Of a DNA stretch of 64,000 nt, positions 1 to 64,000 are shown in pieces. A program made the translations under genes and the position numbers. Under the pieces are notes generated by a model. The model was not told the origin of the DNA. It ran no database searches and saw only the letters and a list, made by a program, of their open reading frames with translations. This stretch comes from Streptomyces sp. DG1A-41. GTDB lineage: Bacteria; Actinomycetota; Actinomycetes; Streptomycetales; Streptomycetaceae. Each line of letters starts with the position of its first letter. The first letter of the stretch is position 1. The stretch is from positions 8,517,001 through 8,581,000 of the forward strand of contig NZ_CP146350.1 of NCBI RefSeq assembly GCF_037055355.1, in the 5' to 3' direction.

Positions 1-10
1 CGGTCCAGCT

Positions 11-29
11 GCTAGACGTATAGTCTAGC
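11..29 (+). promoter_or_regulatory. Palindromic operator overlapping a leaderless-type -10 box
   Basis: Two 7-nt arms, GCTAGAC and GTCTAGC, flank the 5-nt spacer GTATA and end 3 bases before the ATG at 33. A -10-like TATAGT (19-24) lies inside the palindrome, 8 nt from the ATG, and no Shine-Dalgarno sequence is visible. This fits a leaderless promoter covered by a repressor site, probably autoregulation by the adjacent DauR-like gene. The binding protein is inferred. Confidence 0.55.
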
Positions 30-32
30 TCC

Positions 33-725
33 ATGCGAGAGACTCTGGCCGCGGAACGGGACGCGATCCTGGCCGCGCTGACACCGGTCGTCGACGGGAT
101 CGCCGCGACCTTCGGGCCGGTCTGCGAAGTCGTGCTGCACGACTACCGGAACCCGGAGAAGTCGGTCGTCGCCGTGGCCGGATCGGTGACCGGGCGGACG
201 GTGGGCGGTGCGATGAGCGAGATCGGCATGCACGTCCTCGCTCGCGGCGACGCGGCGGCCGACGAACTGAACTACGTCACCCGCACCCGCAACGGGACGC
301 TGGTGAAGTCCTCCACGATGGTGCTGCGGGACTCCACGGGAGCCGTGTTCGGCGCGCTCTGCGTCAACGTGGACGTCAGCGCCGTCACCCAGGTCCACGG
401 TCTGCTCGGCACCCTCGCTGGAATCGGCGCGGCCCCCGCGGAGCTGCCGACCACCACCTTCGGCAACGACATCGACTCCGTGGTCGACGCCCTCGTCGAC
501 GCCCACCAGTCGAAACAGCGCGGCAGCTGGGCGGAGCTCGACCGGGCGGAACGCCTGGAGCTGTTCGGCGGGCTGGACACCCGCGGTGTCTTCGCTGTGC
601 GCGGCGCGGTCGAGCAGGTCGCCGCCCGGCTCGGCATCTCCCGCGCCTCCGCCTACAACTACCTCTCCCAGGCCCGGGCCGCCCACGACACGACGTCCGA
701 CACTTCCGCTGGAGGGCAAGCGTGA
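33..725 (+). CDS. DauR/YheO-like PAS-HTH transcriptional regulator
   Basis: A 230-residue regulator. The first ~120 residues match the YheO-type PAS-like domain (VLHDYRNPEKSVV, then GTLVKSSTMVLRD and GALCVNVDVS). The C-terminus is a helix-turn-helix (VAARLGISRASAYNYL, about residues 194-209), the layout of DauR, the repressor of D-amino-acid catabolism genes. Its stop overlaps the GTG of the dehydratase at 722 (GTGA), so the two are translationally coupled. The natural inference is that it senses a substrate of that enzyme and controls this two-gene operon. The ATG at 33 directly follows a palindrome and seems leaderless. Confidence 0.8.
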   Translation: MRETLAAERDAILAALTPVVDGIAATFGPVCEVVLHDYRNPEKSVVAVAGSVTGRTVGGAMSEIGMHVLARGDAAADELNYVTRTRNGTLVKSSTMVLRDSTGAVFGALCVNVDVSAVTQVHGLLGTLAGIGAAPAELPTTTFGNDIDSVVDALVDAHQSKQRGSWAELDRAERLELFGGLDTRGVFAVRGAVEQVAARLGISRASAYNYLSQARAAHDTTSDTSAGGQA

Positions 726-1696
726 CGACCACCCCACCGGTCACCCTCGACGACGTCCGGGACGCCGCAGCCCGGCTCCAGGGCGTCGCCCACCGCACGC
801 CCGTCCTGCGCTCCCGCACCCTGGACGCACTCGCCGGTGCCGAGATCCACCTCAAGTGCGAGAACTTCCAGCGTGTCGGCGCCTTCAAGTTCCGCGGCGC
901 CTACAACGCCGCCTCCCGTCTCGGCCCCGACCAGCTGTCCCGGGGCATCGCCGCCTACTCCTCCGGCAACCACGCGCAGGCCGTCGCCCTGGCCGCCCGC
1001 GAGCTCGGCACCACCGCCGTGATCGTCATGCCGGAGGACGCCCCGCCGTCCAAGCGGGCGGCCACCGCCGGCTACGGCGCCGAGATCGTCACCTACGACC
1101 GCTACACCGGCGACCGCGTCGCCATCGCCGAGGCCCTGGCCGCCGAGCGGGGTCTCGCCGTCATCCCGCCGTACGAGCACCCGCACATCATGGCCGGGCA
1201 GGGCACGGCCGCACTCGAACTCCTCGACGAAGTCGGGGAACTGGGGGCGCTGCTGACGCCGGTCGGTGGCGGCGGGCTCATGGCCGGCAGTGCCACGGCG
1301 GCCAGGGGCCTGCACCCGGACATCCGGATGATCGGCATCGAACCGGAGGCCGGGGACGACACCAAGCGCTCGCTGGAGGCGGGCCGGCGCATCAGCATCC
1401 CGGTGCCGCGCACCATCGCCGACGGACAGGCCCTGCACACTCCCGGCGAACTCACCTTCTCCGTCAACCGGAGGCTCGTCGACGACATCGTCCTGGTCAC
1501 TGACGACGAGATCCGGGACGCTATGCGGTTCGCCTTCGAACGCCTGAAGATCGTCGTCGAGCCGAGCGGCGCCACCCCCCTGGCCGCCCTGCTCACGGGC
1601 CGCGCGGGCCCTCTCCCGCGCCGCGTCGGCGTCATCGTCTCCGGCGGCAACATCGACGCCGAGCGCTTCGCCGAGCTCTGCGGAGGTCGGGCCTGA
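722..1696 (+). CDS. PLP-dependent threonine/serine dehydratase
   Basis: 324 residues of the fold-type II PLP family (threonine/serine dehydratase, serine racemase). The lysine motif FKFRGAYNA lies near residue 55, SSGNHAQA near 80 and the phosphate-binding glycine loop VGGGGLMAGS near 182. These enzymes deaminate L-Thr or L-Ser to 2-oxoacids and ammonia; some members act on hydroxyaspartate or racemise serine. At 324 residues it is the short catabolic type with no ACT regulatory domain. The GTG start overlaps the stop of the DauR-like regulator, which hints at a D- or hydroxy-amino-acid substrate. Substrate is not determinable from sequence. Confidence 0.85.
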   Translation: MTTTPPVTLDDVRDAAARLQGVAHRTPVLRSRTLDALAGAEIHLKCENFQRVGAFKFRGAYNAASRLGPDQLSRGIAAYSSGNHAQAVALAARELGTTAVIVMPEDAPPSKRAATAGYGAEIVTYDRYTGDRVAIAEALAAERGLAVIPPYEHPHIMAGQGTAALELLDEVGELGALLTPVGGGGLMAGSATAARGLHPDIRMIGIEPEAGDDTKRSLEAGRRISIPVPRTIADGQALHTPGELTFSVNRRLVDDIVLVTDDEIRDAMRFAFERLKIVVEPSGATPLAALLTGRAGPLPRRVGVIVSGGNIDAERFAELCGGRA

Positions 1697-1836
1697 GCGG
1701 GCGTTCCCCCGGTTGGCGGCCCCTGATGGACGGGCGGACGATTGAGGAGTAGGAGGCCGGCCGCCGACGGCGGTGTCCAGGGCCGCCGGGAGACCGGCCC
1801 CGGCCGCGGTGCACCGCGGCCTGAAGGGAGCGCGTC

Positions 1837-2196
1837 ATGTTGGAAGTGAAGACGCTCGACAAGCCGGACGAGCGACGTGATTTTCCCCGCGGTCACATGG
1901 AAGCCGTCCACATGACGGATCTCGACTTCGCCGTGGCGACGTTCGAGCCCGGCTGGCGCTGGTCCGAGTCCGTGGGCCCGATCGCGGGCACCGAGAGCTG
2001 CCAGATGCACCACAACGGCTACGTCCTCCAGGGCCGCATGCGCATCCGCATGGACGACGGAGGCGAGGTAGAGGTCGGCCCCGGCGACGTCTACGTCATC
2101 TCGCCCGGACACGACGCCTGGGTCGTGGGCGACGAGCAGGCCGTGGTCTACGACTTCCAGGGACAGACGGCGAGGGAGTTCGCGAAGAAGGAGTAG
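1837..2196 (+). CDS. Cupin-domain protein
   Basis: 119 residues, a single cupin barrel. Metal-ligand-like residues occur in CQMHHNGYVLQGRMRI and the second conserved cupin motif is GPGDVYVISPGHDAWVVG. The ATG at 1837 follows a GAAGGGAG ribosome-binding site. Small cupins of this type include sugar-binding, dioxygenase-like and stress proteins, and nothing here narrows the choice. It stands alone, 140 bp after the dehydratase, and directly borders the zone of broken genes. Confidence 0.75.
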   Translation: MLEVKTLDKPDERRDFPRGHMEAVHMTDLDFAVATFEPGWRWSESVGPIAGTESCQMHHNGYVLQGRMRIRMDDGGEVEVGPGDVYVISPGHDAWVVGDEQAVVYDFQGQTAREFAKKE

Positions 2197-2220
2197 CTCC
2201 GGACGGCCCGCACCGGCCCG

Positions 2221-2344
2221 TCACGCCGTGAGGACGACGTTCGCCCGCGCGTGCTCGAAATCCGGATACCGGATCGCCTCGGCCGCCTCGCTCAGCGGAT
2301 ACGTCCGCTCGACGACCGGGGTGATCTTCCCGAGGTCCGCTTGA
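2221..2344 (-). pseudogene. C-terminal remnant of a zinc/quinone-type alcohol dehydrogenase
   Basis: On the minus strand this stretch reads ADLGKITPVVERTYPLSEAA, then AEAIRYPDFEHARANVVLTA and a TGA at 2221. That is the typical last ~40 residues of an MDR-family NAD(P)-dependent alcohol dehydrogenase or quinone oxidoreductase. Everything upstream (over 250 residues, including catalytic and Rossmann domains) is absent, because the frame runs straight into the end of the VWA pseudogene. It is a deletion remnant. Confidence 0.75.
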
Positions 2345-3078
2345 TCACACCGGCAGCAGCCGCCCCACCAGGGCGCTCAGCTGCCGGGCGGTGCGGCACT
2401 CGTGCATCTCGACCAGCTCGGCAATAGAGGGGCGCGGCGGAATCGCCCGTGCCCCAGAGCGAACGCTGCTCGGGGTTCAACCAGTAGACGCGGCGGGCCC
2501 GTTCGGCGATGCGCCGCACGGCCGGCAGGTTCGGGTCACTCCGGTTCGTGCGGGCGTCACCGAGGACGAACACGGTCGTGCGCGGGCCGACCGCGTCGCC
2601 GTAGCGCTCCGCGAACTCGCCCAGCGCCATGCCGTAGTCGCTGCTGCCGTGCCAGCCCGTGAGCCTGGCCTCCGCCTCGATACGGGCACTGAGCCCTTCC
2701 GGATCCGCCGTGCCGTGCCGGAGGAGTCCGGTGACCTCGTCGATCCGGTTGACGAAGGCGAACACCCGCACCTTGCTGAACTGGTCGTGCAGCGCCTGCA
2801 CCAGCAGCATCGCGAAGTCCGGGAAACCGGACACCGAGCCCGACATATCGCACAGCAGTACCAGTTCGGGGCGGACGGGACGCCGTCTGCGCAGCACCGG
2901 CTTCATCGGCACCCCGCCCGTCGACAGCGAACCGAGCAGGGTCCGCCGCGGGTCGATCGTGCCCCGGGAGGCGCGACGGCGGCGGGCCGCGAGCCGGGTC
3001 GCCAGCTTGCGGGCGAGCGGCTCGCCCCAGCGGGTGCGGGCGGCCGTGGACCGGATGCAGGCCGAGGCGCCCCGACGC
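2345..3078 (-). pseudogene. CoxE-like VWA-domain protein, 5'-truncated and frameshifted
   Basis: The minus strand encodes a MIDAS-type VWA domain (LVLLCDMSGSVSGF, then TVFVLGDARTNRSDPN and VYWLNPEQRSLWG). It is preceded by the basic stretch GEPLARKLATRLAARRRR and by TIDPRRTLLGSLSTGGVP, both typical of CoxE-like proteins. The frame starts abruptly near 3078 with no start codon or N-terminal region. Near 2424 one extra base shifts the frame. In the corrected frame the protein ends ELVEMHECRTARQLSALVGR plus a few residues at the TGA 2345-2347. It is a remnant sharing its truncated end with the SDR pseudogene. Confidence 0.75.
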
Positions 3079-3690
3079 CGACCTGGTACCGAGCCGCCGA
3101 CGTGACGACCGAAGAGGGGGCACGGCAGGCGCTGGACGCCCTGGGCCAGGTGGACGTCCTCGTCAACAACCTCGGCTCTTCGAGGCCGCGGACCCCCTGG
3201 AGATCAGCGACGAACAGTGGCGGCGCTACTTCGAGGTGCACGTCCTGGCCGCCGTGCGCCTCACCCGTCTCGTCCTGCCCGGCATGACCGAACGCGGCTG
3301 GGGGCGCGTCCAGCACACCGCCAGCGACTCGGCGGTCGTCATCCCCGCCGAGATGATCCACTACGGCATGTCGAAGACCGCCCTGCTCGCGGTGAGCCGG
3401 GGCTTCGCCGGGCAGGCGGCCGGCACCGGCGTCACGGTGAACTCCGTCATCGCCGGACCGACCCACACCGGCGGCGTCGAGGACTTCGTCTACCAGCCTT
3501 CGTCGACCGCGACCTGCCCTGGGACGAGGCCCAGCACAACACCGGCCGCAGTCGCTGCTCCAGCGGCTGATCGAGCCGGAGGAGATCGCCGACACGGTCG
3601 TCTACCTCGCCTCCGACCAGGCGTCTGCGACCACGGGAGGCGCCCTGCGCGTCGACGGCGGCTACGTCGACTCGATCCTGCCCCGAGTCA
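3079..3690 (+). pseudogene. Short-chain dehydrogenase/reductase, 5'-truncated, multiple frameshifts
   Basis: Plus-strand pieces of one SDR run through three frames: AADVTTEEGARQALDALGQV then DVLVNNLG; LFEAADPLEISDEQWRRYFE then HYGMSKTALLAVSRGFAGQA (active-site YxxxK) and GVTVNSVIAGPTHTGG; then FVDRDLPWDEAQ, HRPQSLLQRLIEPEEIADTV and VYLASDQAS with a C-terminal DGGYVDSI. Shifts occur near 3174, 3497 and 3545. The N-terminal TGxxxGIG nucleotide-binding segment is missing; the frame begins at the junction with the VWA remnant. Several indels plus missing sequence make decay much more likely than sequencing error. Confidence 0.8.
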
Positions 3691-4335
3691 CGCGTCGCCC
3701 ACCAGGATCACCTCCAGCGTGCGCGGCCCGTGCACCCCCTCGACCCGGTCCAGCTCGATGTCACTGGTCGCCGACGGCCCGGAGATCCAGGTCAACGGGC
3801 GTGCCGGGTCGAGGCGTTCGAGACCCTGCGGCACGGACGATACGACCTGCCCGGGGACGCGCACGACACAGATGTGGTGGTCCGGGACGAGGGTGATCCG
3901 GCGCCGCCCCTGGTCGGGCGAGCCGTCCAGCACGATCGTCCCGGTCTCCGCGATCGCGACCGCACAGGCCGTCACCACGCTGTCCACCCGGTCCAGTTCG
4001 TGCGGCGTGCTCTGCGCCCGGTCCGCCACCCGCGTCACACCGGTCGCCGCCAGCCACCCCTCGTCCAGCCCGGGCGGCACGAGCAGTGAAGCCGACCCGC
4101 GCTTCTCCAGCAGCCCCGCGATCAGTCCGGCCAGCCCTTCGGCGTCCGTACGGTGCACGATCGCCCGGTAGTCCGCCAGGTTCTCGGCAAGCAGTTCGAC
4201 GGTCTCCTCCACACTCCGGTCCCCGTGCTCACGCGCATAGTCACGTGAAACCGCCTGCTCGTACGGCAGGTCGTCCCGCGGTACGTCCGCCAGTGCGCGC
4301 CGCACCCGGCCCAGGATCCGCTCCCTGCTGTTCAC
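3688..4335 (-). CDS. lutC: LutC-type lactate utilisation protein
   Basis: About 215 residues with a LUD domain, containing TACAVAIAETGTIVLDGS and PDHHICVVRVPGQVV. LutC is the third subunit of the LutABC complex, which oxidises L-lactate to pyruvate. It lies 11 bp downstream of lutB. GTG at 4335 is preferred because GGGG sits five bases upstream; a GTG at 4350, overlapping the lutB stop as GTGA, would add five residues. Its stop at 3688 abuts the 3' end of the SDR pseudogene. Confidence 0.87.
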   Translation of the reverse strand: MNSRERILGRVRRALADVPRDDLPYEQAVSRDYAREHGDRSVEETVELLAENLADYRAIVHRTDAEGLAGLIAGLLEKRGSASLLVPPGLDEGWLAATGVTRVADRAQSTPHELDRVDSVVTACAVAIAETGTIVLDGSPDQGRRRITLVPDHHICVVRVPGQVVSSVPQGLERLDPARPLTWISGPSATSDIELDRVEGVHGPRTLEVILVGDA

Positions 4336-4346
4336 TCGACCCCTGT

Positions 4347-5825
4347 TCACTCGGCCCCGCCCTTCCCGCCGCGCGTCCGCTGCCACCAGTCCCGGAACGG
4401 CTCGGCGGGCACCGGCGGCAGATCCCGGGTCCCGCTCCACGCCTTGCCCGGGCCCGGCAGCGTACGGGGATGGAAGCGGCGGGTCCGGGAGGCGGCGCGC
4501 TGGCCGGTGCGCAGCGCGCCCGGGTGTGTGAACGCCCAGCGTGCCGCGCGCATCGCGGCCCGCTCGGCGGCATGCCCCTTCGCCGGCCGCAGCACCACCC
4601 TGTTGCCCTCGCGGGTGACCTCCCCGCCCTCCACGACCCGTTCCCGCAGATGCACCAGCACCTCGGGGATGTCGATGGCGACCGGGCACACCTCGTAGCA
4701 CGCGCCGCACAGCGAGGACGCGTACGGCAGCGAGGCATCGATCTCACTGCCTGTGCCCCGCAGTTGAGGGCTGAGGATCGCGCCGATCGGGCCCGGGTAC
4801 ACCGAGCCGTAGGCGTGGCCGCCGGCCCGTTCGTAGACCGGGCACACGTTGAGGCACGCCGAGCAGCGGATGCAGCGCAGCGCCTGGCGGCCGACCTCGT
4901 CGGCGAGGGTGTCGGTGCGGCCGTTGTCCAGCAGCACCAGATGGAACGTGCTCGGACCGTCCCCGCCGGTCGTTCCGGTCCACGTCGACGTGTACGGGTT
5001 CATGCGCTCGGCCGTCGAGGAGCGGGGAAGGGTCTGGAGGAACACCTCCAGGTCCCGCCACGTGGGCACGATCTTCTCGATGCCGACGACCGAGATCAGC
5101 GTCTCGGGCAGCGTCAGGCACATCCGGCCGTTGCCCTCCGACTCGACGACCACCAGCGTGCCCGTCTCGGCGACCATGAAGTTGGCCCCGGAGATGCCGA
5201 CCTTGGCGCGCAGGAACTTCTCCCGCAGGTGCAGCCGGGCCGCTTCGGCGAGTTCGGCGGGCGTGTCGGTGAGGCCCTCGGGGGCGGGGCGGCCCCACTC
5301 GCTCATCTCGCGGGTGAAGATGTCGCGGATCTCGCCGCGGTTGCGGTGGATGGCCGGGACGAGGATGTGCGAGGGACGGTCCTTGCCCAACTGCACGATC
5401 AGCTCGGCGAGATCGGTTTCGTAGGCGCGGATGCCCTCGGCCTCCAGCGCCTCGTTGAGCCCGATCTCCTGTGTGGCCATCGACTTGACCTTGACGACCT
5501 CCGACTCGCCGGTCATCTTCACCAGCTGGGTGACGATCTCGTTGGCCTCGTCCGCGTCGGCGGCCCAGTGGACGATGCCACCGGCCGCCGTCACCGACTC
5601 CTCCAACTGCTCGAGGTAGCGGCCGAGATGGCGCAGCGTGTGGTCCTTGATCCGCTTGCCCGCCTCGCGCAGCTCGGACCAGTCGGACACCTCCGACACG
5701 GCCTTGGCCCGCTTGGCGCGGATGGTGTGCGTGGCGTGCCGCAGATTGCCGCGCAGGGTCTTGTTGCCCACGGCCTCCCGCGCGGCCTCCGGAAACGCCG
5801 GCATCCCGACGAACGTCCCGCTCAT
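4347..5825 (-). CDS. lutB: LutB-type iron-sulfur lactate oxidation subunit
   Basis: 492 residues. The N-terminal LUD region (ISGANFMVAETGTLVVVESE) is followed by a ferredoxin-like region with two 4Fe-4S motifs: CIRCSACLNVCPVYE near residue 316 and CGACYEVCPVAIDIP near 371. LutB carries electrons within LutABC during L-lactate oxidation. The ATG at 5825 overlaps the lutA stop (ATGA), so the genes are coupled. The C-terminal ~60 residues are basic and proline-rich, as usual for actinobacterial LutB. Confidence 0.92.
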   Translation of the reverse strand: MSGTFVGMPAFPEAAREAVGNKTLRGNLRHATHTIRAKRAKAVSEVSDWSELREAGKRIKDHTLRHLGRYLEQLEESVTAAGGIVHWAADADEANEIVTQLVKMTGESEVVKVKSMATQEIGLNEALEAEGIRAYETDLAELIVQLGKDRPSHILVPAIHRNRGEIRDIFTREMSEWGRPAPEGLTDTPAELAEAARLHLREKFLRAKVGISGANFMVAETGTLVVVESEGNGRMCLTLPETLISVVGIEKIVPTWRDLEVFLQTLPRSSTAERMNPYTSTWTGTTGGDGPSTFHLVLLDNGRTDTLADEVGRQALRCIRCSACLNVCPVYERAGGHAYGSVYPGPIGAILSPQLRGTGSEIDASLPYASSLCGACYEVCPVAIDIPEVLVHLRERVVEGGEVTREGNRVVLRPAKGHAAERAAMRAARWAFTHPGALRTGQRAASRTRRFHPRTLPGPGKAWSGTRDLPPVPAEPFRDWWQRTRGGKGGAE

Positions 5826-6577
5826 ACGGCCGGTTCCCCCTCCGTGCTCGCCAGGATCTCCGCGATGTGCACCGGCCGCATGCCGGCCCGCAGCCGGGTC
5901 ATCGTCCCGCCGATGTGCATCAGGCACGAGTTGTCGGCCGCGCACAGCACCTCGGCGCCCGTCGACTCGGCGTTGCGCACCTTGTCGGTGCCCATCGCCG
6001 CCGAGACGTCGGCGTTCTTCAGGGCGAAGGTGCCGCCGAACCCGCAGCACTCGTCGGCCCCCGGCAGCTCGACCAGCTCCAGTCTCTTCACGGCCCGGAG
6101 CAGCCGCCCCGGCCGGTCGCCGAGGCCCAGCCCGCGCAGGCCGTGACAGGTCGGGTGGTAGGTCACCTTGTGCGGGTAGTACGCCCCGACGTCCGTCACG
6201 CCCAGCACGTCGACCAGGAACTCCGTGAGTTCGTACGTCTTCGGCACCACCGGCGCCAGCGTGGCGGCGAGGGTGTCCCCGCGCCCCTCCGCCCGGGCCC
6301 GCTCGCCCATCCGCGGATACAGCTCCCGCACCATCGCCCCGCACGATCCGGACGGCGTCACGATCGCCTCGTACTCGCCGAAGACATCGGAGAAGTGCCG
6401 GGCGAGCGGCTCGGCCTCGTGACGGTATCCGGTGTTGTAGTGCGCCTGGCCGCAGCAGGTCTGCGCCATCGGGAAGTCGACGTCGACGCCCAGCCTGGTC
6501 AGCAGTTTCACCACGGCGCGCCCGGTGTCCGGATACAGCGTGTCGTTGACGCAGGTCAGGAACAGGGCGACACGCAT
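5822..6577 (-). CDS. lutA: LutA-type (Fe-S)-binding lactate oxidation subunit
   Basis: 251 residues with the two cysteine-rich CCG domains of the GlpC/LutA/heterodisulfide reductase family: TCCGQAHYNTG near residue 41 and DECCGFGGTFALKN near 177. It is the first gene of lutABC and overlaps lutB by four bases. It begins only 69 bp downstream of rhaB on the same strand. Together with the substrate flow (lactaldehyde from rhamnose to lactate to pyruvate), this suggests co-transcription with the rhamnose catabolic genes. Confidence 0.92.
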   Translation of the reverse strand: MRVALFLTCVNDTLYPDTGRAVVKLLTRLGVDVDFPMAQTCCGQAHYNTGYRHEAEPLARHFSDVFGEYEAIVTPSGSCGAMVRELYPRMGERARAEGRGDTLAATLAPVVPKTYELTEFLVDVLGVTDVGAYYPHKVTYHPTCHGLRGLGLGDRPGRLLRAVKRLELVELPGADECCGFGGTFALKNADVSAAMGTDKVRNAESTGAEVLCAADNSCLMHIGGTMTRLRAGMRPVHIAEILASTEGEPAV

Positions 6578-6646
6578 CGCGGCTCCTTGTGGTCGGTCAT
6601 CGGATGAGTCAGCGTAGTCCGGGGACGGGACCCGGGGGAGACCCCG

Positions 6647-8095
6647 TCAGTCCCCGGCGAGCCGGTCCTGCGCGGCGCGCCACCGCTCGGTCCCGCCGCG
6701 CGGCTCGTACCGGGTGAGCGGCTGCGTACGGACGAGCAGCCGCCGCATCCCCGCGAGGTCGCCGACCAGCCCGTGGGCCCGCGCCTGCACGAGCACGTTC
6801 CCCAGTGCCGCCGCCTCGGTCGGCCCCGCCACCACCGGCAGCCCGCAGGCGTCGGCGGTCAGCTGGCACAGCAGCGCGTTGCGCGTTCCGCCGCCCACCA
6901 CGTGCACCACGTCGACCGGATGCCCGGCGAGCCGCTGCGCGTCCTGGACGGCCTTGCGGTGGGCGAGGGCGAGGGAGTCGAGGATGCAGCGCGTCACCTC
7001 GGCCGGCGACTCGGGCACGGGCTGCCCCGAGGCCCGGCACGCCTCGGCGATCCGCTCCGGCATCCGCCCCGGCGCGAGGAACGCCGCGTCACCCGCGTCC
7101 ACGACCGACCGCAGCGCCTCCACCTTGGACGCCTCCAGCAGCAGCCCGCCCAGGTCCGGGTCGCCCCAGGCCCGCACGCACTCCTGGAGCAGCCACAGCC
7201 CCATGATGTTGCGCAGGTACCGGACCGTCCCGTCCAGCCCCAGCTCGTTGGTGAAGTTGGCCGCCCGGCTCTCCTCGGTCAGCACCGGCGCGTCCAGCTC
7301 CAGACCGGCCAGGGACCAGGTGCCGGTGCAGATGTATGCGAACCGCTCACGCCCGGCGGGTACGGCGGCCACCGCCGACGCGGTGTCGTGCGACCCGACC
7401 GCCGTCACGGGCACGGGACCGGTCAGCCCGGTCTCCTCCAGCACCGCGTCCCGCAGCACACCCGCCGGGTCACCGGGCTGCCGCAGCGGCGCGAACAGGC
7501 CCAGGTCGATCCCCAGCCGCGAGGCGATGTCGTACGACCAGTCGCGCGTCCGGGGATCGATCAGCTGGGTCGTCGAGGCATTGGTGAGCTCGGTGCCCTG
7601 CTCGCCGGTGAGCCAGAACGTCAGGAGGTCGGGGATGAGCAACAGCCGCCGGGCGGAGGACAACTGGGCCGAGGACCGGGCCGCCGTCAGCTGGTACAGG
7701 GTGTTGAAGGGCGCGTACTGCAATCCGGTCGCGGCGTACAGCTCCTGCGCCGGGACGGTCGCCCACACCTTCTCCGCGACCCCCTCCGTCCGGGAGTCCC
7801 GGTAGTGCACGGGATTGCCGAGGAGCGCCCCGTCCGCGTCGAGCAGCCCGTAGTCCACGGCCCAGCTGTCGATCCCGACGGAGTCGACCCGCCCGGCCGC
7901 CTTCAGCCCGTCCAGCACCCCCGCGTACAGACCCAGGACGTCCCAGCGCAACCCCTCGGGCACCCGCACGGGCCGGTTCGGGAACCGGTGCGCCTCGGTC
8001 AGCTCCAGGCTGTCGGGGCCGACGCGGCCGACCATGACGCGCCCGCTGGACGCGCCGAGGTCGACCGCGGCGTACGATTTCACGGCCGCGCTCAC
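6647..8095 (-). CDS. rhaB: L-rhamnulokinase
   Basis: 482 residues, FGGY carbohydrate kinase family. The N-terminal phosphate-1 motif is VDLGASSGRVMVG; the family signatures VGIDSWAVDYGLLD and VVGGGTRNALLCQLTADA are present. It phosphorylates L-rhamnulose to L-rhamnulose-1-phosphate. Rhamnulokinase rather than xylulokinase is supported by the start (YAAVDLGASSGRVM) and by its position between rhaEW and lutA. Its ATG overlaps the upstream stop (ATGA), so it is coupled to the aldolase gene. Confidence 0.93.
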   Translation of the reverse strand: MSAAVKSYAAVDLGASSGRVMVGRVGPDSLELTEAHRFPNRPVRVPEGLRWDVLGLYAGVLDGLKAAGRVDSVGIDSWAVDYGLLDADGALLGNPVHYRDSRTEGVAEKVWATVPAQELYAATGLQYAPFNTLYQLTAARSSAQLSSARRLLLIPDLLTFWLTGEQGTELTNASTTQLIDPRTRDWSYDIASRLGIDLGLFAPLRQPGDPAGVLRDAVLEETGLTGPVPVTAVGSHDTASAVAAVPAGRERFAYICTGTWSLAGLELDAPVLTEESRAANFTNELGLDGTVRYLRNIMGLWLLQECVRAWGDPDLGGLLLEASKVEALRSVVDAGDAAFLAPGRMPERIAEACRASGQPVPESPAEVTRCILDSLALAHRKAVQDAQRLAGHPVDVVHVVGGGTRNALLCQLTADACGLPVVAGPTEAAALGNVLVQARAHGLVGDLAGMRRLLVRTQPLTRYEPRGGTERWRAAQDRLAGD

Positions 8096-10131
8096 CGCAG
8101 GAAGGCGGCCGCGACGCCGGCGTCGACCGGGATGTGCAGCCCGGTGGTGTGGGTCAGGTCGCCACCGGTGAGGGCGAAGACCGCGTTCGCGACATGCTCG
8201 GGGAGCACCTCACGCTTGAGGATGGTCCGCTGGGCGTAGAACTCGCCGAGCTTCTCCTCCTCGACCCCGTACACGGCGGCCCGCTGGGCCCCCCAGCCAC
8301 CGGCGAAGATCCCGGAGCCGCGCACGACACCATCGGGGTTGACCCCGTTGACGCGGATGCCGTGCTCGCCCAGCTCGGCGGCGAGCAGCCGCACCTGGTG
8401 CGCCTGGTCGGCCTTGGTGGCCGAGTAGGCGATGTTGTTCGGACCGGCGAACACGGCGTTCTTCGAGGCGATGTAGACGATGTCGCCGCCCAGCCCCTGA
8501 GCGATCATCACCCGCGCAGCTTCCCGCGACACGAGGAAGGACCCGCGCGCCATGATGTCGTGCTGGAGGTCCCAGTCCTTGGCCGAGGTCTCCAGCAGCG
8601 GCTTGGAGATCGAGATACCGGCGTTGTTGACGACGAGATCGACGCCGCCGAAGGCCAGCACGGCCGCCCGGAACGCCTCGGCGATCTGCTCTTCGGACGT
8701 GACGTCCACGGTCACGGCGACGGCCTTGTCCGGACCGCCCAGCTCGTCGGCGACGGCCTGGGCGTTGTCGCCGTTGAGGTCCGCGACGACCACGCACGCC
8801 CCCTCGGCCACGAGCCGGTGCGCGATGGCCTTCCCGATCCCGCTGCCGGCACCGGTCACCAGCGCGACCCGCGTCGCGAGCGCCTTGGGCTTCGGCATCC
8901 GCTGGAGCTTGGCCTCCTCGAGGGCCCAGTACTCGATGCGGAACTTCTCGGACTCCTCGATGGGCGCGTACGTGGAGACGGCCTCCGCCCCGCGCATCAC
9001 GTTGATGGCGTTGACGTAGAACTCGCCGGCCACCCGGGCGGTCTGCTTGTCCTTGCCGAAGCTGAACATGCCCACGCCCGGGACCAGCACGATCGCCGGG
9101 TCGGCGCCGCGCATGGCGGGGGAGTCGGGCAGGGCGTGCCGCTGGTAGTACGCCGCGTACTCCTCGCGGTACTCCGCGTGCAGCTCCTTCAGCCGGGCGA
9201 TGGCCTCGTCGAGCGGAGCGGCCGGCGGCAGGTCGAGGACAAGCGGCCGCACCTTGGTCCGCAGGAAGTGGTCCGGGCAGGACGTGCCCAGCGCGGCCAG
9301 CCGCGGATGCTCGGCGCTCGCGAGGAAGTCGAGAACGGCCTCGGAGTCGTTGAAGTGCCCGACCTGAGGCCGGTCCTGGGACGCGATGGCCCGGACGTAC
9401 GGCGCGAGCGCGGCGGCCCGCTCCCGGCGCTCCCCGGCACTCAGCGCGGCGTACCCCTCGATCACCGGCCCGAAGGGCTCCTCCTTGCCGCGCTCGGCGA
9501 GGAACTTCTCCGCGGTCCGGATGATGTGCAGCGAGTTCCGCTCGCACTCCTCGGACGTGTCACCCCAGGCGGTGATCCCGTGCCCGCCGAGAATGCACCC
9601 GATGGCCTGCGGATTGGCCTCCTTCACGGCCGCGATGTCCAGCCCCAGCTGGAACCCGGGCCGCCGCCACGGCACCCACACGACACTGTCCCCGAAACAC
9701 TCGGCGGTCAGCTTCTCCCCGTCGGCGGCGCAGGCGAGCGCGATACCGGAGTCCGGGTGGAGGTGATCGACATGCGCGGCCTCGACGAGCCCGTGCATGG
9801 CGGTGTCGATGGACGGCGCCGCACCGCCCTTCCCGTGCAGGCAGTAGTCGAACGCGGCGACCATCTCGTCCTCACGCTCGACGCCCGGATAGACATCGAC
9901 GAGCGCCCGCATCCGGTCCAGCCGGAGCACGGCGAGCCCCGCCTCCGTGAGCGTGCCGAGATCACCGCCGGACCCCTTGACCCACATCAACTCGACATCG
10001 CCGCCGGTGACGGGGTCGGTCTCAGTGCCTTTGGCGGAGGCGTTGCCTCCCGCGTAGTTGGTGTTGCGGGGATCAGAGCCGAGCCGGTGGGAACGGGCCA
10101 GGAGGGCGGCGGCCTCGGGATGGAGTGTCAT
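8092..10131 (-). CDS. rhaEW: Bifunctional rhamnulose-1-phosphate aldolase / lactaldehyde dehydrogenase (RhaEW type)
   Basis: 679 residues in two domains. Residues ~1-420 are a class II aldolase/adducin domain, with NYAGGNASAKG, a GSGGDLGTL loop and zinc-ligand histidines in HVDHLHPDS. Residues ~425-679 are an SDR domain with VTGAGSGIGKA, NNAGIS and catalytic YSATK. The aldolase splits L-rhamnulose-1-phosphate to DHAP and L-lactaldehyde, and the dehydrogenase domain oxidises L-lactaldehyde to L-lactate, the substrate of LutABC downstream. It is preceded by GAAAGGA and lies 134 bp after rhaI. Confidence 0.92.
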   Translation of the reverse strand: MTLHPEAAALLARSHRLGSDPRNTNYAGGNASAKGTETDPVTGGDVELMWVKGSGGDLGTLTEAGLAVLRLDRMRALVDVYPGVEREDEMVAAFDYCLHGKGGAAPSIDTAMHGLVEAAHVDHLHPDSGIALACAADGEKLTAECFGDSVVWVPWRRPGFQLGLDIAAVKEANPQAIGCILGGHGITAWGDTSEECERNSLHIIRTAEKFLAERGKEEPFGPVIEGYAALSAGERRERAAALAPYVRAIASQDRPQVGHFNDSEAVLDFLASAEHPRLAALGTSCPDHFLRTKVRPLVLDLPPAAPLDEAIARLKELHAEYREEYAAYYQRHALPDSPAMRGADPAIVLVPGVGMFSFGKDKQTARVAGEFYVNAINVMRGAEAVSTYAPIEESEKFRIEYWALEEAKLQRMPKPKALATRVALVTGAGSGIGKAIAHRLVAEGACVVVADLNGDNAQAVADELGGPDKAVAVTVDVTSEEQIAEAFRAAVLAFGGVDLVVNNAGISISKPLLETSAKDWDLQHDIMARGSFLVSREAARVMIAQGLGGDIVYIASKNAVFAGPNNIAYSATKADQAHQVRLLAAELGEHGIRVNGVNPDGVVRGSGIFAGGWGAQRAAVYGVEEEKLGEFYAQRTILKREVLPEHVANAVFALTGGDLTHTTGLHIPVDAGVAAAFLR

Positions 10132-10265
10132 GGGTACCGGTTCCTTTCAACGGAGGGGAGGGTGGGATTCCTGGGGGCGCGGGGCTGTGTTGATCAGCGG
10201 CTCCGCCGCGGGGCGCGACCAGCCACACACGGCCCGCCTCGCAGACAACAGATCTCGGCAGACGC

Positions 10266-11426
10266 TTACGCACCCCACCCCGCCTGCTCCCCACCGACCC
10301 GCTCGGCAACGATCTTCTCCGCCCACCCGGAACGTCGGTACGCGGCGATCGGGTCCGGGTCGAGACCCAGTTCCCCGCGCACCTCGGCGAGGAGCGGGCG
10401 GACGTCGGTGTTGTACGCGTCCATCAGCACGGCGTTCGCCCCGAGGACGTCACCCGACTTCTGTGCCTCGCCCAGCGCCTCACGGTCGACGAGGAGTGCC
10501 TTCGCCGTCGCCTCCTGCACGTTCATGACCGACCGGATGATCGCCGGGATCTTCGCCTCGATGTTGTGGCACTGGTCGAGCATGAAGGCGACGTCGGAGG
10601 TGAACCCGCCGCCACGGATCACCTCGTACATGATCCGGAACAGCTGGAAGGGATCCGCGGCCCCCACCATCAGGTCGTCATCCGCGTAGAACCGCGAGTT
10701 GAAGTCGAATCCCCCGAGCTTCCCCTCCCGGAGCAGCGTCGCCACGATGAACTCGATGTTGGTCCCCGGCGCGTGGTGCCCCGTGTCGACCACGACCTGA
10801 GCCTTCGACCCCAGCTTCAGGCAGTGGGCGTACGCCGTGCCCCAGTCCGGCACATCGGTCGAGTAGAACGCCGGCTCGAAGAACTTGTACTCCAGCAGCA
10901 TCCGCTGCTCGTCGCCCAGCCGCTCGTAGACCTCCGCGAGCCCCTCCGCGAGCCGGTCCTGCCGGGCCCGGATGTCGTCCTGCCCGGGATAGTTCGTCCC
11001 GTCGGCGAACCACAGCTTCAGATCACCGGACCCGGTCGCATCCATGATGTCGACACACTCCAGCAGATGGTCGACGGCCTTCCGGCGCACAGCAGCCTCC
11101 GGGTGGCAGATGCTCCCGAGCTTGTAGTCGTCGTCCTGGAACGTGTTGGAGTTGATCGCACCGAGCTTCACCCCACGCTGCTCGGCATGCTTCGCCAGCG
11201 CCGCGTAGTCGTCGACCCTGTCCCACGGAATGTGCAGGGCGACCGTCGGGGCGACCCCCGTGAACTCGTGCACCTTCGCCGCGTCGTCCAGCTTCTCGTA
11301 CGGATTGCGAGGCACACCCGCTTGCGCGAACACCTTGAAGCGCGTGCCCGAGTTCCCGTACGCCCACGACGGCGTCTCGACTGCCTGGGTCTTGAGAGCG
11401 GCCTTCACCGCGGCGAGCTCGGTCAC
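10266..11426 (-). CDS. rhaI: L-rhamnose isomerase
   Basis: About 386 residues of the xylose-isomerase-like TIM-barrel family, actinobacterial RhaI type. Conserved metal and substrate residues are in LEYKFFEPAFYSTDVPDWG, VVVDTGHHAPGTNIEFI and GGFDFNSRFYADDDLMVG. It converts L-rhamnose to L-rhamnulose. GTG at 11426 (VTELAAVKAALK) is chosen because AGGAG lies seven bases upstream; an upstream GTG at 11462 lacks a good site. It is the promoter-proximal gene of the catabolic arm, with a sigma-70-type promoter at 11486-11514. Confidence 0.9.
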   Translation of the reverse strand: MTELAAVKAALKTQAVETPSWAYGNSGTRFKVFAQAGVPRNPYEKLDDAAKVHEFTGVAPTVALHIPWDRVDDYAALAKHAEQRGVKLGAINSNTFQDDDYKLGSICHPEAAVRRKAVDHLLECVDIMDATGSGDLKLWFADGTNYPGQDDIRARQDRLAEGLAEVYERLGDEQRMLLEYKFFEPAFYSTDVPDWGTAYAHCLKLGSKAQVVVDTGHHAPGTNIEFIVATLLREGKLGGFDFNSRFYADDDLMVGAADPFQLFRIMYEVIRGGGFTSDVAFMLDQCHNIEAKIPAIIRSVMNVQEATAKALLVDREALGEAQKSGDVLGANAVLMDAYNTDVRPLLAEVRGELGLDPDPIAAYRRSGWAEKIVAERVGGEQAGWGA

Positions 11427-11466
11427 GTCAGGGCTCCTGAGGCATCGGGTCGTAACGACCACGGAA

Positions 11467-11478
11467 TGAAACGATTCA
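11467..11478. promoter_or_regulatory. LacI-type operator, rhaI side
   Basis: TGAAACGATTCA is a 12-bp imperfect palindrome with a central CG, like LacI/PurR-family sites. It lies 8 bp downstream of the rhaI -10 box, at the expected transcription start. A closely similar site, TGAAACCTTTCA, lies at 11633-11644 ahead of the transporter genes, so one regulator probably controls both arms. Confidence 0.6.
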
Positions 11479-11485
11479 GGACGCG

Positions 11486-11514
11486 AAGTTATGGGCCCCC
11501 CGAAGGGGTGTCAA
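11486..11514 (-). promoter_or_regulatory. Sigma-70-type promoter of rhaI
   Basis: On the minus strand TTGACA (11509-11514) and TAACTT (11486-11491) are separated by exactly 17 bp. The near-consensus -35 box and ideal spacing indicate a strong HrdB-type promoter reading into rhaI. Confidence 0.65.
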
Positions 11515-11588
11515 CCCCTGCGGTCAACACGGTTTCCCGTGACCAGGGCGTGATCTTCTGCCCTCGAAACTTTTTCGACCGGAACCCA

Positions 11589-11618
11589 TTGACGTGACAT
11601 GCGCGGCCCGCCTAACGT
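11589..11618 (+). promoter_or_regulatory. Promoter of the rhamnose ABC transporter operon
   Basis: TTGACG (11589-11594) and TAACGT (11613-11618) are 18 bp apart. The predicted start lies a few bases upstream of the operator at 11633-11644. Confidence 0.55.
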
Positions 11619-11632
11619 CCCGGCAACCCAGT

Positions 11633-11644
11633 TGAAACCTTTCA
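11633..11644. promoter_or_regulatory. LacI-type operator, transporter side
   Basis: TGAAACCTTTCA has 5-nt inverted arms (TGAAA/TTTCA) around CC. It begins 15 bp after the -10 box of the transporter promoter, a position where a bound repressor would block early transcription. It pairs with the site at 11467-11478. Confidence 0.6.
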
Positions 11645-11688
11645 CGACGTCGAGAGGGCCGTCCCGCCGGCGTCGTCGAGGAGCCCCC

Positions 11689-13206
11689 ATGACCCACCCG
11701 TCCACCACGGGTCCGGCCCCGGTTCTGGCACTGAGGGACGTCTCCAAGTCCTTCGGTGCGGTCCGCGCACTGCGGGACGTCTCCCTGGAGCTGTTCCCCG
11801 GGGAGGTGCACGCCCTCGCCGGCGAGAACGGTGCCGGCAAGTCGACCCTCATCAAGACGCTCGCCGGGGTGCACCGGCCGGACGCCGGCCAGGTGCTGCT
11901 CGACGGTGCGCCCGTCGCCTTCCACGGACCCGGCGACGCCCGCGACGCGGGCATCGCCGTGATCTACCAGGAGCCCACACTCTTCCCCGACCTGTCGATC
12001 GCCGAGAACATCTACATGGGCCGCCAGCCCCGGCGCGCGCTCGGCCGGATCGACCACAGGGCCACGCACAACGCGACCGCCGCCCTCATGGAGCGCCTCG
12101 GAGTCGAACTCGACCCCGACAGGCCCGCCCGCGGCCTGTCCATCGCCGACCAGCAGATCGTCGAGATCGCCAAGGCCCTCTCCTTCGACGCCCGCGTCCT
12201 GATCATGGACGAGCCGACCGCCGCGCTCACCGGCAGCGAGGTCGCCCGCCTCTTCGGCGTCGTACGCACCCTGCGCGAGCAGGGCGCCGCCGTGCTGTTC
12301 ATCTCCCACCGGCTGGAGGAGATCTTCGAGATCTGCCAGCGGGTCACCACCCTGCGCGACGGCGCCTGGGTCGGCAGCGAGCCGCTGGACGGTATGACCG
12401 AGGACGACCTGGTGCGCCGCATGGTCGGCCGTGACCTCGACGAGCTGTACCCCAAGCAGGACGTGCAGCCGGGCGAGGTCGCCCTGAGCGTGCGCCGCCT
12501 GACCCGCGAGGGCGTGTTCACCGACGTCTCCTTCGACGTACGGCACGGCGAGATCGTCGGCCTGGCCGGACTCGTAGGCGCCGGGCGCACGGAGGTCGCC
12601 CGGGCCGTGTTCGGCATCGACCGCTGGGACGCCGGCGAGGTCACCGTGGACGGCGAGGCCCTGGTCAACGGCGCCCCGTCCACCGCGATGTCCGCCGGAC
12701 TCGCCCTGGTCCCCGAGGACCGGCGCGCCCAGGGCCTGGTGATGGACATGTCCATCGAGCGGAACATCGGGCTCACCGGGCTGCGCACGACCGTGAAGGC
12801 GGGCCTGATGGACCGCGGCGCCGAGCGCAGCCGCTCCCTCGACTGGGCCGTCAAGCTCCAGGTCAAGTACGCCCGGATCGCCGACACCGTCAACACCCTG
12901 TCCGGCGGCAACCAGCAGAAGGTCGTGCTCGCCAAGTGGCTCGCCACCGGCCCCAAGGTGCTGATCGTCGACGAGCCGACCCGCGGCATCGACGTCGGCA
13001 CCAAGGCCGAGGTGCACCGGCTGCTGTCGCAACTGGCCGCCGACGGCGTGGCCGTCCTGATGATCTCCTCCGACCTGCCCGAGATCCTCGGCATGGCCGA
13101 CCGCGTGCTGGTGATGCACGAGGGCCGCCTCACCGCCGAGATCCCACGCTCCGACGCCACCGAGGAAACCGTGATGGCCGCAGCCACCGGGAGGGCCGCC
13201 GCATGA
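11689..13206 (+). CDS. Rhamnose ABC transporter, ATP-binding protein
   Basis: 505 residues, a tandem ATPase of the monosaccharide (RbsA/RhaT-like) class. The first half has Walker [10 protein letters not shown], a Walker [10 protein letters not shown] and [18 protein letters not shown]. The second half has [16 protein letters not shown], signature [15 protein letters not shown] and VDEPTRGID. It powers import of the sugar through the two permeases. ATG at 11689 follows GAGGAG; longer in-frame starts lack a site. Its stop overlaps the next start (ATGA). Rhamnose specificity is inferred from context. Confidence 0.88.
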
Positions 13207-14243
13207 CGGTCGTCACTCCCCAAGAAGCCCCTGTGGCCGACGTGCCCAAGTCGAGCGGCACCCGTCTCGTCGACCGCGTCTTCAAGATGCGCGAACTCGC
13301 CATCCTCGCCGTCTTCCTGGTGATGATCGCCGTCACCCAGGCCGGCAACAGCCAGTTCCTCTCCGAACAGGGCATCAAGGACCTGCTGCTGAACGCGACG
13401 ATCCTCGTGCTCGTCGCCACCGGCCAGTCCCTCGTCGTCATCACCCGCAACGTCGACCTGTCCGTCGGATCCACGCTCGGCATCAGCGCCTTCGCCGCCG
13501 GCACCCATCTCCAGGGCGGCGGCAACCCGGTCGTGGCCATCGCGCTGGCGGTCCTGCTCGGCATCGGCTTCGGCCTGCTCAACGGCCTGCTCGTCAGCCT
13601 CGGCCAGGTGCCCGCGCTCGTCGTCACCCTCGGCACGCTCTACATCATCCGCGGCATCGACTCCATCTGGGTCGGCTCCCGCCAGATCACCGCGGCCGAT
13701 CTGCCCGGCGGTTTCGTCGACTTCGGCTCCGGCGGCATCTCGGCGGTGCCGTATCTGGCGCTGATCGCGCTGGCGGTGCTGGTGGCGACGGCCTACTACC
13801 TCAAGCACTTCGCCAGCGGCCGCGAGCTCTACGCGCTCGGCTCCAACCCCGAGGCCGCCCGCCTCGCCGGCATCCCCGTGCGCAAGCGGATCCTCGCCGC
13901 GTACACCTTCTGCGGCGCCCTCGCCGGACTCGCCGGCGCGATGTACCTCGCCCGGTTCGGAAACGTCGACTCCGGCACCGGCAACGGCTACGAACTGACC
14001 GTCGTCAGCGCGGTCGTCGTCGGCGGCGTCGTCTTCACCGGCGGCTCCGGCAGCGTCTACGGCGCGGCCCTCGGCGCACTGCTGCTGACCTCGATCAACA
14101 GTGTGCTGCCCGCCCTCGGCGTCAGCTCCGTCTGGGTGCTCGCCATCAACGGCATCCTGCTCATCCTCGCCATCGCGGTCGACCGGATCGTCGCGCTGCG
14201 CGTGGCCTCCGCACTGAAGAAGAGGAACGCCCGCCATGGCTGA
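13203..14243 (+). CDS. Rhamnose ABC transporter permease 1
   Basis: 346 residues, RbsC/BPD_transp_2-type inner-membrane permease with about 8-10 hydrophobic segments. Family signatures are [20 protein letters not shown] and [18 protein letters not shown], the cytoplasmic loop that contacts the ATPase. The ATG at 13203 overlaps the stop of the ATPase gene. With the second permease it forms a heterodimeric channel, as in other rhamnose importers with two permease genes. Confidence 0.87.
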
Positions 14244-15228
14244 CATCTCCCTGAGCCGAGCGGTCCGCTGGGACACGGTCGTCGGCGCCCTGCTGATCGT
14301 GGTCCTGCTGTTCTCCTTCGGCTTCGTCGACGGGTTCGGCAACGCGCTCAACCTGTCGTTCCTGATCGGCAACACGCTGCCGATCGCGCTGATCGCCCTG
14401 CCGATGACCCTGCTGGTGGTGTCCGGCGAGATCGACCTGTCGGTGGCCTCGACTGCGGGCCTGTCCGGTGCCGTGATGGGCGCCCTGTGGAACCAGGGCA
14501 TGGCCATCGAGACGATCATCCCGATCTGCCTGCTGCTGGGTGTCGTGTGTGGACTGATCAACGGCCTGCTGGTGACCAGGCTCGGTCTGCCGTCCCTCGC
14601 CGTCACCATCGGCACACTGGCCGCCTACCGGGGCATCGCGCAGATCGTGCTCGGCTCCGACGCGGTGACCGACTTCCCCACCCAGTACCTGGACTTCGCG
14701 GCCGGGCGCATCGGGGACACGTTCATCCCGTACGCCTTCCTGCCGTTCCTCGTCCTGCTCGCCATCGCGGTGGTCGCGCTGCACGCCACGCCGTTCGGGC
14801 GGTCGCTGTTCGCGATCGGGGCGAGTGAGGAGGCGGCGCGCTTCGCCGGGATCCGGGTCAAGCGGCAGAAGCTGCTGCTGTTCACGGTGACCGGCCTGAT
14901 GGCCTCGCTCACCGGGATCTTCTGGGCGCTGCACTACGCGAGTGCGCGGTACGACAACGCGACGGGGCTTGAACTGTCGGTTGTGGCCGCGGTGTTGCTC
15001 GGTGGCATCGACTTCGACGGTGGCAAGGGAACGTTGGGCGGCGCCATCGCCGGGGTGTTCCTGCTGGGGGCGCTTCAGAACGTCATGAGCCTCCAGGACG
15101 TCTCCGCGCAGTCCCAGATCGTCGTCACCGGCGTCCTGCTCGTTCTGTCCGTGCTCGGCCCCCGGGTCGTACGGCAGATCTCCGTAGCGAGGGCGGGCCG
15201 TAGAGCCGCCTCGACTCCGACCTCGTAA
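14236..15228 (+). CDS. Rhamnose ABC transporter permease 2
   Basis: 330 residues, second RbsC-type permease. It contains LPMTLLVVSGEIDLSVASTA and the coupling loop AIGASEEAARFAGIRVKRQK. It is diverged from permease 1 rather than a recent duplicate. It overlaps the preceding gene by 8 bp (the ATG lies inside the last codons of permease 1). The basic C-terminus (RAGRRAAS) is cytoplasmic. Confidence 0.87.
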   Translation: MADISLSRAVRWDTVVGALLIVVLLFSFGFVDGFGNALNLSFLIGNTLPIALIALPMTLLVVSGEIDLSVASTAGLSGAVMGALWNQGMAIETIIPICLLLGVVCGLINGLLVTRLGLPSLAVTIGTLAAYRGIAQIVLGSDAVTDFPTQYLDFAAGRIGDTFIPYAFLPFLVLLAIAVVALHATPFGRSLFAIGASEEAARFAGIRVKRQKLLLFTVTGLMASLTGIFWALHYASARYDNATGLELSVVAAVLLGGIDFDGGKGTLGGAIAGVFLLGALQNVMSLQDVSAQSQIVVTGVLLVLSVLGPRVVRQISVARAGRRAASTPTS

Positions 15229-15258
15229 CTCAGCCCTTCCTCGTAAAGGACCATCATC

Positions 15259-16344
15259 ATGCGTAAGTCGACTCTCCGCCGCAGCTGCGCGGCGCTCGCC
15301 ACCGCCACCTCTCTCGCCCTGGCGCTCACCGCCTGCGGTGGCGGCACCACCAAGAAGGACGTGCAGAGCGAGGGCGGTTCGGCCGCCACCGCCGGCAAGG
15401 CCGACCCGAACGCCGAGCTGAAGAAGGGCCTGACCGTCGGGTTCCTGCCCAAGCAGGTCAACAACCCGTACTTCACCACCGCCGACAAGGGCGGCGAGAA
15501 GGCCCTGGCCGAACTGGGCTCCAAGTACAAGGAGGTCGGTCCGTCCAGCGCGACCGACACCTCCGGCCAGGTCTCCTACGTCAACACGCTCACTCAGCAG
15601 CAGGTCGACGCGATGGCCGTCTCCGCGCAGGACCCGGGCGCCCTGTGCACCGCGCTCAAGCAGGCCATGAAGAACGGCATCAAGGTCGTCACCTACGACT
15701 CCGACACCACGCCCGACTGCCGCAACGCCTTCGTCTCGCAGGCCTCCGCCGAGGACCTGGGCCGTACCGAGGTGCAGCTGCTCGCCAAGCAGATCGACTA
15801 CAAGGGCGAGATCGCGATCCTGTCCGCCGCGCAGACCGCGACGAACCAGAACACCTGGATCGACTTCATGAAGGACGAGCTGAAGAAGCCCGAGTACAAG
15901 AACATGAAGCTGGTGAAGGTCGCGTACGGCAACGACGACGCCCAGCAGTCCTTCCAGCAGACCCAGGGCCTGCTCCAGGAGTACCCGAACCTCAAGGGGA
16001 TCATCTCCCCGACCACCGTCGGCATCAAGGCCGCCGCCCAGTACCTGTCGGGCTCCAAGTACAAGGGCAAGGTCAAGCTGACCGGCCTCGGCACCCCGAA
16101 CGACATGCGCAAGTACGTCAAGAACGGCACCGTCGAGGCCTTCGAGCTGTGGGACCCGGCCAAGCTCGGCGAGCTGGCCGCCCGTACCGCCGTCGCCCTG
16201 TCCTCCGGGCAGATCACCGGCAAGGAGGGCGAGACCTTCAAGGCCGGCTCCATGGGCGAGTACACCATCGGCAAGGACGGCGTGATCAGCCTCGGCAAGC
16301 CGACCGTGTTCGACGCCAAGAACATCGACCAGTTCAACTTCTGA
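15259..16344 (+). CDS. Rhamnose ABC transporter substrate-binding lipoprotein
   Basis: 361 residues. The N-terminal signal ends in the lipobox LALTAC (Cys about 26), so it is a membrane-anchored lipoprotein. The rest is a periplasmic-binding fold of the RbsB class (VGFLPKQVNNPYFTTADKGG, QDPGALCTALKQAMKNGIKV). It binds the sugar outside the cell and delivers it to the two permeases. It lies 30 bp after permease 2. The rhamnose assignment rests on the operon. Confidence 0.88.
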   Translation: MRKSTLRRSCAALATATSLALALTACGGGTTKKDVQSEGGSAATAGKADPNAELKKGLTVGFLPKQVNNPYFTTADKGGEKALAELGSKYKEVGPSSATDTSGQVSYVNTLTQQQVDAMAVSAQDPGALCTALKQAMKNGIKVVTYDSDTTPDCRNAFVSQASAEDLGRTEVQLLAKQIDYKGEIAILSAAQTATNQNTWIDFMKDELKKPEYKNMKLVKVAYGNDDAQQSFQQTQGLLQEYPNLKGIISPTTVGIKAAAQYLSGSKYKGKVKLTGLGTPNDMRKYVKNGTVEAFELWDPAKLGELAARTAVALSSGQITGKEGETFKAGSMGEYTIGKDGVISLGKPTVFDAKNIDQFNF

Positions 16345-16389
16345 TCACCTGTTCCGACCACCGCGTTCCGATCACCGAAAGGGCTGTTG

Positions 16390-16710
16390 ATGCAGCGCGT
16401 GTGCTTCCTGCTGAAGGTCCGGGCGGACCGCCTCGACGAGTACCGCGAGCGGCACGCCGCCGTGTGGCCCGAGATGCTCCAGGCACTCTCGGACACCGGC
16501 TGGCACAACTACTCGCTCTTCCTGCGCGAGGACGGCCTGCTGGTCGGCTACTTGGAGACCGAGGACTTCGAAGCCGCCCTGGCCGGGATGGAAGCCACCG
16601 AAGTCAACGCCCGCTGGCAGGCGGAGATGGCGCCGTTCTTCGAGTCGCTGGACGGCGCCCGGCCCGACGAGGTCATGAAACCGCTCACGGAAGTGTTCCA
16701 CCTCGCCTGA
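16390..16710 (+). CDS. rhaM: L-rhamnose mutarotase
   Basis: 106 residues, the usual RhaM length. The dimeric alpha/beta fold signature is present: VRADRLDEYRERHAAVWPEM near the start, WHNYSLFLREDGLLVGYLE, and a conserved ARWQAEMAPFF. It interconverts the anomers of L-rhamnose so that RhaI receives its preferred form. ATG at 16390 is preferred over the TTG three bases earlier; AAAGG lies upstream. It sits inside the transporter operon, 45 bp after the binding-protein gene. Confidence 0.92.
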   Translation: MQRVCFLLKVRADRLDEYRERHAAVWPEMLQALSDTGWHNYSLFLREDGLLVGYLETEDFEAALAGMEATEVNARWQAEMAPFFESLDGARPDEVMKPLTEVFHLA

Positions 16711-16727
16711 ACAATGGAGTTCATGAG

Positions 16728-18152
16728 ATGCACAGACGTACGCTGCTGGCCGCCGCCCTCGCAGGTGCGGTGGTGACCCCCGCCCTCGCCTCCGGCACCG
16801 CGCGGGCCGCCGACCCCGGCCCCTCCGTCACCCGGACCGGCACCACCACGCTCGACAACCAGGCCATCTTTTTCGTGTCGTACGACGGCCTGGTCAACAA
16901 CAACGCGTTCCAGAAGAACGGCCTGCTGACCTACAAGGGCTACCAGTACGCCGTCTGGTACACCGCCGACCGCAACGCCGTCGTCGGCCGCCGCGCCCTC
17001 GGCGCCAGTACCTGGTCGACCGTGAAGGTCGGGCACACCCTGCGCTACAACGACTCCCACAACGTCATCTCGATGGGCGTCTCCAAGGCCGACGGCCGGC
17101 TGCACCTCAACATGGATTCCCACAGCGACGGCTTCACCTACGTCAAGTCGGTCGCCGGGCTCATGGACAACCCCGCCGGGCTGAGCTGGACCGCCAGCCG
17201 CTTCGGCGCGCCCCAGTCCACCCTGGACGGCTTGGCCCTGACCTCGCAGTTCACCTACCCGCAGTTCATCTCCACGCCGGAGGGCAGGCTCCAGCTGAGC
17301 TACCGCGTCGCCGTCTCCGGCAACGGCCGCAACGCGCTCGCCGAGTACGACGGCACGAAGTGGACCAACCTCGGCGAGTGGTCCAGCTCCACCGGCACGT
17401 ACACCAGCGAGCACGGCTCCTCGACCGCCCGCAACATGTACCTGCACGGCATCGACTACGACCGCAGCGGCCGGCTGCACTCCTTCTTCACCTGGCGCGA
17501 GCAGAACGGCGCCGTGATGTGCAGCAGCGGCGGCATCACCAACCACGACACCGGCTACGTCTACTCCGACGACCGCGGCCGCACCTGGCGCAACAACGCG
17601 GGCACTGTCGTCGGTGTCACCGGCGGCTCCGACAAGGTGTCCGTGAACAACGCCGGCCTGGTCGTCGACCCGCTCAACCCGGACCACTCCCTGATGAACC
17701 AGGAGAGCCAGTTCACCGACTCCGCGGGCCGGCCGCACGCGATCATCTCCTACGTCCCGGGCCGCTTCGGGCAGTGCACCACCAACTACGTCACCGACCG
17801 GACGCGCAACGGCCGCGCCTTCCACGTCCGCAGGAACGCCTCCGGCACCTGGCAGAAGACCGAGATCCCGGTCCCGCTCAACTCCAGCCAGCGCACCAAG
17901 CTGATCCTGGACAAGTACGACAACGCGTACGCGATCTTCCCCTTCGGCCGCATAGCCGGGGCCTCCGCCGCCTCCGGATACACCGACTGGAAGATCCTGT
18001 TCGACGGCAGCGGCCTCAACGCCTTCGGCGAGGTCGTCATCGACGAGACACGCGTCGCGCAGGACGGGGTGCTGTCCTTCATGTACCAGGAGAAGTCCAG
18101 CGGTACGACGCCCTCGGCGCTGCACGTGATCGACTTCCGCCTGCCCGCCTGA
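16728..18152 (+). CDS. Secreted BNR-repeat beta-propeller protein, possible polysaccharide lyase
   Basis: 474 residues with an N-terminal signal (MHRRTLLAAALAGAVV, cleavage near TARA-AD), so it is exported. The mature part resembles the BNR_4 family seven-bladed propeller: IFFVSYDGLVNNNAFQKNGL, YNDSHNVISMGVSKADGRLH, TYPQFI and YVYSDDRGRTW, an Asp-box-like blade. Related propellers include ulvan lyases and rhamnose-glucuronate lyases. Being 17 bp downstream of rhaM, it most likely cleaves or binds a rhamnose-containing polysaccharide outside the cell. Catalytic residues cannot be assigned by eye. Confidence 0.75.
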   Translation: MHRRTLLAAALAGAVVTPALASGTARAADPGPSVTRTGTTTLDNQAIFFVSYDGLVNNNAFQKNGLLTYKGYQYAVWYTADRNAVVGRRALGASTWSTVKVGHTLRYNDSHNVISMGVSKADGRLHLNMDSHSDGFTYVKSVAGLMDNPAGLSWTASRFGAPQSTLDGLALTSQFTYPQFISTPEGRLQLSYRVAVSGNGRNALAEYDGTKWTNLGEWSSSTGTYTSEHGSSTARNMYLHGIDYDRSGRLHSFFTWREQNGAVMCSSGGITNHDTGYVYSDDRGRTWRNNAGTVVGVTGGSDKVSVNNAGLVVDPLNPDHSLMNQESQFTDSAGRPHAIISYVPGRFGQCTTNYVTDRTRNGRAFHVRRNASGTWQKTEIPVPLNSSQRTKLILDKYDNAYAIFPFGRIAGASAASGYTDWKILFDGSGLNAFGEVVIDETRVAQDGVLSFMYQEKSSGTTPSALHVIDFRLPA

Positions 18153-18241
18153 CCGAAGCCGGTCGCCGGGGCGGCATGCCGGTAATGTGAAGCCGCCGCT
18201 CCGGCCGCCGCCCCCTCATCTCACCAGGAGGTCCCTGCCGC

Positions 18242-19267
18242 ATGGCCCAGTCGGTGGGTATCAAGGACGTCGCCCGCGCCGCCGGAGTCTCCGTCGGTAC
18301 GGTCTCGAACGTGATCAACCGCCCGGACACCGTGGCGGCCGAGACCCGGGCCCGCGTGCTGTCCGCGATAGACCGGCTCGGCTACGTCCGCAGCGAGTCC
18401 GCGCGCCAGCTGCGCGCGGGCCGCAGCCGCATCATGGGGCTGCTCGTCCTCGACATGGGCAACCCCTTCTTCGTCGACGTGGCCCGCGGCGCCGAACGCG
18501 CCGCACGCCAGGCCGGACTCGGCGTGATGGTCTGCAACAGCGCCCAGAATCCGGGCGAGGAGGCCGAGTACCTGTCCCTCTTCGCCGAGCAGCGCGTGCG
18601 CGGCGTGCTGCTCACCCCGGCCGACGCCACGGGCCGCAACATCGAGGCGTTCCGCCGGCACGGCATCCCGTTCGTCCTGGTCGACCGGGTCGCCGAGGGC
18701 GCCACCGAGTGCTCGGTCTCCGTCGACGACGTCGCGGGCGGCGCCCTGGCCGTACGCCATCTCGTCGACGCCGGGCACCGCTCCATCGCCTACGTCAGCG
18801 GCCCGCCCGGCCTCAACCAGGTCCGCGACCGCCGCACGGGCGCCCTCGAAGCGCTGGCCGAGGCCGGGCTCGGCCCCGACGCGCTGCGCGAGCTGCCCAC
18901 CGAACGGCTGGACGTCGCCGCGGGCCGGGACGCCGGCGCCCGCCTGCTCGGTCTCGCCGACCGGCCGACCGCCGTGTTCTGCGCCAACGACCTGCTCGCG
19001 CTCGGTGTCCTCCAGGCCATGTACGCGGCCGGCGTCGACGTCCCGGACGACCTCGCCATCGTCGGCTACGACGACATCGAGTTCGCTGCGGCCGCCGCCG
19101 TCCCGCTCACCTCGGTACGGCAGCCCGCCGTCACCATGGGCGCCATGGCGGCCGACCTGCTCCTGGAGGAGACGGAGGAGGAGGGCCCGGCCCGGCCGCA
19201 CGAGCACCGGAGGGTCGTGCTCCAGCCCGAGCTGGTGGTCCGGCGCTCCAGTCTGTCCGCACGCTGA
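18242..19267 (+). CDS. LacI-family transcriptional regulator, probable rhamnose regulator
   Basis: 341 residues. The N-terminal LacI HTH and hinge reads IKDVARAAGVSVGTVSNVIN (about 6-25) with a basic hinge region, and the sugar-binding domain has VLDMGNPFFVDVARGAERAA and IVGYDDIEFAAAAAVPLTSV. AGGAGG lies upstream, though ten bases away. It follows the rhamnose importer operon on the same strand. The two LacI-type sites TGAAAC(N2)TTCA in the divergent rha promoters are its likely targets, with rhamnose or a metabolite as inducer. This link is inferred. Confidence 0.88.
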   Translation: MAQSVGIKDVARAAGVSVGTVSNVINRPDTVAAETRARVLSAIDRLGYVRSESARQLRAGRSRIMGLLVLDMGNPFFVDVARGAERAARQAGLGVMVCNSAQNPGEEAEYLSLFAEQRVRGVLLTPADATGRNIEAFRRHGIPFVLVDRVAEGATECSVSVDDVAGGALAVRHLVDAGHRSIAYVSGPPGLNQVRDRRTGALEALAEAGLGPDALRELPTERLDVAAGRDAGARLLGLADRPTAVFCANDLLALGVLQAMYAAGVDVPDDLAIVGYDDIEFAAAAAVPLTSVRQPAVTMGAMAADLLLEETEEEGPARPHEHRRVVLQPELVVRRSSLSAR

Positions 19268-19339
19268 GCCTGAACCGCCGTTCGGCAAGGTTTCATGATC
19301 GAAGGGCTCACTCGCGGACGTCCCCTGTGATGAACTGGG

Positions 19340-20677
19340 ATGCGGTCCGAAAATCCGTCCGTCCCGGGAGCCCTGTTGACCCTCAGCTACCGCCAGCCCG
19401 GAGTCGTCCTCACCGACCGCCGCTTCACCGTCCCCCTCGACCACGACCACCCCGGCGGCGAGACGATCGAGCTGTACGCCCGCGAGGTCGTCGCGAGCGA
19501 CAAGGTGCACCAGGACCAGCCGTGGCTGCTCTACCTCCAGGGCGGGCCCGGCTTCGGCGCGGACCGCTCCGTCGGCAGGCCCGGCTGGCTCGGCCGCGCG
19601 CTGAAGGAGTACCGCGTCCTCCTCCTCGACCAGCGCGGCACCGGCCACTCCACGCCCGCCAACCGCCAAACGCTCCCGCTGCGCGGCGGCCCCGCCGAAC
19701 AGGCCGACTACCTCACCCGCTTCCGCGCCGACTCGATCGTCCGCGACTGCGAGGCCATCCGCGCGCAGGTCACCGGCGGCGCCCCCTGGACCGTCCTCGG
19801 CCAGAGCTTCGGCGGCTTCTGCCTGACCACCTACCTGTCCCTCGCGCCCGAGGGCCTGGCCACCGCCGTGATCACCGGCGGGCTGCCCTCCCTGGACGCC
19901 CACGCCGACGACGTCTACCGGGCCGCCTTCCCGCGCATCGAACGCAAGGTCACCGCGCACTACGCCCGCTACCCGCAGGACGCCGAACGCGCCCGCCGCA
20001 TCGCCGACCACCTCCTGAACCACGAGGTGGTCCTGCCGAACGGCTACCGGCTCACCGTCGAGGCCTTCCAGTCCCTCGGCATCGTCCTCGGCACCGGCGA
20101 CGGCACCCACCGCCTCCACTACCTCCTCGAGAACGCCTTCGTCCGCACCCCGCAGGGCTTCACGCTCTCCGACGCGTTCCAGGAGCAGGCGCAGGGCATG
20201 CTGTCCTACGCCCGCCATCCGCTGTACGCCCTCGTCCACGAGTCGATCTACGGCCAGGACGCCCTTCCCACCGCCTGGTCGGCCGAGCGGGTCCGCGCCG
20301 AGTTCCCGCAGTTCGACGCCGCGAAGGCCCTCGCGGGCGACGAACCGCTGCTGTTCACCGGCGAGTCGATCCACCCCTGGATGTTCGACTGCGACCCGGC
20401 GCTGCGTCCCCTGCGCGAGACCGCCGACCTGCTCGCCGCCCGTACCGACTGGACGCCCCTGTACGCCCCGGCCCGCCTCGCCGCGAACGACGTACCGGTC
20501 GTCGCCGCCGTCTACCACGACGACATGTACGTCGACACGGCCCATTCCCTGCGGACCGCCCGCACGATCCGCGGCCTGCGCACCTGGATCACGGACGAGT
20601 ACGAGCACGACGGCGTACGGACCGGCGGCGGACGGGTCCTCGACCGGCTGCTGGCGCTGGCGCGCAACGAGGCGTGA
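19340..20677 (+). CDS. Alpha/beta-hydrolase, proline iminopeptidase-like (S33)
   Basis: 445 residues. Peptidase S33 features are clear: the oxyanion-hole segment LQGGPGFGADR, DQRGTGHSTP, and the nucleophile elbow GQSFGGF (Ser about 156). The C-terminal half carries a long cap; the catalytic His is probably in DEYEHDG. Such enzymes release N-terminal proline or other residues from peptides. ATG at 19340 has no good ribosome-binding site; an in-frame TTG at 19376 has GGGAG five bases upstream and may be the true start. It has no signal peptide. Confidence 0.82.
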   Translation: MRSENPSVPGALLTLSYRQPGVVLTDRRFTVPLDHDHPGGETIELYAREVVASDKVHQDQPWLLYLQGGPGFGADRSVGRPGWLGRALKEYRVLLLDQRGTGHSTPANRQTLPLRGGPAEQADYLTRFRADSIVRDCEAIRAQVTGGAPWTVLGQSFGGFCLTTYLSLAPEGLATAVITGGLPSLDAHADDVYRAAFPRIERKVTAHYARYPQDAERARRIADHLLNHEVVLPNGYRLTVEAFQSLGIVLGTGDGTHRLHYLLENAFVRTPQGFTLSDAFQEQAQGMLSYARHPLYALVHESIYGQDALPTAWSAERVRAEFPQFDAAKALAGDEPLLFTGESIHPWMFDCDPALRPLRETADLLAARTDWTPLYAPARLAANDVPVVAAVYHDDMYVDTAHSLRTARTIRGLRTWITDEYEHDGVRTGGGRVLDRLLALARNEA

Positions 20678-20715
20678 CGCCGTGCCGGACGCGTGGTGAT
20701 GCCGGTGGCGCGGAT

Positions 20716-20721
20716 TAGTCT
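20716..20721 (+). promoter_or_regulatory. Leaderless -10 box of the PIG-L gene
   Basis: TAGTCT ends six bases before the ATG at 20728 and no Shine-Dalgarno is present. This is the typical arrangement of actinobacterial leaderless transcripts. Confidence 0.5.
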
Positions 20722-20727
20722 GCCGAC

Positions 20728-21471
20728 ATGACGACCACTCAACTCCAGCCCATGCCCGGCGACTGGCGGCGTGCCCTCGCGGTCGTGGCCCACCCCGACG
20801 ACCTCGAGTACGGCTGCTCGGCGGCGATCGCGGCCTGGACCGACGAGGGCCGCGAGGTCGCCTATGTGCTGGCGACCCGGGGAGAGGCGGGCATCGGCAC
20901 ACTGGAGCCAGAGCGGTGCGGGCCGCTGCGGGAGCGGGAGCAGCGGGCGAGCGCGGCGGTGGTCGGCGTGTCGGTCGTGGAGTTCCTCGACCACAAGGAC
21001 GGCGTCATCGAGTACGGCACCGCCCTGCGGCGCGACATCGCCGCCGCGATCCGCCGGCACCGGCCCGAGCTGGTCATCACGCTCAACCACCGGGACACCT
21101 GGGGCGGCGTCGCCTGGAACACCCCGGACCACGTGGCCGTCGGCCGGGCCACGCTCGACGCGGCAGGCGACGCCGGCAACCGGTGGATCTTCCCGGAGCT
21201 CACCGAGCAGGGCCTCGAACCGTGGGACGGCGTGCGCTGGGTCGCCGTCGCCGGTTCCAGCACCCCCACGCACGCCGTCGACGCGGCGCCCGGCATGGAG
21301 CGCGCGGTGCGCTCGCTGCTGGAACACCGCACGTACATCCGGGCGTTGACCGACGAGGACCCGGAGACATACGTCCGCGGCTTCCTCACCCAGCACGCCG
21401 AGGCCACCGGGGAGCGGTTCGGGGCAGGCCGGCGGTGGCGCTCGAACTGTTCGGCAGATGACCGCGGATGA
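20728..21471 (+). CDS. PIG-L family deacetylase (C-terminus apparently frameshifted)
   Basis: 247 residues. The metal-binding AHPDDLEYG motif lies near residues 21-29 and a second ligand region is TPDHVAVGRA. PIG-L/LmbE enzymes are zinc N-deacetylases of GlcNAc-type conjugates, such as mycothiol-pathway MshB and Mca, or of antibiotic intermediates. The last ~14 residues (RWRSNCSADDRG) look wrong. A one-base shift near 21428 would give a family-like end, RPAVALELFGR, stopping in the TGA near 21461. The core enzyme is intact, so activity may be kept. Confidence 0.83.
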   Translation: MTTTQLQPMPGDWRRALAVVAHPDDLEYGCSAAIAAWTDEGREVAYVLATRGEAGIGTLEPERCGPLREREQRASAAVVGVSVVEFLDHKDGVIEYGTALRRDIAAAIRRHRPELVITLNHRDTWGGVAWNTPDHVAVGRATLDAAGDAGNRWIFPELTEQGLEPWDGVRWVAVAGSSTPTHAVDAAPGMERAVRSLLEHRTYIRALTDEDPETYVRGFLTQHAEATGERFGAGRRWRSNCSADDRG

Positions 21472-21482
21472 CGGGGGAGACG

Positions 21483-22330
21483 ATGACAGGCAGCGCGGAG
21501 CTGGCCGACCGGTTCGAGCATCACCGGGGGTGACTGAGGCCGTCGCCTACCGCATGCTGTCCAGGAGGCCTGGCTGAAGCTCAGCCGCACCGACGCGGAC
21601 GACATCCAGAACCTCGGCGGCTGGCTCACCACGGTGACCGGCCGGGTATGCCTGGACCTGCTGCGAGCGCGGGATCGACGACACCTTCGTCCCGGACCCG
21701 GTGCTCAGACCCTTGTCGCACATCGACCCGGAGCAGGAGGTGCTGCACGCCGACGCGATCGGTCTGGCCCTGCTCGTCGTCCTGGAGAACCTGGAGCCGG
21801 CCGAGCGGCTCGCGTCCGTGCTGCACGACATGTTCGCCGTGCCGTTCGACGACATCGCGCCGATCGTGGAGCGCAGCCCGGCCGCGACCCGGCAGCTGGC
21901 GAGCCACCGCGCCCGGCGCCGGGTGCGCGGCGCCACCCCGGCGGCCGAGCCGGTTCTCGGCCGTCAGAAGGAGGTCCTCGACGCCTTCCTGGCGGCCTCG
22001 CGCGGCGGGGACTTCGAGGCGCTGCTCGCGCTTCTGCACCCGGATGTGGTGCTGCGGGCCGACTCGGGTGCCCTGGTGCGCGGCGCGGCCGTGTCCAAGG
22101 TCGTCCAGGGGGCGAAGGCGGTGGCCGAGCAGGCGCTGATGTTCGCCCGGTTCGCGCAGTCCGCGGAGCTGGTGCTGGTCAGCGGCTCGGTCGGGGTCGT
22201 CAACGCGCCCGAGGGACGCATGCGGTCCGTCATGGGGGTCACGATCGCCGACGGCCGGATCACCGCCATGTACATCCTGGCCGACCCCCAGCGGCTGGAG
22301 CGCCTGGAGACACCCGGGCTCACGGGGTGA
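21483..22330 (+). pseudogene. ECF41-type sigma factor with SnoaL-like C-terminal domain, decayed N-terminal half
   Basis: From 21701 a clean frame encodes sigma region 4 (VVLENLEPAERLASVLHDMF, IAPIVERSPAATRQLASHRA) and a SnoaL_2 regulatory domain (VLDAFLAASRGGDFEALLAL). Upstream, the sigma region 2 half is split: MTGSAELADRFEHHRG then a stop, AVAYRMLS in another frame, VQEAWLKLSRTDADDIQNLG and WLTTVTGRVCLDLLRAR in a third, then a shift back. About 10-20 codons are missing between YRML and VQEAW. ECF41 factors respond to substrates of partner enzymes; this copy cannot make a full sigma factor. Confidence 0.8.
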
Positions 22331-22362
22331 CACCGGCGGCCACCAGGTGAGTTCTCATTTCG

Positions 22363-22368
22363 TATGCT
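22363..22368 (+). promoter_or_regulatory. Leaderless -10 box of the pentapeptide gene
   Basis: TATGCT ends seven bases upstream of the ATG at 22376, without a ribosome-binding site. It favours 22376 over the ATG at 22364, which lies within the box. Confidence 0.5.
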
Positions 22369-22375
22369 GAACGGC

Positions 22376-23206
22376 ATGCGGGATCACCAGGCCGCGCGGG
22401 CGGAACTGCGCGGCGACTGCGAGCGGTGCTTCGGGCTGTGCTGCGTCGCCCTGCCCTTCACGGCCTCCGCCGACTTCGCGGTCGACAAGGACGCCGGCAC
22501 CCCCTGCCGCAACCTCCAGAGCGACCACCGCTGCGGCATCCACGCCAGGCTGCGGCAGAAGGGGTTCACCGGCTGCACGGTCTACGACTGCTTCGGCGCC
22601 GGGCAGCAGGTCTCGCAGATCACCTTCGGCGGCCAGGACTGGAGGTCCGGGCCGCCGGAGCACGCCCGCCGCATGTTCGACGTCTTCCCGGTCGTCCGGC
22701 AGCTGCACGAGCTGCTGTGGTACCTGACCGAGGCGCTAGCCCTGCCCGCGGCCCGTCCCGTCCACGCCGATCTGCGGGGGGCCCTGGAGAAGACCGAGGA
22801 ACTGACCGGGCTGACCCCCGAGGAACTCGCCGGGCTGGACGTGGCGGCGCACCGCCAGGAGGTCAACGTCCTGCTGCTGAGGACGAGTGAGCTGGCCAGG
22901 GCCGGCACCAAGGGCCGCAAGAAGAACCGCCGGGGCGCGGACCTCGTGGGCGCCCGCCTCAAGGGTGCCGACCTGTGCGGGGCCGACCTCCGCGGCGCCT
23001 ACCTCATCGCCGCCGACCTCACCGGCGCGGATCTGCGGGGCGCGGACCTGATCGGCGCCGACCTGCGCGACACGGACCTCACGGACGCCGATCTGACCGG
23101 GGCGTTCTTCCTCACCCAGCCGCAGCTGAACGCGGCCCGGGGGAGTGCCGGGACCCGGCTGCCCGCGTCAGTCACCCGCCCCGGGCACTGGACGGCGCAG
23201 GTCTGA
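22376..23206 (+). CDS. Cys-rich N-terminal domain plus pentapeptide-repeat protein
   Basis: 276 residues from ATG 22376. The N-terminal half has cysteines and histidines suggesting a metal or Fe-S site: CERCFGLCCVALPF, then CRNLQ, HRCGIHARL and GCTVYDCFGAGQ. A helical middle follows. Residues ~185-245 hold about ten A(D/N)LxG pentapeptide repeats, for example GADLCGADLRGAYLIAADLT, which form a right-handed quadrilateral beta-helix. Similar Streptomyces proteins are uncharacterised. Its last 39 bp overlap the convergent P450 gene. Confidence 0.8.
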   Translation: MRDHQAARAELRGDCERCFGLCCVALPFTASADFAVDKDAGTPCRNLQSDHRCGIHARLRQKGFTGCTVYDCFGAGQQVSQITFGGQDWRSGPPEHARRMFDVFPVVRQLHELLWYLTEALALPAARPVHADLRGALEKTEELTGLTPEELAGLDVAAHRQEVNVLLLRTSELARAGTKGRKKNRRGADLVGARLKGADLCGADLRGAYLIAADLTGADLRGADLIGADLRDTDLTDADLTGAFFLTQPQLNAARGSAGTRLPASVTRPGHWTAQV

Positions 23207-24664
23207 GGCCGGCTCCCGCACCGGTGTCCGGCGCTCCGGGTGCAGCCGTAGCCCCTCCGGCATCAGCGTCAGCCGTTCCGTCACCCGCAGCCGGTACGCC
23301 GGGTCGGGCCGCATCTCGTAGCGCCGCAGCAGCAGGCCGAGTACCAACGTCGCCTCGTGCAGGGCGAACTGGCGCCCGATGCAGGCTCGCGCCCCGGTCC
23401 CGAACGGCTTGAAGGCGTGCGGGGCCCGGGACCGTACGGCCTGTGTGTCGAAGCGGTCCGGGTCGAACCGCTCGGCGTCCGCGCCCCACACCTCGGGGTC
23501 CCGGTGCAGCATCGGCGTCAGCACCAGCGCCCACGCCCCGCGCCGCATGGGATGCTCCCCGGCCAGCACCGTGTCCTCGCGCGCCTCCCGGGCGAAGGCG
23601 GGCGCGGTGGGCCACAGCCGCAGTGACTCGTCCAGCACCCGGCGGACGTAGCGCAGCCTGGCCACCTGCTCGTAGGCAGGTTCCGCCGTGTCTCCCCAGA
23701 CACGGTCCACCTCGGCGCGGGCCCGGGCCGCGACCTCGGGGTGGCGGGAGAGGTAGTGCAGCGCGAAGGAGAGCGCGCCCGAGGTCGTCTCGTGGCCCGC
23801 GACGAGGAAGGTGATGACCTGACGGCGGACGTTCTCCGGCGCCAGCCGTTCCCCGGTCCGGGCGTGGGCCGTCTCCAGCATCCGGTCGAGCAGGTCCCCG
23901 TCCCCGCGGCCGGCGGCGCGCCGGGCCCGGACCAGCTCGTCGACCGTGCGGTTGAGGTAGGCGATGTCGGCCGCGTTGCGACGGCTCGCGCTCCGCAGCA
24001 GCAGCGGGGCCAGCGGGAAGGGCACCGTGTTGAGCCGCTGCGCGTACGTCAGCGTGCCGACCATCGCGGTCACGAAGGGATGCGGCCGGGAGCGTTCGAA
24101 CGACCCGAAATCATGGCCGAAGCCGGTGCGCGCGATCGTCTCCAGCGTCAGCTTGGTCATGTCGCCCGGCACGTCCACCGCCCGGCCCGTCGCCGCCGCC
24201 CGGTCCCAGTGCGCCGTCAGCTGCCGCGCGACGGCCAGCATCATCGGGTGGTAACCGGCCATGGCCTCGCGGCTGAACCCCGGGGCGAGCACGTCGTGCG
24301 CCAGCTGCCAGTTGGGCTCGTGGTTGTACGCCGTGAACAGGCCGTCCCCGGCCACCGGCCGCAGGTTCGCTATGCCCAGCCCCACGTGCTTGGCGAACCG
24401 CGACTCGTCCGCGAGGTCGGCCGCGTGCCGGGCGCCCCACACGAACACGAACTCCTTGCCGAAGGCCTTCCGCCGGAAGACCGGACCCAGTTGGCGGGCG
24501 TACCGGAGCGAGTCCTGGAGGGGAGTGCGCCGGTTCACGCCCACCACGTCACCGAGCAGCGGGATCCGGCGCGGCGGGTGCGGAATGCGGTCCAGCTCCG
24601 GCCAGCCCAGCTCGGCTCCCCGGAACCCCTTGGGCAGCCCTTCCCGTATCGGCGCCTCCGTCAT
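23168..24664 (-). CDS. Cytochrome P450, stand-alone CYP102-like heme domain
   Basis: 498 residues. P450 hallmarks: I-helix FLVAGHETTSGA near 290, ExxR in DESLRLWPTAPAF, and the heme loop FKPFGTGARACIGRQ (Cys about 427). The sequence closely follows the heme domain of the P450-reductase fusion at 31048 (GDGLFTAYNHEPNWQLAHDV; VDVPGDMTKLTLETIARTGF) but lacks any flavodoxin or FAD part, so it needs external redox partners. ATG 24664 is used. The divergent TetR gene starts 107 bp away, recalling the TetR control of CYP102 genes in bacilli. Fatty-acid hydroxylation is a plausible role. Confidence 0.88.
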   Translation of the reverse strand: MTEAPIREGLPKGFRGAELGWPELDRIPHPPRRIPLLGDVVGVNRRTPLQDSLRYARQLGPVFRRKAFGKEFVFVWGARHAADLADESRFAKHVGLGIANLRPVAGDGLFTAYNHEPNWQLAHDVLAPGFSREAMAGYHPMMLAVARQLTAHWDRAAATGRAVDVPGDMTKLTLETIARTGFGHDFGSFERSRPHPFVTAMVGTLTYAQRLNTVPFPLAPLLLRSASRRNAADIAYLNRTVDELVRARRAAGRGDGDLLDRMLETAHARTGERLAPENVRRQVITFLVAGHETTSGALSFALHYLSRHPEVAARARAEVDRVWGDTAEPAYEQVARLRYVRRVLDESLRLWPTAPAFAREAREDTVLAGEHPMRRGAWALVLTPMLHRDPEVWGADAERFDPDRFDTQAVRSRAPHAFKPFGTGARACIGRQFALHEATLVLGLLLRRYEMRPDPAYRLRVTERLTLMPEGLRLHPERRTPVREPASDLRRPVPGAGD

Positions 24665-24711
24665 GACGCGATCTCCCTTGATCCAGCGGCGGGTTCGACG
24701 TGTTGTACGTG

Positions 24712-24764
24712 GGTTCAATAGCGGTTCAGTCTGGTCCCGTTGTTGAACCGGCGTCAAGTAAAGT
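24712..24764. promoter_or_regulatory. Divergent P450/TetR control region
   Basis: GGTTCAA (24712-24718) and TTGAACC (24743-24749) form a 7-nt inverted pair 24 bp apart, with another GGTTCA at 24723-24728. A -10-like TAAAGT (24759-24764) ends six bases before the tetR ATG at 24771, so that mRNA is probably leaderless. The repeats are candidate TetR half-sites; the spacing is wider than usual, so this is tentative. Confidence 0.4.
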
Positions 24765-24770
24765 GCGGGC

Positions 24771-25379
24771 ATGGCTGCGAACCAGGGCGGGCGCACGCGC
24801 CGCCGGCTCAGCACCGAGGAGCGCCGGGAACAGCTTCTGGCCGTCGGCGCGCGGCTGTTCTCGGAGAGTCCGTACGACGACGTGTGGATCGAGCAGGTCG
24901 CCGAGATCGCCGGGGTGTCGCGCGGGCTGCTGTACCACTACTTCCCGACCAAGCGGGACTTCTTCGCGGCGGTCGTCGAGTGTGAGAGCGAGCGGATTCT
25001 GCGCATGTCCGCGGCGGTGCCCGGCGTCCCGGTGCGTGACCAGCTCGCGGGCGGCCTCGACACGTTCCTGGAGTACGTTCAGACCCACGCCCACGGCTAC
25101 CGCGCCTTCCATCGCGCCGACGCGGCCGGGGATCAGGCGGTGCGGCGGGTCTACCAGCGGGCCCTGGCCGCGCAGGAGCGGCAGATCCTCGCGGCGCTCG
25201 CCGTCGATCCCGAGTTCGGCCCGGCCTGTGAAGGGCGGCCGGAGATGCGGCTCGCCGTGCGCGGCTGGCTGGCGTTCACCACGTCCGTCTGTCTGGAGTG
25301 GCTGCGGGGCACGGAGTTGAGCCGGGAGCAGGTGCGCGAGCTGTGTGCCCGCGCCCTGCTGGGCGTCCTCGCCCCCTGA
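24771..25379 (+). CDS. TetR/AcrR-family regulator
   Basis: 202 residues. The N-terminal HTH reads IEQVAEIAGVSRGLLYHYFP (about 43-62) followed by TKRDFF. The C-terminal ligand domain contains FLEYVQTHAHGYRAFHRADA, seen in many actinobacterial lipid-related TetR regulators. It is transcribed divergently from the stand-alone P450, whose expression it probably represses along with its own. No Shine-Dalgarno is visible. Confidence 0.85.
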   Translation: MAANQGGRTRRRLSTEERREQLLAVGARLFSESPYDDVWIEQVAEIAGVSRGLLYHYFPTKRDFFAAVVECESERILRMSAAVPGVPVRDQLAGGLDTFLEYVQTHAHGYRAFHRADAAGDQAVRRVYQRALAAQERQILAALAVDPEFGPACEGRPEMRLAVRGWLAFTTSVCLEWLRGTELSREQVRELCARALLGVLAP

Positions 25380-25434
25380 AAGGCCTCGTAAAGATCACGT
25401 GACGCGGTTGGCTCACGCCCCGATCTTCGGTAGG

Positions 25435-25453
25435 TTAGGCAAGGCTTACCTAA
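25435..25453. promoter_or_regulatory. Iron box (DmdR/IdeR-type operator)
   Basis: The 19-bp TTAGGCAAGGCTTACCTAA matches the actinobacterial iron-box consensus (TTAGGTTAGGCTCACCTAA) at all but about three positions. Its last two bases overlap the ribosome-binding site AAGGAGG at 25452-25458, so Fe-DmdR binding would block transcription from a promoter such as TTGGCT-N17-TAGGTT (25408-25436). Confidence 0.8.
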
Positions 25454-25464
25454 GGAGGTCTGGG

Positions 25465-26193
25465 ATGGGTGACGACAGCCACAGCTGGACGGCGGCACCT
25501 GCCGCGGCGGAGCGGGCGCGCTCGGTGCTCGCCGCCGCGTGGTCCTGCTCGGTGACCGCGGAGGGCACGCGGGAGGAGCTGGTCGGCGCGCACACGGTGA
25601 CCGAGGACGGCCGGGTGATGGTGGCCGTGCCGCAGGACAGCGCCCTGCTCGGGGCCGCGATCTGCGCGCCCCGCGGCGAGCCGTCCGCGGTGCTGGAGTT
25701 CGCCGACGTGGCCCCCGTCCCCGTGCGCGACCGGATCCGCGCCCGGCTGTGGCTCGCGGGCTGGTTCACCGTCGAGGAGGACCGGCTGGCCTTCCGGGCC
25801 ACGCGCGTGGTGCTGCGGCAGTCGTCCGGGGCCGTGGTCGTCGACCTGGACGACTTCGCCGCCGCGACGCCCGATCCGCTCACCACGGCCGAGGCCCGGC
25901 TGCTGACGCACCTCGCCGACTGCCACGCGGACGCGGTCGAGCGGCTCACCCGGCTCGTCGACTCCGACAGTCTGCACGGCGCGGTCCGCGTCCAGCCGCT
26001 CGCCGTCGACCGGCACGGACTGACGCTGCGCGTCGAACGCGCCCGCGCCCACGGCGACGTACGACTGGCGTTCCACGCGCCCGCCGACGACGTCGCGCAG
26101 CTCACCGAGCGCATGCACGTCCTGCTCAGCCAGGCGACCGCAGCGTCCTGCCCGCGGGCCCTACAGTGGCAGCGCACAGACGGCGACCGGTGA
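25465..26193 (+). CDS. DUF2470-domain protein under an iron box
   Basis: 242 residues. The C-terminal half (ARLLTHLADCHADAVERLTR then VQPLAVDRHGLTLRVERA) fits DUF2470, the domain that accompanies split-barrel heme-degrading HugZ-like proteins. The N-terminal half (ICAPRGEPSAVLEFADVAPV) looks like a divergent split barrel. AAGGAGG lies six bases before ATG 25465. The overlapping iron box indicates expression under iron limitation, so a role in heme or iron acquisition is the best inference. The last 33 bp overlap the convergent lactonase gene. Confidence 0.82.
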   Translation: MGDDSHSWTAAPAAAERARSVLAAAWSCSVTAEGTREELVGAHTVTEDGRVMVAVPQDSALLGAAICAPRGEPSAVLEFADVAPVPVRDRIRARLWLAGWFTVEEDRLAFRATRVVLRQSSGAVVVDLDDFAAATPDPLTTAEARLLTHLADCHADAVERLTRLVDSDSLHGAVRVQPLAVDRHGLTLRVERARAHGDVRLAFHAPADDVAQLTERMHVLLSQATAASCPRALQWQRTDGDR

Positions 26194-27357
26194 CGGAAAC
26201 GGTTCACCGGCGCGCCGCAGCGCGCCGTCCGTCTCGTCCACTCGGAAGACGGTCACGGTGCCGGACTTCTGGTTCGCCGCGAACAGCAGCGTGCCCTCCG
26301 GCGAGAAGGCGATCTGGCGCGGGAAGTCCCCGCCCACCGGCACGGTGTCCAGCAGCCTGAGCCGGGCACCGTCCGCCTCGACGGCGTAGCGCGTGAGGCT
26401 GTTGTGGCCGCGGTTGGCGAGAAAGGCGTAACGGCCGTTCGCGGTCACCAGGATCTGCGCCGGGTAGTTGGTGCCCGAACCGGTGCCCGTGGACTGCGCC
26501 TCGCCGACCGTGACGCGGCCGGAGGCGGGGTCGTACGAGCAGACCGCCACCGTGTTGTCGACCTCGTTGGCGAGGTAGGCGTACCGGCCGCCGGGGTGGA
26601 ACGTCAGATGGCGCGGGCCGGCGCCCGGCCGGGTCCGCGCCTGCGCGACCTCGGTGAGCGTGCCGGCCTTCTCGTCGAGCTGGTACGTGTAGACGGTGTC
26701 CGTACCCAGGTCCACCGCGAGGACGTGCCCGCCGTCGGGGCTGGTGAAGAACTGGTGGGCGTGCGGACCGTCCTGACCCGGCCCCGGCGCCGGACGGGAG
26801 TGCCGGACGAGATCGGTCCGCTCGCCGAGAGCGCCCGAGGCGTCGATCGGATGCACCGCCACGCTGCCCGAGCCGTAGTCCGCGCTCAGCAGCCAGCGCC
26901 CGCCCGGATGAACCGACAGATGGCACGGGGCGGCGCCGCCGGTGCTCCGGCTGCCCAGGATCTTCCGGTCGGACAGCCGGACGGCGGTCACGGCGCCGTC
27001 CTCGCGCTCGTTCACCGCGTACAGCGTCCGGCGGTCCGGGTGGATCGCGAGGTACGACGGGTCGCCGACGCCGGTGAGCGTGCCGGTGCCGGTGATCCGG
27101 CCCGTCGCCGCGTCGTACGTGGCCAGGCCGATTCCCTTGCCGCCGCCTGCGACGGAGGTGTAGGTGCCGAGGTAGAGCGGGCGCGGGCCGGAGGGGCGCC
27201 GGGCCTCGCGGGACGGGCTCACGCTCGGCTCGGGGGCCGCCGGACTCGTCGGGGTCGCGGGCGCGGGCGCGTCGTCACAGGCGGGCAGCGCCGCCGCGGC
27301 GGCCCCTGACGCCAGCGTGCCGACGAACCGGCGCCTGCTCCAGCCACCACTACCCAT
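26161..27357 (-). CDS. Tat-exported lactonase-family (Pgl-like) beta-propeller lipoprotein
   Basis: 398 residues. It begins with a twin-arginine signal (SRRRFVGTLASGAAAAALPA) followed by a lipobox-like LPAC and a Pro/Ser-rich linker. The mature domain is a seven-bladed lactonase propeller: YLGTYTSVAGGGKG, DPSYLAIHPDRRTLYAVNER, GPHAHQFFTSPDG and GAGPRHLTFHPGGRYAYLAN. Homologues are called 6-phosphogluconolactonase, but the exported form points to an extracytoplasmic lactone or binding role. ATG 27357 has GAGGGG upstream. Confidence 0.85.
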   Translation of the reverse strand: MGSGGWSRRRFVGTLASGAAAAALPACDDAPAPATPTSPAAPEPSVSPSREARRPSGPRPLYLGTYTSVAGGGKGIGLATYDAATGRITGTGTLTGVGDPSYLAIHPDRRTLYAVNEREDGAVTAVRLSDRKILGSRSTGGAAPCHLSVHPGGRWLLSADYGSGSVAVHPIDASGALGERTDLVRHSRPAPGPGQDGPHAHQFFTSPDGGHVLAVDLGTDTVYTYQLDEKAGTLTEVAQARTRPGAGPRHLTFHPGGRYAYLANEVDNTVAVCSYDPASGRVTVGEAQSTGTGSGTNYPAQILVTANGRYAFLANRGHNSLTRYAVEADGARLRLLDTVPVGGDFPRQIAFSPEGTLLFAANQKSGTVTVFRVDETDGALRRAGEPFPSPVAVCALPL

Positions 27358-27475
27358 GTCGCCCCTCAGGTCGTCACTCGTCCCCGCCGCGACAGCCACC
27401 TTGGCGTGGATCACCCACCGGGTGCAACAACGGCACCGAGCGTTGCGCGCGGCGCGATCCGCGCCAGGCGGTCGC

Positions 27476-28729
27476 TCACCGAGAACGCCCGCCGACCCCC
27501 GTACGGCTGCGCCACATCTGCTCCTGAACGCCGAGGCGCTCACGCAGCCGCGTCAGGCGGGGCATCCGCGCGCGCTGCTCCCGCGAGACCCGGTCCAGTT
27601 CCTCGAGCAGGCGCCGGGTGCGGTGCTCGGTGTCGAGCTCGTCCAGGATCCGGTTGACCTCCGTCAGGACGGCGCCGAGCAACTGCCAGTGCCGCGTCTC
27701 GCGCCCGGCCTCCTCGCGCAGCAGCAGGGCCAGCTTGTCCCGGGTGCTCGCCGCGGTGCGCAGCTCCGCGGCGAGACGTTCCTCCGCCGACTCGGCGCTG
27801 GTACTGAGATGGGTGGTCACCAGCACCGCGAAACTCACCACGGCGTCGGCGATCTCGGACAGCAGCTGCTCCAGCGCGGCGCCCGTCTCGGCCTCGAACA
27901 GCGGCTCCGGCTCGCGCCTTTTCGCGAGGTCGGTCAAGGAGCGCGCGAGCACCCGCAGCACGACCGTGCAGATCTCCAGAGTGTCCAGGCCGGTGCGCAG
28001 CACCACCCGGTGCAACAGGCCCTCCCGCACGCGCGGGTTGAGCCGCAGGCTGTCCTCCGCCTGCCGGAGCGCCGCGTCCACCTCGACGATGTCATGGTCC
28101 AGGCGCCGTGCCTCGTGCAGCCGCTCCGCCGCGAGATCGGCGGGTGTACGGCCGGCGGCCTCCTCGCCCATGCGCAGCATCAGCTGCCGCAGCCGGCGCG
28201 CCAGACCCTCGATCGACGCGCCCGCCTCCTCAACCCACACCGGCGGAGCCAGCAGCAGATTGCAGCCGAGCCCGACGACCGCGCCGATCAGCGTCTCCAC
28301 CACCCGGGCCCAGGCGGTGTCCCCGACGGTGGTGACCCCGAGCACCAGCATCGCGCTGATCGCGACCTCGGGTACGTACTCCTCCACCCGGACCAGCCGT
28401 CCCACGACCAGCGAGGCCACGAGGAGCAGCGCCAGGCTCCACCAGGTCAGGCCCACCAGCAGGCTGAACGCGATGGCGACGAGAACGCCGGTCACCACGG
28501 CGTTCACCCGCCGGAAGCCGTTGGTGAGCGTGGCGTACAGGGTCACCTGGACGACCAGCAGTGCCGTCAGGGGAGCGGTGAGCGGTGCCGCCTCGGGGCT
28601 CAGCCGCAGCGCGATGACGTAGGCGATCGTCGCCGCGAACGCGGACCGCACCGTCTGGACGACCGCGGGGTCCCGGCGCTTGTGCATGATCCGTTTGGCG
28701 TGCGCCGTCCACTCACGTACCTCTCGCAT
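27476..28729 (-). CDS. FUSC/aromatic acid exporter family membrane protein
   Basis: 417 residues from ATG 28729; a GTG at 28801 would add 24. After a basic segment come about five or six transmembrane helices (VQTVRSAFAATIAYVIALRL, LTALLVVQVTLYATLTNGF, VVTGVLVAIAFSLLVGLTWW), then a long soluble helical C-terminus rich in Arg and Glu. This matches FUSC/ArAE proteins that export aromatic acids or other amphipathic compounds. No ribosome-binding site decides the start. A second FUSC gene lies at 36963. Confidence 0.8.
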   Translation of the reverse strand: MREVREWTAHAKRIMHKRRDPAVVQTVRSAFAATIAYVIALRLSPEAAPLTAPLTALLVVQVTLYATLTNGFRRVNAVVTGVLVAIAFSLLVGLTWWSLALLLVASLVVGRLVRVEEYVPEVAISAMLVLGVTTVGDTAWARVVETLIGAVVGLGCNLLLAPPVWVEEAGASIEGLARRLRQLMLRMGEEAAGRTPADLAAERLHEARRLDHDIVEVDAALRQAEDSLRLNPRVREGLLHRVVLRTGLDTLEICTVVLRVLARSLTDLAKRREPEPLFEAETGAALEQLLSEIADAVVSFAVLVTTHLSTSAESAEERLAAELRTAASTRDKLALLLREEAGRETRHWQLLGAVLTEVNRILDELDTEHRTRRLLEELDRVSREQRARMPRLTRLRERLGVQEQMWRSRTGVGGRSR

Positions 28730-28817
28730 CCTCGGGCTGTTCCCCTTCCCCGGCGTATCGAACGCATCCGATGAAGAGGACGTTAGTGCCGGGGAAACCA
28801 CGGGCGACCGAGGACCG

Positions 28818-29312
28818 TCAGGCGGACACCTTGTCGAGAAAGGCGGTCAAATGGCCCATGGTCCGGTCGATCTGCTCCTCCAGGGTGAGGCTCTCCTCGA
28901 AGCGGCCCCCGCTCTCCGGCACCTTCTTCCCGCGCAGGTACAGCGAGCAGGCGAGGTCCGTGCACATGTACGCCCCGACGGAGTTCCCCTCGCGTCCGGC
29001 CGCTCCCGCCTTCCGCGCGGTCATCAGCGACACACCGCCCCGTGGGTGTGTCGTCAGGCACAGCGAACACATGCTGCGATGCAGAAAGCCGCGCTGCGCG
29101 GCCTGGAACCGCATCGCCAGCCCGACGAGCCGCCCCTCGCGCTCGGCGACCAGGTAACTCCGGTCGGGTGCCCCCGGATCCCGCCACCCGAGAAAGTCGA
29201 GATCGTCCCAGGGTCGCTCGGCGAGGTCCCGGGGGACGGCCAGGCGCTTGGCTTCTCCCTTGGAGCAGTTGATAAACGAGTTGCGGATGTCCTGCTCGGT
29301 GAGTGATCTCAT
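28818..29312 (-). CDS. FBP-domain (FusB/EF-G-binding type) zinc-finger protein
   Basis: 164 residues. The C-terminal treble-clef zinc finger is visible as CSLC (in HRSMCSLCLTTHPRGGVSLM) and CTDLAC, spaced as in the FBP/FusB family. These proteins bind elongation factor G and rescue stalled post-translocation ribosomes; staphylococcal relatives protect against fusidic acid. The N-terminal part is a helical bundle starting MRSLTEQDIRNSFINCSKGE. ATG 29312 has GGGAG upstream. It shares a 66-84 bp divergent region with the DUF3626 gene that holds a perfect palindrome. Confidence 0.82.
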   Translation of the reverse strand: MRSLTEQDIRNSFINCSKGEAKRLAVPRDLAERPWDDLDFLGWRDPGAPDRSYLVAEREGRLVGLAMRFQAAQRGFLHRSMCSLCLTTHPRGGVSLMTARKAGAAGREGNSVGAYMCTDLACSLYLRGKKVPESGGRFEESLTLEEQIDRTMGHLTAFLDKVSA

Positions 29313-29337
29313 GGGAGGGCTCCTGGTCGTCGTGGCT

Positions 29338-29360
29338 GAAACCTAGGGGCCCTAGGTTTC
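29338..29360. promoter_or_regulatory. Perfect 23-bp palindromic operator
   Basis: GAAACCTAGGG and CCCTAGGTTTC are exact 11-nt inverted repeats around a single G. The site lies in the divergent promoter region between the FBP gene (start 29312) and the DUF3626 gene (start 29396). Length and symmetry fit a dimeric repressor (TetR, MarR or GntR type), but no such gene is adjacent. Confidence 0.65.
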
Positions 29361-29395
29361 GGGGCCAGGTTAGAAACATGGGTGAGGGGGAGCCA

Positions 29396-30311
29396 GTGAA
29401 TTTCCCGGAGGTCGCGTCCGCGCGGGCACGGGCGGCGCTGCGCCATGTGGCGGGCGGCTCGTCGGGGCCCGCCGTCGATCCGGAGGTGCGGATCACGCTG
29501 AACTTCCACCCGGACCGGCCGGCGGGCGACGTGCTCGTCCTCGTGGCGTTCGCCCGGGACGGCGCCTACCACTCGCAGTTCGTCACCGGCACCAGCAACG
29601 GCGGCCTCACGGCCCGCCCCGGCGGTGACCGGTGGCGCTGGGAGAGCCGTATCTTCGGCGGGGCCTACGACGAAGCGGACGCCCACGAGCGGCCCGTGTA
29701 CGGCGCCCTGAACTTCCGCCGGCAGGTGGTCGGCGCAGCGCCTCGCTTCGGCTCCTCGCACTTCCGGCTGAACGCCGGCGTCCTGCCCCGCGCCACGTTC
29801 TGCTACCCCGACAGCGCCGCCGAGCCGTCCCACTTCGGCGTGGCGGCCGGGATGTCGCTCATCGCGCCGGCCGAGGCGGACGAGCGGGACGCCCTCGACG
29901 ACTACATCGAGGCGCACGTGCACGGAGGCGTCGATCTCGCCCGGGACGTGGAGGCGCTGGTGCTGGACGCCGGCTGACCGCGGCACACCGGTCGAGGCCG
30001 CGGCCCGGCGCCTGCCCTGCCCCCTCGAGTGGCACCCCGGCTACCGGCTCACCGTGGCCGGGTTACGGCGCCACGCGGACTACCGCGGCCGGGAGTACGC
30101 GGAACTGGGTGCCAGGATCGCCCGGGACGGCCTCGTCGACCCGCGGGCCATCGGCGACGCCGCCCGGACGGGTCGCTACGAACCGCAAAACCTGAAGATG
30201 GTGTGGCACACCCTCGCCCGCTTCGGAGCCCCGGAGGGAGCGGGCACGGCCTACTCCGCGGCCGGGGCCTCCGGTGGCCAGACTCCCGGCGTGAGCACCC
30301 CCAGCGCATAG
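29396..30311 (+). pseudogene. DUF3626 protein split by one frameshift, TTA codon downstream
   Basis: From GTG 29396 (GAGGGGGAG upstream; ATG 29378 is an alternative) the frame encodes a DUF3626-like region: DPEVRITLNFHPDRPAGDVL, YHSQFVTGTSNGGL, RPVYGALNFRR and GSSHFRLNAGVLPRATFCYP. It hits a TGA at 29975 just after HGGVDLARDVEALVLDAG. A one-base shift restores the rest of the family: RGTPVEAAARRLPCPLEWHP, GYRLTVAGLRRHADYRG and a C-terminal MVWHTLARFGAP. The second part has a TTA codon at 30063-30065. The function of DUF3626 is unknown. The 3' end overlaps the convergent regulator. Confidence 0.72.
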
Positions 30312-30895
30312 GCGCGGGCCACCAGTTGGGTGCGGTTGGCGGCGTGCCAGCGGGAGGACAGGCGGCGCAGGTGGTAGGTGACGCCGTCGGCGGTGAGGCC
30401 GGTCTCGCGGGCCGCCCGGGCCGTGGTGGCGCCGGCGGCCAGCAGGGCCAGGATGCGGGCCTCCATCGGAGTGACCCGGGCCGGTCCGGCGGGTGGGGCG
30501 GGGGAGGGGGCGCTTTCGCCGTCCACGCGGAGCATCACCAGCAGCGCAGGCGTGTCCTCCACCGTGTCGCTCACCGGGTCCGCCGTCAGCTCCCCGTAGC
30601 GCTCCGCGCCGCCCGGTGCCCGCCAGCGCACCGACACCTGGTAGCGCGAGCGGTGCCGCAGTCGCAGGGCCTGGGCGATGCGCTCCACCTGCGTGGCCTC
30701 CCGCGGGCTGAACAGGTCCAGCACGTCACGGCCGCGCAGCCGACCCGGCGTCGTACCGCACTCCGCGGCCATCGCCGGATTGGCGAGCAGCACCGCGCCG
30801 TACACGTCGCACACCGCGACCGGCATCGCCACCCGGTCGAAGAGCAGCAGGGCGCGGTTGCGCCATGTCACGGCCTCCTGCCGGGCCTGGTTCAC
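30251..30895 (-). CDS. PAS-LuxR type HTH regulator
   Basis: 214 residues from GTG 30895, which has AGGAG six bases upstream; an ATG at 30901 touches that site. The N-terminal half is a PAS-like sensor (ALLLFDRVAMPVAVCDVYGA, VLLANPAMAAECG). The C-terminal LuxR-type HTH contains VTPMEARILALLAAGATTAR, TADGVTYHLRRLSSRWHAAN and RTQLVARAYALGVL. It is transcribed away from the CYP102-type gene, from a ~150-bp shared region, and probably regulates it. A PAS-LuxR without receiver fits direct small-molecule sensing. Confidence 0.82.
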   Translation of the reverse strand: MNQARQEAVTWRNRALLLFDRVAMPVAVCDVYGAVLLANPAMAAECGTTPGRLRGRDVLDLFSPREATQVERIAQALRLRHRSRYQVSVRWRAPGGAERYGELTADPVSDTVEDTPALLVMLRVDGESAPSPAPPAGPARVTPMEARILALLAAGATTARAARETGLTADGVTYHLRRLSSRWHAANRTQLVARAYALGVLTPGVWPPEAPAAE

Positions 30896-31047
30896 GAGCA
30901 TCTCCTGCCACGCCGGGCCGCCCCCGCGCAAGGGCGACGCGTCTGCATGTACTACACGATCATGTAGGGCCGCGGCGCCGTCCGCCGGGTCCCGTGGATC
31001 ACGCTGGATCGCAGTACTTCCGTACCGCGAAAGGCAGTTGTCGCGTC

Positions 31048-34000
31048 ATGCGCCCCACCGCACAGACCCCCCGGCCCGCAGACGACCTCCCCGGCGTCCC
31101 CGTCGCCGACATCTCCGGCACCGGACCCGGCGACACGCCCGTCCAGCAGGCCATGGACCTGATGCGCGAGCACGGGCCCGTGTTCGTGCGGCGGCTGTAC
31201 GGACGCGACACCCTGTTCGTGAGCGACCTGGACCTCGTGGCCGAGCTCTCGGACGAGCAGCGGTTCGCCAAGCACATCGGGCCCGGTCTGCAGAACGTCC
31301 GCGAGTTCGCCGCCGACGGCCTGTTCACCGCGTACAACGACGAGCCCAACTGGGCCAAGGCGCACGACATCCTCATGCCCGCCTTCGCGCTGGGCTCGAT
31401 GCGGACCTACCACCCGGTGATGCTGAAGGTCGCCCGCAGGCTCATCGCCTCCTGGGACCGCGACGCCCGAGCCGGGCAGCCCGTCGACGTGCCCGGCGAC
31501 ATGACCCGCATGACGCTCGACACCATCGGACTCGCCGGGTTCGGCTACGACTTCGGCTCCTTCGAGCGCTCCGAACCGCACCCCTTCGTCGAGTCGATGG
31601 TCCGTTGCCTGGAGTGGAGCATGACCCGCCTCGCTCGCGTCCCGGGCCGGGACTACTCGGCGCAGGACGCGGCCTTCCGCGACGACTGCGCCTACCTCGC
31701 CCAGGTCGTCGACGACGTCATCGCCGCCCGCACCGGCACCGACCAGAGCCAGGCCGACGACCTGCTCGGCCTCATGCTCACCGCCGAGCACCCCGCCGAC
31801 GGCAGCACGCTCGACGCCGCCAACATCCGCAACCAGGTCATCACCTTCCTCATCGCCGGCCACGAGACCACCTCCGGCGCCATGTCCTTCGCCCTGTACT
31901 ACCTCGCCAAGCACCCGACCGCGCTCCAGCTGGTGCAGCGCGAGGCCGACGAGCTGTGGGGCGACCAGACCGACCCAGCCGGCGTACGACGAGATCGGCC
32001 GGCTCACCTACACCCGCCAGGTCCTCAACGAGGCGCTCCGGCTGTGGCCCACGGCCGCCGTTTTCGCCCGGGAGGCTCGCGAGGACACGCTGCTCGGCGG
32101 CCGCATCCCGCTGCGCGCCGGGCAGTCCGCCCTGGTCCTCACGCCGATGCTGCACCGTCAGCCCGTCTGGGGCGACAACCCCGGACTGTTCGACCCCTCC
32201 CGCTTCACGGCCGAGGCGGAGGCGGAGCGCCCGGTGCACGCCTTCAAGCCGTTCGGCACCGGTGAACGCGCCTGCATCGGACGGCAGTTCGCCCTGCACG
32301 AGGCGACCATGCTGCTGGCCATGCTCGTCCACCGCTACCGGCTGAGCGACCACGCCGACTACCGGCTCCACGTCAAGGAGACCCTCACCCTCAAGCCCGA
32401 GGGCTTCACTCTCACGCTCACCCCGCGCACGTCCGCCGACCGCGTCCACCCGCCGCTGCCCGGCGCCGCCCCGGTCCAGGACTCCCGGTCGGCCGAACCG
32501 CAGGGCCTCCCCGCCCGCGTCCGCCCCGGCACCGCCGCCCTCTTCCTGCACGGCAGCAACTACGGCACCTGCCGAGACTTCGCAGCCCAGCTCGCCGACG
32601 AGGCCGCCACGATAGGCTGCGACACCGAGATGGCACCCCTGGACGCCTACGCAGGCGGCCTGCCCACCGACCGGCCCGTCGTCATCACGGCCGCCTCCTA
32701 CAACGGCCGCCCCACCGACGACGCCACCGCCTTCGCCGCCCGGCTGGAGGAGACCCACGACCTGTCCGGCGTGACGTACGCCGTCCTCGGCGTCGGCGAC
32801 CGCAACTGGGCCGCCACCTACCAGCACGTCCCCACCCGGATCGACGAGCGGCTCGCAGAGTCCGGCGCCACCCGGCTGCTGGACCGCGCCGCCGCCGACG
32901 CCTCCGGCGACCTCACCGGCACGGTCCGGGAGTTCACGGCCGGCCTCCGCGTCGCCCTCCTGGGGCGGTACGGCGACCCGGACGCCTCGGCCCCGGACCC
33001 CGAGCCCACCACCGCCTACGAGGTCCGCGCCCTGACCGGCGGCCCGCTGGACGCCCTCGCCGAGCGGCACGGGCTCGTCCCCATGCGGGTCACCGAGGCC
33101 CGCGACCTCACCGCGCCCGGCTACGCGCGCCGCAAGCGGTTCGTCCGCCTCGCGCTGCCGGACGGCGTCACCTACCGCACGGCCGACCACCTCACCGTGC
33201 TGCCCGCCAACCACCCGGACCTCGTCGCCCGCGCCGCCGCCGTGCTCGGCGTCGACCTCGACACCGTCCTGGACATCCGCGCCACCCGCCCGCGCCGCGA
33301 CTCGATCGCCGTCGACCGCCCCGTGACGGTACGGCAACTCCTCACCCACCACGTGGAGTTGCAGGAGCGCCCGAGCCCCGGTCAGCTGGCCGCGCTCGCC
33401 GCCGCCAACCCGTGCCCGCCGGAGCGTGTGGCCCTGGCCGCCCTCACCGACGACCCGCGCACCCTCGTGGAGGTCATCGAGGACCACCCGGCCCTGCGCG
33501 GCGCGGTGGACTGGCCGCAGCTGCTGGACCTCCTCACCCCGCTGCGCCCCCGCCACTACTCCATCTCCTCCTCGCCCGCCGTCGACCCGGGCCACGTCGA
33601 CCTGATGGTGTCGCTGCTGGAGGCACCGGCCCGCTCGGGCAAGGGCGTCTACCGGGGTACCGGATCCGGCTACCTGGCGACCGTCGAGCCCGGGGACACG
33701 GTGTACGCGCGCGTGCAGCCGTGCCGGGAGGCCTTCCGCATCGACGCCACCGGCGGATCCGCGCCGGTCGTCATGGTCGCGGCGGGCACCGGCCTCGCCC
33801 CGTTCCGCGGCGTTGTCGCGGACCGTACGGCGGCCCGCGCGGCAGGCGCCGAACTCGCTCCGGCCGTCTGCTACTTCGGCTGCGACGCACCCGACGCAGA
33901 CTTCCTGCACGCCGACGAACTGCGCGCCGCCGAGACCGCCGGAGCCGTCTCCCTCCGCCCCGCCTTCAGCGAGGCCCCCGAGGGCGAGGTGCGGTTCGTG

Positions 34001-34228
34001 CAGCACCGCATCGCCGCCGAGGCCGAGGAGGTCTGGGCCCTGCTGGACGCCGGAGCGCGGGTGTACGTCTGCGGTGACGGTTCCCGGATGGCGCCCGGGG
34101 TGCGGGAGGCGTTCCGTACCCTGTACCTGAAGCACACGCCGGGCGTCGACGAGACGGCCGCCGAGCGGTGGCTCGACGGGCTGGTCGCGGACGGGCGTTA
34201 CGTCGAGGACGTGTACGCGGCCGGCTGA
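31048..34228 (+). pseudogene. Self-sufficient CYP102-type P450/NADPH-P450 reductase fusion, one frameshift
   Basis: Corrected length about 1059 residues. The heme domain has FLIAGHETTSGA (~271), ExxR in NEALRLWPTAAVF and FKPFGTGERACIGRQ (Cys about 408). A flavodoxin domain starts at TAALFLHGSNYGTCRD (~32538) and a CPR-like FAD/NADPH part has RHYSISSSPA, MVAAGTGLAPFRG and VYVCGDGSRMAPGV. This is the P450BM3 layout of fatty-acid subterminal hydroxylases. An extra C in the run at 31974-31976 shifts the frame between the I-helix and ExxR. All else is intact, so it is either a very recent inactivation or a sequencing error. Confidence 0.88.
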
Positions 34229-34258
34229 CCGAAGGCGAAGGGAAGGGGTGGGCGCACG

Positions 34259-35233
34259 GTGGTGGACTCCTGGGAACGGGCCCGGCACATCCTGGAGGCG
34301 ACGGGCATGGATCCCGGCAGCCTCGCCCATCTCACCCCGCTGACCGGCGGCACGTACAACACCGTCGAGGAACTCCGCCTCACCGACGGCACCCGCTACG
34401 TGCTGAAGGTCCCGCCCGCGGCGGCCACCCCCGGCCTCCGGCACGAGCGCCGGCTCCTCGTCTCGGAGGCCGAGTTCTACCACTCGGCCGCGCACGCCGG
34501 AGTCCCCGCACCGCGGCTGGTGTCCATGGGCGACGACTTCCTGCTGATGACGGCCTGCCCGGGCCACTCCTGGGACGGCTCGCTCACGGACACGGAACAG
34601 ACCGCACTGCGCACGGAGCTGGGAGGCCAGACGGCCCGGCTGCACCGCGTGACGGGCCCCGGCTTCGGCTATCCCTCCGGCGCCCTCGGCCCGCTCGCCC
34701 CCGACTGGCGGACCGCGTTCACGACGATGTTCGACGCCGTCCTCGACGACGCCCGGCGTTACGGGGCGCGGCTGCCCCGCCCCGTCGACGCGGTGTCCCG
34801 TACCGCCCGGTCCGCGTACGGCGCCCTCGACGAGGTCACCGTCCCGTGCCTGGTGCACTTCGACCTGTGGCCGGGAAACATCCTGGTCGACCGCTCCGCC
34901 GGCGACGCCCGCATCGGCGGCCTCATCGACGGGGAGCGCATGTTCTGGGGCGACCCCCTGGCCGACTTCGTCTCCCTGGCGCTGCTGGGCGACATCAAGC
35001 GGGACGAGGCGTTCCTGGCGGGCTACCGGGAGGCCGGCGGCCGGGCCCGCTTCGACACCCCGGCCCTCCTCCGGCTGGCCCTGTACCGCGCCTACCTGTA
35101 CCTGATCATGCTCACCGAGACGATTCCGCGCGAGGTGGGCGAGGAACAGGAGCGCTGGGTGCAGGGCAGGGTCGCTCCGGAACTCGTCGCGGCCCTGGAC
35201 GAGATCGAGGAAACTCTTCCGGCGCCGCGCTGA
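34259..35233 (+). CDS. Aminoglycoside phosphotransferase-family kinase (APH fold)
   Basis: 324 residues. The catalytic motif HFDLWPGNILVD (Brenner motif) and the metal site IDGERMFWGDPLADF are clear, with the N-terminal GGTYNTVEELRLTDGTRYVL and Lys in YVLKVPP. Members phosphorylate aminoglycosides, choline, homoserine, fructosamine or macrolides, and nothing here fixes the substrate. GTG 34259 follows GAAGGGAAGGGG. It lies 30 bp downstream of the CYP102-type gene on the same strand and may be co-transcribed. Confidence 0.8.
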   Translation: MVDSWERARHILEATGMDPGSLAHLTPLTGGTYNTVEELRLTDGTRYVLKVPPAAATPGLRHERRLLVSEAEFYHSAAHAGVPAPRLVSMGDDFLLMTACPGHSWDGSLTDTEQTALRTELGGQTARLHRVTGPGFGYPSGALGPLAPDWRTAFTTMFDAVLDDARRYGARLPRPVDAVSRTARSAYGALDEVTVPCLVHFDLWPGNILVDRSAGDARIGGLIDGERMFWGDPLADFVSLALLGDIKRDEAFLAGYREAGGRARFDTPALLRLALYRAYLYLIMLTETIPREVGEEQERWVQGRVAPELVAALDEIEETLPAPR

Positions 35234-35294
35234 GGTTTCTCAGGTCACGGCGGAGGTACTCGCGTGGCGCCCGGATCAGCGAAGGGAGCACGCC

Positions 35295-35576
35295 GTGACC
35301 GACCACCGCCTCGAAGGACCCGGCGAGAACGGTGAGCCCGTGCCGCGGGACATGCCGGACCAGCAGGCCGACGCCGGCGAGGACCCGTGGGAGGTCGCCC
35401 CGCGCTTCACGGGCACCGGCAAGGAACGGAAGAAGGACGACGAAGACGAGGCCGAGGGCCATGAGCCCGCCCGTGACGTCCCCGACACGGACGAGGCGGG
35501 GACGGGACGGCAGGGAGTACCGCGCTCGGGAACCGTCCACCCCGAGCATCCGGAGCCGGACGAGTCCTCCGCCTGA
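35295..35576 (+). CDS. Small acidic, probably disordered hypothetical protein
   Basis: 93 residues, dominated by Asp, Glu, Pro and Gly with a short Lys-rich patch (GKERKKDDEDEAEGHEP). There are no hydrophobic segments and no recognised domain. The GTG start has GGGAG seven bases upstream and codon-position GC bias is normal, so it is likely real. Such short acidic proteins are common in Streptomyces, without known function. It lies between the phosphotransferase and a convergent epimerase gene. Confidence 0.6.
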   Translation: MTDHRLEGPGENGEPVPRDMPDQQADAGEDPWEVAPRFTGTGKERKKDDEDEAEGHEPARDVPDTDEAGTGRQGVPRSGTVHPEHPEPDESSA

Positions 35577-35702
35577 GCGCCCTTCGGCGCTCCGGCGGCG
35601 TGAGCGCCGGTGGCCGCAGCCGACCGTGGGGGCCGGCCGCGGCCATCGGTCGTCTTGGCGGGGTCGGTCGTCGTCCTGGCAAGGGTCGTGTGGGTCGTGC
35701 GG

Positions 35703-36734
35703 TCAGCCCACCTTGCGTCCCCGCATAGGTTCCGTCCGTGCGCCCTCGCCCTGCTGAAGGCCCTGAAGGAACTCCTCCAGCACCTCCGTCGCCGTACGCT
35801 CCGGCCGCCAGCCGAGTTCCGCACGCGCACGTGTGCAGTCCATCAGGGGCAGCCGCAGCACCGCGTCGAACAGGTGCGGGGAGGCGGGCAGCAGGTGCAG
35901 GCCCCAGGCGGCGGCGATCGCCGAACGGGCCGCGGTGCGCGGCAGCCGTACCGGGCGCGCACCGAGCATCTCCCCCAGCACCTGCGCGTCGACCGGCGGC
36001 TCGGCCGCCAGATTGAAGGCGCCCCGGGCGTCGGAGCGCACGGCCAGCCGGTACGCGTTCGCCGCGTCGTCCGTGTGCAGCGCCTGAACCCGCAGCCCTG
36101 GGATGTCGGGCAGGAAGGGCAGCAGCTCCGGACGGGCCAGCGGGCCGGGCAGGAAACGCCCGCCGAAGATCCGGCGCTGCTCGCTCGCGGACTCCCGCTT
36201 GAAGAGGAAGGCGGGTCGCATCCGCACCACCCGCGTCTCGGGGTGGTCGCGCTCGAACGTGTCCAGCGCGCGCTCCAGGTAGGCCTTCTCGCGGCAGTAC
36301 GCGGCGTCCGGCCAGCCGTGCGTCGGCCACGACTCGTCCACCGCCCGGTCCTTCGGACCCGGCGAGTACGCGCCGACCGACGAGGCGTGCACCAGCGCCG
36401 GCACCCCCGCGGCGGCCACCGCCTCGAACACTCGCATGCTGCCGAGCACATTGGTGCGCCAGGTCGCCGCCGGGTCGTGCGTCGGCTGGAACGCCCAGGC
36501 CAGATGGACGATCGCGTCGGCGCCGCGGAAGTGCTCGGCCACATCGGACTTCTCGGAGGCCAGGTCGACCGCCGACCAGTCCGTCTTCGGGGGCGACCAC
36601 TCGGGGATCCGCCGGGCCAGGCCCAGCACGGAGGCGACCTCCGGATCCTCCGAGAGGAGGCGCACCACGCTGGTGCCCACGTTGCCGGTGGCGCCCGTGA
36701 CGACGATCCTCATGCCCGTTCCGCTGCTCACCAT
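35703..36734 (-). CDS. NAD-dependent epimerase/dehydratase-family protein
   Basis: 343 residues (336 from the internal ATG at 36713). The extended-SDR Rossmann motif VVTGATGNVGTSVVRLL and the segment AIVHLAWAF are followed by HASSVGAYSPG and the active-site YCREK. GAGAGGAG lies just upstream of ATG 36734, with GTG 36731 equally possible. Such proteins modify nucleotide sugars or reduce small carbonyls; the substrate is not evident. It is monocistronic, with a terminator at 36814-36846 separating it from the FUSC gene upstream. Confidence 0.82.
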   Translation of the reverse strand: MVSSGTGMRIVVTGATGNVGTSVVRLLSEDPEVASVLGLARRIPEWSPPKTDWSAVDLASEKSDVAEHFRGADAIVHLAWAFQPTHDPAATWRTNVLGSMRVFEAVAAAGVPALVHASSVGAYSPGPKDRAVDESWPTHGWPDAAYCREKAYLERALDTFERDHPETRVVRMRPAFLFKRESASEQRRIFGGRFLPGPLARPELLPFLPDIPGLRVQALHTDDAANAYRLAVRSDARGAFNLAAEPPVDAQVLGEMLGARPVRLPRTAARSAIAAAWGLHLLPASPHLFDAVLRLPLMDCTRARAELGWRPERTATEVLEEFLQGLQQGEGARTEPMRGRKVG

Positions 36735-36813
36735 CCGCTCCTCTCGGCCGTGACCGTCCTCCGGAGGATGACCGAGTACCCGGGTCGCGCCGATTGCACG
36801 TGGGCAGAGGAAA

Positions 36814-36846
36814 GCCCCGGCCGGACGGGGGAATCACGGCCGGGGC
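36814..36846 (-). terminator. Hairpin terminator downstream of the FUSC gene
   Basis: GCCCCGGCCG (36814-36823) and CGGCCGGGGC (36837-36846) form a perfect 10-bp stem with a 13-nt loop. It lies past the stop at 36963 of the minus-strand FUSC gene and before the epimerase gene. Confidence 0.65.
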
Positions 36847-36962
36847 GGCTCAAGGGGCGGGCGGGTGAGGCCCGGGACACGGTCCCATCCGCACCCACGT
36901 GTTGTTCAACGGGGAACTACTTCCGGGTGTTCCGGACTCGGGCCTCTGCCGGGTGATGTGGG

Positions 36963-38507
36963 TCACCGCTCCCCCTGCTCCGGAAGGATCTCGGCCCACA
37001 GGTTCTCGGCCTGGAGCAGCAGTGTGCCGAGCACCGCCGTGTGCTCGGCTCCCAGCCCGGCGTGCTCCCGCAGCCTTTCCTGCAAGTACCGGTGCAGCTC
37101 CCGCATCCTCTGCTCCCCCTCGTCGTCCCGGCAGGGGTCTGCGCTGCCGTTGAGCAGGCGGTCGGCCTCCGTGTCGCAGGTGTTCCCGATCAGCTCCAGC
37201 AGATCCGCGTACGAGTGGAGGGCCGGGCCCTCGGGCGGGGCGGGCGTGCGGCTGTCGTCCACGGCCACCGCCAGCGCCCGGGTCAGGGCGGTGACGTGCC
37301 CGGTGACACGGCCGAGGCGTTCGTCCTCGTCCGGCGGCGGCAGGGGCATGTGCGGAACGCGGTGCAGGGCGCGCAGCGGGCCGTCGGTCAGGCGCAGGCT
37401 CTCCTGGCTCCAGCGGCGCGCCGAGCGCAACGCGTCCAGACGGTGGTCCAGCCGCGCCGCGGCGTTGAGCCAGCCGGCGGCGGTCTGCGCGTCCCAGTCG
37501 CCCTCGCGCAGGTCCGCGGCGACGGAACGCAGGACGTCGCCCGATTCCCGGGCGAGGGTCGCCAGGTTCTCCCGGACGTCCCGCAGATGGATCGGCGGGA
37601 GGACGAGCGCGTTGACGGCTACGCCGATGACGGCACCGAGCGCAGCCTGCCCCACCCGGTGCCCGACGCCGGCCATGCTCACCGTGCCCGAGGTGAGGGT
37701 GAACAGGGCCGTGGTCGCCGCGTAGATGCCCTGGTCGCCGAAGCGCGGCCAGTTCGAGAGCAGCATCAGCACCGGTACGGACAGGGCGAGCGCGCCCGTC
37801 GTGTCGCCGGTGAGGGCCAGCGCCGCCGAGGCCAGCACGCTGCCGACGCAGATCGCCCCGAACTGCCGCGCGCCCTGCACGAGTGAGCTGTAGACGGTGG
37901 CCTGCACCAGCACCAGCGCGACCCACGGCGCCATCAGCGCCAGCGGGTCTCCCATCCAGACGCCGCCCACCAGCCAGGCGATCACCGCCGCCGCGGCGGC
38001 CTTCAACGACTGGACGACCAGGTCCCGCTCCCGCCCCGGCCCACGCCAGGCGGCCCGCACGGCCTCCACGACCCTCCGCGCCTCCCGCCGCACGGCGTCC
38101 AGCGGCCGCGTGGCGCGGACCCCCTGCCCGAGATCACCCATCCGCTCACGCAGCGCATCGGCGGCGACCCGACTGTCCATCACCTTGCGGGACCGGTCCG
38201 CCGCGCTGCCGCTCGCTGCGCCGGGCCGTATTTCCGGCTCCGACGGGCTGGCGGTCGCCGCGCCGGGCCGTGCCTCTCGGGCCGACGGGCTGTGCGTCGC
38301 GGCGCCGGGCCGCGTCTCCTGGGCCGTTTCGCTGTCGGTCGTCTCGTCGGAGGCCGTCCCCTGGGCCGTCCGGCTGTCGGTCGTCTCGTCGAGGGCCGTC
38401 TCCCAGGGCCGCCCGGTCGGGAGGGTGTCGCTCGCCGTTGCCGCTTCGTCCTTTCGGCGGCCGAAGGCGCGAGCCGCCCGTCGAACCACGCTCGTCACAC
38501 GCGTCAT
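36963..38507 (-). CDS. FUSC/aromatic acid exporter-like membrane protein with N-terminal tandem repeats
   Basis: 514 residues. The first 37 are basic, then residues 38-107 are five 14-residue repeats rich in Thr, Ser, Ala and Pro. The membrane part follows (SLKAAAAAVIAWLVGGVWMG, ALVLVQATVYSSLVQGARQF, AICVGSVLASAALALTGDTT, QAALGAVIGVAVNALVLPPI), then a long soluble helical tail. This matches FUSC proteins, which export aromatic or lipophilic acids. Sequence differs clearly from the FUSC gene at 27476, so it is not a recent duplicate. Confidence 0.8.
   Translation of the reverse strand: MTRVTSVVRRAARAFGRRKDEAATASDTLPTGRPWETALDETTDSRTAQGTASDETTDSETAQETRPGAATHSPSAREARPGAATASPSEPEIRPGAASGSAADRSRKVMDSRVAADALRERMGDLGQGVRATRPLDAVRREARRVVEAVRAAWRGPGRERDLVVQSLKAAAAAVIAWLVGGVWMGDPLALMAPWVALVLVQATVYSSLVQGARQFGAICVGSVLASAALALTGDTTGALALSVPVLMLLSNWPRFGDQGIYAATTALFTLTSGTVSMAGVGHRVGQAALGAVIGVAVNALVLPPIHLRDVRENLATLARESGDVLRSVAADLREGDWDAQTAAGWLNAAARLDHRLDALRSARRWSQESLRLTDGPLRALHRVPHMPLPPPDEDERLGRVTGHVTALTRALAVAVDDSRTPAPPEGPALHSYADLLELIGNTCDTEADRLLNGSADPCRDDEGEQRMRELHRYLQERLREHAGLGAEHTAVLGTLLLQAENLWAEILPEQGER
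38187..38396 (-). repeat. 42-bp coding tandem repeat (five 14-residue units)
   Basis: Units read ALDETTDSRTAQGT, ASDETTDSETAQET, RPGAATHSPSAREA, RPGAATASPSEPEI and RPGAASGSAADRSR. The first two and the last three form two related subtypes. They encode a flexible cytoplasmic extension ahead of the first membrane segment of the FUSC protein. The length is always a multiple of three, so copy number can vary without frameshift. Confidence 0.7.
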
Positions 38508-38547
38508 GCGCTGCGAGTATCCGCGTGACCGAGGGTTTCACGTCGGC

Positions 38548-39213
38548 TCATGCCAGCGGACTGTCCCGCAGGGACGACAGGAGGTGCGCGGGGTCGGCGT
38601 AGATCGCGTCCGCGCCGGACCCCTCCAGGTCGGTGCGCGGGATGCCGCCGCACAGGACGCCCACACAGCGCACCCCGGCGCGGCTGCCCGCCCGCATGTC
38701 CCACACGGTGTCCCCGACGAAGACCGCCCGCTCCGCCGGCACCCCGGCCAGGTCCAGGGCGTGCTCGACGGGCTCGGGCGCCGGCTTGCCCGCGTCCACG
38801 TCGTCGGCGCCGGCCGTGGCGGTGATGGCGTCGTCCGCGTCGATCGCCCGGCGCAGCGCGCTCAGCTCGGCGCCACCGGCAGAGCTGGCCAGCACCACCG
38901 CCCAGCCGTCCCGGTGCAGCCGCCGCAGCAGCGCCCCCGCCCCCGGCAGCGCCGTCAGCCGGTCGAAGTACTGCCCGTACAGCGCCTTGTGGGCGGCGCT
39001 GATCCCCGCGTCCTGGTCCCTGTCCCGGTCCTCGCCGAGCAGGTGCGCGACGAGGTCGGTGGAGGCCAGGCCCACCGCCCGGTGGACGGCGTGCATCGGT
39101 ACGTCGTGGCCCGCCTGCCGGAAGGCCTCCCACCACGTCACGACGTGCACATGGTTGGTGTCGACCAGCGTGCCGTCGACGTCGAACACGACCGCCCGTT
39201 CCGCCTTCGCCAT
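38548..39213 (-). CDS. HAD-superfamily hydrolase
   Basis: 221 residues. Motif I FDVDGTLVDTN gives the nucleophile Asp near residue 10. Motif II is VVLASSAGG, motif III Lys is in DAGKPAPEPVEHAL, and motif IV is VFVGDTVWDMRAGSRAGV. The helical cap (TWWEAFRQAGHDVPMHAVHR) is the subclass I type of phosphoglycolate phosphatase and beta-phosphoglucomutase relatives. It acts in the cytoplasm on a small phosphorylated metabolite that cannot be named from sequence. Confidence 0.85.
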   Translation of the reverse strand: MAKAERAVVFDVDGTLVDTNHVHVVTWWEAFRQAGHDVPMHAVHRAVGLASTDLVAHLLGEDRDRDQDAGISAAHKALYGQYFDRLTALPGAGALLRRLHRDGWAVVLASSAGGAELSALRRAIDADDAITATAGADDVDAGKPAPEPVEHALDLAGVPAERAVFVGDTVWDMRAGSRAGVRCVGVLCGGIPRTDLEGSGADAIYADPAHLLSSLRDSPLA

Positions 39214-39264
39214 ATGTGCGATCCCTTCCGCTCCGGCCTGTTCTCCGGCCCGCCGGGTACCACC

Positions 39265-40305
39265 TCAGCCGCTCGCCACGCCGGACGGCACACGCCGCTC
39301 ACGGGTCCAGGCCAGCACCTCTTCAAGTGACCACGTCGTCACCACCCGCTCGGGCGGGACACCGCACTCCTCCGCCCGCGCGCACCCGTTGATCTGCCAG
39401 TCCAGCTGCCCCGGCGCGTGCGCGTCGGTGTCGACGGAGAACAGCACACCCGCGTCCACGGCCCGGCGCAGCAGCCGTCGCGGCGGGTCGAGCCGCTCCG
39501 GCCGGCTGTTGATCTCCAGGGCCGTGCCCGTCTCCACGAGCGCCGCGAACACCTCGTCCGCGTCGAACTCCGACTCGGGCCGCCCCCGCCCGGTCAGCAG
39601 CCGCCCCGTGCAGTGCCCGAGCACGTCCGAGTGCGGATCACGAACGGCGGCCACCATCCGCCGGGTCATCGACCGGGCGTCCATGCGCAGCTTGGAGTGC
39701 ACCGACACCACCACGACGTCGAGCCGCTCCAGCAGCTCCGGCTCCTGGTCGAGCGAGCCGTCCTCGAGGATGTCGCACTCGATGCCGGTCAGCAGCCGGA
39801 ACGGCGCCCAGGTCCCGTTCAGCTCCGCCACCACGTCCAGTTGCTCCCTCAGCCGCTCGGCCGACAGCCCGCGTGCCACCGTCAGGCGCGGCGAGTGGTC
39901 GGTCAGCGCCGCCCACTCGTGCCCCAGCGCCGCCGCGGCCCGGCCCATCTCCTCGATCGGGCTGCCGCCGTCCGACCAGTCGGAGTGCAGATGGCAGTCG
40001 CCGCGCAGCAGCGCCCGCAGCCGTTCGCCGCCCCGCGCGGCCGGCGGCTCCTTCGCCTCGCCCTCCAGTTTCCGCAGATAGCCGGGCACCTCACCGGCCA
40101 GTGCCTCCCGCACCACCTGCGCGGTCTTCGGACCGACCCCCTTGAGCGACTCCAGCGACCCGGCGTCCGCCCGCCGGCGCACCTCGTCCTCGCCCAGTTC
40201 CTTCAGCACCCGGGACGCGGTACGGAAGGCGCGTACGCGGTACGTCGGCGCCAGGGACCGCTCCAGCAGGAAGGCGATCCGGTCCAGTGCCTCGACGGGA
40301 TCCAT
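39265..40305 (-). CDS. PHP-domain protein with N-terminal helix-hairpin-helix (PolX C-terminal-like)
   Basis: 346 residues. The N-terminus resembles the PolX 8-kDa region (FLLERSLAPTYRVRAFRTAS, and HhH SLKGVGPKTAQVVREALAG). The rest is a PHP phosphoesterase domain with metal ligands in DCHLHSDWSDGG, ALTDHSPR, VVSVHSKLR, GHCTGR and VDTDAHAPG. The nucleotidyltransferase palm of PolX is absent. A DNA-end-processing or phosphoesterase role is plausible. ATG 40305 has GGAGG five bases upstream; the frame stays open to 40350. Confidence 0.83.
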   Translation of the reverse strand: MDPVEALDRIAFLLERSLAPTYRVRAFRTASRVLKELGEDEVRRRADAGSLESLKGVGPKTAQVVREALAGEVPGYLRKLEGEAKEPPAARGGERLRALLRGDCHLHSDWSDGGSPIEEMGRAAAALGHEWAALTDHSPRLTVARGLSAERLREQLDVVAELNGTWAPFRLLTGIECDILEDGSLDQEPELLERLDVVVVSVHSKLRMDARSMTRRMVAAVRDPHSDVLGHCTGRLLTGRGRPESEFDADEVFAALVETGTALEINSRPERLDPPRRLLRRAVDAGVLFSVDTDAHAPGQLDWQINGCARAEECGVPPERVVTTWSLEEVLAWTRERRVPSGVASG

Positions 40306-40427
40306 CGCCACCTCCACCTCAAGGGTTCCCCAGCGCCCGGCGGGCCGCACGACGGGCGCGCGGTTTGCCCGGTACGCACCCGGGTACTGCGATGCCTCGT
40401 CCCGAATCCTCGACGAGGAGGCCTGCC

Positions 40428-41237
40428 ATGTCCGCCCCCACCGCGCCCCGCAGCAAGGTCGCCGTGATCACCGGCTCCGACTCCGGCATCGGCAGGGCCA
40501 CCGCCGTACGGCTGGCCCGGGCGGGCATGGACGTCGGCATCACCTGGCACAGCGACCACAAGGGAGCGGAGGAGACGGCCGAGGAGGTCCGGGCGCACGG
40601 GCAGCGGGCCGAAGTCGCCCGGATGGACCTCACGCGGCTGCCCGAGGCCGCCGACGCCGTCGACGAGCTGTGCGAACGCCTCGGCCGTATCGACGTGCTG
40701 GTCAACAACGCCGGCACCGGCACCATGACGCCCTTCCTGGACCTGGAGCTGTCCGACGTGCGCGAGGTCCTCGACGTCGATCTCGTCGGGCCCTTCCTGT
40801 GCGGGCAGAAGGCGGCCCGGCACATGATCCGGCAGGGCGACGGGGGGCGGATCGTCAACGTGACGTCCGTCCACGAGCACCAGCCGCGCGTGGGCGCCGC
40901 CCCGTACTGCGCCGCCAAGGGCGGTCTCGGCCTGCTCACCCAGGTCATGGCGCTCGAACTCGCGGAGTACCGCATCACCGTCAACGCCGTCGCACCCGGC
41001 GAGATCTCCACGCCCATGACCGGGCAGGAGGACACCGACCCGCACACCGAGAGCCGCCCCGGCGTGCCGCTGGGACGGCCCGGCGACGCCCGCGAGGTCG
41101 CCGCCGTCATCGCCTTCCTCGCCGGCCCGGACGCCTCCTACGTCACCGGCGCGTCCTGGAGCGTCGACGGCGGCATGCTCCGCATGGGCCCGCAGGCCGG
41201 CTCGCACCTGACGAGCGACGACTGGCGCCGCCCCTGA
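40428..41237 (+). CDS. SDR-family oxidoreductase (classical)
   Basis: 269 residues. The classical SDR motifs are all present: TGSDSGIGRA, NNAG, catalytic Ser in NVTSVHEH, YCAAK (Tyr and Lys) and a C-terminal GASWSVDGGML. It resembles glucose-1-dehydrogenase-like and FabG-like enzymes using NAD(P). ATG 40428 follows GAGGAGG. It stands alone, divergent from the PHP gene with about 120 bp between. The substrate is unknown. Confidence 0.87.
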   Translation: MSAPTAPRSKVAVITGSDSGIGRATAVRLARAGMDVGITWHSDHKGAEETAEEVRAHGQRAEVARMDLTRLPEAADAVDELCERLGRIDVLVNNAGTGTMTPFLDLELSDVREVLDVDLVGPFLCGQKAARHMIRQGDGGRIVNVTSVHEHQPRVGAAPYCAAKGGLGLLTQVMALELAEYRITVNAVAPGEISTPMTGQEDTDPHTESRPGVPLGRPGDAREVAAVIAFLAGPDASYVTGASWSVDGGMLRMGPQAGSHLTSDDWRRP

Positions 41238-41295
41238 GCGGACCCGCCGGCCCGGCCCCCCGGTGCCTGACTCCGCACTACCGCCGGATGCGCTC

Positions 41296-41301
41296 TACGC
41301 T
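41296..41301 (+). promoter_or_regulatory. Leaderless -10 box of the 78-residue protein gene
   Basis: TACGCT ends six bases before the ATG at 41308 and there is no Shine-Dalgarno, which supports this start over longer in-frame options. Confidence 0.45.
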
Positions 41302-41307
41302 CGATGC

Positions 41308-41544
41308 ATGACCGAAAGCGCGAGCCCGTACATATCCCACCCGCGGATCATGGTGCTCGGGGTGCAGCCGGGCACACCGCCGTTCCGGATCGTGGCGATC
41401 GACGGCCAGGTGGTCGGGGAGGCCAAGGCCGTCACCGACGTCCTGGCGGCCGCCGCCGCGTTCGGCATCACGGTCCACGACCTGGACGATCCGGACGTGG
41501 TCCGCTGGGTCGGCGGCGACAAGTTCACCTGGACCGTGCACTAG
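41308..41544 (+). CDS. Conserved-looking 78-residue hypothetical protein
   Basis: A small protein of alternating hydrophobic and polar residues: SHPRIMVLGVQPGTPPFRIV, AIDGQVVGEAKAVTDVLAAA and a C-terminal VRWVGGDKFTWTVH. It looks like a compact alpha/beta fold with no signal, no metal motif and no family that can be named. Codon-position GC is normal. It is probably expressed from a leaderless promoter. It ends 15 bp before the stop of the convergent VanZ gene. Confidence 0.65.
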   Translation: MTESASPYISHPRIMVLGVQPGTPPFRIVAIDGQVVGEAKAVTDVLAAAAAFGITVHDLDDPDVVRWVGGDKFTWTVH

Positions 41545-41559
41545 GGATTGGACCGTGCC

Positions 41560-42105
41560 CTAGGACTTCCCCGAAGCAGGCTTCTTCCCCGCCCGGCCGC
41601 CGCGGGGCCTGCGCGCATGGACCGCGCGGCTCAGCCGGCGCCCCAGCAGCAGGTAACCGACCAGCGCGCCCGCGGTGTTCAGGATGACGTCGTCGATGTC
41701 GAAGGCACGGCCGGTGACCAGCGCGCCCTGGGCGAACTCCACCAGCAGCATCACCACGGCTGTCAGCAGCAGCACGCGCAGGATGCCGCGGGTGCGCGGC
41801 GCTACGACGGGCACGAGGACGCCGAAGGGGACGCCCAGCAGGATGTTGCCGCCGATCTGGCGGACGGCGTCCCGCAGTTCCGGCTGGTCGAGATAGGCCT
41901 TGAGCGAACGGCCCGGATGCAGATTGGTGTGGGTCAGCGCCTCCGACGCGGGCGAGGGCTGGAGGGTCAGCCGGGCCAGCACCACGGCGAAGGCCACCAT
42001 GAAAGCGAAGGCGCACAGTGTCGCCAGCAGCCGGACGGGCAGCGGCAGCGGGCGTCGCTCGCGGCCGGGGCCGGCCGTACGGAGACGTGAGGCTGTACCG
42101 GCCAT
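41560..42105 (-). CDS. VanZ-family membrane protein
   Basis: 181 residues. A VanZ-like domain with about four transmembrane segments: LLATLCAFAFMVAFAVVLAR, IGGNILLGVPFGVLVPVV, GILRVLLLTAVVMLLVEFAQ and ILNTAGALVGYLLLG. The family motifs are N-I-L-L-G-V-P-F-G and the acidic pair in RAFDIDDVILNTAG. The prototype VanZ lowers teicoplanin sensitivity; most actinobacterial members are unstudied envelope proteins. The C-terminal tail is basic. Nothing links it to a glycopeptide cluster here. Confidence 0.85.
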   Translation of the reverse strand: MAGTASRLRTAGPGRERRPLPLPVRLLATLCAFAFMVAFAVVLARLTLQPSPASEALTHTNLHPGRSLKAYLDQPELRDAVRQIGGNILLGVPFGVLVPVVAPRTRGILRVLLLTAVVMLLVEFAQGALVTGRAFDIDDVILNTAGALVGYLLLGRRLSRAVHARRPRGGRAGKKPASGKS

Positions 42106-42218
42106 TCTGTCCTCCAGTCTTCAACACCCCGAGTGGTAAAGGCGGTTACCCACGGCCGCGCCGACGATGCCACCACAGGCCGTTCCCGGCCACGGTTTCC
42201 CGCGCCCCGCCGGGTCCC

Positions 42219-42881
42219 TCAGCCCCCGTACGAGACGCGCACCTCCTTGAAGCCCAGGGATCGCAGCAGGCCTTCGAGCATGCCGGTGGTGTTGCTCTCG
42301 GCGCGGGCCGTCAGCTCGCTCTCCTTCGCCGCGTCGCCGATGTGCCGTACCGCGAGTTTCTGCACGGCCTGTTCGCCGTTGGGGTTGTCCGAGAAGAGGT
42401 CGCCGAGGCGGTCGAAGAGACCCCGCTGCTTGGAGACGGCGTAGGAACGGTCGGGGTCGAGGGCCGGCCTGCCCAGTTGGGCGTGGGGCAGCCGGAGCGT
42501 GGCGGACGTGCGGTCGCCGTTGACCTGCACGTCGTCGTCGCCGACCTTGCCCAGGTCGACGTAGGCGTCGACGGTGCCCGCACCCACGTACAGGGTGCGG
42601 GTGCCGCGGATCGCGTCGGGGAGGAACTTGGCGTCCTTCTCCAGGTCCACGACGACCTGGAAGTTGCCGGAGGCGGCGTCGTAACGGCTGAGGTCCTGGA
42701 TGGACTTCAGCAGCGCGGGGCCGGACCGGTCCTGGGTCTCGGTGCCGAACAGGTCCTTCAGGCCCGGGATCACGCTCAGCCGGAGCCCGGCGAAGAACAC
42801 GACGAGCACCAGCACGAGCGCGCCCACCACCTTGGCCCAGCCGGGCACGCGCCTGGGGAGACGCTTGACGGGAGTCGTCAT
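42219..42881 (-). CDS. DUF4230-domain membrane-anchored protein
   Basis: 220 residues. A basic N-terminus is followed by one transmembrane helix (VVGALVLVLVVFFAGLRLSV), then an extracytoplasmic domain. The region QDLSRYDAASGNFQVVVDLE and RGTRTLYVGAGTVDAYVDLG matches DUF4230. The function is unknown. ATG 42881 has GGAAGGAGGG upstream; the frame is open further but lacks a better start. It lies between the VanZ and STAS genes, all on the minus strand with gaps of about 110 bp. Confidence 0.8.
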   Translation of the reverse strand: MTTPVKRLPRRVPGWAKVVGALVLVLVVFFAGLRLSVIPGLKDLFGTETQDRSGPALLKSIQDLSRYDAASGNFQVVVDLEKDAKFLPDAIRGTRTLYVGAGTVDAYVDLGKVGDDDVQVNGDRTSATLRLPHAQLGRPALDPDRSYAVSKQRGLFDRLGDLFSDNPNGEQAVQKLAVRHIGDAAKESELTARAESNTTGMLEGLLRSLGFKEVRVSYGG

Positions 42882-42988
42882 GCGACGGCCCTCCTTCCTA
42901 CTGTCCGGATGCCCGCCACGAGCCGTGCCAGACCGGCCGGTTGAGGATGGAGGACGCCAGCGGAAGCACTGAAGGGCGCACTCGGGCA

Positions 42989-43369
42989 TCACACCGGGCC
43001 GGACGCCGCCTCCGGCTGCTCCAGGGCCGCGTCCAGCGTCGGCTGCGGGGGCAGCACCCGGGCCAGGCCGGTGATCCGCAGGACGCGCAGCGTCAACGGG
43101 TGGGCGCAGACGAGGAGCAGTTGCCCGTCCCGGTCGAGCACCCGGCTCCTGGCCCGGTACAGCAGCCGCAGGCCCGAGCAGTCGAAGAACTCGATCCGGC
43201 TGAGGTCGATCACGACCCGGGCGGCGCGGCGGTTCGTCTCCCGGTCCAGGTGCGGGGCGATCTGCGTGGCCGCGGCGATGTCGATCTCGCCACGGAACTC
43301 CAGCACCGTGTGCCCTCGTTCCTGGCGGACGCGCAGATGCCGGGTGAGCGGTGCAGGTTCCTGCCGCAC
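42989..43369 (-). CDS. STAS-domain anti-sigma factor antagonist
   Basis: About 126 residues from GTG 43369; longer starts up to 43471 are possible. The STAS core reads GHTVLEFRGEIDIAAATQIA and IDLSRIEFFDCSGLRLLYRA, with the conserved phosphorylatable serine in DCSGL. Such proteins bind an anti-sigma factor kinase in a SpoIIAA/BldG-like partner switch. No kinase or sigma gene lies next to it, so its partner must be encoded elsewhere. Confidence 0.83.
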   Translation of the reverse strand: MRQEPAPLTRHLRVRQERGHTVLEFRGEIDIAAATQIAPHLDRETNRRAARVVIDLSRIEFFDCSGLRLLYRARSRVLDRDGQLLLVCAHPLTLRVLRITGLARVLPPQPTLDAALEQPEAASGPV

Positions 43370-43574
43370 GACGAGATCGCCTCCAGCCTGCTCCGTGCGT
43401 GGGGAGGGGCGGCGGTCCTCAGAACCGTTCCCCGCCCTGCAAGTTACCCTCCAACGAGTGAATTTGAGCATGTTCGATTGACATATGTCTCTGAATTGCG
43501 CCCGAGTTGGCCGAGGTTCGCGCCGGGGCGTGCGCGGGCGTGAGTGCGGGCGTGATCCCGGGGTGTATCCCGGG

Positions 43575-44012
43575 TTACGACAGGGCGTGCCAGGCCTTGG
43601 TCAGGGCCTGGCGGAACTGCTCGGTCTGGTGCGCCGTGAGGTCGCGCACCATTCGCTCCTCCAGCTCCCGGACGGGCCCGGCGTGCCGTGCGAGCAGCTC
43701 CCGGCCGGCGTCGGTGAGCAGGATCAGCAGCTCGCGGCGGTTGCGGGGGTTGCGCTCCCGGCGCACCAGCCCGCGGCCCTCCAGGGAGCGGACGAGGTCG
43801 GCGATGGACTGCGCGGTGACGAAGGAGTCGCGCGCCAGCTGGGCCGCCGACAGTCCGTCGTGCCGTTCCAGGACGGTCAGCGCGGTGTACTGGAGAGCGG
43901 TGATCCCGGAGGGTCTGACCAGCTCGTCCAGATGGGAGCGCACGACGAGCTCCACCTGCTTGACCATGTAGAGCAGGGAAGGGGGCGCCTTGGTCATCTG
44001 TGCGTCCAGCAT
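43575..44012 (-). CDS. MarR-family transcriptional regulator
   Basis: 145 residues. The winged helix is visible: LQYTALTVLERHDGLSAAQL, ARDSFVTAQSIADLVRSLEG, and wing GLVRRERNPRNRRELLILLT. ATG 44012 is preceded by -10 box TAGCCT six bases away on the minus strand, so its mRNA is likely leaderless. It is divergent from the aldehyde/alcohol dehydrogenase operon, and two palindromes lie between them. It probably represses both units and responds to an aldehyde or aromatic acid. Confidence 0.87.
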   Translation of the reverse strand: MLDAQMTKAPPSLLYMVKQVELVVRSHLDELVRPSGITALQYTALTVLERHDGLSAAQLARDSFVTAQSIADLVRSLEGRGLVRRERNPRNRRELLILLTDAGRELLARHAGPVRELEERMVRDLTAHQTEQFRQALTKAWHALS

Positions 44013-44031
44013 GGATGCAGGCTAGAGCATT

Positions 44032-44046
44032 GACAGGAAACCTGTC
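44032..44046. promoter_or_regulatory. MarR operator 1
   Basis: GACAGG-AAA-CCTGTC is a 6-3-6 perfect palindrome. It overlaps a TTGACA -35-like element (44030-44035) reading toward the dehydrogenases and lies between the marR -10 box and its -35 position. Confidence 0.65.
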
Positions 44047-44065
44047 TGTAAAGAGACTGCGAACC

Positions 44066-44080
44066 AACAGGAATCCTGTT
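44066..44080. promoter_or_regulatory. MarR operator 2
   Basis: AACAGGA-A-TCCTGTT is a 7-1-7 perfect palindrome sharing the ACAGGA/TCCTGT core with operator 1. The centres are 34 bp apart, about three helical turns. It lies 36 bp upstream of the dehydrogenase ATG. Confidence 0.65.
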
Positions 44081-44115
44081 TGTTGAAATCTTGGCGACGA
44101 CGCTGAGGAGTGGCG

Positions 44116-45570
44116 ATGACCACGTTCGAGAGGGAACCCGGACAGCTGTTCATCGGGGGGCAGTGGCGCGAGGCCGCCGACGGGGCGCGTACCGAGGTGG
44201 TCGACCCGTCCCGGGGCACGGTCGTCACCACCGTCGCGGAGGCGGGCCCGGCCGACGTCGACGCGGCCGTACGGGCCGCTCGCGAGGCCTACGACGACGG
44301 CGCCTGGTCCGGTCTGAGCGGCCGCGAGCGGGGCCGGGTGCTGCACCGCGTCGCCCAGCTGATCCGCGAGAACGCCGACGAGATCGCCGCACTGGAGAGC
44401 CTCGACGTCGGCAAGCCGATCACGCTGTGCGGCGCGGTCGACGTGACGAACGCGGCCAACGACTACGAGTACTTCGCGAACCTCGCGCAGAGCCAGGACG
44501 GCGCCCTGCGCGACACCCCCATGAACGCCCTCGCCTACACCAAGCGCGAGCCGCTCGGCGTGGTCGCCGCGATCACTCCGTTCAACTTCCCGCTGATCCT
44601 CGCCGGCAGCAAGCTCGGCCCCGCGCTGGCGGCCGGCAACACCGTCGTCCACAAGCCCGCCGACGAGACCCCGCTGAGCGCCCTGTACATGGCCCGGCTG
44701 TTCCAGGAGGCGGGTGTACCGGACGGCGTGGTGAACGTCGTGACCGGCAGCGGACCGGTGGCCGGCGAGGCGCTGCTGCGCCACCGCGGTGTCGACAAGG
44801 TCGCCTTCACCGGCTCCACCGCGATCGGCCGGCATGTGGCGAGCGTCGCCGGCGAGGCCCTCAAGCCCGTCACCATGGAGCTCGGCGGGAACGCGGCCCA
44901 CATCGTCTTCGAGGACGCCGACCTGGAGAAGGCGGTGGGCGCGGTCATCAAGGGCTTCGTCTTCAACACCGGCCAGTTCTGCATGGGCGGACCGCGCCTG
45001 CTGGTGGCCCGCTCGGTCTACCCCGCTCTGCTCGGCATCCTCGCCGAGGCCGTACCCGGTGTGCCGGTCGGCGACCCGCGCGACCCGGCCACGGTCATCG
45101 GCCCGATGGCGGCCGAGAAGCACCTGAAGAAGGTCGAGGAGTACGTCGCCCTGGCCCGCAAGGAGGGCGCCCGGGTCGTCTGCGGCGGCGAGCGGCTCGA
45201 CCTGGACGGCGGCTACTACTACAAGCCGACCGTCATCGCCGACCTGTCGAACGACTCCCGGGTGATCCAGGAGGAGATCTTCGGCCCGGTCCTCACCGTG
45301 CAGCCCTTCGACGACGAGGACGAGGCCGTCGCCCTCGCCAACTCCACCCCCTACGGCCTGGCCTCGGGCATCCAGACCACCCACCTCGCCCGGGCGCACC
45401 GGGTCGCCGACCGGCTCCAGGCCGGCATCGTCTGGGTCAACGACTGGGCGATGCTCGACCCGGCGGTGCCCTTCGGCGGCGTGAAGGACTCCGGCTACGG
45501 CCGCGAGTACGGGCCCGAGGCCCTCGCCGGTTACACCAAGGTCAAGTCCGTCGTCGTCTCGCTCGACTGA
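44116..45570 (+). CDS. Aldehyde dehydrogenase (NAD(P)+)
   Basis: 484 residues, ALDH superfamily. The catalytic Glu is in MELGGNAAH near 255 and the catalytic Cys in GQFCMGG near 289. The cofactor region is ITPFNFPLILAGSKLGPALA and FTGSTAIGR. It resembles betaine-aldehyde and phenylacetaldehyde-type dehydrogenases. ATG 44116 is preferred because GAGGAG has proper spacing to it, while GTG 44110 touches that site. It is first in an operon with the zinc alcohol dehydrogenase, so together they oxidise an alcohol to an acid. Confidence 0.9.
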   Translation: MTTFEREPGQLFIGGQWREAADGARTEVVDPSRGTVVTTVAEAGPADVDAAVRAAREAYDDGAWSGLSGRERGRVLHRVAQLIRENADEIAALESLDVGKPITLCGAVDVTNAANDYEYFANLAQSQDGALRDTPMNALAYTKREPLGVVAAITPFNFPLILAGSKLGPALAAGNTVVHKPADETPLSALYMARLFQEAGVPDGVVNVVTGSGPVAGEALLRHRGVDKVAFTGSTAIGRHVASVAGEALKPVTMELGGNAAHIVFEDADLEKAVGAVIKGFVFNTGQFCMGGPRLLVARSVYPALLGILAEAVPGVPVGDPRDPATVIGPMAAEKHLKKVEEYVALARKEGARVVCGGERLDLDGGYYYKPTVIADLSNDSRVIQEEIFGPVLTVQPFDDEDEAVALANSTPYGLASGIQTTHLARAHRVADRLQAGIVWVNDWAMLDPAVPFGGVKDSGYGREYGPEALAGYTKVKSVVVSLD

Positions 45571-45593
45571 GACACCGTCAAGGAGCTCTTGCG

Positions 45594-46700
45594 ATGCCCA
45601 CCACCACCCGTGCCGCGGTCGTCGAGTCCGGCGGAGCGCCCTTCACTCTCTCCGACGTCGTCCTCGACGAACCCGGCCCGCACGAGGCGCTGGTCCGTAT
45701 GGTCGCCACCGGCCTGTGCCACACCGACCTCGGTGTGGCGAGCGGCGGACTGCCCTTCCCGCTGCCCGGGGTCCTCGGCCACGAGGGCGCGGGCGTCGTC
45801 GAGGCCGTCGGCTCCGCCGTCACCGGCGTCACGCCCGGCGACCACGTCCTGCTCTCCTTCACCTCCTGCGGCGACTGCCGCAACTGCCGCGGCGGGCACC
45901 CCGCGTACTGCGCGACCTGGCTGCCGCTGAACCTGCTCGGCGGCAGCCGGGCCGACGGCACGAGCACCATCAGCCGTGGGGGAGAGGCCCTGGGCGGCCA
46001 CTTCTTCGGCCAGTCCTCCTTCGCCGAGCGGGCGCTCGCCGACGAGCGCAGTCTCGTCAAGGTCGACCCGGACGTGCCGCTGGAGTCCATCGCCCCGCTG
46101 GGCTGCGGCGTGCAGACCGGTGTGGGTGCCGTCTGGAACGTCCTGAAGCCGGACACCGGCAGCACGGTCGTCGTCCTGGGCGCCGGAGCGGTCGGCCTGT
46201 CGGCCGTGATGGCGGCGGCCCTCACCCCGGCCACGCGGATCGTCGCCGTCGACCGGATCGCCGAACGCCTCTCGCTGGCCAGGGAACTGGGCGCCACGCA
46301 CACCGTCGACACGAGCGGGACGGACCTCGTTCCGGCCCTCGCCGAGATCACCGGCGGCCAGGGCGCGGACGGTGTCGTGGAGACCACGGGCAACGTCGGC
46401 GTCCTGCGCCAGGGCGTCGACGCGCTCGCCGCCCGCGGCACCCTGGTCGTGGTCGGCGCCCCGCCCTTCGGCACCGAGGTCGCCCTGGACGTCAACGGCC
46501 TGCTCGGCGGCAAGCGGATCGTCGGCCTCACCCTCGGCGACAGCGAGACCCAGGCGATGATCCCCGCCCTGGTCCGCCTGGTGAAGGACGGCCGGCTCCC
46601 GCTGCACCGCCTGATCGGCACGTATCCCTTCGAGGACATCGACCGGGCCGTTCAGGACATGAGGTCGGGCAAGACGATCAAGCCGGTCCTGACGTTCTGA
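45594..46700 (+). CDS. Zinc-dependent aryl/benzyl-type alcohol dehydrogenase
   Basis: 368 residues, MDR family. Catalytic zinc ligands are in TGLCHTDLG and GHEGAGVV. The structural zinc set is CGDCRNCRGGHPAYC. The Rossmann motif is VLGAGAVGLSAVM. The overall form (GHFFGQSSFAERALADERSL, IAPLGCGVQTGVGAVWNVL) is that of aryl-alcohol and benzyl alcohol dehydrogenases. It starts 24 bp after the aldehyde dehydrogenase, with AAGGAG upstream. Regulation is by the divergent MarR protein, by inference. Confidence 0.9.
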   Translation: MPTTTRAAVVESGGAPFTLSDVVLDEPGPHEALVRMVATGLCHTDLGVASGGLPFPLPGVLGHEGAGVVEAVGSAVTGVTPGDHVLLSFTSCGDCRNCRGGHPAYCATWLPLNLLGGSRADGTSTISRGGEALGGHFFGQSSFAERALADERSLVKVDPDVPLESIAPLGCGVQTGVGAVWNVLKPDTGSTVVVLGAGAVGLSAVMAAALTPATRIVAVDRIAERLSLARELGATHTVDTSGTDLVPALAEITGGQGADGVVETTGNVGVLRQGVDALAARGTLVVVGAPPFGTEVALDVNGLLGGKRIVGLTLGDSETQAMIPALVRLVKDGRLPLHRLIGTYPFEDIDRAVQDMRSGKTIKPVLTF

Positions 46701-46705
46701 CACGA

Positions 46706-46728
46706 CCGACCGAGGGCCCGTCGGTCGG
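46706..46728 (+). terminator. Terminator after the alcohol dehydrogenase gene
   Basis: CCGACCGA and TCGGTCGG form a perfect 8-bp stem around a 7-nt loop, starting 6 bp after the TGA at 46700. There is no U-tract, as is common in Streptomyces. Confidence 0.6.
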
Positions 46729-46754
46729 CTGACGGCTCGGGCCGCCGAGACCCC

Positions 46755-46794
46755 GTCAGGCCACCGGTCGTAACCTGCGGCCCGGTGGCCTGAC
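46755..46794. repeat. 13-bp perfect inverted repeat
   Basis: GTCAGGCCACCGG (46755-46767) and CCGGTGGCCTGAC (46782-46794) are exact inverted repeats with a 14-nt loop. They lie 27 bp past the first terminator and could be a second terminator stem or the footprint of a mobile element. No element end or target duplication was seen. Confidence 0.6.
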
Positions 46795-47007
46795 GCAGCG
46801 CCGCCGCCAGCCGGTCGCGCCTTGTGATCGGTGGGGCCGGGTGACCGGCGCCACCCACCTCCGAGCCGACCGTCCGGCCACCACCATCCGGCACACCGTC
46901 CGTCGCACGCCTCTGCGGGCCCGGCGGTCCCGCGCCGCCGAGCCCGTGTCACATCGCTGGTGCCCTTCGGCGTTCGCCACCGGCCGAGGGGCCAGGCGCG
47001 GCCAGTC

Positions 47008-47710
47008 GTGAGCAGCTGGCCGGCTGGGGCGCGTCGTCCGGTGCGCGGGTTGTTGCACGGCTCTGCCGCCTCGGCGGTCCGGCGCTGCCGGGGCCGTGGC
47101 GCCTCGCCACTGGACCCGGGGTTCGCCGGTGGCGGGGAGGTCGCGGCACGGCCTGCCGGTGAGCAGCTGGCCGGCCGCGGAGCGTCGACTGGTGCGCGGG
47201 TTGTTGCACGGCTCTGCCGCCTCGGCGGTCCGGCGCTGCCGGGGCCGTGGCGCCGCGCCACTGGACCCGGGGTTCGCCGGTGGCGGGGAGGTCGCGGCAC
47301 GGCCTGCCGGTGAGCAGCTGGCCGGCCGCGGAGCGTCGACTGGTGCGCGGGTTGTTGCACGGCTCTGCCGCCTCGGCGGTCCGGCGCTGCCGAGGCCGTG
47401 GCATCTCACCAGTCATCCGGCGCTCGCCACCAGCCGGGAGACCAGGCCTACGGCCGACCGTGAGCGCCCGTAGGCAGGTGACCTGCTGGAAGGGCTCGCC
47501 CGGCGCTCGCCGCCGGCTGGCGGGTCCGAGGCGGCCGACCGTGAGCGGCCGTACGACAGACGGGGCCGACCGGAAGGGGCCGTCCGGCGCTGCCGGGTCC
47601 GTGCAGCCTCGCCACAAGATCCGGCGCCGACACCGGCCGGGAGACCCGGCACGGTCGGCCGTGAGCGGCCGGACGGCAGGCGGGCCGACCGGAAGGGCCC
47701 GCCCGGCCGT
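47008..47710. repeat. 151-bp tandem repeat array in a convergent intergenic region
   Basis: Units begin with GTGAGC at 47008, 47159 and 47310, an exact 151-bp period. Units 1 and 2 are nearly identical. Unit 3 matches for about 95 bp (to near 47405) and then diverges. Degenerate units start at 47460, 47541 and 47661, and a partial one precedes 47008. Each good unit contains the hairpin CCGCC-TC-GGCGG and the conserved block GTGCGCGGGTTGTTGCACGG. Long open frames here are side effects of GC content and the period, not genes. It fills the gap between two convergent genes. Confidence 0.8.
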
Positions 47711-47715
47711 TCCGG

Positions 47716-48666
47716 TCAGTCGTTCACCAGCACCAGCTTCCCCGTCGTCCGGCCCGTGTCGCCCGAGGCGTGGGCCTCTGCTGCGGCGGCCAGCGGGAAG
47801 GTTCCGGCGATCGTGGCGCGGAGCCTGCCCGTCCCGGCGAGTTCCGCGATCGTCTCCATGCCGGTTCGGTCGGCGTCGACCAGCATCCGGACCGCTCGCA
47901 CACCGAGCCGCTCGGCCTCCCGGTAGAAGTCGTCCGAGCCCACCGGCAGGATCGACACCACGACCCCACCCGGGCGCAGCACGCGCAGCGAGCGCAGGGC
48001 GTTGTCGCCGCCGATCGTGTCCAGGACGACGTCGACGTCCTTCACGGCCTCGGTGAAGTCCGTCTCCCGGTAGTCCACCGCCTCGTCCACGCCGATCTCC
48101 CGCAGGAACTCGTGCTTGCCCGCGCTCGCGGTGCCGATCACATGGGCGCCGCGCGTCTTGGCGATCTGCACCGCCACGTGCCCGACCCCGCCCGCCGCGG
48201 CGTGGATCAGCACCCGCTGCCCGGGCTTCAGGTCGGCGTGCTCGACCAGCGCCTGCCAGGCGGTCAGCGACACCAGCGGGAGCGCGCCCGCCTGGACGTG
48301 GTCGATCCCGGCCGGCTTGCGCGCGAGGGCGCGGACCGGAGCGATCACGTACTCGGCGTGCGAGCCGTGCCCGAACGGATACGGCAGCATGCCGAAGACC
48401 TCGTCACCGGGCGCGAACGCCGCGACGCCGATACCGACCGCCTCCACCACCCCGGAGACGTCCCAGCCGAGGACGAAGGGCGGCTCGCCCAGGAAACCGC
48501 CCGTGGCGCGGTGCTTCCAGTCGGTCGGGTTGACCCCGGCGGCCCGCACCCGGACCAGCACCTCGTTCGGCCGGGGTTCCGGGCGCTCGACTTCCACTTC
48601 CTTCAGGGCCTCGGGGCCGCCGAGGACGTCCTGGCTGATGGCTCGCATCGTGTTCTGAGTGCTCAT
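47716..48666 (-). CDS. NADP-dependent quinone oxidoreductase-like protein
   Basis: 316 residues (318 from ATG 48672), zinc-free MDR family. It has VRVRAAGVNPTDWKHRATGG, the GWDVSGVVEAVG segment, and cofactor loop LIHAAAGGVGHVAVQIAKTR with AAxGGVG. No zinc-binding cysteines are present. Relatives reduce quinones or alkenals with NADPH. The divergent GlxA-like regulator starts about 70 bp away and probably controls it. Confidence 0.87.
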   Translation of the reverse strand: MSTQNTMRAISQDVLGGPEALKEVEVERPEPRPNEVLVRVRAAGVNPTDWKHRATGGFLGEPPFVLGWDVSGVVEAVGIGVAAFAPGDEVFGMLPYPFGHGSHAEYVIAPVRALARKPAGIDHVQAGALPLVSLTAWQALVEHADLKPGQRVLIHAAAGGVGHVAVQIAKTRGAHVIGTASAGKHEFLREIGVDEAVDYRETDFTEAVKDVDVVLDTIGGDNALRSLRVLRPGGVVVSILPVGSDDFYREAERLGVRAVRMLVDADRTGMETIAELAGTGRLRATIAGTFPLAAAAEAHASGDTGRTTGKLVLVND

Positions 48667-48725
48667 GGTCATCCAGCGTGCCCGCCCGCGCCCGGCCCGC
48701 CAATGGCAGGATTGCCAACCTTCGA

Positions 48726-48731
48726 TAGGAT
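48726..48731 (+). promoter_or_regulatory. Leaderless -10 box of the GlxA-like regulator
   Basis: TAGGAT ends six bases before the ATG at 48738, with no Shine-Dalgarno. Confidence 0.45.
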
Positions 48732-48737
48732 CGTGCC

Positions 48738-49682
48738 ATGCGGCGTGAGCGAGTGGTGGTCCTGGCCCTGGACGGCGTGTACCCGTTCGAACTGGGCATC
48801 CCCAGCCGGATCCTGGGCGCGGCCGACGGTCGGTACGAGGTTCTGACCTGCTCGGTCGACGGCGGACCCGTGCGCACCGAGGCGGACTTCGGCATCACCG
48901 TGGAACACGGCCCCGAAGTCCTCGCCACGGCCGACACCGTGGTGATCGCCCCCGTCGCGCCGGCCCATCTGAGCGACGACGTGCCCGACAAGGTCCTGGC
49001 CGCGCTCGCGCTCATCCGCCCCGGGACGCGCATCGTCTCCATCTGCACCGGCGCCTTCGTCCTGGCCGCCGCCGGACTGCTCGACGGGCGCAGGGCGACC
49101 ACCCACTGGCGGGTCGCCGACCGCTTCCGGCGCATGTTCCCGCACGTCGACCTCGACCCGGACGTGCTGTTCGTCGACGACCATCCGATCCTCACCTCCG
49201 CCGGAGCCGCCTCCGGCGTGGACATCTGCCTGCACTTGGTCCGCAAGGACCACGGCAGTCGGCTGGCCAACACCGTCGCCCGCCGCTGCGTGGTCCCGCC
49301 GTTCCGGGACGGCGGCCAGGCCCAGTACATCGAACAGCCCGTCCCCGAACAGGGCGCCGCGAGCACCGCGGCCACCCGCTCCTGGGCCCTGGAGCGCCTC
49401 GGTGAACCGCTCACCCTTGCCGACCTCGCCGGCCACGCCCGGATGAGCCTGCGCACCTTCGCCCGCCGCTTCCACGACGAGGTGGGACTCAGCCCCGGCC
49501 GCTGGCTGATCCAGCAGCGGGTGGCCCGGGCCCGGCATCTGCTGGAGTCCAGCGACCTCACCGTGGACCAGATCGCGGGCCGGGTCGGCTTCGCGACCGG
49601 CGCCTCCCTGCGCCAGCACCTGAACGCGGCGATCGGGGTGACCCCGCAGGCGTACCGCCGCACGTTCCAGACCACCCGCTGA
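48738..49682 (+). CDS. GlxA-type AraC-family regulator with DJ-1/PfpI domain
   Basis: 314 residues. The N-terminal DJ-1/PfpI-like (GATase1) domain has VVVLALDGVYPFELGIPSRI and the elbow VSICTGAFVLAAAGLLDGRR. The C-terminal AraC domain has two HTH units: LADLAGHARMSLRTFARRFH and VDQIAGRVGFATGASLRQHL. Members act as ligand-responsive activators; the Cys in the elbow suggests a sensing role. It is divergent from the quinone oxidoreductase, its likely target. Confidence 0.88.
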   Translation: MRRERVVVLALDGVYPFELGIPSRILGAADGRYEVLTCSVDGGPVRTEADFGITVEHGPEVLATADTVVIAPVAPAHLSDDVPDKVLAALALIRPGTRIVSICTGAFVLAAAGLLDGRRATTHWRVADRFRRMFPHVDLDPDVLFVDDHPILTSAGAASGVDICLHLVRKDHGSRLANTVARRCVVPPFRDGGQAQYIEQPVPEQGAASTAATRSWALERLGEPLTLADLAGHARMSLRTFARRFHDEVGLSPGRWLIQQRVARARHLLESSDLTVDQIAGRVGFATGASLRQHLNAAIGVTPQAYRRTFQTTR

Positions 49683-49933
49683 CCCGGGCAGGTCCCGGTG
49701 CCCGCCCAACTGGACATATCAGCAGAGCCATTTGTCGACCTGTTGCTTTCTGTCGGAGCGTGACAGAACCCTCACGTCCGGCGGGGGATGAGTTTGATCC
49801 TCTCGGCTTCAAACCCGATAAGGTTCCCATCGGCGCTGCGAGTTGAGGCGATCGCGTCCGGCCGACTCGCGGTGCGTACTCATGAGTGCGGTCCACCCCC
49901 CCCTGTTCGTTCGTGTTGCTTCGAAGGATGCAG

Positions 49934-51646
49934 ATGGAACTCGCCACTCCGCCACCGGCGGCGCGGGCCCCTGTCGCCTGGTACAGCTGGTGGTTGATGC
50001 CACTGGGCTTGGGAGGCGGGACGGTTGCCGCCACGTTCATGAGCTCGGAGCGACTAACCACGGCCGTCGCCGGTGTCGCGGCGACGGCGGCCGGTGCCGT
50101 GTGCGTACGCCTGCTGCTGCGCACCCGGGCCCAACTGAGCCGCGCGGAGGGTTCCTTCCGCGCCACACAGGCCGAACACAACCAGCAGTGGCAGCAGCAC
50201 GTGGCGGGCCTGGAACGGAAGTTCTCCGCCGAGCGCGTCACCCTGGAGTCCCAGCTCACCGAGCAGAACGCGGCCTACGAACGGCGCCTCGCCGAGCAGA
50301 GCGCCACGTACGAGTCGCAACTCGCCGACCAGTCCCGGGCGTACGAGGAACGGCTGACCGAGCAGGCCAGGTCCTACGAGGCCCAGCTCGCCGACCAGGC
50401 CGAGGTCTGGCAGGAGCAGTTGTCCCACCAGCTCGCCGCGGTCGCCCGGCTCGCCGACGAGCAACTGCCCGACGCCATGGCCAGGCTGCGTTCCGGCGAG
50501 GCCATCGACGACGTCCTGCCGACCGTCAACCAGTGCGCGAAGGTCAGCGCCGACCTCCAGGCCGAACTGCGCAAGCTGCTGCGCACGGCCCTGATCGGCC
50601 TCGAGGCGGAGTTCGACCGCTCGACCACCGCCGAGCAGGCCGTGATCAGCATCGGCAACCGCATCCACGTCCTGACCAGCAAGCTCCGCGGCCGACTCCA
50701 CGAGATGCAGGGCGAGCACGGCAGGCTCCCGGCCGTCGCCCGCGGTCTGATGGAGCTCGACCAGGCACTCGGCCCCGCCGACTCGCTCGCCGCGAGCATC
50801 GGTGTACTCGGCGGCTCGGACCGTCCGGGACGCCAGTGGCAGGAACCGCAGCGGCTGCTGAGCGTGGTGCGTGGCGGCATCGGCCGGATCAAGGACTTCC
50901 ACCGCGTCCAGGTGCGCCACCTGCCCGAACTCGGCGTCGACGGCGGCCTCGTGGACCACCTCACGCTGATCTTCGCCCACCTCCTCGACAACGCGGCCCG
51001 CTACTCGCCGCCCACCGAGCCGGTGCTCATCTCCGGCAAGGAGGTCCCCAACGGCGTCGGCATCGAGATCCAGGACTCCGGCAAGGGCCTGAGCGAGGAG
51101 AAGAAGCGCGAGGCCGAGCACGCCCTGGCCGGCACCGCGCCCGGCGCGGGCCTCGGCGGCATCACCGAGGACGCGAGCATCGGTCTGCGCGTCGTCGGCG
51201 CCCTGGCCCGCCGCTACGGCATCCGTGTCACCTTCGCGGACTCGCCGTGGCTCGGCACCTCCGTGGTGGTCGTGGTTCCCCACAAGTACTTCAGCCCGAT
51301 GCCCGCGGCCGCGACCGCCCAGGCCGCGCCCGCCCCGGAGGCCCGCCCCGCCGCGGCCGCCCCGGCCCGCGAGACGGCACCGGCGGCGCAGACGCAAAGC
51401 GTGGAGACCACCCCCGGCGGACTGCCCCGGCGCCGCAACAAGCGGAACGAGACGGACGGGCCCCGGCAGGCCGAGGGGACCGACCGGAGCACCGTCTCCG
51501 CCGTCCCGCCGGACGCCTCCTTCTCCGGCCTCGCGGCCTTCGCCACCGCCGGACGCGACGCCGAAGAGGCATCCCGCGCGGCCGACGACCGCGACACCAC
51601 CGCCGGACGCGAGTCCACCGAGCACCGCACCGAAGAGAGCGACTAG
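49934..51646 (+). CDS. cvnA: Conservon sensor kinase-like protein CvnA
   Basis: 570 residues. Two hydrophobic N-terminal segments (YSWWLMPLGLGGGTVAATFM and TTAVAGVAATAAGAVCVRLL) anchor it. A long coiled coil follows with repeats of E(R/S)xLxEQxxxYE, for example YERRLAEQSATYESQLADQS. The HATPase domain contains HLLDNAARYSPPTEP (N box) and IQDSGKGLSEEK (G1 box), without a clear phosphoacceptor His. The Ala/Pro tail is disordered. CvnA heads the four-gene conservon complex, likened to an eukaryotic GPCR module. ATG 49934 has GAAGG six bases upstream. Confidence 0.9.
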   Translation: MELATPPPAARAPVAWYSWWLMPLGLGGGTVAATFMSSERLTTAVAGVAATAAGAVCVRLLLRTRAQLSRAEGSFRATQAEHNQQWQQHVAGLERKFSAERVTLESQLTEQNAAYERRLAEQSATYESQLADQSRAYEERLTEQARSYEAQLADQAEVWQEQLSHQLAAVARLADEQLPDAMARLRSGEAIDDVLPTVNQCAKVSADLQAELRKLLRTALIGLEAEFDRSTTAEQAVISIGNRIHVLTSKLRGRLHEMQGEHGRLPAVARGLMELDQALGPADSLAASIGVLGGSDRPGRQWQEPQRLLSVVRGGIGRIKDFHRVQVRHLPELGVDGGLVDHLTLIFAHLLDNAARYSPPTEPVLISGKEVPNGVGIEIQDSGKGLSEEKKREAEHALAGTAPGAGLGGITEDASIGLRVVGALARRYGIRVTFADSPWLGTSVVVVVPHKYFSPMPAAATAQAAPAPEARPAAAAPARETAPAAQTQSVETTPGGLPRRRNKRNETDGPRQAEGTDRSTVSAVPPDASFSGLAAFATAGRDAEEASRAADDRDTTAGRESTEHRTEESD

Positions 51647-51651
51647 TCCTC

Positions 51652-52062
51652 ATGACGCAGCAAGGAACAGATGTGAGCTGGGCGCTCCGCGATCTCGTCG
51701 AAAGCATCCAGGAGATCAGTTTCGCCCTGGTGGCCTCCAGCGACGGCAAGGCCATCACCTCCTACGGCGCCGAAGACCCCGACGACGTCGACCGCTTCGC
51801 CGCCGTGGTGGCCGGCCTCCAGGCGCTGGCCCAGCCGGTCGCCGAGCAGTTCCCCAAGTACGCCGGGCAACTGCGCCTCGCGATGATCGAGGTCGACGGC
51901 GGGCACCTCTTCGTCGTCCGCGCCGGTGTGGAGACGTACCTCGGTGTCCTCGCCAGGGAGGGCCTCGACCAGGGCCTGCTCGGGCACCAGATGAGGGACC
52001 TGGCACGCAGGATGGGTGAGCTCCTCGGCACCACTCCGCGCCTGGAGGAGCACTCTGGATGA
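51652..52062 (+). CDS. cvnB: Roadblock/LC7 protein CvnB
   Basis: 136 residues. It fits the roadblock/LC7 fold: ISFALVASSDGKAITSYGAE, VAGLQALAQPVAEQFPKYAG and LFVVRAGVETYLGVLAREG. These proteins resemble MglB and regulate a partner GTPase, here CvnD. It starts 6 bp after cvnA and its stop overlaps the cvnC ATG (ATGA), so expression is tightly coupled. Confidence 0.92.
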   Translation: MTQQGTDVSWALRDLVESIQEISFALVASSDGKAITSYGAEDPDDVDRFAAVVAGLQALAQPVAEQFPKYAGQLRLAMIEVDGGHLFVVRAGVETYLGVLAREGLDQGLLGHQMRDLARRMGELLGTTPRLEEHSG

Positions 52063-52430
52063 GTGCTCCCCGCAGGCCGTCCGACCCGTCCGGTCTCGAG
52101 CGCTACTACGTCCTCACCGGAGGGCGCAGCGGACCGGGCGGTTCGGCGTCGAGCCTCGACGTGGCGACTCTCGTCGTCGCCCGCGCCGCCCCGTTACCGG
52201 GCATGCAGCACGAGCACGAGGAGATCCTCCGCCGCTGCCGCGATCCGCTGTCGGTCGCCGAACTCGGCGCCCACCTCGGACTGCCCTTCAACATTCTCGC
52301 CGTGCTGCTGTCGGACCTGCTGGACGCAGGTCGCGTCGAAGCCCGTGACCCCATCCCGGCACACGACGCCGGCCGCGGGCCCGACCTCGCGCTCCTTGAG
52401 GAGGTACTCAGTGGACTTGAAAGGCTTTGA
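52059..52430 (+). CDS. cvnC: DUF742 protein CvnC, with a TTA codon
   Basis: 123 residues, DUF742 family. A GLERYYVLTGGRSGP start is followed by a winged-helix-like region (RRCRDPLSVAELGAHLGLPF, NILAVLLSDLLDAGRVEARD). It is the third conservon partner. Codon 46 is TTA (52194-52196), the only one in the operon, so full translation should need the bldA leucyl-tRNA, linking the complex to development. Its 3' end overlaps cvnD by 20 bp. Confidence 0.92.
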   Translation: MSAPRRPSDPSGLERYYVLTGGRSGPGGSASSLDVATLVVARAAPLPGMQHEHEEILRRCRDPLSVAELGAHLGLPFNILAVLLSDLLDAGRVEARDPIPAHDAGRGPDLALLEEVLSGLERL

Positions 52431-53016
52431 CCAACCCGGAGGGCGGGCGGCCGGGGACACCCGCTCGGTGAAGGTGATGATCGCCGGCGGGTTCGGTACC
52501 GGGAAGACCACCATGGTCCGGTCGGTCAGCGACATCAAGCCGCTCACCACCGAGGAGACCCTCACCCAGGCCAGCGTCGACGTCGACGATCTCATCGGCG
52601 TCGCCGACAAGACGCAGACCACCGTCAGCCTGGACTTCGGCAAGATCGGCATCAACGAGAGCCTGGTGCTCTACCTCTTCGGCACGCCGGGCCAGGAACG
52701 GTTCTGGTTCCTGTGGAACGGGCTGTTCAAGGGGGCGCTCGGCGCGATCGTCCTGGTGGACACGCGCCGCCTGGAATCCAGTTTCCGGGCGATCGAGGAG
52801 ATGGAGCGGCAGGACGTCCCGTTCGTCGTCGCGCTGAACGTCTTCCCCGACTCCCGGAACTACCCGGTCGAGGAGATCCGGGACGCCCTGGACATCCCCG
52901 AGCACACCCCGGTCGTGGCCTTCGACGCCCGCGACCGGGCCTCCAGCCGTGACGTCCTCGTCGCCCTCATCCACCACCTGAAGGAACGCTCGGCCGTGGC
53001 CCTGGAGCCCCGATGA
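52411..53016 (+). CDS. cvnD: Conservon GTPase CvnD
   Basis: 201 residues of the MglA-like/Ras-like ATP-GTP-binding family. The P-loop is GGFGTGKTT near residues 28-36, and the switch II motif is FGTPGQERFWFLW. The protein cycles between GTP and GDP forms under CvnB and CvnA control. GTG 52411 is chosen because GAGGAGG lies upstream and family members start just before KVMIAGGFG. The stop overlaps the P450 start (ATGA). Confidence 0.92.
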   Translation: MDLKGFDQPGGRAAGDTRSVKVMIAGGFGTGKTTMVRSVSDIKPLTTEETLTQASVDVDDLIGVADKTQTTVSLDFGKIGINESLVLYLFGTPGQERFWFLWNGLFKGALGAIVLVDTRRLESSFRAIEEMERQDVPFVVALNVFPDSRNYPVEEIRDALDIPEHTPVVAFDARDRASSRDVLVALIHHLKERSAVALEPR

Positions 53017-54263
53017 ACGATCAGACCGACAACGGCCTCCAGGTTGTGCGAGGCTGCCCCGTCGCCCACCACGGGGCCGAACTCACCCGGCTGTACGGGC
53101 CGGAGGCCGCGACCGACCCCACGGGCATCTACGAGCGGCTGCGCAAGGAACACGGCTCCGTCGCGCCGGTGCTGCTCGAAGGCGACGTACCGGCCTGGCT
53201 CGTCCTCGGCTACCGCGACAACCGGCGGGTGCTCGACAACCCCCGCCAGTACAGCCGGGACGCCCGGATCTGGCGGGACTGGCGCGAGGGCCGGATCGAG
53301 GAGACCTCGCCGATCATGCCGATGGTCGGCTGGCGCCCCGACTGTGTGTCCCAGGACGGCGAACCGCACCGCAGGCTGCGCGGCGCCGTCACTGACGGGC
53401 TGCAGGCGGCGGCCGTCCGGGGCATCCGGCGGCACGTCACGCACTTCGCGAACAAGCAGATCGACGCGTTCGCCGACGCCGGGCGCGCCGACCTCGTGGC
53501 CGACTACGCCGAGCAACTGCCGATGCTCGTGCTCACCAGGATGCTGGGCCTTCCCGCGGCGGACGGGCTACGCCTGATCGAGTCGTGCGCCCAGGTCTTC
53601 AAGGGCGGTGAGGGCGCCCTCGAGCACAACGACCGGATCATGCAGATCCTCGCGGAACTCGCCGAGCGCAAGCGGGCCGAGCCGGGCTCCGACTTCGCCA
53701 CGGCCCTGCTGGAGCACCCCGCCGGCCTCGACCACGACGAGGTCGTCAGCCATCTGCGCCTGGTGCTGATCGCCGCGCACACCACCACCAGCAACCTGCT
53801 GGCCCGAGTCCTGCAACGGGTCCTCACCGACGCCGCCCGGCTGTCCGGTCTGGTCAGTGGGGAGCTGGACATCTCCTCAGTGGTGGAAGAGGTCATGTGG
53901 GACACCCCGCCGCTGTCCGTGCTGCCGGGCCGGTTCGCAACCGCCGACCTGGAGCTCGGAGGCCATCACGTCCAGGAGGGAGAACTGCTCGTCCTGGGCC
54001 TGGCCGCCGGCAACCTCGACCCGGAGGTACGGCCCGACTCGGCCGTCGCCGTGCAGGGCAACCAGTCGCACCTGGCGTTCAGCGCCGGACCGCACGAGTG
54101 CCCGGGGCAGAACATCGGCCAGTCCATCATCGAGATCGGCGTGGACGTCCTGCTGCACCGGCTGCCGGACCTGCGCCTGGCTGTGCCGCCGGAAGAACTC
54201 AGCTCGACCGCCTCCACCTGGGAGTCCCGGCTGGACAGCCTGCCGGTCGAGTTCGCCGTCTAG
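53013..54263 (+). CDS. Conservon-linked cytochrome P450, CYP157-like, ExxR replaced by ExxW
   Basis: 416 residues. The heme loop FSAGPHECPGQNIG has its Cys near 362 and the I-helix reads LIAAHTTTSNLLA. The normally invariant K-helix ExxR is EVMW here (VVEEVMWDTPPLSVLPGRF, about residue 292). Loss of the Arg at this site is known for the CYP157 family, whose genes lie in conservons. It is coupled to cvnD by a 4-bp overlap and needs separate redox partners. Its substrate is unknown; it might serve as the complex's effector. Confidence 0.9.
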   Translation: MNDQTDNGLQVVRGCPVAHHGAELTRLYGPEAATDPTGIYERLRKEHGSVAPVLLEGDVPAWLVLGYRDNRRVLDNPRQYSRDARIWRDWREGRIEETSPIMPMVGWRPDCVSQDGEPHRRLRGAVTDGLQAAAVRGIRRHVTHFANKQIDAFADAGRADLVADYAEQLPMLVLTRMLGLPAADGLRLIESCAQVFKGGEGALEHNDRIMQILAELAERKRAEPGSDFATALLEHPAGLDHDEVVSHLRLVLIAAHTTTSNLLARVLQRVLTDAARLSGLVSGELDISSVVEEVMWDTPPLSVLPGRFATADLELGGHHVQEGELLVLGLAAGNLDPEVRPDSAVAVQGNQSHLAFSAGPHECPGQNIGQSIIEIGVDVLLHRLPDLRLAVPPEELSSTASTWESRLDSLPVEFAV

Positions 54264-54279
54264 GCCACGCAGGCAGACC

Positions 54280-54308
54280 GTTGCCCGGCCGGCTTCCGGC
54301 CGGGCAAC
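54280..54308. terminator. Strong terminator at the end of the conservon
   Basis: GTTGCCCGGCCGG and CCGGCCGGGCAAC form a perfect 13-bp stem with a 3-nt loop (CTT), 17 bp after the P450 stop. It separates the conservon from the convergent unknown gene. Confidence 0.75.
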
Positions 54309-54473
54309 GCCGTGCGTGGGTGCAGGAGGTGGCTCACACGCGCGGACCACCGGCCGCTACGCCGCCACCGAGGACTTCATCGTCCTTTGCCGTGTCCGCG
54401 GTGGGGCCGGGCACAGGCTGGGCCGTTACCGCCACGGGTGCGAGCAGCGGCCCGAGCCTTCAGGATCGAGGCG

Positions 54474-56204
54474 TCAGCCGTCGAGCCAGTCGCCTGCGAC
54501 GCCCGTGGGACGGTATCCCGTGGCGTTCCAGAGGAAATGCGGGTGGGCACAGCCGAACATGTAGGCGAGCAGTGCGGTGTCTTCCCTCCCGGTCTGAGGG
54601 TCGTGCAGGGTGTGGAACCTCTCGGATCCGACTACGCCGGCGTCTTGTTGGACGCGACGGGCGCGGTCTGGCGATGGTGCGGCGCTGGATGCCTCCACGG
54701 CGGCGATGTAGGTGCGGCGCAAGATCTCCCATGTGCTGTCCGTGTTGCCGTACCAGGGGCCGTGCAGTGCTTCGAAGGCATGGAGCTCGGCGTCGAACAG
54801 AGGCCATGTCCGGGGGGACTGGGCTCGGCAGCGTGCGGACAGCTCGGCGGTCCGGGTGCTCAGTGCCGGTGTGGTGGGCCGCGGAGCGATGGTGAGGGTG
54901 GTGCCGTGGGTGAGGATGCCGGTGCATGGGTTGGGCTGCAGGTCGCACAGCGGGCACTCCTCGGCCGGGGGGAGGCCCTGGGTGATGCCGTCGAACCAGA
55001 GGGCGTGGCGGCCCGTGAGCCCCATCCAGACGATGGTGGTGGTCATCAGCCAGGTGTTCCACATCGGGCTGTGGGCCTCGGGCATGCAGCCGTACTTGAC
55101 GAGGGCTATCGCGCAGGCAGCGTAGAGCGCCTTGGTGTGGGTGGGCATTTCGGCGAGCCAGAAGTTGCTGATCTCGCCGGTGAGGGCGTCGGCTCGTACA
55201 TCGGCCATGTCGTCGATGACGCGGCACAGCAGCAGGGAGGCGAGGTTTTCTTCCTGCCAGAGTTCGGTGTCGGGGGCGACGTGCCAGAACAGGCAGTCCA
55301 GCATCTGCAGGGCTGAGTAGGTGCTCTGGTTGAGCGGGTTGGTCTGGGGGAGCATGACGCTGCCCGCGTCGTGCTGTTGGAGCCAGTACTCGTCGACGGA
55401 TCGCTTGTGGGCTGCGAAGAGTCCGGAGACCAGGGCCCGTGCGCTGTTGGTGCTGAAATTCTCGGCCAGGCGGCCTTCGACGTGTCGGGTGAGGCGCGTT
55501 GTGTCGATGGTGTCGATCACGCGCTTGTATTCGTGGAAGACGAGAATGTCGTTTTCGAAGCGGTGGCGGTGGCCGAGGTCTCGTTCGAGGTCGTTCATCT
55601 GCCGGGTCCAGGACCATCCACCGGTCAGGACACTGTCGAGTTCCCGGCGGTATGGCCAGGTCTTGACGGCGAGGGGACGACCGGCGCTCTGCCGCCAACG
55701 GTAGTCGTCCAGCGTGCGTGCGGGGGGCGTGGGCAGCCGACGGCACAGAGGGCAGGCGCAGACGGTTGTCTGCTCTTCCTCGCGCGGCGGGGTGAGTGCC
55801 CGGCTCCTCCAGGCCCCTTCCAGCATCGTGCAGGTCAGTCTGCAGACCTCAACGTCGGTGCTGACTTGGGGGAAGGCTGCTTCGATCAGGCGCAGGCTGG
55901 TGTCGAGGTGCCTCAACCTGGCGTAGCCCTCCTCGTCGGGCGGGAGGAACGCGGGCCGCGCCAGATGGAGGGCTCCCTCCACACGCAGCGTGGTGCTGGA
56001 GTGGGGGGAGCCGAATGCGTTCAGCCGCTGCTGAGCGGCGTTCTGGGACCTTCGGTACGGCTCCGTGCTCCCATTGATGTGTTTCACCAAGAGGCGGGCC
56101 AGGGTGTCCCCCGCCTCCGTGGGCTGGAGCTGGGCGCTTGGCTGCGCCGGGAGCGAGCTGCCGGCGGACGCCTTCGGAACAGCACCTGCGACTCGAGATT
56201 TCAC
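54474..56204 (-). CDS. Unrecognised 576-residue protein with a DDMAD motif (possible isoprenoid-type enzyme)
   Basis: From GTG 56204 (GGGAG upstream); the frame stays open to 56387. No family was recognised. The protein looks largely helical. Residues 331-335 are DDMAD within LLCRVIDDMADVRADALTGE, matching the DDxxD metal motif of class I terpene or prenyl synthases. An earlier ENDILVFHEYKRVID loosely recalls the NSE motif but lies on the wrong side of DDxxD. Two Cys pairs, CACPLC and ECPLC, could bind metal. Codon use is less GC-biased than in its neighbours, so it may be acquired. A terpene synthase remnant lies just upstream. Confidence 0.65.
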   Translation of the reverse strand: MKSRVAGAVPKASAGSSLPAQPSAQLQPTEAGDTLARLLVKHINGSTEPYRRSQNAAQQRLNAFGSPHSSTTLRVEGALHLARPAFLPPDEEGYARLRHLDTSLRLIEAAFPQVSTDVEVCRLTCTMLEGAWRSRALTPPREEEQTTVCACPLCRRLPTPPARTLDDYRWRQSAGRPLAVKTWPYRRELDSVLTGGWSWTRQMNDLERDLGHRHRFENDILVFHEYKRVIDTIDTTRLTRHVEGRLAENFSTNSARALVSGLFAAHKRSVDEYWLQQHDAGSVMLPQTNPLNQSTYSALQMLDCLFWHVAPDTELWQEENLASLLLCRVIDDMADVRADALTGEISNFWLAEMPTHTKALYAACAIALVKYGCMPEAHSPMWNTWLMTTTIVWMGLTGRHALWFDGITQGLPPAEECPLCDLQPNPCTGILTHGTTLTIAPRPTTPALSTRTAELSARCRAQSPRTWPLFDAELHAFEALHGPWYGNTDSTWEILRRTYIAAVEASSAAPSPDRARRVQQDAGVVGSERFHTLHDPQTGREDTALLAYMFGCAHPHFLWNATGYRPTGVAGDWLDG

Positions 56205-56344
56205 ACCGGTCTCCCAATAAGCTGTGGTCCTGGCAACGGAATCGATCGACCGTGGTCGTTGACCGGCCGTGTCCGGGAAACTTCTGTACTTTCCGCGACG
56301 GTCTCGCCGGACAGCCGGACTCACGCGACCGGCTTTGGCTCCTG

Positions 56345-56473
56345 TTACGAACGACCGCGAGGGGCACGACTGCTGCGTTGACGGCACTCCTGCTGCAAGG
56401 CGAGCACCCGCATCGCCGCCTCAGCTGTGTTGATCAGGAAGCACTCGCGGCCCGTCAGGCGTAGCGCGACCAC
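56345..56473 (-). CDS. Possible small ORF or gene fragment (42 codons)
   Basis: From GTG 56473 to TAA at 56345 the minus strand reads VALRLTGRECFLINTAEAAM then RVLALQQECRQRSS. It has a protein-like amphipathic pattern rather than the Arg/Pro-rich look of shadow frames. No start signal is clear, and it overlaps the terpene synthase remnant in another frame. It may be the C-terminal piece of an unidentified gene. Confidence 0.3.
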   Translation of the reverse strand: MVALRLTGRECFLINTAEAAMRVLALQQECRQRSSRAPRGRS

Positions 56474-56561
56474 CGGATCCGAGACGTGCTACTTCGCCCG
56501 AGGCGTGTGGGTAGCTGACAGGGGTGTCGAAGGGGAGGTCGAACCGGACGTCCTGAGGCAT
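56421..56561 (-). pseudogene. N-terminal remnant of a class I terpene synthase
   Basis: ATG 56561, with GAAAGGAAG upstream, begins MPQDVRFDLPFDTPVS, very close to the start of pentalenene synthase-type cyclases (MPQDVDF followed by a Pro-rich stretch). It continues YPHASGEVARL, which resembles the helix just before the DDxxD region (YPHA...), so some 50 residues between are missing. It then runs into unrelated sequence and stops at 56421. The start region is well kept, but no catalytic motif remains. Confidence 0.6.
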
Positions 56562-56870
56562 GCGCTTCCTTTCGGGAGACGGACCGCAGAGTCCCCCACT
56601 CCTGCGAACGGACGGTGCCGTGACCGTCCGCGCACTCGAACTGGGCTTCGCAGTCCGAAAGTTGAACCGAGAAGCGGTACGAGGCTGCCCACGGCGTGAA
56701 TAAGCCATTCCGTGACCGTGCCGTGATCTCCGTTACTGCTCAAAGCACATGAGCTGCGTATACTCCCTCGTCCCTCACCCGGTAGCGGCTTGTCCGCCGA
56801 GCCTTCGACGCTTCGGAACGCCACACTGGTCGGAGTCCGTTCCAACGACTCTCCAGGAGGCGCACCGACG
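56562..56870. other. Non-coding gap upstream of the PPOX gene
   Basis: About 310 bp without a convincing gene. GC content is lower than in flanking genes, for example around 56725-56770. It holds the ribosome-binding site CAGGAGG (56854-56860) of the next gene and the promoter side of the terpene synthase remnant. No palindrome or terminator stood out. Confidence 0.5.
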
Positions 56871-57335
56871 ATGACGTCCGCACCCGTACGCACTGCTGAG
56901 CAGCGCACGAAGGACACCCTGCACCGTCTGGAACACGACGTGGACGCCTGGGTCGCCACGGCCGACGGCACGTCGGGGACTCCGTACCTCGTCCCGCTGT
57001 CCTTCCTCTGGAACGGCTCGTATCTCCTGTTCGCCACGCCCGCGTCGAGCCCCACCGGACGGAACCTCGCCGCGACCGGCCGGACCCGCGTCGGCATCGG
57101 GCCGACCCGTGACGTCGTGCTCGTCGAGGGCACCGTCGAGACCGTCCAGCCCGGCGAGCTGACCGAGCAGGACGCCGAACTCTTCGCCGCCAAAACCGGG
57201 TTCGACCCCCGCCTGCTGGCCACGCCGTACCTCTACTTCCGCGTCGTGCCTCGGCGGGTGCAGGCCTGGCGGGAGGCCGACGAGCTGGACGGCCGCGAAC
57301 TCATGCGCGACGGACGGTGGCTGACGGCCGACTGA
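56871..57335 (+). CDS. Pyridoxamine 5'-phosphate oxidase-family (FMN split-barrel) protein
   Basis: 154 residues from ATG 56871, with CAGGAGG upstream; longer in-frame starts to 56790 lack a site. The split-barrel core is seen in VDAWVATADGTSGTPYLVPL, SFLWNGSYLLFATPASSPTG and RVGIGPTRDVVLVEGTVETV. Such short proteins bind FMN or F420, or degrade heme, and are often annotated PPOX-class F420-dependent enzymes. A deazaflavin-type enzyme lies 4 kb away but is not linked. The cofactor cannot be decided. Confidence 0.82.
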   Translation: MTSAPVRTAEQRTKDTLHRLEHDVDAWVATADGTSGTPYLVPLSFLWNGSYLLFATPASSPTGRNLAATGRTRVGIGPTRDVVLVEGTVETVQPGELTEQDAELFAAKTGFDPRLLATPYLYFRVVPRRVQAWREADELDGRELMRDGRWLTAD

Positions 57336-57414
57336 ATCGGCCGGACGGGGATATCCGCAAGGTACGGGGCCGCGGGGCACGAACGTCCGGCGGCCGGGAT
57401 CCTGCGGAGGAGAC

Positions 57415-57807
57415 ATGGCACTGGTGAAAGCGGGGGTCCTCGTGCTCGACTGTGCCGAGCCCGAGAAGCTCGCCGTGTTCTACAAGGAACTGCTGGAGGG
57501 GGAGGAGTCGGACGCGACGGCCAACCGGGTGGAGATCAAGAGCGCCGACGGCTTCCGGATCGCCCTGCGCCGGGACGTCAACGCGACCCCGCCCAGCTGG
57601 CCGCGCCCCGAGAACTCCCTCCAGGCGCACCTGGAGTTCGTGGTGGACGACCTCGACGCGGTGGAACGCCGGGTCATCAGCCTCGGCGGCCGTCCGCTGG
57701 AGGCCAAGGAGGCCTCGGGCCCCCTGGAGGAGCGCGGCTACGCCGACCCGGCAGGCCACTCCTTCACCCTGCGCCGCACCGCGCCGACCGCACCCAAGCA
57801 GGGCTGA
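57415..57807 (+). CDS. VOC-family (glyoxalase-like) protein
   Basis: 130 residues with the VOC fold: KAGVLVLDCAEPEKLAVFYK at the start, LQAHLEFVVDDLDAVERRVI in the middle and GYADPAGHSFTLRR at the end, where glyoxalase-type metal ligands normally lie (His and Glu partly kept). Small VOC proteins bind or detoxify metabolites and antibiotics of the bleomycin type. GCGGAGGAG precedes ATG 57415. It ends before a strong bidirectional hairpin. Confidence 0.82.
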   Translation: MALVKAGVLVLDCAEPEKLAVFYKELLEGEESDATANRVEIKSADGFRIALRRDVNATPPSWPRPENSLQAHLEFVVDDLDAVERRVISLGGRPLEAKEASGPLEERGYADPAGHSFTLRRTAPTAPKQG

Positions 57808-57926
57808 ACCCGACCGGTTCCTCGGGCGAAGACGGTACCGGCCGGCGGCGCCACCGCGCGGACTCGGGGACCGGCACGTCGCGCAGGCGGCAGACGACCG
57901 GGATCGGACGGCTGAGTACACAAGCC

Positions 57927-57957
57927 GGCCCCGCCCGGCACGGGGCCGGGCGGGGCC
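57927..57957. terminator. Bidirectional terminator
   Basis: GGCCCCGCCCGGC and GCCGGGCGGGGCC form a perfect 13-bp stem around a 5-nt loop. It lies between the VOC gene (plus, ends 57807) and the DUF4235 gene (minus, ends 57979) and can serve both. Confidence 0.75.
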
Positions 57958-57978
57958 GCGTCGTAGGTGCCGGCCGCG

Positions 57979-58275
57979 TCAGTCCCGGCCGCCCTTCTCG
58001 CCGGCCGGCCACGTGCCGGTCGAACGCTCGATCGCCTTGGCGCCCGCGCGGTCCACGGCGCTGCGCACCACGGCGAAGATGGCGCCCTGGATCGCGGCGG
58101 CCAGCAGGACCTCGCCCCAGCCGCGGTCCTTGTCCAGCGCGTCGGGCGCGTCCTCCTCGTGCCGGATCGCCATCCACGTCTTGCGGAAGGCGAGCCCGGC
58201 CAGCCAGCCGCCCGACCAGCCGAGCACGAACCCGAGCGGCTGGTAGGCGCGGGACATCTTCTTCTTCTTGGCCAC
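57979..58275 (-). CDS. DUF4235-family small membrane protein
   Basis: 98 residues. After a basic start (AKKKKMSRAYQPLGFVLGWS) come two weak hydrophobic segments (GWLAGLAFRKTW and LLAAAIQGAIFAVVRSAVDR), then a polar tail. The pattern and the closing region AVDRAGAKAIERSTGTWPAG match DUF4235, a small actinobacterial membrane family without known function. GTG 58275 has AAGGAG upstream. Confidence 0.78.
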   Translation of the reverse strand: MAKKKKMSRAYQPLGFVLGWSGGWLAGLAFRKTWMAIRHEEDAPDALDKDRGWGEVLLAAAIQGAIFAVVRSAVDRAGAKAIERSTGTWPAGEKGGRD

Positions 58276-58312
58276 GGGGATCTCCTTGAGAGCTGAGGGT
58301 GGGTGGAAGTGG

Positions 58313-59338
58313 TCAGGGTGTGTGCGCGGCCGGGATCCGCTCCTCGGCGCGGACCGGCCCGGGCGGGGTGCCGTCGCCGAACGGCCGGCCGCCCAGCTCC
58401 TCACGGTGGTGCGGGGTGAGCCAGCCGGACAGGTCCGGGCCCAGGGGCACGATGCGGGTCGGGTTGATGCCGGTGTGCACCTGGTAGTAGTGCCGCTTGA
58501 TGTGGTCGAAGTCGACCGTGTCGCCGAACCCGGGCGTCTGGTACAGGTCACGGACGTAGCCCCAGAGCACCCGGTTCTCCGTCAGCTTCCAGTGGTTGCA
58601 CTTGAAGTGGCCGTGGTAGACCGCGTCGAAGCGGACCAGCGTGGTGAACAGCCGGATGTCCGCCTCGGTGATGGTGTCCCCGACGAGGTACCGTTGCCGT
58701 TCCAGCCGCCCGGCGAGCAGCTCCAGCCGCCGGAACACGCCCGCGCAGGCGGTCGCGTACTCCTTCTGCTCGGTGGCGAAACCGGCCCGGTACACGCCGT
58801 TGTTGACGTCCTCGTAGACGTCCGCCATCACCTCGTCGATCTCGTCGCGCAGCTTCTGCGGATACAGATCGGGCGCGCCCTCCCGGTGCAGGGCCGTCCA
58901 TTCGGTCGCGAGGTCGAGCGTCAGCTGCTGGTAGTCGTTGGTGACCAGCTTCCCGCTGGGCACGTCCACGACGGCCGGCACGCTGACACCACCGGGGTAG
59001 TCCGTCTCCCGGCGGTCGTACGCCTCACTCAGACAGCGGATGCCGAGGACCGGGTCGCGGCCGTCCTCGTCCAGTGTGAAGCGCCAGCTGCGGTCGTCCT
59101 GGATCGGGTCGGCGACGGCCAGGGAGAGAGCGTCCTCCAGGCCGAGCAGCCGCCGTGAGACCAGCGACCGGCTCGCCCACGGGCAGGCGCGGCTGACGAC
59201 CAGACGGTAGCGGCCGGCCTCCACCGGCCAGCCGTCCCGGCCGTCGGCGGTGATCCGGTCCGTGAAATGCGCCTTGGACCGCTTGAACGACCTCCTTCCG
59301 TAGGCGCTGTTGCCGTCGTCGCCGTCGTCGCGGCTCAT
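58313..59338 (-). CDS. Glutathionyl/mycothiol hydroquinone reductase-like GST (Xi class)
   Basis: 341 residues. The N-terminal thioredoxin-like domain has the catalytic CPWA motif (SRACPWASR, Cys about 50). The helical domain contains NNGVYRAGFATEQKEYATAC, EADIRLFTTLVRFDAVYHGH and FKCNHWKL, diagnostic of Xi-class GS-hydroquinone reductases. These reduce thiol-hydroquinone adducts. As actinobacteria lack glutathione, mycothiol conjugates are the probable substrate. ATG 59338 has AAGGAGG eight bases upstream; ATG 59344 is too close to that site. Confidence 0.88.
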   Translation of the reverse strand: MSRDDGDDGNSAYGRRSFKRSKAHFTDRITADGRDGWPVEAGRYRLVVSRACPWASRSLVSRRLLGLEDALSLAVADPIQDDRSWRFTLDEDGRDPVLGIRCLSEAYDRRETDYPGGVSVPAVVDVPSGKLVTNDYQQLTLDLATEWTALHREGAPDLYPQKLRDEIDEVMADVYEDVNNGVYRAGFATEQKEYATACAGVFRRLELLAGRLERQRYLVGDTITEADIRLFTTLVRFDAVYHGHFKCNHWKLTENRVLWGYVRDLYQTPGFGDTVDFDHIKRHYYQVHTGINPTRIVPLGPDLSGWLTPHHREELGGRPFGDGTPPGPVRAEERIPAAHTP

Positions 59339-59459
59339 GGGCATGACCTCCTTCGGCGTACGTGTGGCCTGCTTGTCGTGCGTGTGCCCTGGTGAACGCG
59401 TTCCCCTTTTTCCGCCGACGGCACGGTGTGAGCACCGCCGACCGGGGCAATCGGCGTGG

Positions 59460-60419
59460 GTGAGTACAGAAGGATCTGATCGGAGGACACGCGTCACCGT
59501 GCTGGTGGCGCTCGCCGCCAACCTGGTGATCGCGGCGGCCAAGGCGGTCGGCGGCCTGGCCGCGGGATCGCCGGCACTGCTGTCGGAGGCGGCCCACTCG
59601 GTGGCCGACAGTCTGAACGAGGTTTTCTTACTGGCGGCCCTGCGCCGCAGCCGCCGCCCCGCCGACCGGCGTCACCCCTTCGGCTACGGCAAGGAGCGGT
59701 TCTTCTGGTCGCTCCTCGCGGCCGTCGGGATCTTCGTCATGGGCGGGTGCTTCTCCTTCTTCCAGGGCTTCGAGGCTCTGGCGAGCGGAGGGGAGGAGGA
59801 ACTCGGCGGCTATGTCGCCGGTCTGATCGTGCTCGGTATCGCCCTCCTCGCGGAGGGCGCCTCTCTGCTGCGGGCGCTGTACCAGGTGCGCCGGCAGGGC
59901 GGCAGGGGCGCCGGGCTGCGCGATCCCGCCCTGCGCACGGTCGTGGCCGAGGACGGCACCGCGGTGCTCGGCGTCACGCTGGCCATCGCCGGTATGGCGC
60001 TGCACATGGCCACGGGCCAGGTGGTGTGGGAGGCGTCCGCCTCCCTGGCGATCGGCGCGCTGCTGGTCTACGTCGCCTACAGGCTGGGCCGTGACGCCCG
60101 CGACCAGCTGATCGGCGAGGCGGCCGACCGGGAGGCGCGCGGGCGGATCCGGGAGTTGCTGCGGGCACAGCCCGAGATCGACAGCGTGGAGGCGCTGTTC
60201 ACCATGAAGACGGGCCTCGACTCGGCCCTCGTGGCCGCCCGCGTCGACCTCGTGCCCGGCCTGGACAGCGAGCGTGTCGAGGACGTCGCCGTCCGCATCA
60301 AGCGCTCCATAGCCCGAACGGTCCCCGAGGCCGACCAGATCTTCCTCGACGTCACCGACCGTCACGCGCGGGAGGCAGCAGAAAGCCCCGCCGCGACGGG
60401 GGAACGCGGCGGGGCCTGA
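59460..60419 (+). CDS. Cation diffusion facilitator transporter, with a TTA codon
   Basis: 319 residues. About six transmembrane helices; the metal site AAHSVADSLNEVF (HxxxD) lies in TM2, and GYGKERFFWSLLAAVGIFVM follows. The second HD-type site has VVAEDGTAVLGVTLAIAGMA, with the residues changed from HxxxD to EDxxAV. The C-terminal cytoplasmic domain is typical. CDF proteins export Zn2+, Fe2+ or Mn2+. Codon 57 is TTA (59628-59630), so expression should depend on bldA. GTG 59460 has GGGG about ten bases upstream. A terminator hairpin lies in its last codons. Confidence 0.87.
   Translation: MSTEGSDRRTRVTVLVALAANLVIAAAKAVGGLAAGSPALLSEAAHSVADSLNEVFLLAALRRSRRPADRRHPFGYGKERFFWSLLAAVGIFVMGGCFSFFQGFEALASGGEEELGGYVAGLIVLGIALLAEGASLLRALYQVRRQGGRGAGLRDPALRTVVAEDGTAVLGVTLAIAGMALHMATGQVVWEASASLAIGALLVYVAYRLGRDARDQLIGEAADREARGRIRELLRAQPEIDSVEALFTMKTGLDSALVAARVDLVPGLDSERVEDVAVRIKRSIARTVPEADQIFLDVTDRHAREAAESPAATGERGGA
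60385..60415 (+). terminator. Terminator stem inside the CDF gene 3' end
   Basis: GCCCCGCCGCG and CGCGGCGGGGC form a perfect 11-bp stem with a 9-nt loop. The second arm ends two bases before the TGA at 60417, so the hairpin is encoded within the last codons. Confidence 0.65.
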
Positions 60420-60786
60420 CCCACGCGTGCCCCGTCGCGGGCGGTTCATGCAACGCCCCAAAGAAGTTTTTCGCCGACCACCCCGGACAGGGATGCGGCT
60501 TCTGCGGCCCGCTTTGGGTGTCGTTGTTTCGGCGGGCCGGGGAAGTCGTCGTTCCGGCCGGATCCCGAAGGAGCGACTACGGGGTGCGGGCGCGCCCGAC
60601 GCCCCGGGCGTCGGCGGTCGGGCGGTGGCCGCTTTCGCCTCCTGCCCGCCGGCGGACAGGCGGTGGCCGCTTCGCCCCTGCGGCCGGAGGCATGGCGCCT
60701 GGGCGGCGGACCGCTGCCGGACCACCCGAGGGCTGACCTCCGCCCGGCCGGAATCACCCCGGGGCGCGCCCGAAGCCCCCGGGGAC
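60420..60786. other. Intergenic region without a recognised gene
   Basis: 367 bp between the CDF stop and the stop of the minus-strand reductase gene. Open frames in it are Arg/Gly/Pro-rich shadows without start signals. An imperfect direct repeat (core GCGGTGGCCGCTT, near 60622 and 60660) is the only structure noticed. Confidence 0.45.
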
Positions 60787-61236
60787 TCACCCGCCGTCAG
60801 CCGGCTCCAGCACGAACACCGGTATCTCCCGGTCCGTCCTCTTCTGGTAGTCGGCGTATGCCGGGTACGCCGCGACGGCGCGTTCCCACCACTCGGCCTT
60901 CTCCCGGCCGGTGACCTCACGGGCGATCATGTCCTGCTTCACGGGGCCGTCCTGGAGCTCCACGTGCGGATCGGCCTTGATGTTGAAGTACCAGACCGGG
61001 TGCTTGGGTGAGCCACCGAGGGAGGCGACCGCGGCGTAACGCCCCTCGTGCTCCACCCGCATCACCGGTGTCTTGCGCAGCTTGCCGCTCCTGGCCCCCC
61101 GTGAGGTGAGGACGACCACCGGCATCTTCGAGCCCTGGAGCGTCGTCCCCTCCGTGCCGCCGGAGCTCTCGTACAGGTCCACCTGCTTGCGCACCCACTG
61201 CGTCGGGCTGGGTTCGTACTCGCCCTCAAGAGGCAT
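60787..61236 (-). CDS. Deazaflavin (F420)-dependent nitroreductase-family protein
   Basis: 149 residues, Ddn-like family. Characteristic segments are [40 protein letters not shown] (the cofactor phosphate loop), [20 protein letters not shown] and [20 protein letters not shown]. Relatives bind F420 and reduce quinones or nitro drugs. ATG 61236 gives the usual family length; a GTG at 61260 would add eight residues. It lies 105 bp downstream of the broken LysE gene. Confidence 0.87.
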
Positions 61237-61340
61237 GGCGTCCGTCCCATCGTCGGTCACGGCTGACTGGCACCCGCCTTCAACACCGGTCCGTCCGCGA
61301 ATCATCCGCAGCGCGACGCATCCCGGCCGGGTCGCGCACC

Positions 61341-61971
61341 TCACCCGGGCGCCACCGCCATCCGCACGGCCAGAACGGTCATCACCCCGCTCGCCACCAG
61401 CGCCGTCGCCAGCCGGCCCCGGTGACCGGTCAGCGCCCGCCCCAGCAGGGCTCCGCTCCCGGCGAGCAGCACCTGCCAGCTCGCGGAGGCGGCGAAGGCG
61501 GCGAGCACGAAGACGCCCTGCTCCAGAGCAGGCCGGGCCCGTCGCCTGGGAGCCGAGCACGAGTGCCGCGAAGTAGATCACCGTGGTGGGGTTGAGCAGG
61601 GTGATCCCGAGCAGCCCCAGGTAGGCCCGGGCGGGACCCGGGTGAGCGGGGGCTGTCCGCGCGGCGAGCCGGTGCCCGCGGTACTCGCGCACGGCGGTGA
61701 CCGCGCCCCACGCCGCCAGCGCGAGCAGCACCAGGACGCAGACCCACCGCAGCGGCCCGAGCACCGGCCGCAGCGCGCCGGCCAGGGCCGTGCCCCCGAG
61801 CGTGGCCGCCAGGGCGTACAGCCCGTCGGCGGTCGCGACGCCGAGCGCGGCGCATACACCGGTGCGCAGGCACGTGCGGGCGGTGAGGGAGACCAGGTAC
61901 GTTCCGACCGCGCCGACGGGGACGGCGATGCCGTACCCGGCGAGCAGCCCCGCGACGAGCGCTGCCGTCAT
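61341..61971 (-). pseudogene. LysE-family exporter interrupted by one frameshift
   Basis: From ATG 61971 the frame encodes [40 protein letters not shown] and [20 protein letters not shown], the LysE/RhtB signature. Near 61532 one extra base sends it into Arg-rich nonsense. The corrected frame ends [40 protein letters not shown] and [16 protein letters not shown] with a TGA at 61341. The corrected protein would have about 209 residues and six membrane segments and would export amino acids. Either a recent loss or a sequencing error. Confidence 0.8.
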
Positions 61972-62316
61972 GACCGCGGCGGCGTCGGCCCTCCACGGCG
62001 GCCGGACCGCTGCTGTCGGCGCGCGGCAGGAGCGGCGGCGGACAACGGCGGAAGGACGGCGAACGTAGGCATGGCTGGATCCTGGGCCCTGTCCCGTCCC
62101 ACCGACAACCGGTTTTCGAACCAGCGTCGGCGCACCTCCGCTTCCGGCGCCCAGCTCGCCCACCCCGGCCCCCGACCGCGGCGTTCGAACTGAAAGACGG
62201 CAGTCCTCGGCCATGTTGCCGCCGCCGCCGATCTGGCCGAACTTCGCGTCGCCCTATAGGTGCCTGGGGCATCTAATGAAGATCGGCACGACGCACACTT
62301 CGTCTGCGAGGTCTTC

Positions 62317-63513
62317 ATGACGGACACGACCGCACCCGTCGCCTTCCCACAGAGCCGGACCTGCCCCTATCAGCCGCCCGCCGCCTACGATCCGCTGCGC
62401 AGCGAGCGCCCCCTGACCCGTATCACCCTCTTCGACGGCCGTGAGGCGTGGCTGGTCAGCGGACACGCGACCGCCCGCGCGCTGCTGGCCGACCCGCGCC
62501 TGTCCTCCAACCGCAGCCGGCCCGGCTTCCCCGCCCCGACCCGGCGATTCGCCGGGATCAAGAACCGCCGAACGGCCCTGCTGGGCGTCGACGACCCCGA
62601 GCACCGCACCCAGCGGCGGATGGTCGTCGGCGACTTCACCCTCAAACGGGCCGTCGAACTCCGGCCGAGGATCCGGCGGATCGTCGACGAACGGCTCGAC
62701 GCGATGATCGCCCAGGGCCCGCCCGCGGACCTGGTGAGCGCCTTCGCGCTGCCCGTGCCGTCCATGGTGATATGCGCCCTGCTCGGCGTCCCGTACGCCG
62801 ACCACGACTTCTTCGAGACCCAGTCACGACGGCTGCTGCGCGGCCCGGAGACCTCCGACGTGGAGGACGCCCGCGACCGGCTGGAGGCGTACTTCGGCGA
62901 GTTGATCGACCGCAAGCGGCAGGACCCCGGCACCGGCCTGCTGGACGACCTGGTCCACCGGCAGCTGCGCGAGGGCGCGCTCGACCGCGAGGGCCTGATC
63001 GCGCTGGCGCTGATCCTGCTGGTCGCGGGCCACGAGACGACCGCCAACATGATCTCGCTCGGCACCTACACCCTGCTCCAGCACCCCGAGCGGCTCGCCG
63101 AGTTGCGCGCCGACCCGCGCCTGCTGCCGGCCGCGGTCGAGGAGCTGATGCGGATGCTGTCGATCGCCGACGGTCTGCTGCGCCTGGCCGTCGAGGACAT
63201 CGAGGTGGCCGGAACGACGATCCGCAAGGGTGACGGCGTGGTCTTCGCGACCTCCGTCATCAACCGCGACGAGACGGTCTACCCGGACCCGGACACGCTG
63301 GACTGGAACCGCCCGGCCCGGCACCACGTCGCCTTCGGCTTCGGCATCCACCAGTGCCTCGGCCAGAACCTCGCCCGCGCCGAACTGGAGATCGCCCTGC
63401 ACACCCTCTTCGACCGGCTGCCCACACTGCGCCTGGCCGCTCCCGCCGAGGAGATCCCCTTCAAACCGGGCGACACGATCCAGGGGATGCTGGAACTCCC
63501 CGTGATCTGGTAA
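62317..63513 (+). CDS. Cytochrome P450, CYP105-like
   Basis: 398 residues, class I bacterial P450. It has LLVAGHETTANM (I-helix, about 238), ExxR as EELMR near 274, and heme loop FGFGIHQCLGQNLAR (Cys about 347). The N-terminus CPYQPPAAYDPLR and the GDFTLKRAVELRPRIRRIVD region fit the CYP105 family of xenobiotic and secondary-metabolite hydroxylases. The ferredoxin gene follows 12 bp downstream and is the expected electron donor. An external ferredoxin reductase is required. ATG 62317 is chosen for family length. Confidence 0.9.
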   Translation: MTDTTAPVAFPQSRTCPYQPPAAYDPLRSERPLTRITLFDGREAWLVSGHATARALLADPRLSSNRSRPGFPAPTRRFAGIKNRRTALLGVDDPEHRTQRRMVVGDFTLKRAVELRPRIRRIVDERLDAMIAQGPPADLVSAFALPVPSMVICALLGVPYADHDFFETQSRRLLRGPETSDVEDARDRLEAYFGELIDRKRQDPGTGLLDDLVHRQLREGALDREGLIALALILLVAGHETTANMISLGTYTLLQHPERLAELRADPRLLPAAVEELMRMLSIADGLLRLAVEDIEVAGTTIRKGDGVVFATSVINRDETVYPDPDTLDWNRPARHHVAFGFGIHQCLGQNLARAELEIALHTLFDRLPTLRLAAPAEEIPFKPGDTIQGMLELPVIW

Positions 63514-63525
63514 GAGGCTTCGCAC

Positions 63526-63726
63526 ATGCACATCGACATCGACAAGGACGTCTGCATCGGCGCGGGCCAGTGCGCCCTCACCGCCCCGGACGTGTTCACC
63601 CAGGACGACGACGGCTACAGCGCCCTGCTGCCCGGCCAGGAGGACGGCGGCGGCAGCCCTCTGGTGCGGGAGGCGGCCCGGGCCTGCCCGGTGAGCGCCA
63701 TCACCGTCTCCGAGACGGTGAGCTGA
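63526..63726 (+). CDS. [3Fe-4S]-type ferredoxin, P450 partner
   Basis: 66 residues, the usual size for Streptomyces P450 ferredoxins. The cluster ligands are CIGAGQC, where the second Cys of a [4Fe-4S] motif is replaced by Ala-Gly (hence [3Fe-4S]), and a C-terminal ACPVSAI. It lies 12 bp after the CYP105-like gene, so it should pass electrons to that enzyme. Confidence 0.92.
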   Translation: MHIDIDKDVCIGAGQCALTAPDVFTQDDDGYSALLPGQEDGGGSPLVREAARACPVSAITVSETVS

Positions 63727-63745
63727 CACCTGGCGGATCAGTCCC

Positions 63746-64000
63746 TCACACGGCGCTCAGGAGCAGCCGGGCCGCCTCCCGCGCCTCGGCCGCGGGCTCG
63801 GCGCTCCTGGTGACACCCGCCGTGACCATGGCACCCTCGGCGAGCAGGAACAGCTGCCCGGCCAGCGCGCCGGGCAGCCCCGCCGCGTCGACCAATGAGG
63901 CGAGGTAGTCCCGGAAAGCCCGCTTGTGCGCGCGCACCTGACCGGCCACGCGCGCGGACGTCGCGCCGAGCTCCCCGTACGCGTTGATCCACGCACAGCC
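63746..64000 (-). CDS. TetR-family regulator, C-terminal part (runs off the window)
   Basis: The minus-strand frame enters from beyond 64000 as GCAWINAYGELGATSARVAG and continues QVRAHKRAFRDYLASLVDAA, GLPGALAGQLFLLAEGAMVT and AGVTRSAEPAAEAREAARLL to a TGA at 63746. This is the ligand-binding C-terminus of a TetR/AcrR regulator; the HTH lies outside the window. It converges on the P450-ferredoxin pair, with a 19-bp gap. Confidence 0.75.
   Translation of the reverse strand, partial: GCAWINAYGELGATSARVAGQVRAHKRAFRDYLASLVDAAGLPGALAGQLFLLAEGAMVTAGVTRSAEPAAEAREAARLLLSAV

Follow-up and report, generated by a model that had tools for sequence, protein, structure and literature searches.

The window, a 64,000-nucleotide stretch of Streptomyces DNA, carries an unannotated gene for a 576-residue protein lying between the remnant of a terpene cyclase gene and the cytochrome P450 gene of a conservon, and the question is what such a protein does there. 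In our reading, to which we give a probability of roughly 0.6, it is a divergent metal-dependent enzyme of isoprenoid-synthase fold that makes a terpene or prenyl product and took over the cyclase locus.

The gene, its locus and its distribution

Features of the locus are as follows:
54474..56204, minus strand: coding sequence of the 576-residue protein, which has no annotation (GTG start at 56204; 576 aa plus stop; start common to many close relatives)
56421..56561, minus strand: 5′ remnant of a 7-epi-alpha-eudesmol synthase gene (cyclase start codon, colinear for ~16 codons, then divergent)
56515..57066, minus strand: colinear with the upstream flank of the cyclase gene and with its first 47 nt (88% to the intact-cyclase locus L134)
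54339..54374, minus strand: inverted fragment of 36 bp from the 3′ end of the cyclase gene (97% to the remnant in L090)
53919..54305, minus strand: colinear with the region just past the cyclase stop, into the P450 3′ end (83% to L134)
53013..54263, plus strand: conservon cytochrome P450, convergent with the 576-residue gene (Pfam PF00067, 6.4e-8)
50039..53016, plus strand: conservon genes, identified with Pfam, that we take to be cvnA (HATPase_c), cvnB (Robl_LC7), cvnC (DUF742) and cvnD (ATP_bind_1)

The open reading frame is real, and its product belongs to no recognised family, as the initial annotation stated: 0 Pfam and 0 NCBIfam matches are found even at E 10. The accompanying label ‘orphan’ does not hold, as there are 153 related proteins (E<=10) and the family occurs in Streptomyces and four other genera. 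The terpene synthase remnant reported just upstream is present in the same orientation as the gene, with 87.5% identity over cyclase residues 1-16 and an in-frame stop after 46 codons. The conservon P450 converges on the gene as described, its best NCBIfam match being pentalenolactone synthase (105.8 bits, below the cut-off of 700). A codon bias weaker than that of the neighbours is seen against most of them (GC3 0.84 vs 0.88-0.93: P450 0.92, cvnA 0.92, glyoxalase-like gene 0.93, GST-like gene 0.90, cvnB 0.88), but one neighbour is close (0.86) and cvnC is lower (0.80). Elsewhere in the same genome, a geosmin synthase is split across two reading frames (L002 and L003; G000:C1:7208583-7210291), suggesting a frameshift or sequencing error, and a further terpene synthase (L005; G000:C1:1064464) has a degenerate NSE region (IPDLFSAVKE) and an adjoining P450-like frame.

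The 153 relatives, of which the best 120 are listed, come from a search of 5.8 billion proteins with candidates restricted to those sharing exact words. After two more searches queried with divergent members, at least 142 related protein clusters are listed and, among the matches listed, identity to the respective query is never below 49%. The family occurs in 31 of 392 Streptomyces genomes (own genome included; one of the 31 a partial match), none of which has more than one full copy, in 8 of 150 genomes of relatives and in 5 of 394 genomes of a class-wide sample, all five Streptomyces; a plasmid collection yielded only two weak Paracoccus matches. Scanning contigs with two peptide patterns gave 62 loci, of which Streptomyces accounts for 58 and Actinomadura, Allorhizocola, Nonomuraea and Nocardia for one apiece; two of the entries, L058 and L067, are fragments of a single metagenome bin. 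Partial matches to C-terminal parts (G295:C1:887941-888138 and G325:C137:47759-48250) are possibly decayed or split copies. One member, from Streptomyces violaceus (P0040), is named ‘transposase’ by one source, probably a misannotation. Ka/Ks ratios of 0.26-0.48 in 12 comparisons with the window copy, and a median of 0.41 (maximum 0.80) over 1484 pairs in the family with Ks between 0.1 and 1, show purifying selection, not very strong. Word searches of the literature, which an unnamed family could escape, showed no title or abstract opening on the family among the matches listed; in the collection searched, no paper joins conservon, P450 and terpene cyclase, and two papers combine conservon with terpene.

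Displacement of a sesquiterpene cyclase

Long matches (>=254 bits) to the longest cyclase remnant (L045) occur in 30 of 295 Streptomyces genomes and matches of any length in 138. Fourteen of these 30 genomes were examined over 18-kb stretches. In every one, an open cyclase gene of 332-343 codons and the conservon P450 gene meet at their 3′ ends, cvnD, cvnB and cvnA come after the P450, and the 576-residue gene is absent from the stretch. Over residues 1-343, these cyclases are 78-91% identical at the protein level to L076, a reference carried on a plasmid. The four scanned with Pfam are PF19086 terpene synthases, and one site cyclase scanned with NCBIfam scores 697.6 bits, above the equivalog cut-off (680) for 7-epi-alpha-eudesmol synthase. 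The enzyme of that name from S. viridochromogenes makes 7-epi-alpha-eudesmol from FPP (PMC6604706).

When 63 loci (the 62 plus the window) were aligned to nine intact-cyclase loci, the flanks proved colinear with the cyclase locus on both sides in 43, upstream only in 8, downstream only in 2 and on neither side in 10; three of the one-sided loci (L044, L058, L067) are located at contig ends. Counted from the cyclase start, upstream colinearity in the Streptomyces loci ends at points from -159 to +357. Downstream there are 45 matches, 21 of them starting exactly at nt 1042, ten bases past the cyclase stop, 18 slightly later and 6 earlier. At nine loci (L026, L032, L033, L036, L039, L044, L046, L053, L058) the ORF, as called by script, begins at the cyclase start codon itself, behind a similar AGGA-type ribosome-binding site and with the cyclase’s first residues retained (M[PA]Q...). 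Cyclase pieces were detected upstream of the gene in 39/93 flanks (E 0.05), in Streptomyces from the 5′ half, and 3′-end pieces downstream in 8/93 at the same threshold (L009, L012, L045, L081, L083, L090, L094, L100), several of the 93 being the same genome twice and the 39 including the intact cyclase of L059. The downstream remnant in L045 spans cyclase residues 279-343 at 60% identity; those in L009 and L083 matched weakly. A tblastn search of 92 loci with 14 cyclases found no full-length cyclase beside the gene in Streptomyces, the longest match, L059 apart, being 138 residues.

From the colinear flanks, the remnants and the common start codon, the gene took the cyclase’s place and partly its start. 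Replacement at the exact site of the intact 7-epi-alpha-eudesmol synthase of related Streptomyces, with remnants on the flanks in many loci, is strongly supported by these sequence comparisons, in line with the earlier suggestion that the protein had replaced the lost cyclase. About forty Streptomyces genomes have the gene where relatives have the cyclase, often with cyclase leftovers adjoining. An origin from a TS1-gene-TS2 tandem is not favoured, the upstream pieces in Streptomyces coming from the cyclase 5′ half and the downstream ones from the 3′ end.

A P450 tree built by a quick method has 65 rows, 51 with the 576-residue gene and 14 with the cyclase. Forty-four gene rows fall in two supported clades within a supported group of 48 that includes 4 cyclase rows; outside it lie 10 cyclase rows and 7 gene rows (L055 and the six loci of a second layout, see below). 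The tree, for which no root was inferred, needs 4 label changes and does not separate one replacement from two; the cyclase looks ancestral at the conservon-P450 site. At L022, L024, L031, L037 and L052 the gene is found away from the conservon with a cyclase 5′ fragment, as if both had been relocated as one unit, and Streptomyces sp. 378 (G340) has an intact cyclase at the conservon (L134) plus the 576-residue gene with a cyclase 5′ remnant elsewhere (L052/L141). A second P450 (cluster 41) adjoins the gene in L031 and L037, and its relatives are near intact cyclases in L137 and L138.

Conserved residues and candidate metal motifs

Conservation was counted over an alignment of 142 members, made up of the window copy and 141 relatives from the listing. 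The main motifs, from N- to C-terminus, are:
55743..55760, minus strand: C149-x-C151-xx-C154, start of the helical domain (141, 142 and 142 of 142)
55578..55595, minus strand: N204-D205-x-E/D207-x-D209, candidate first metal motif, end of predicted helix 192-208
55548..55556, minus strand: E217-N218-D219 in the window copy, E-D-D in the family
55200..55214, minus strand: DDMAD, residues 331-335, [DN]DMxD in 142/142, predicted second metal-motif position
55173..55199, minus strand: extension after DDMAD, residues 336-344 (R337, D339, G343 and E344, each 142/142)
55005..55010, minus strand: R399-H400, basic pair after helix 382-396 (141/142 each, one gap)
54945..54956, minus strand: C417-xx-C420, end of the helical domain (141/142 each, one gap)

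Nineteen counted positions, the majority acidic or basic, are invariant in all members: R201, D205, D219, E225, R228, K267, R268, Q300, D303, R328, D332, D335, R337, D339, G343, E344, H356, K370 and E376; M333, counted separately, is also invariant. DDMAD lies inside a predicted helix (318-342) and is conserved among the homologues, position 331 being D in 131 and N in 11. N204 is kept in 130 and D209 in 129 of the 142 members, and position 218 is N in the window copy and D in the other 141. Both CxxC-type pairs noted earlier are present. C121, C151, C154, C373 and C459 are kept in 142/142 and C149, C417 and C420 in 141/142. C149-x-C151-xx-C154 is a possible metal staple, and the conserved pairs bracketing the predicted isoprenoid-synthase-like domain suggest a structural metal site, of which we know no example in terpene synthases.

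DDMAD had been taken for the first DDxxD motif, a reading that is not supported. In a structural alignment covering 200 residues, positions 182-400 of the model correspond to 245-522 in 5-epi-aristolochene synthase, which places residue 331 at 394-453, and in that enzyme we take NSE/DTE to be at 444-452 and DDxxD at 301-305. In human GGPP synthase, residue 331 maps to 162-231, a range including D188 of the D188Y entry; D188 is presumably the second motif, with the first near 64. Both ranges fit the second-motif positions and exclude the first ones. The placement is one of alignment ranges, not of residue-by-residue alignment, with the structural alignments assumed to be sequential; so modelled, DDMAD fits the second metal motif (NSE/DTE or second Asp-rich). 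This would leave N204-D205-x-E/D-x-D209 or E217-D218-D219 as the first. R399-H400 may be the equivalent of the terpene synthase RY pair; it lies 68 residues from DDMAD. The pair usually counted as RY-like is farther from the motif in 13 canonical enzymes, at 85-98 residues, with additional pairs at 56 and 68 in two of them; L069, the fourteenth, gives an ambiguous 91-112.

Predicted fold and sequence tests

Both AlphaFold models of the protein are mediocre, that of the trimmed domain the poorer. With either model, every one of the best 31 VIA-align rows is a synthase of terpenes, of squalene or dehydrosqualene, or of prenyl diphosphates, several families of one superfamily ranked above every unrelated row, at Z <=6.7 throughout. 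Foldseek gave no significant match; with the trimmed model, whose low confidence weakens the fold searches made with it, 9 of 13 rows belong to the isoprenoid-synthase superfamily, all at E above 3. The fold check proposed in the initial annotation gives a mixed picture, with the top VIA-align rows in favour and low Z values and no significant Foldseek match. Neither outcome that the annotation named as a refutation, a predicted structure lacking the fold or a DDMAD that varies among homologues, came up.

Sequence comparisons with canonical enzymes came out negative. HHalign of the 142 members (Neff 2.3) against 14 canonical terpene synthases returned E 0.36, inside the range of 25 control families (0.028-0.77), and an NSE PSSM built from 15 canonical enzymes scored the protein at -5.4 bits, equalled or exceeded by 235 of 1152 background proteins; on these two negative results, we do not class it as a canonical terpene synthase. 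At Pfam E 10 there is no match to the canonical class I profiles PF19086 and PF03936 or to PF00348 (E-isoprenyl diphosphate synthase). PDB sequence searches, with single sequence and profile, retrieved nothing relevant, and viral models gave no match. By eye, an NSE reading ([DN]DMxDxRxDxxxGExxN) and an RY pair can be matched, and a regular expression has 0/1152 background matches (5/1152 in its short form). These are not counted as evidence, because the PSSM is at background level and the pattern was composed after viewing the target.

The earlier proposal of a non-canonical terpene or prenyl synthase is favoured by predicted fold and context, but structural matches are weak in absolute terms and two sequence tests against canonical enzymes fail. 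The low Z, low model confidence and negative profile tests could also reflect a chance resemblance of an unrelated helical enzyme, which we consider rather unlikely given that all 31 top VIA-align rows of both runs, and 9 of 13 Foldseek rows even if at E above 3, fall in one superfamily, and that the genomic context is independent of structure. This alternative overlaps with the next two, and their likelihoods are not additive.

Other genera, other layouts and alternative functions

An intact terpene synthase gene (PF19086, 154.9 bits) stands upstream of the 576-residue gene in Actinomadura rudentiformis (L059); its product is related to eudesmol synthase, scoring 325.7 bits against the model, below the cut-off of 680. 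Neighbours encode a P450, a GMC oxidoreductase, HMG-CoA synthase, HMG-CoA reductase, a GHMP kinase, diphosphomevalonate decarboxylase and a member of the FMN-dehydrogenase family, perhaps a type 2 IPP isomerase. In a second genus, Allorhizocola (L061), DXS, GcpE and a polyprenyl synthetase called at 227 aa are encoded within about 5 kb upstream. No clear isoprenoid gene is among the neighbours tested in Nonomuraea L063 (3), Nocardia L064 (4) and S. candidus L066 (3); there is a P450 at L066, and at L064 a flavoprotein weakly matches lycopene cyclase and geranylgeranyl reductase.

Coexistence with an intact cyclase in L059 means that replacement is not required, as expected of a terpenoid tailoring or binding protein (isomerase, oxygenase or carrier) that acts on the cyclase product and, after cyclase decay, on another substrate. 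Unannotated proteins in such roles, EutC and AlbU, are known from terpene clusters (PMC11574762). Such a role is unlikely here: the gene persists in Streptomyces loci with no full-length cyclase beside it, the structural matches are isoprenoid synthases, and EutC reportedly resembles a retinaldehyde-binding protein (PMC11574762), whereas the models of the 576-residue protein are helical.

In the second layout, found at six Streptomyces loci (L054, L056, L057, L060, L062, L068), the gene is divergent from cvnA of a conservon-P450 unit. This recurring adjacency would suit an accessory of that unit (partner, regulator or signal-related protein) whose landing in the cyclase gene was incidental. 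We regard this as decidedly improbable, since conservon genes are absent from the examined flanks of L059, L061, L063 and L064, two of which have isoprenoid genes, and the invariant acidic and basic residues are enzyme-like. A selfish, transposase-like gene inserted by chance could account for the gene remains around it, the patchy distribution, the five locations elsewhere and the name given to P0040, but is very hard to reconcile with at most one full copy per genome, a single fixed site in most loci, purifying selection, a start at the cyclase start codon, isoprenoid neighbours in other genera and the lack of inverted repeats (E 0.01; 2 kb upstream vs 1.2 kb downstream) at seven distinct loci (eight entries, L141 and L052 being identical).

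Proposed function and significance

As an isoprenoid-synthase-fold enzyme, the protein would have a helical domain of about residues 150-410 between the conserved cysteine pairs. Two groups of acidic residues would hold divalent metal and, by way of it, a prenyl diphosphate: N204/D205/D209 or E217/D218/D219 on the first side, and D331/D332/D335/D339 on the second. Ionisation or chain transfer in the helical pocket would then yield a terpene or prenyl product, which may be handed to the convergent P450 beside the conservon. What the sequences establish is the displacement, the conservation and the genomic surroundings of the gene, while fold, metal binding, substrate, reaction and coupling to the P450 are inferences. 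Its position at the cyclase site in about forty Streptomyces genomes, often with cyclase leftovers, makes it probably a new kind of terpene-making enzyme. The fullest version is a long shot: a new terpene synthase class, its helical domain anchored by cysteines and its metal motifs unusual, would have displaced a canonical sesquiterpene cyclase under the cyclase’s own upstream region in those genomes.

Genome mining for terpenoids depends on known profiles, and here an unannotated family stands at the former site of a profiled cyclase, behind that cyclase’s upstream region, so that where a sesquiterpene is scored as lost, a different one may be produced. If active, the protein would add a class to the non-canonical terpene synthases. 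It would also be a natural example of a terpene-forming enzyme whose place, next to an unchanged P450, was taken by one that looks unrelated, and it would offer terpenoids of unknown origin a concrete candidate enzyme. S. olindensis DAUFPE 5622 makes olindenones, rearranged drimane sesquiterpenes whose cyclase the authors could not identify (PMC12453296). This strain (L051) carries the 576-residue gene with both flanks colinear with the cyclase locus, and the family could be the missing olindenone cyclase. This is a lead and no more, since the authors suggest a mechanism of the protonation type and put forward a weak candidate of their own.

Comparison with known systems

The 576-residue gene shares chromosomal site and upstream region with 7-epi-alpha-eudesmol synthase (NF041564), and its start codon in nine loci. 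The fold tentatively predicted for the 576-residue protein belongs to the superfamily of canonical class I terpene synthases (PF19086), and its acidic motif would lie at the place of their second metal motif; there is no sequence similarity by hmmscan, HHalign or PSSM, and they have ~343 residues vs 576, the longer protein adding N- and C-terminal helical parts and the conserved cysteine pairs. E-isoprenyl diphosphate synthases (GGPP, octaprenyl and farnesyl diphosphate synthases) are represented in the best structural rows obtained with the trimmed model. The invariant [DN]DMxD resembles what we take to be their second Asp-rich motif, whereas their first motif, DDxxD, contrasts with the non-canonical N-D-x-E/D-x-D or E-D-D of the family.

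Compared by description, EutC and AlbU are likewise family-less proteins of actinobacterial terpenoid clusters (PMC11574762). The terpene synthase classes ID, IE and IF (PeuTPS, SalTPS and NpsTPS), also compared by description and not by alignment, seem to differ in that the PeuTPS motifs D(N/D), ND and RXXKD are not evident in the 576-residue protein, though the family may coincide with one of these classes. Shared features are an actinobacterial origin, the lack of annotation, a predicted fold resembling class I and motifs that depart from the canonical ones (PMC11234867).
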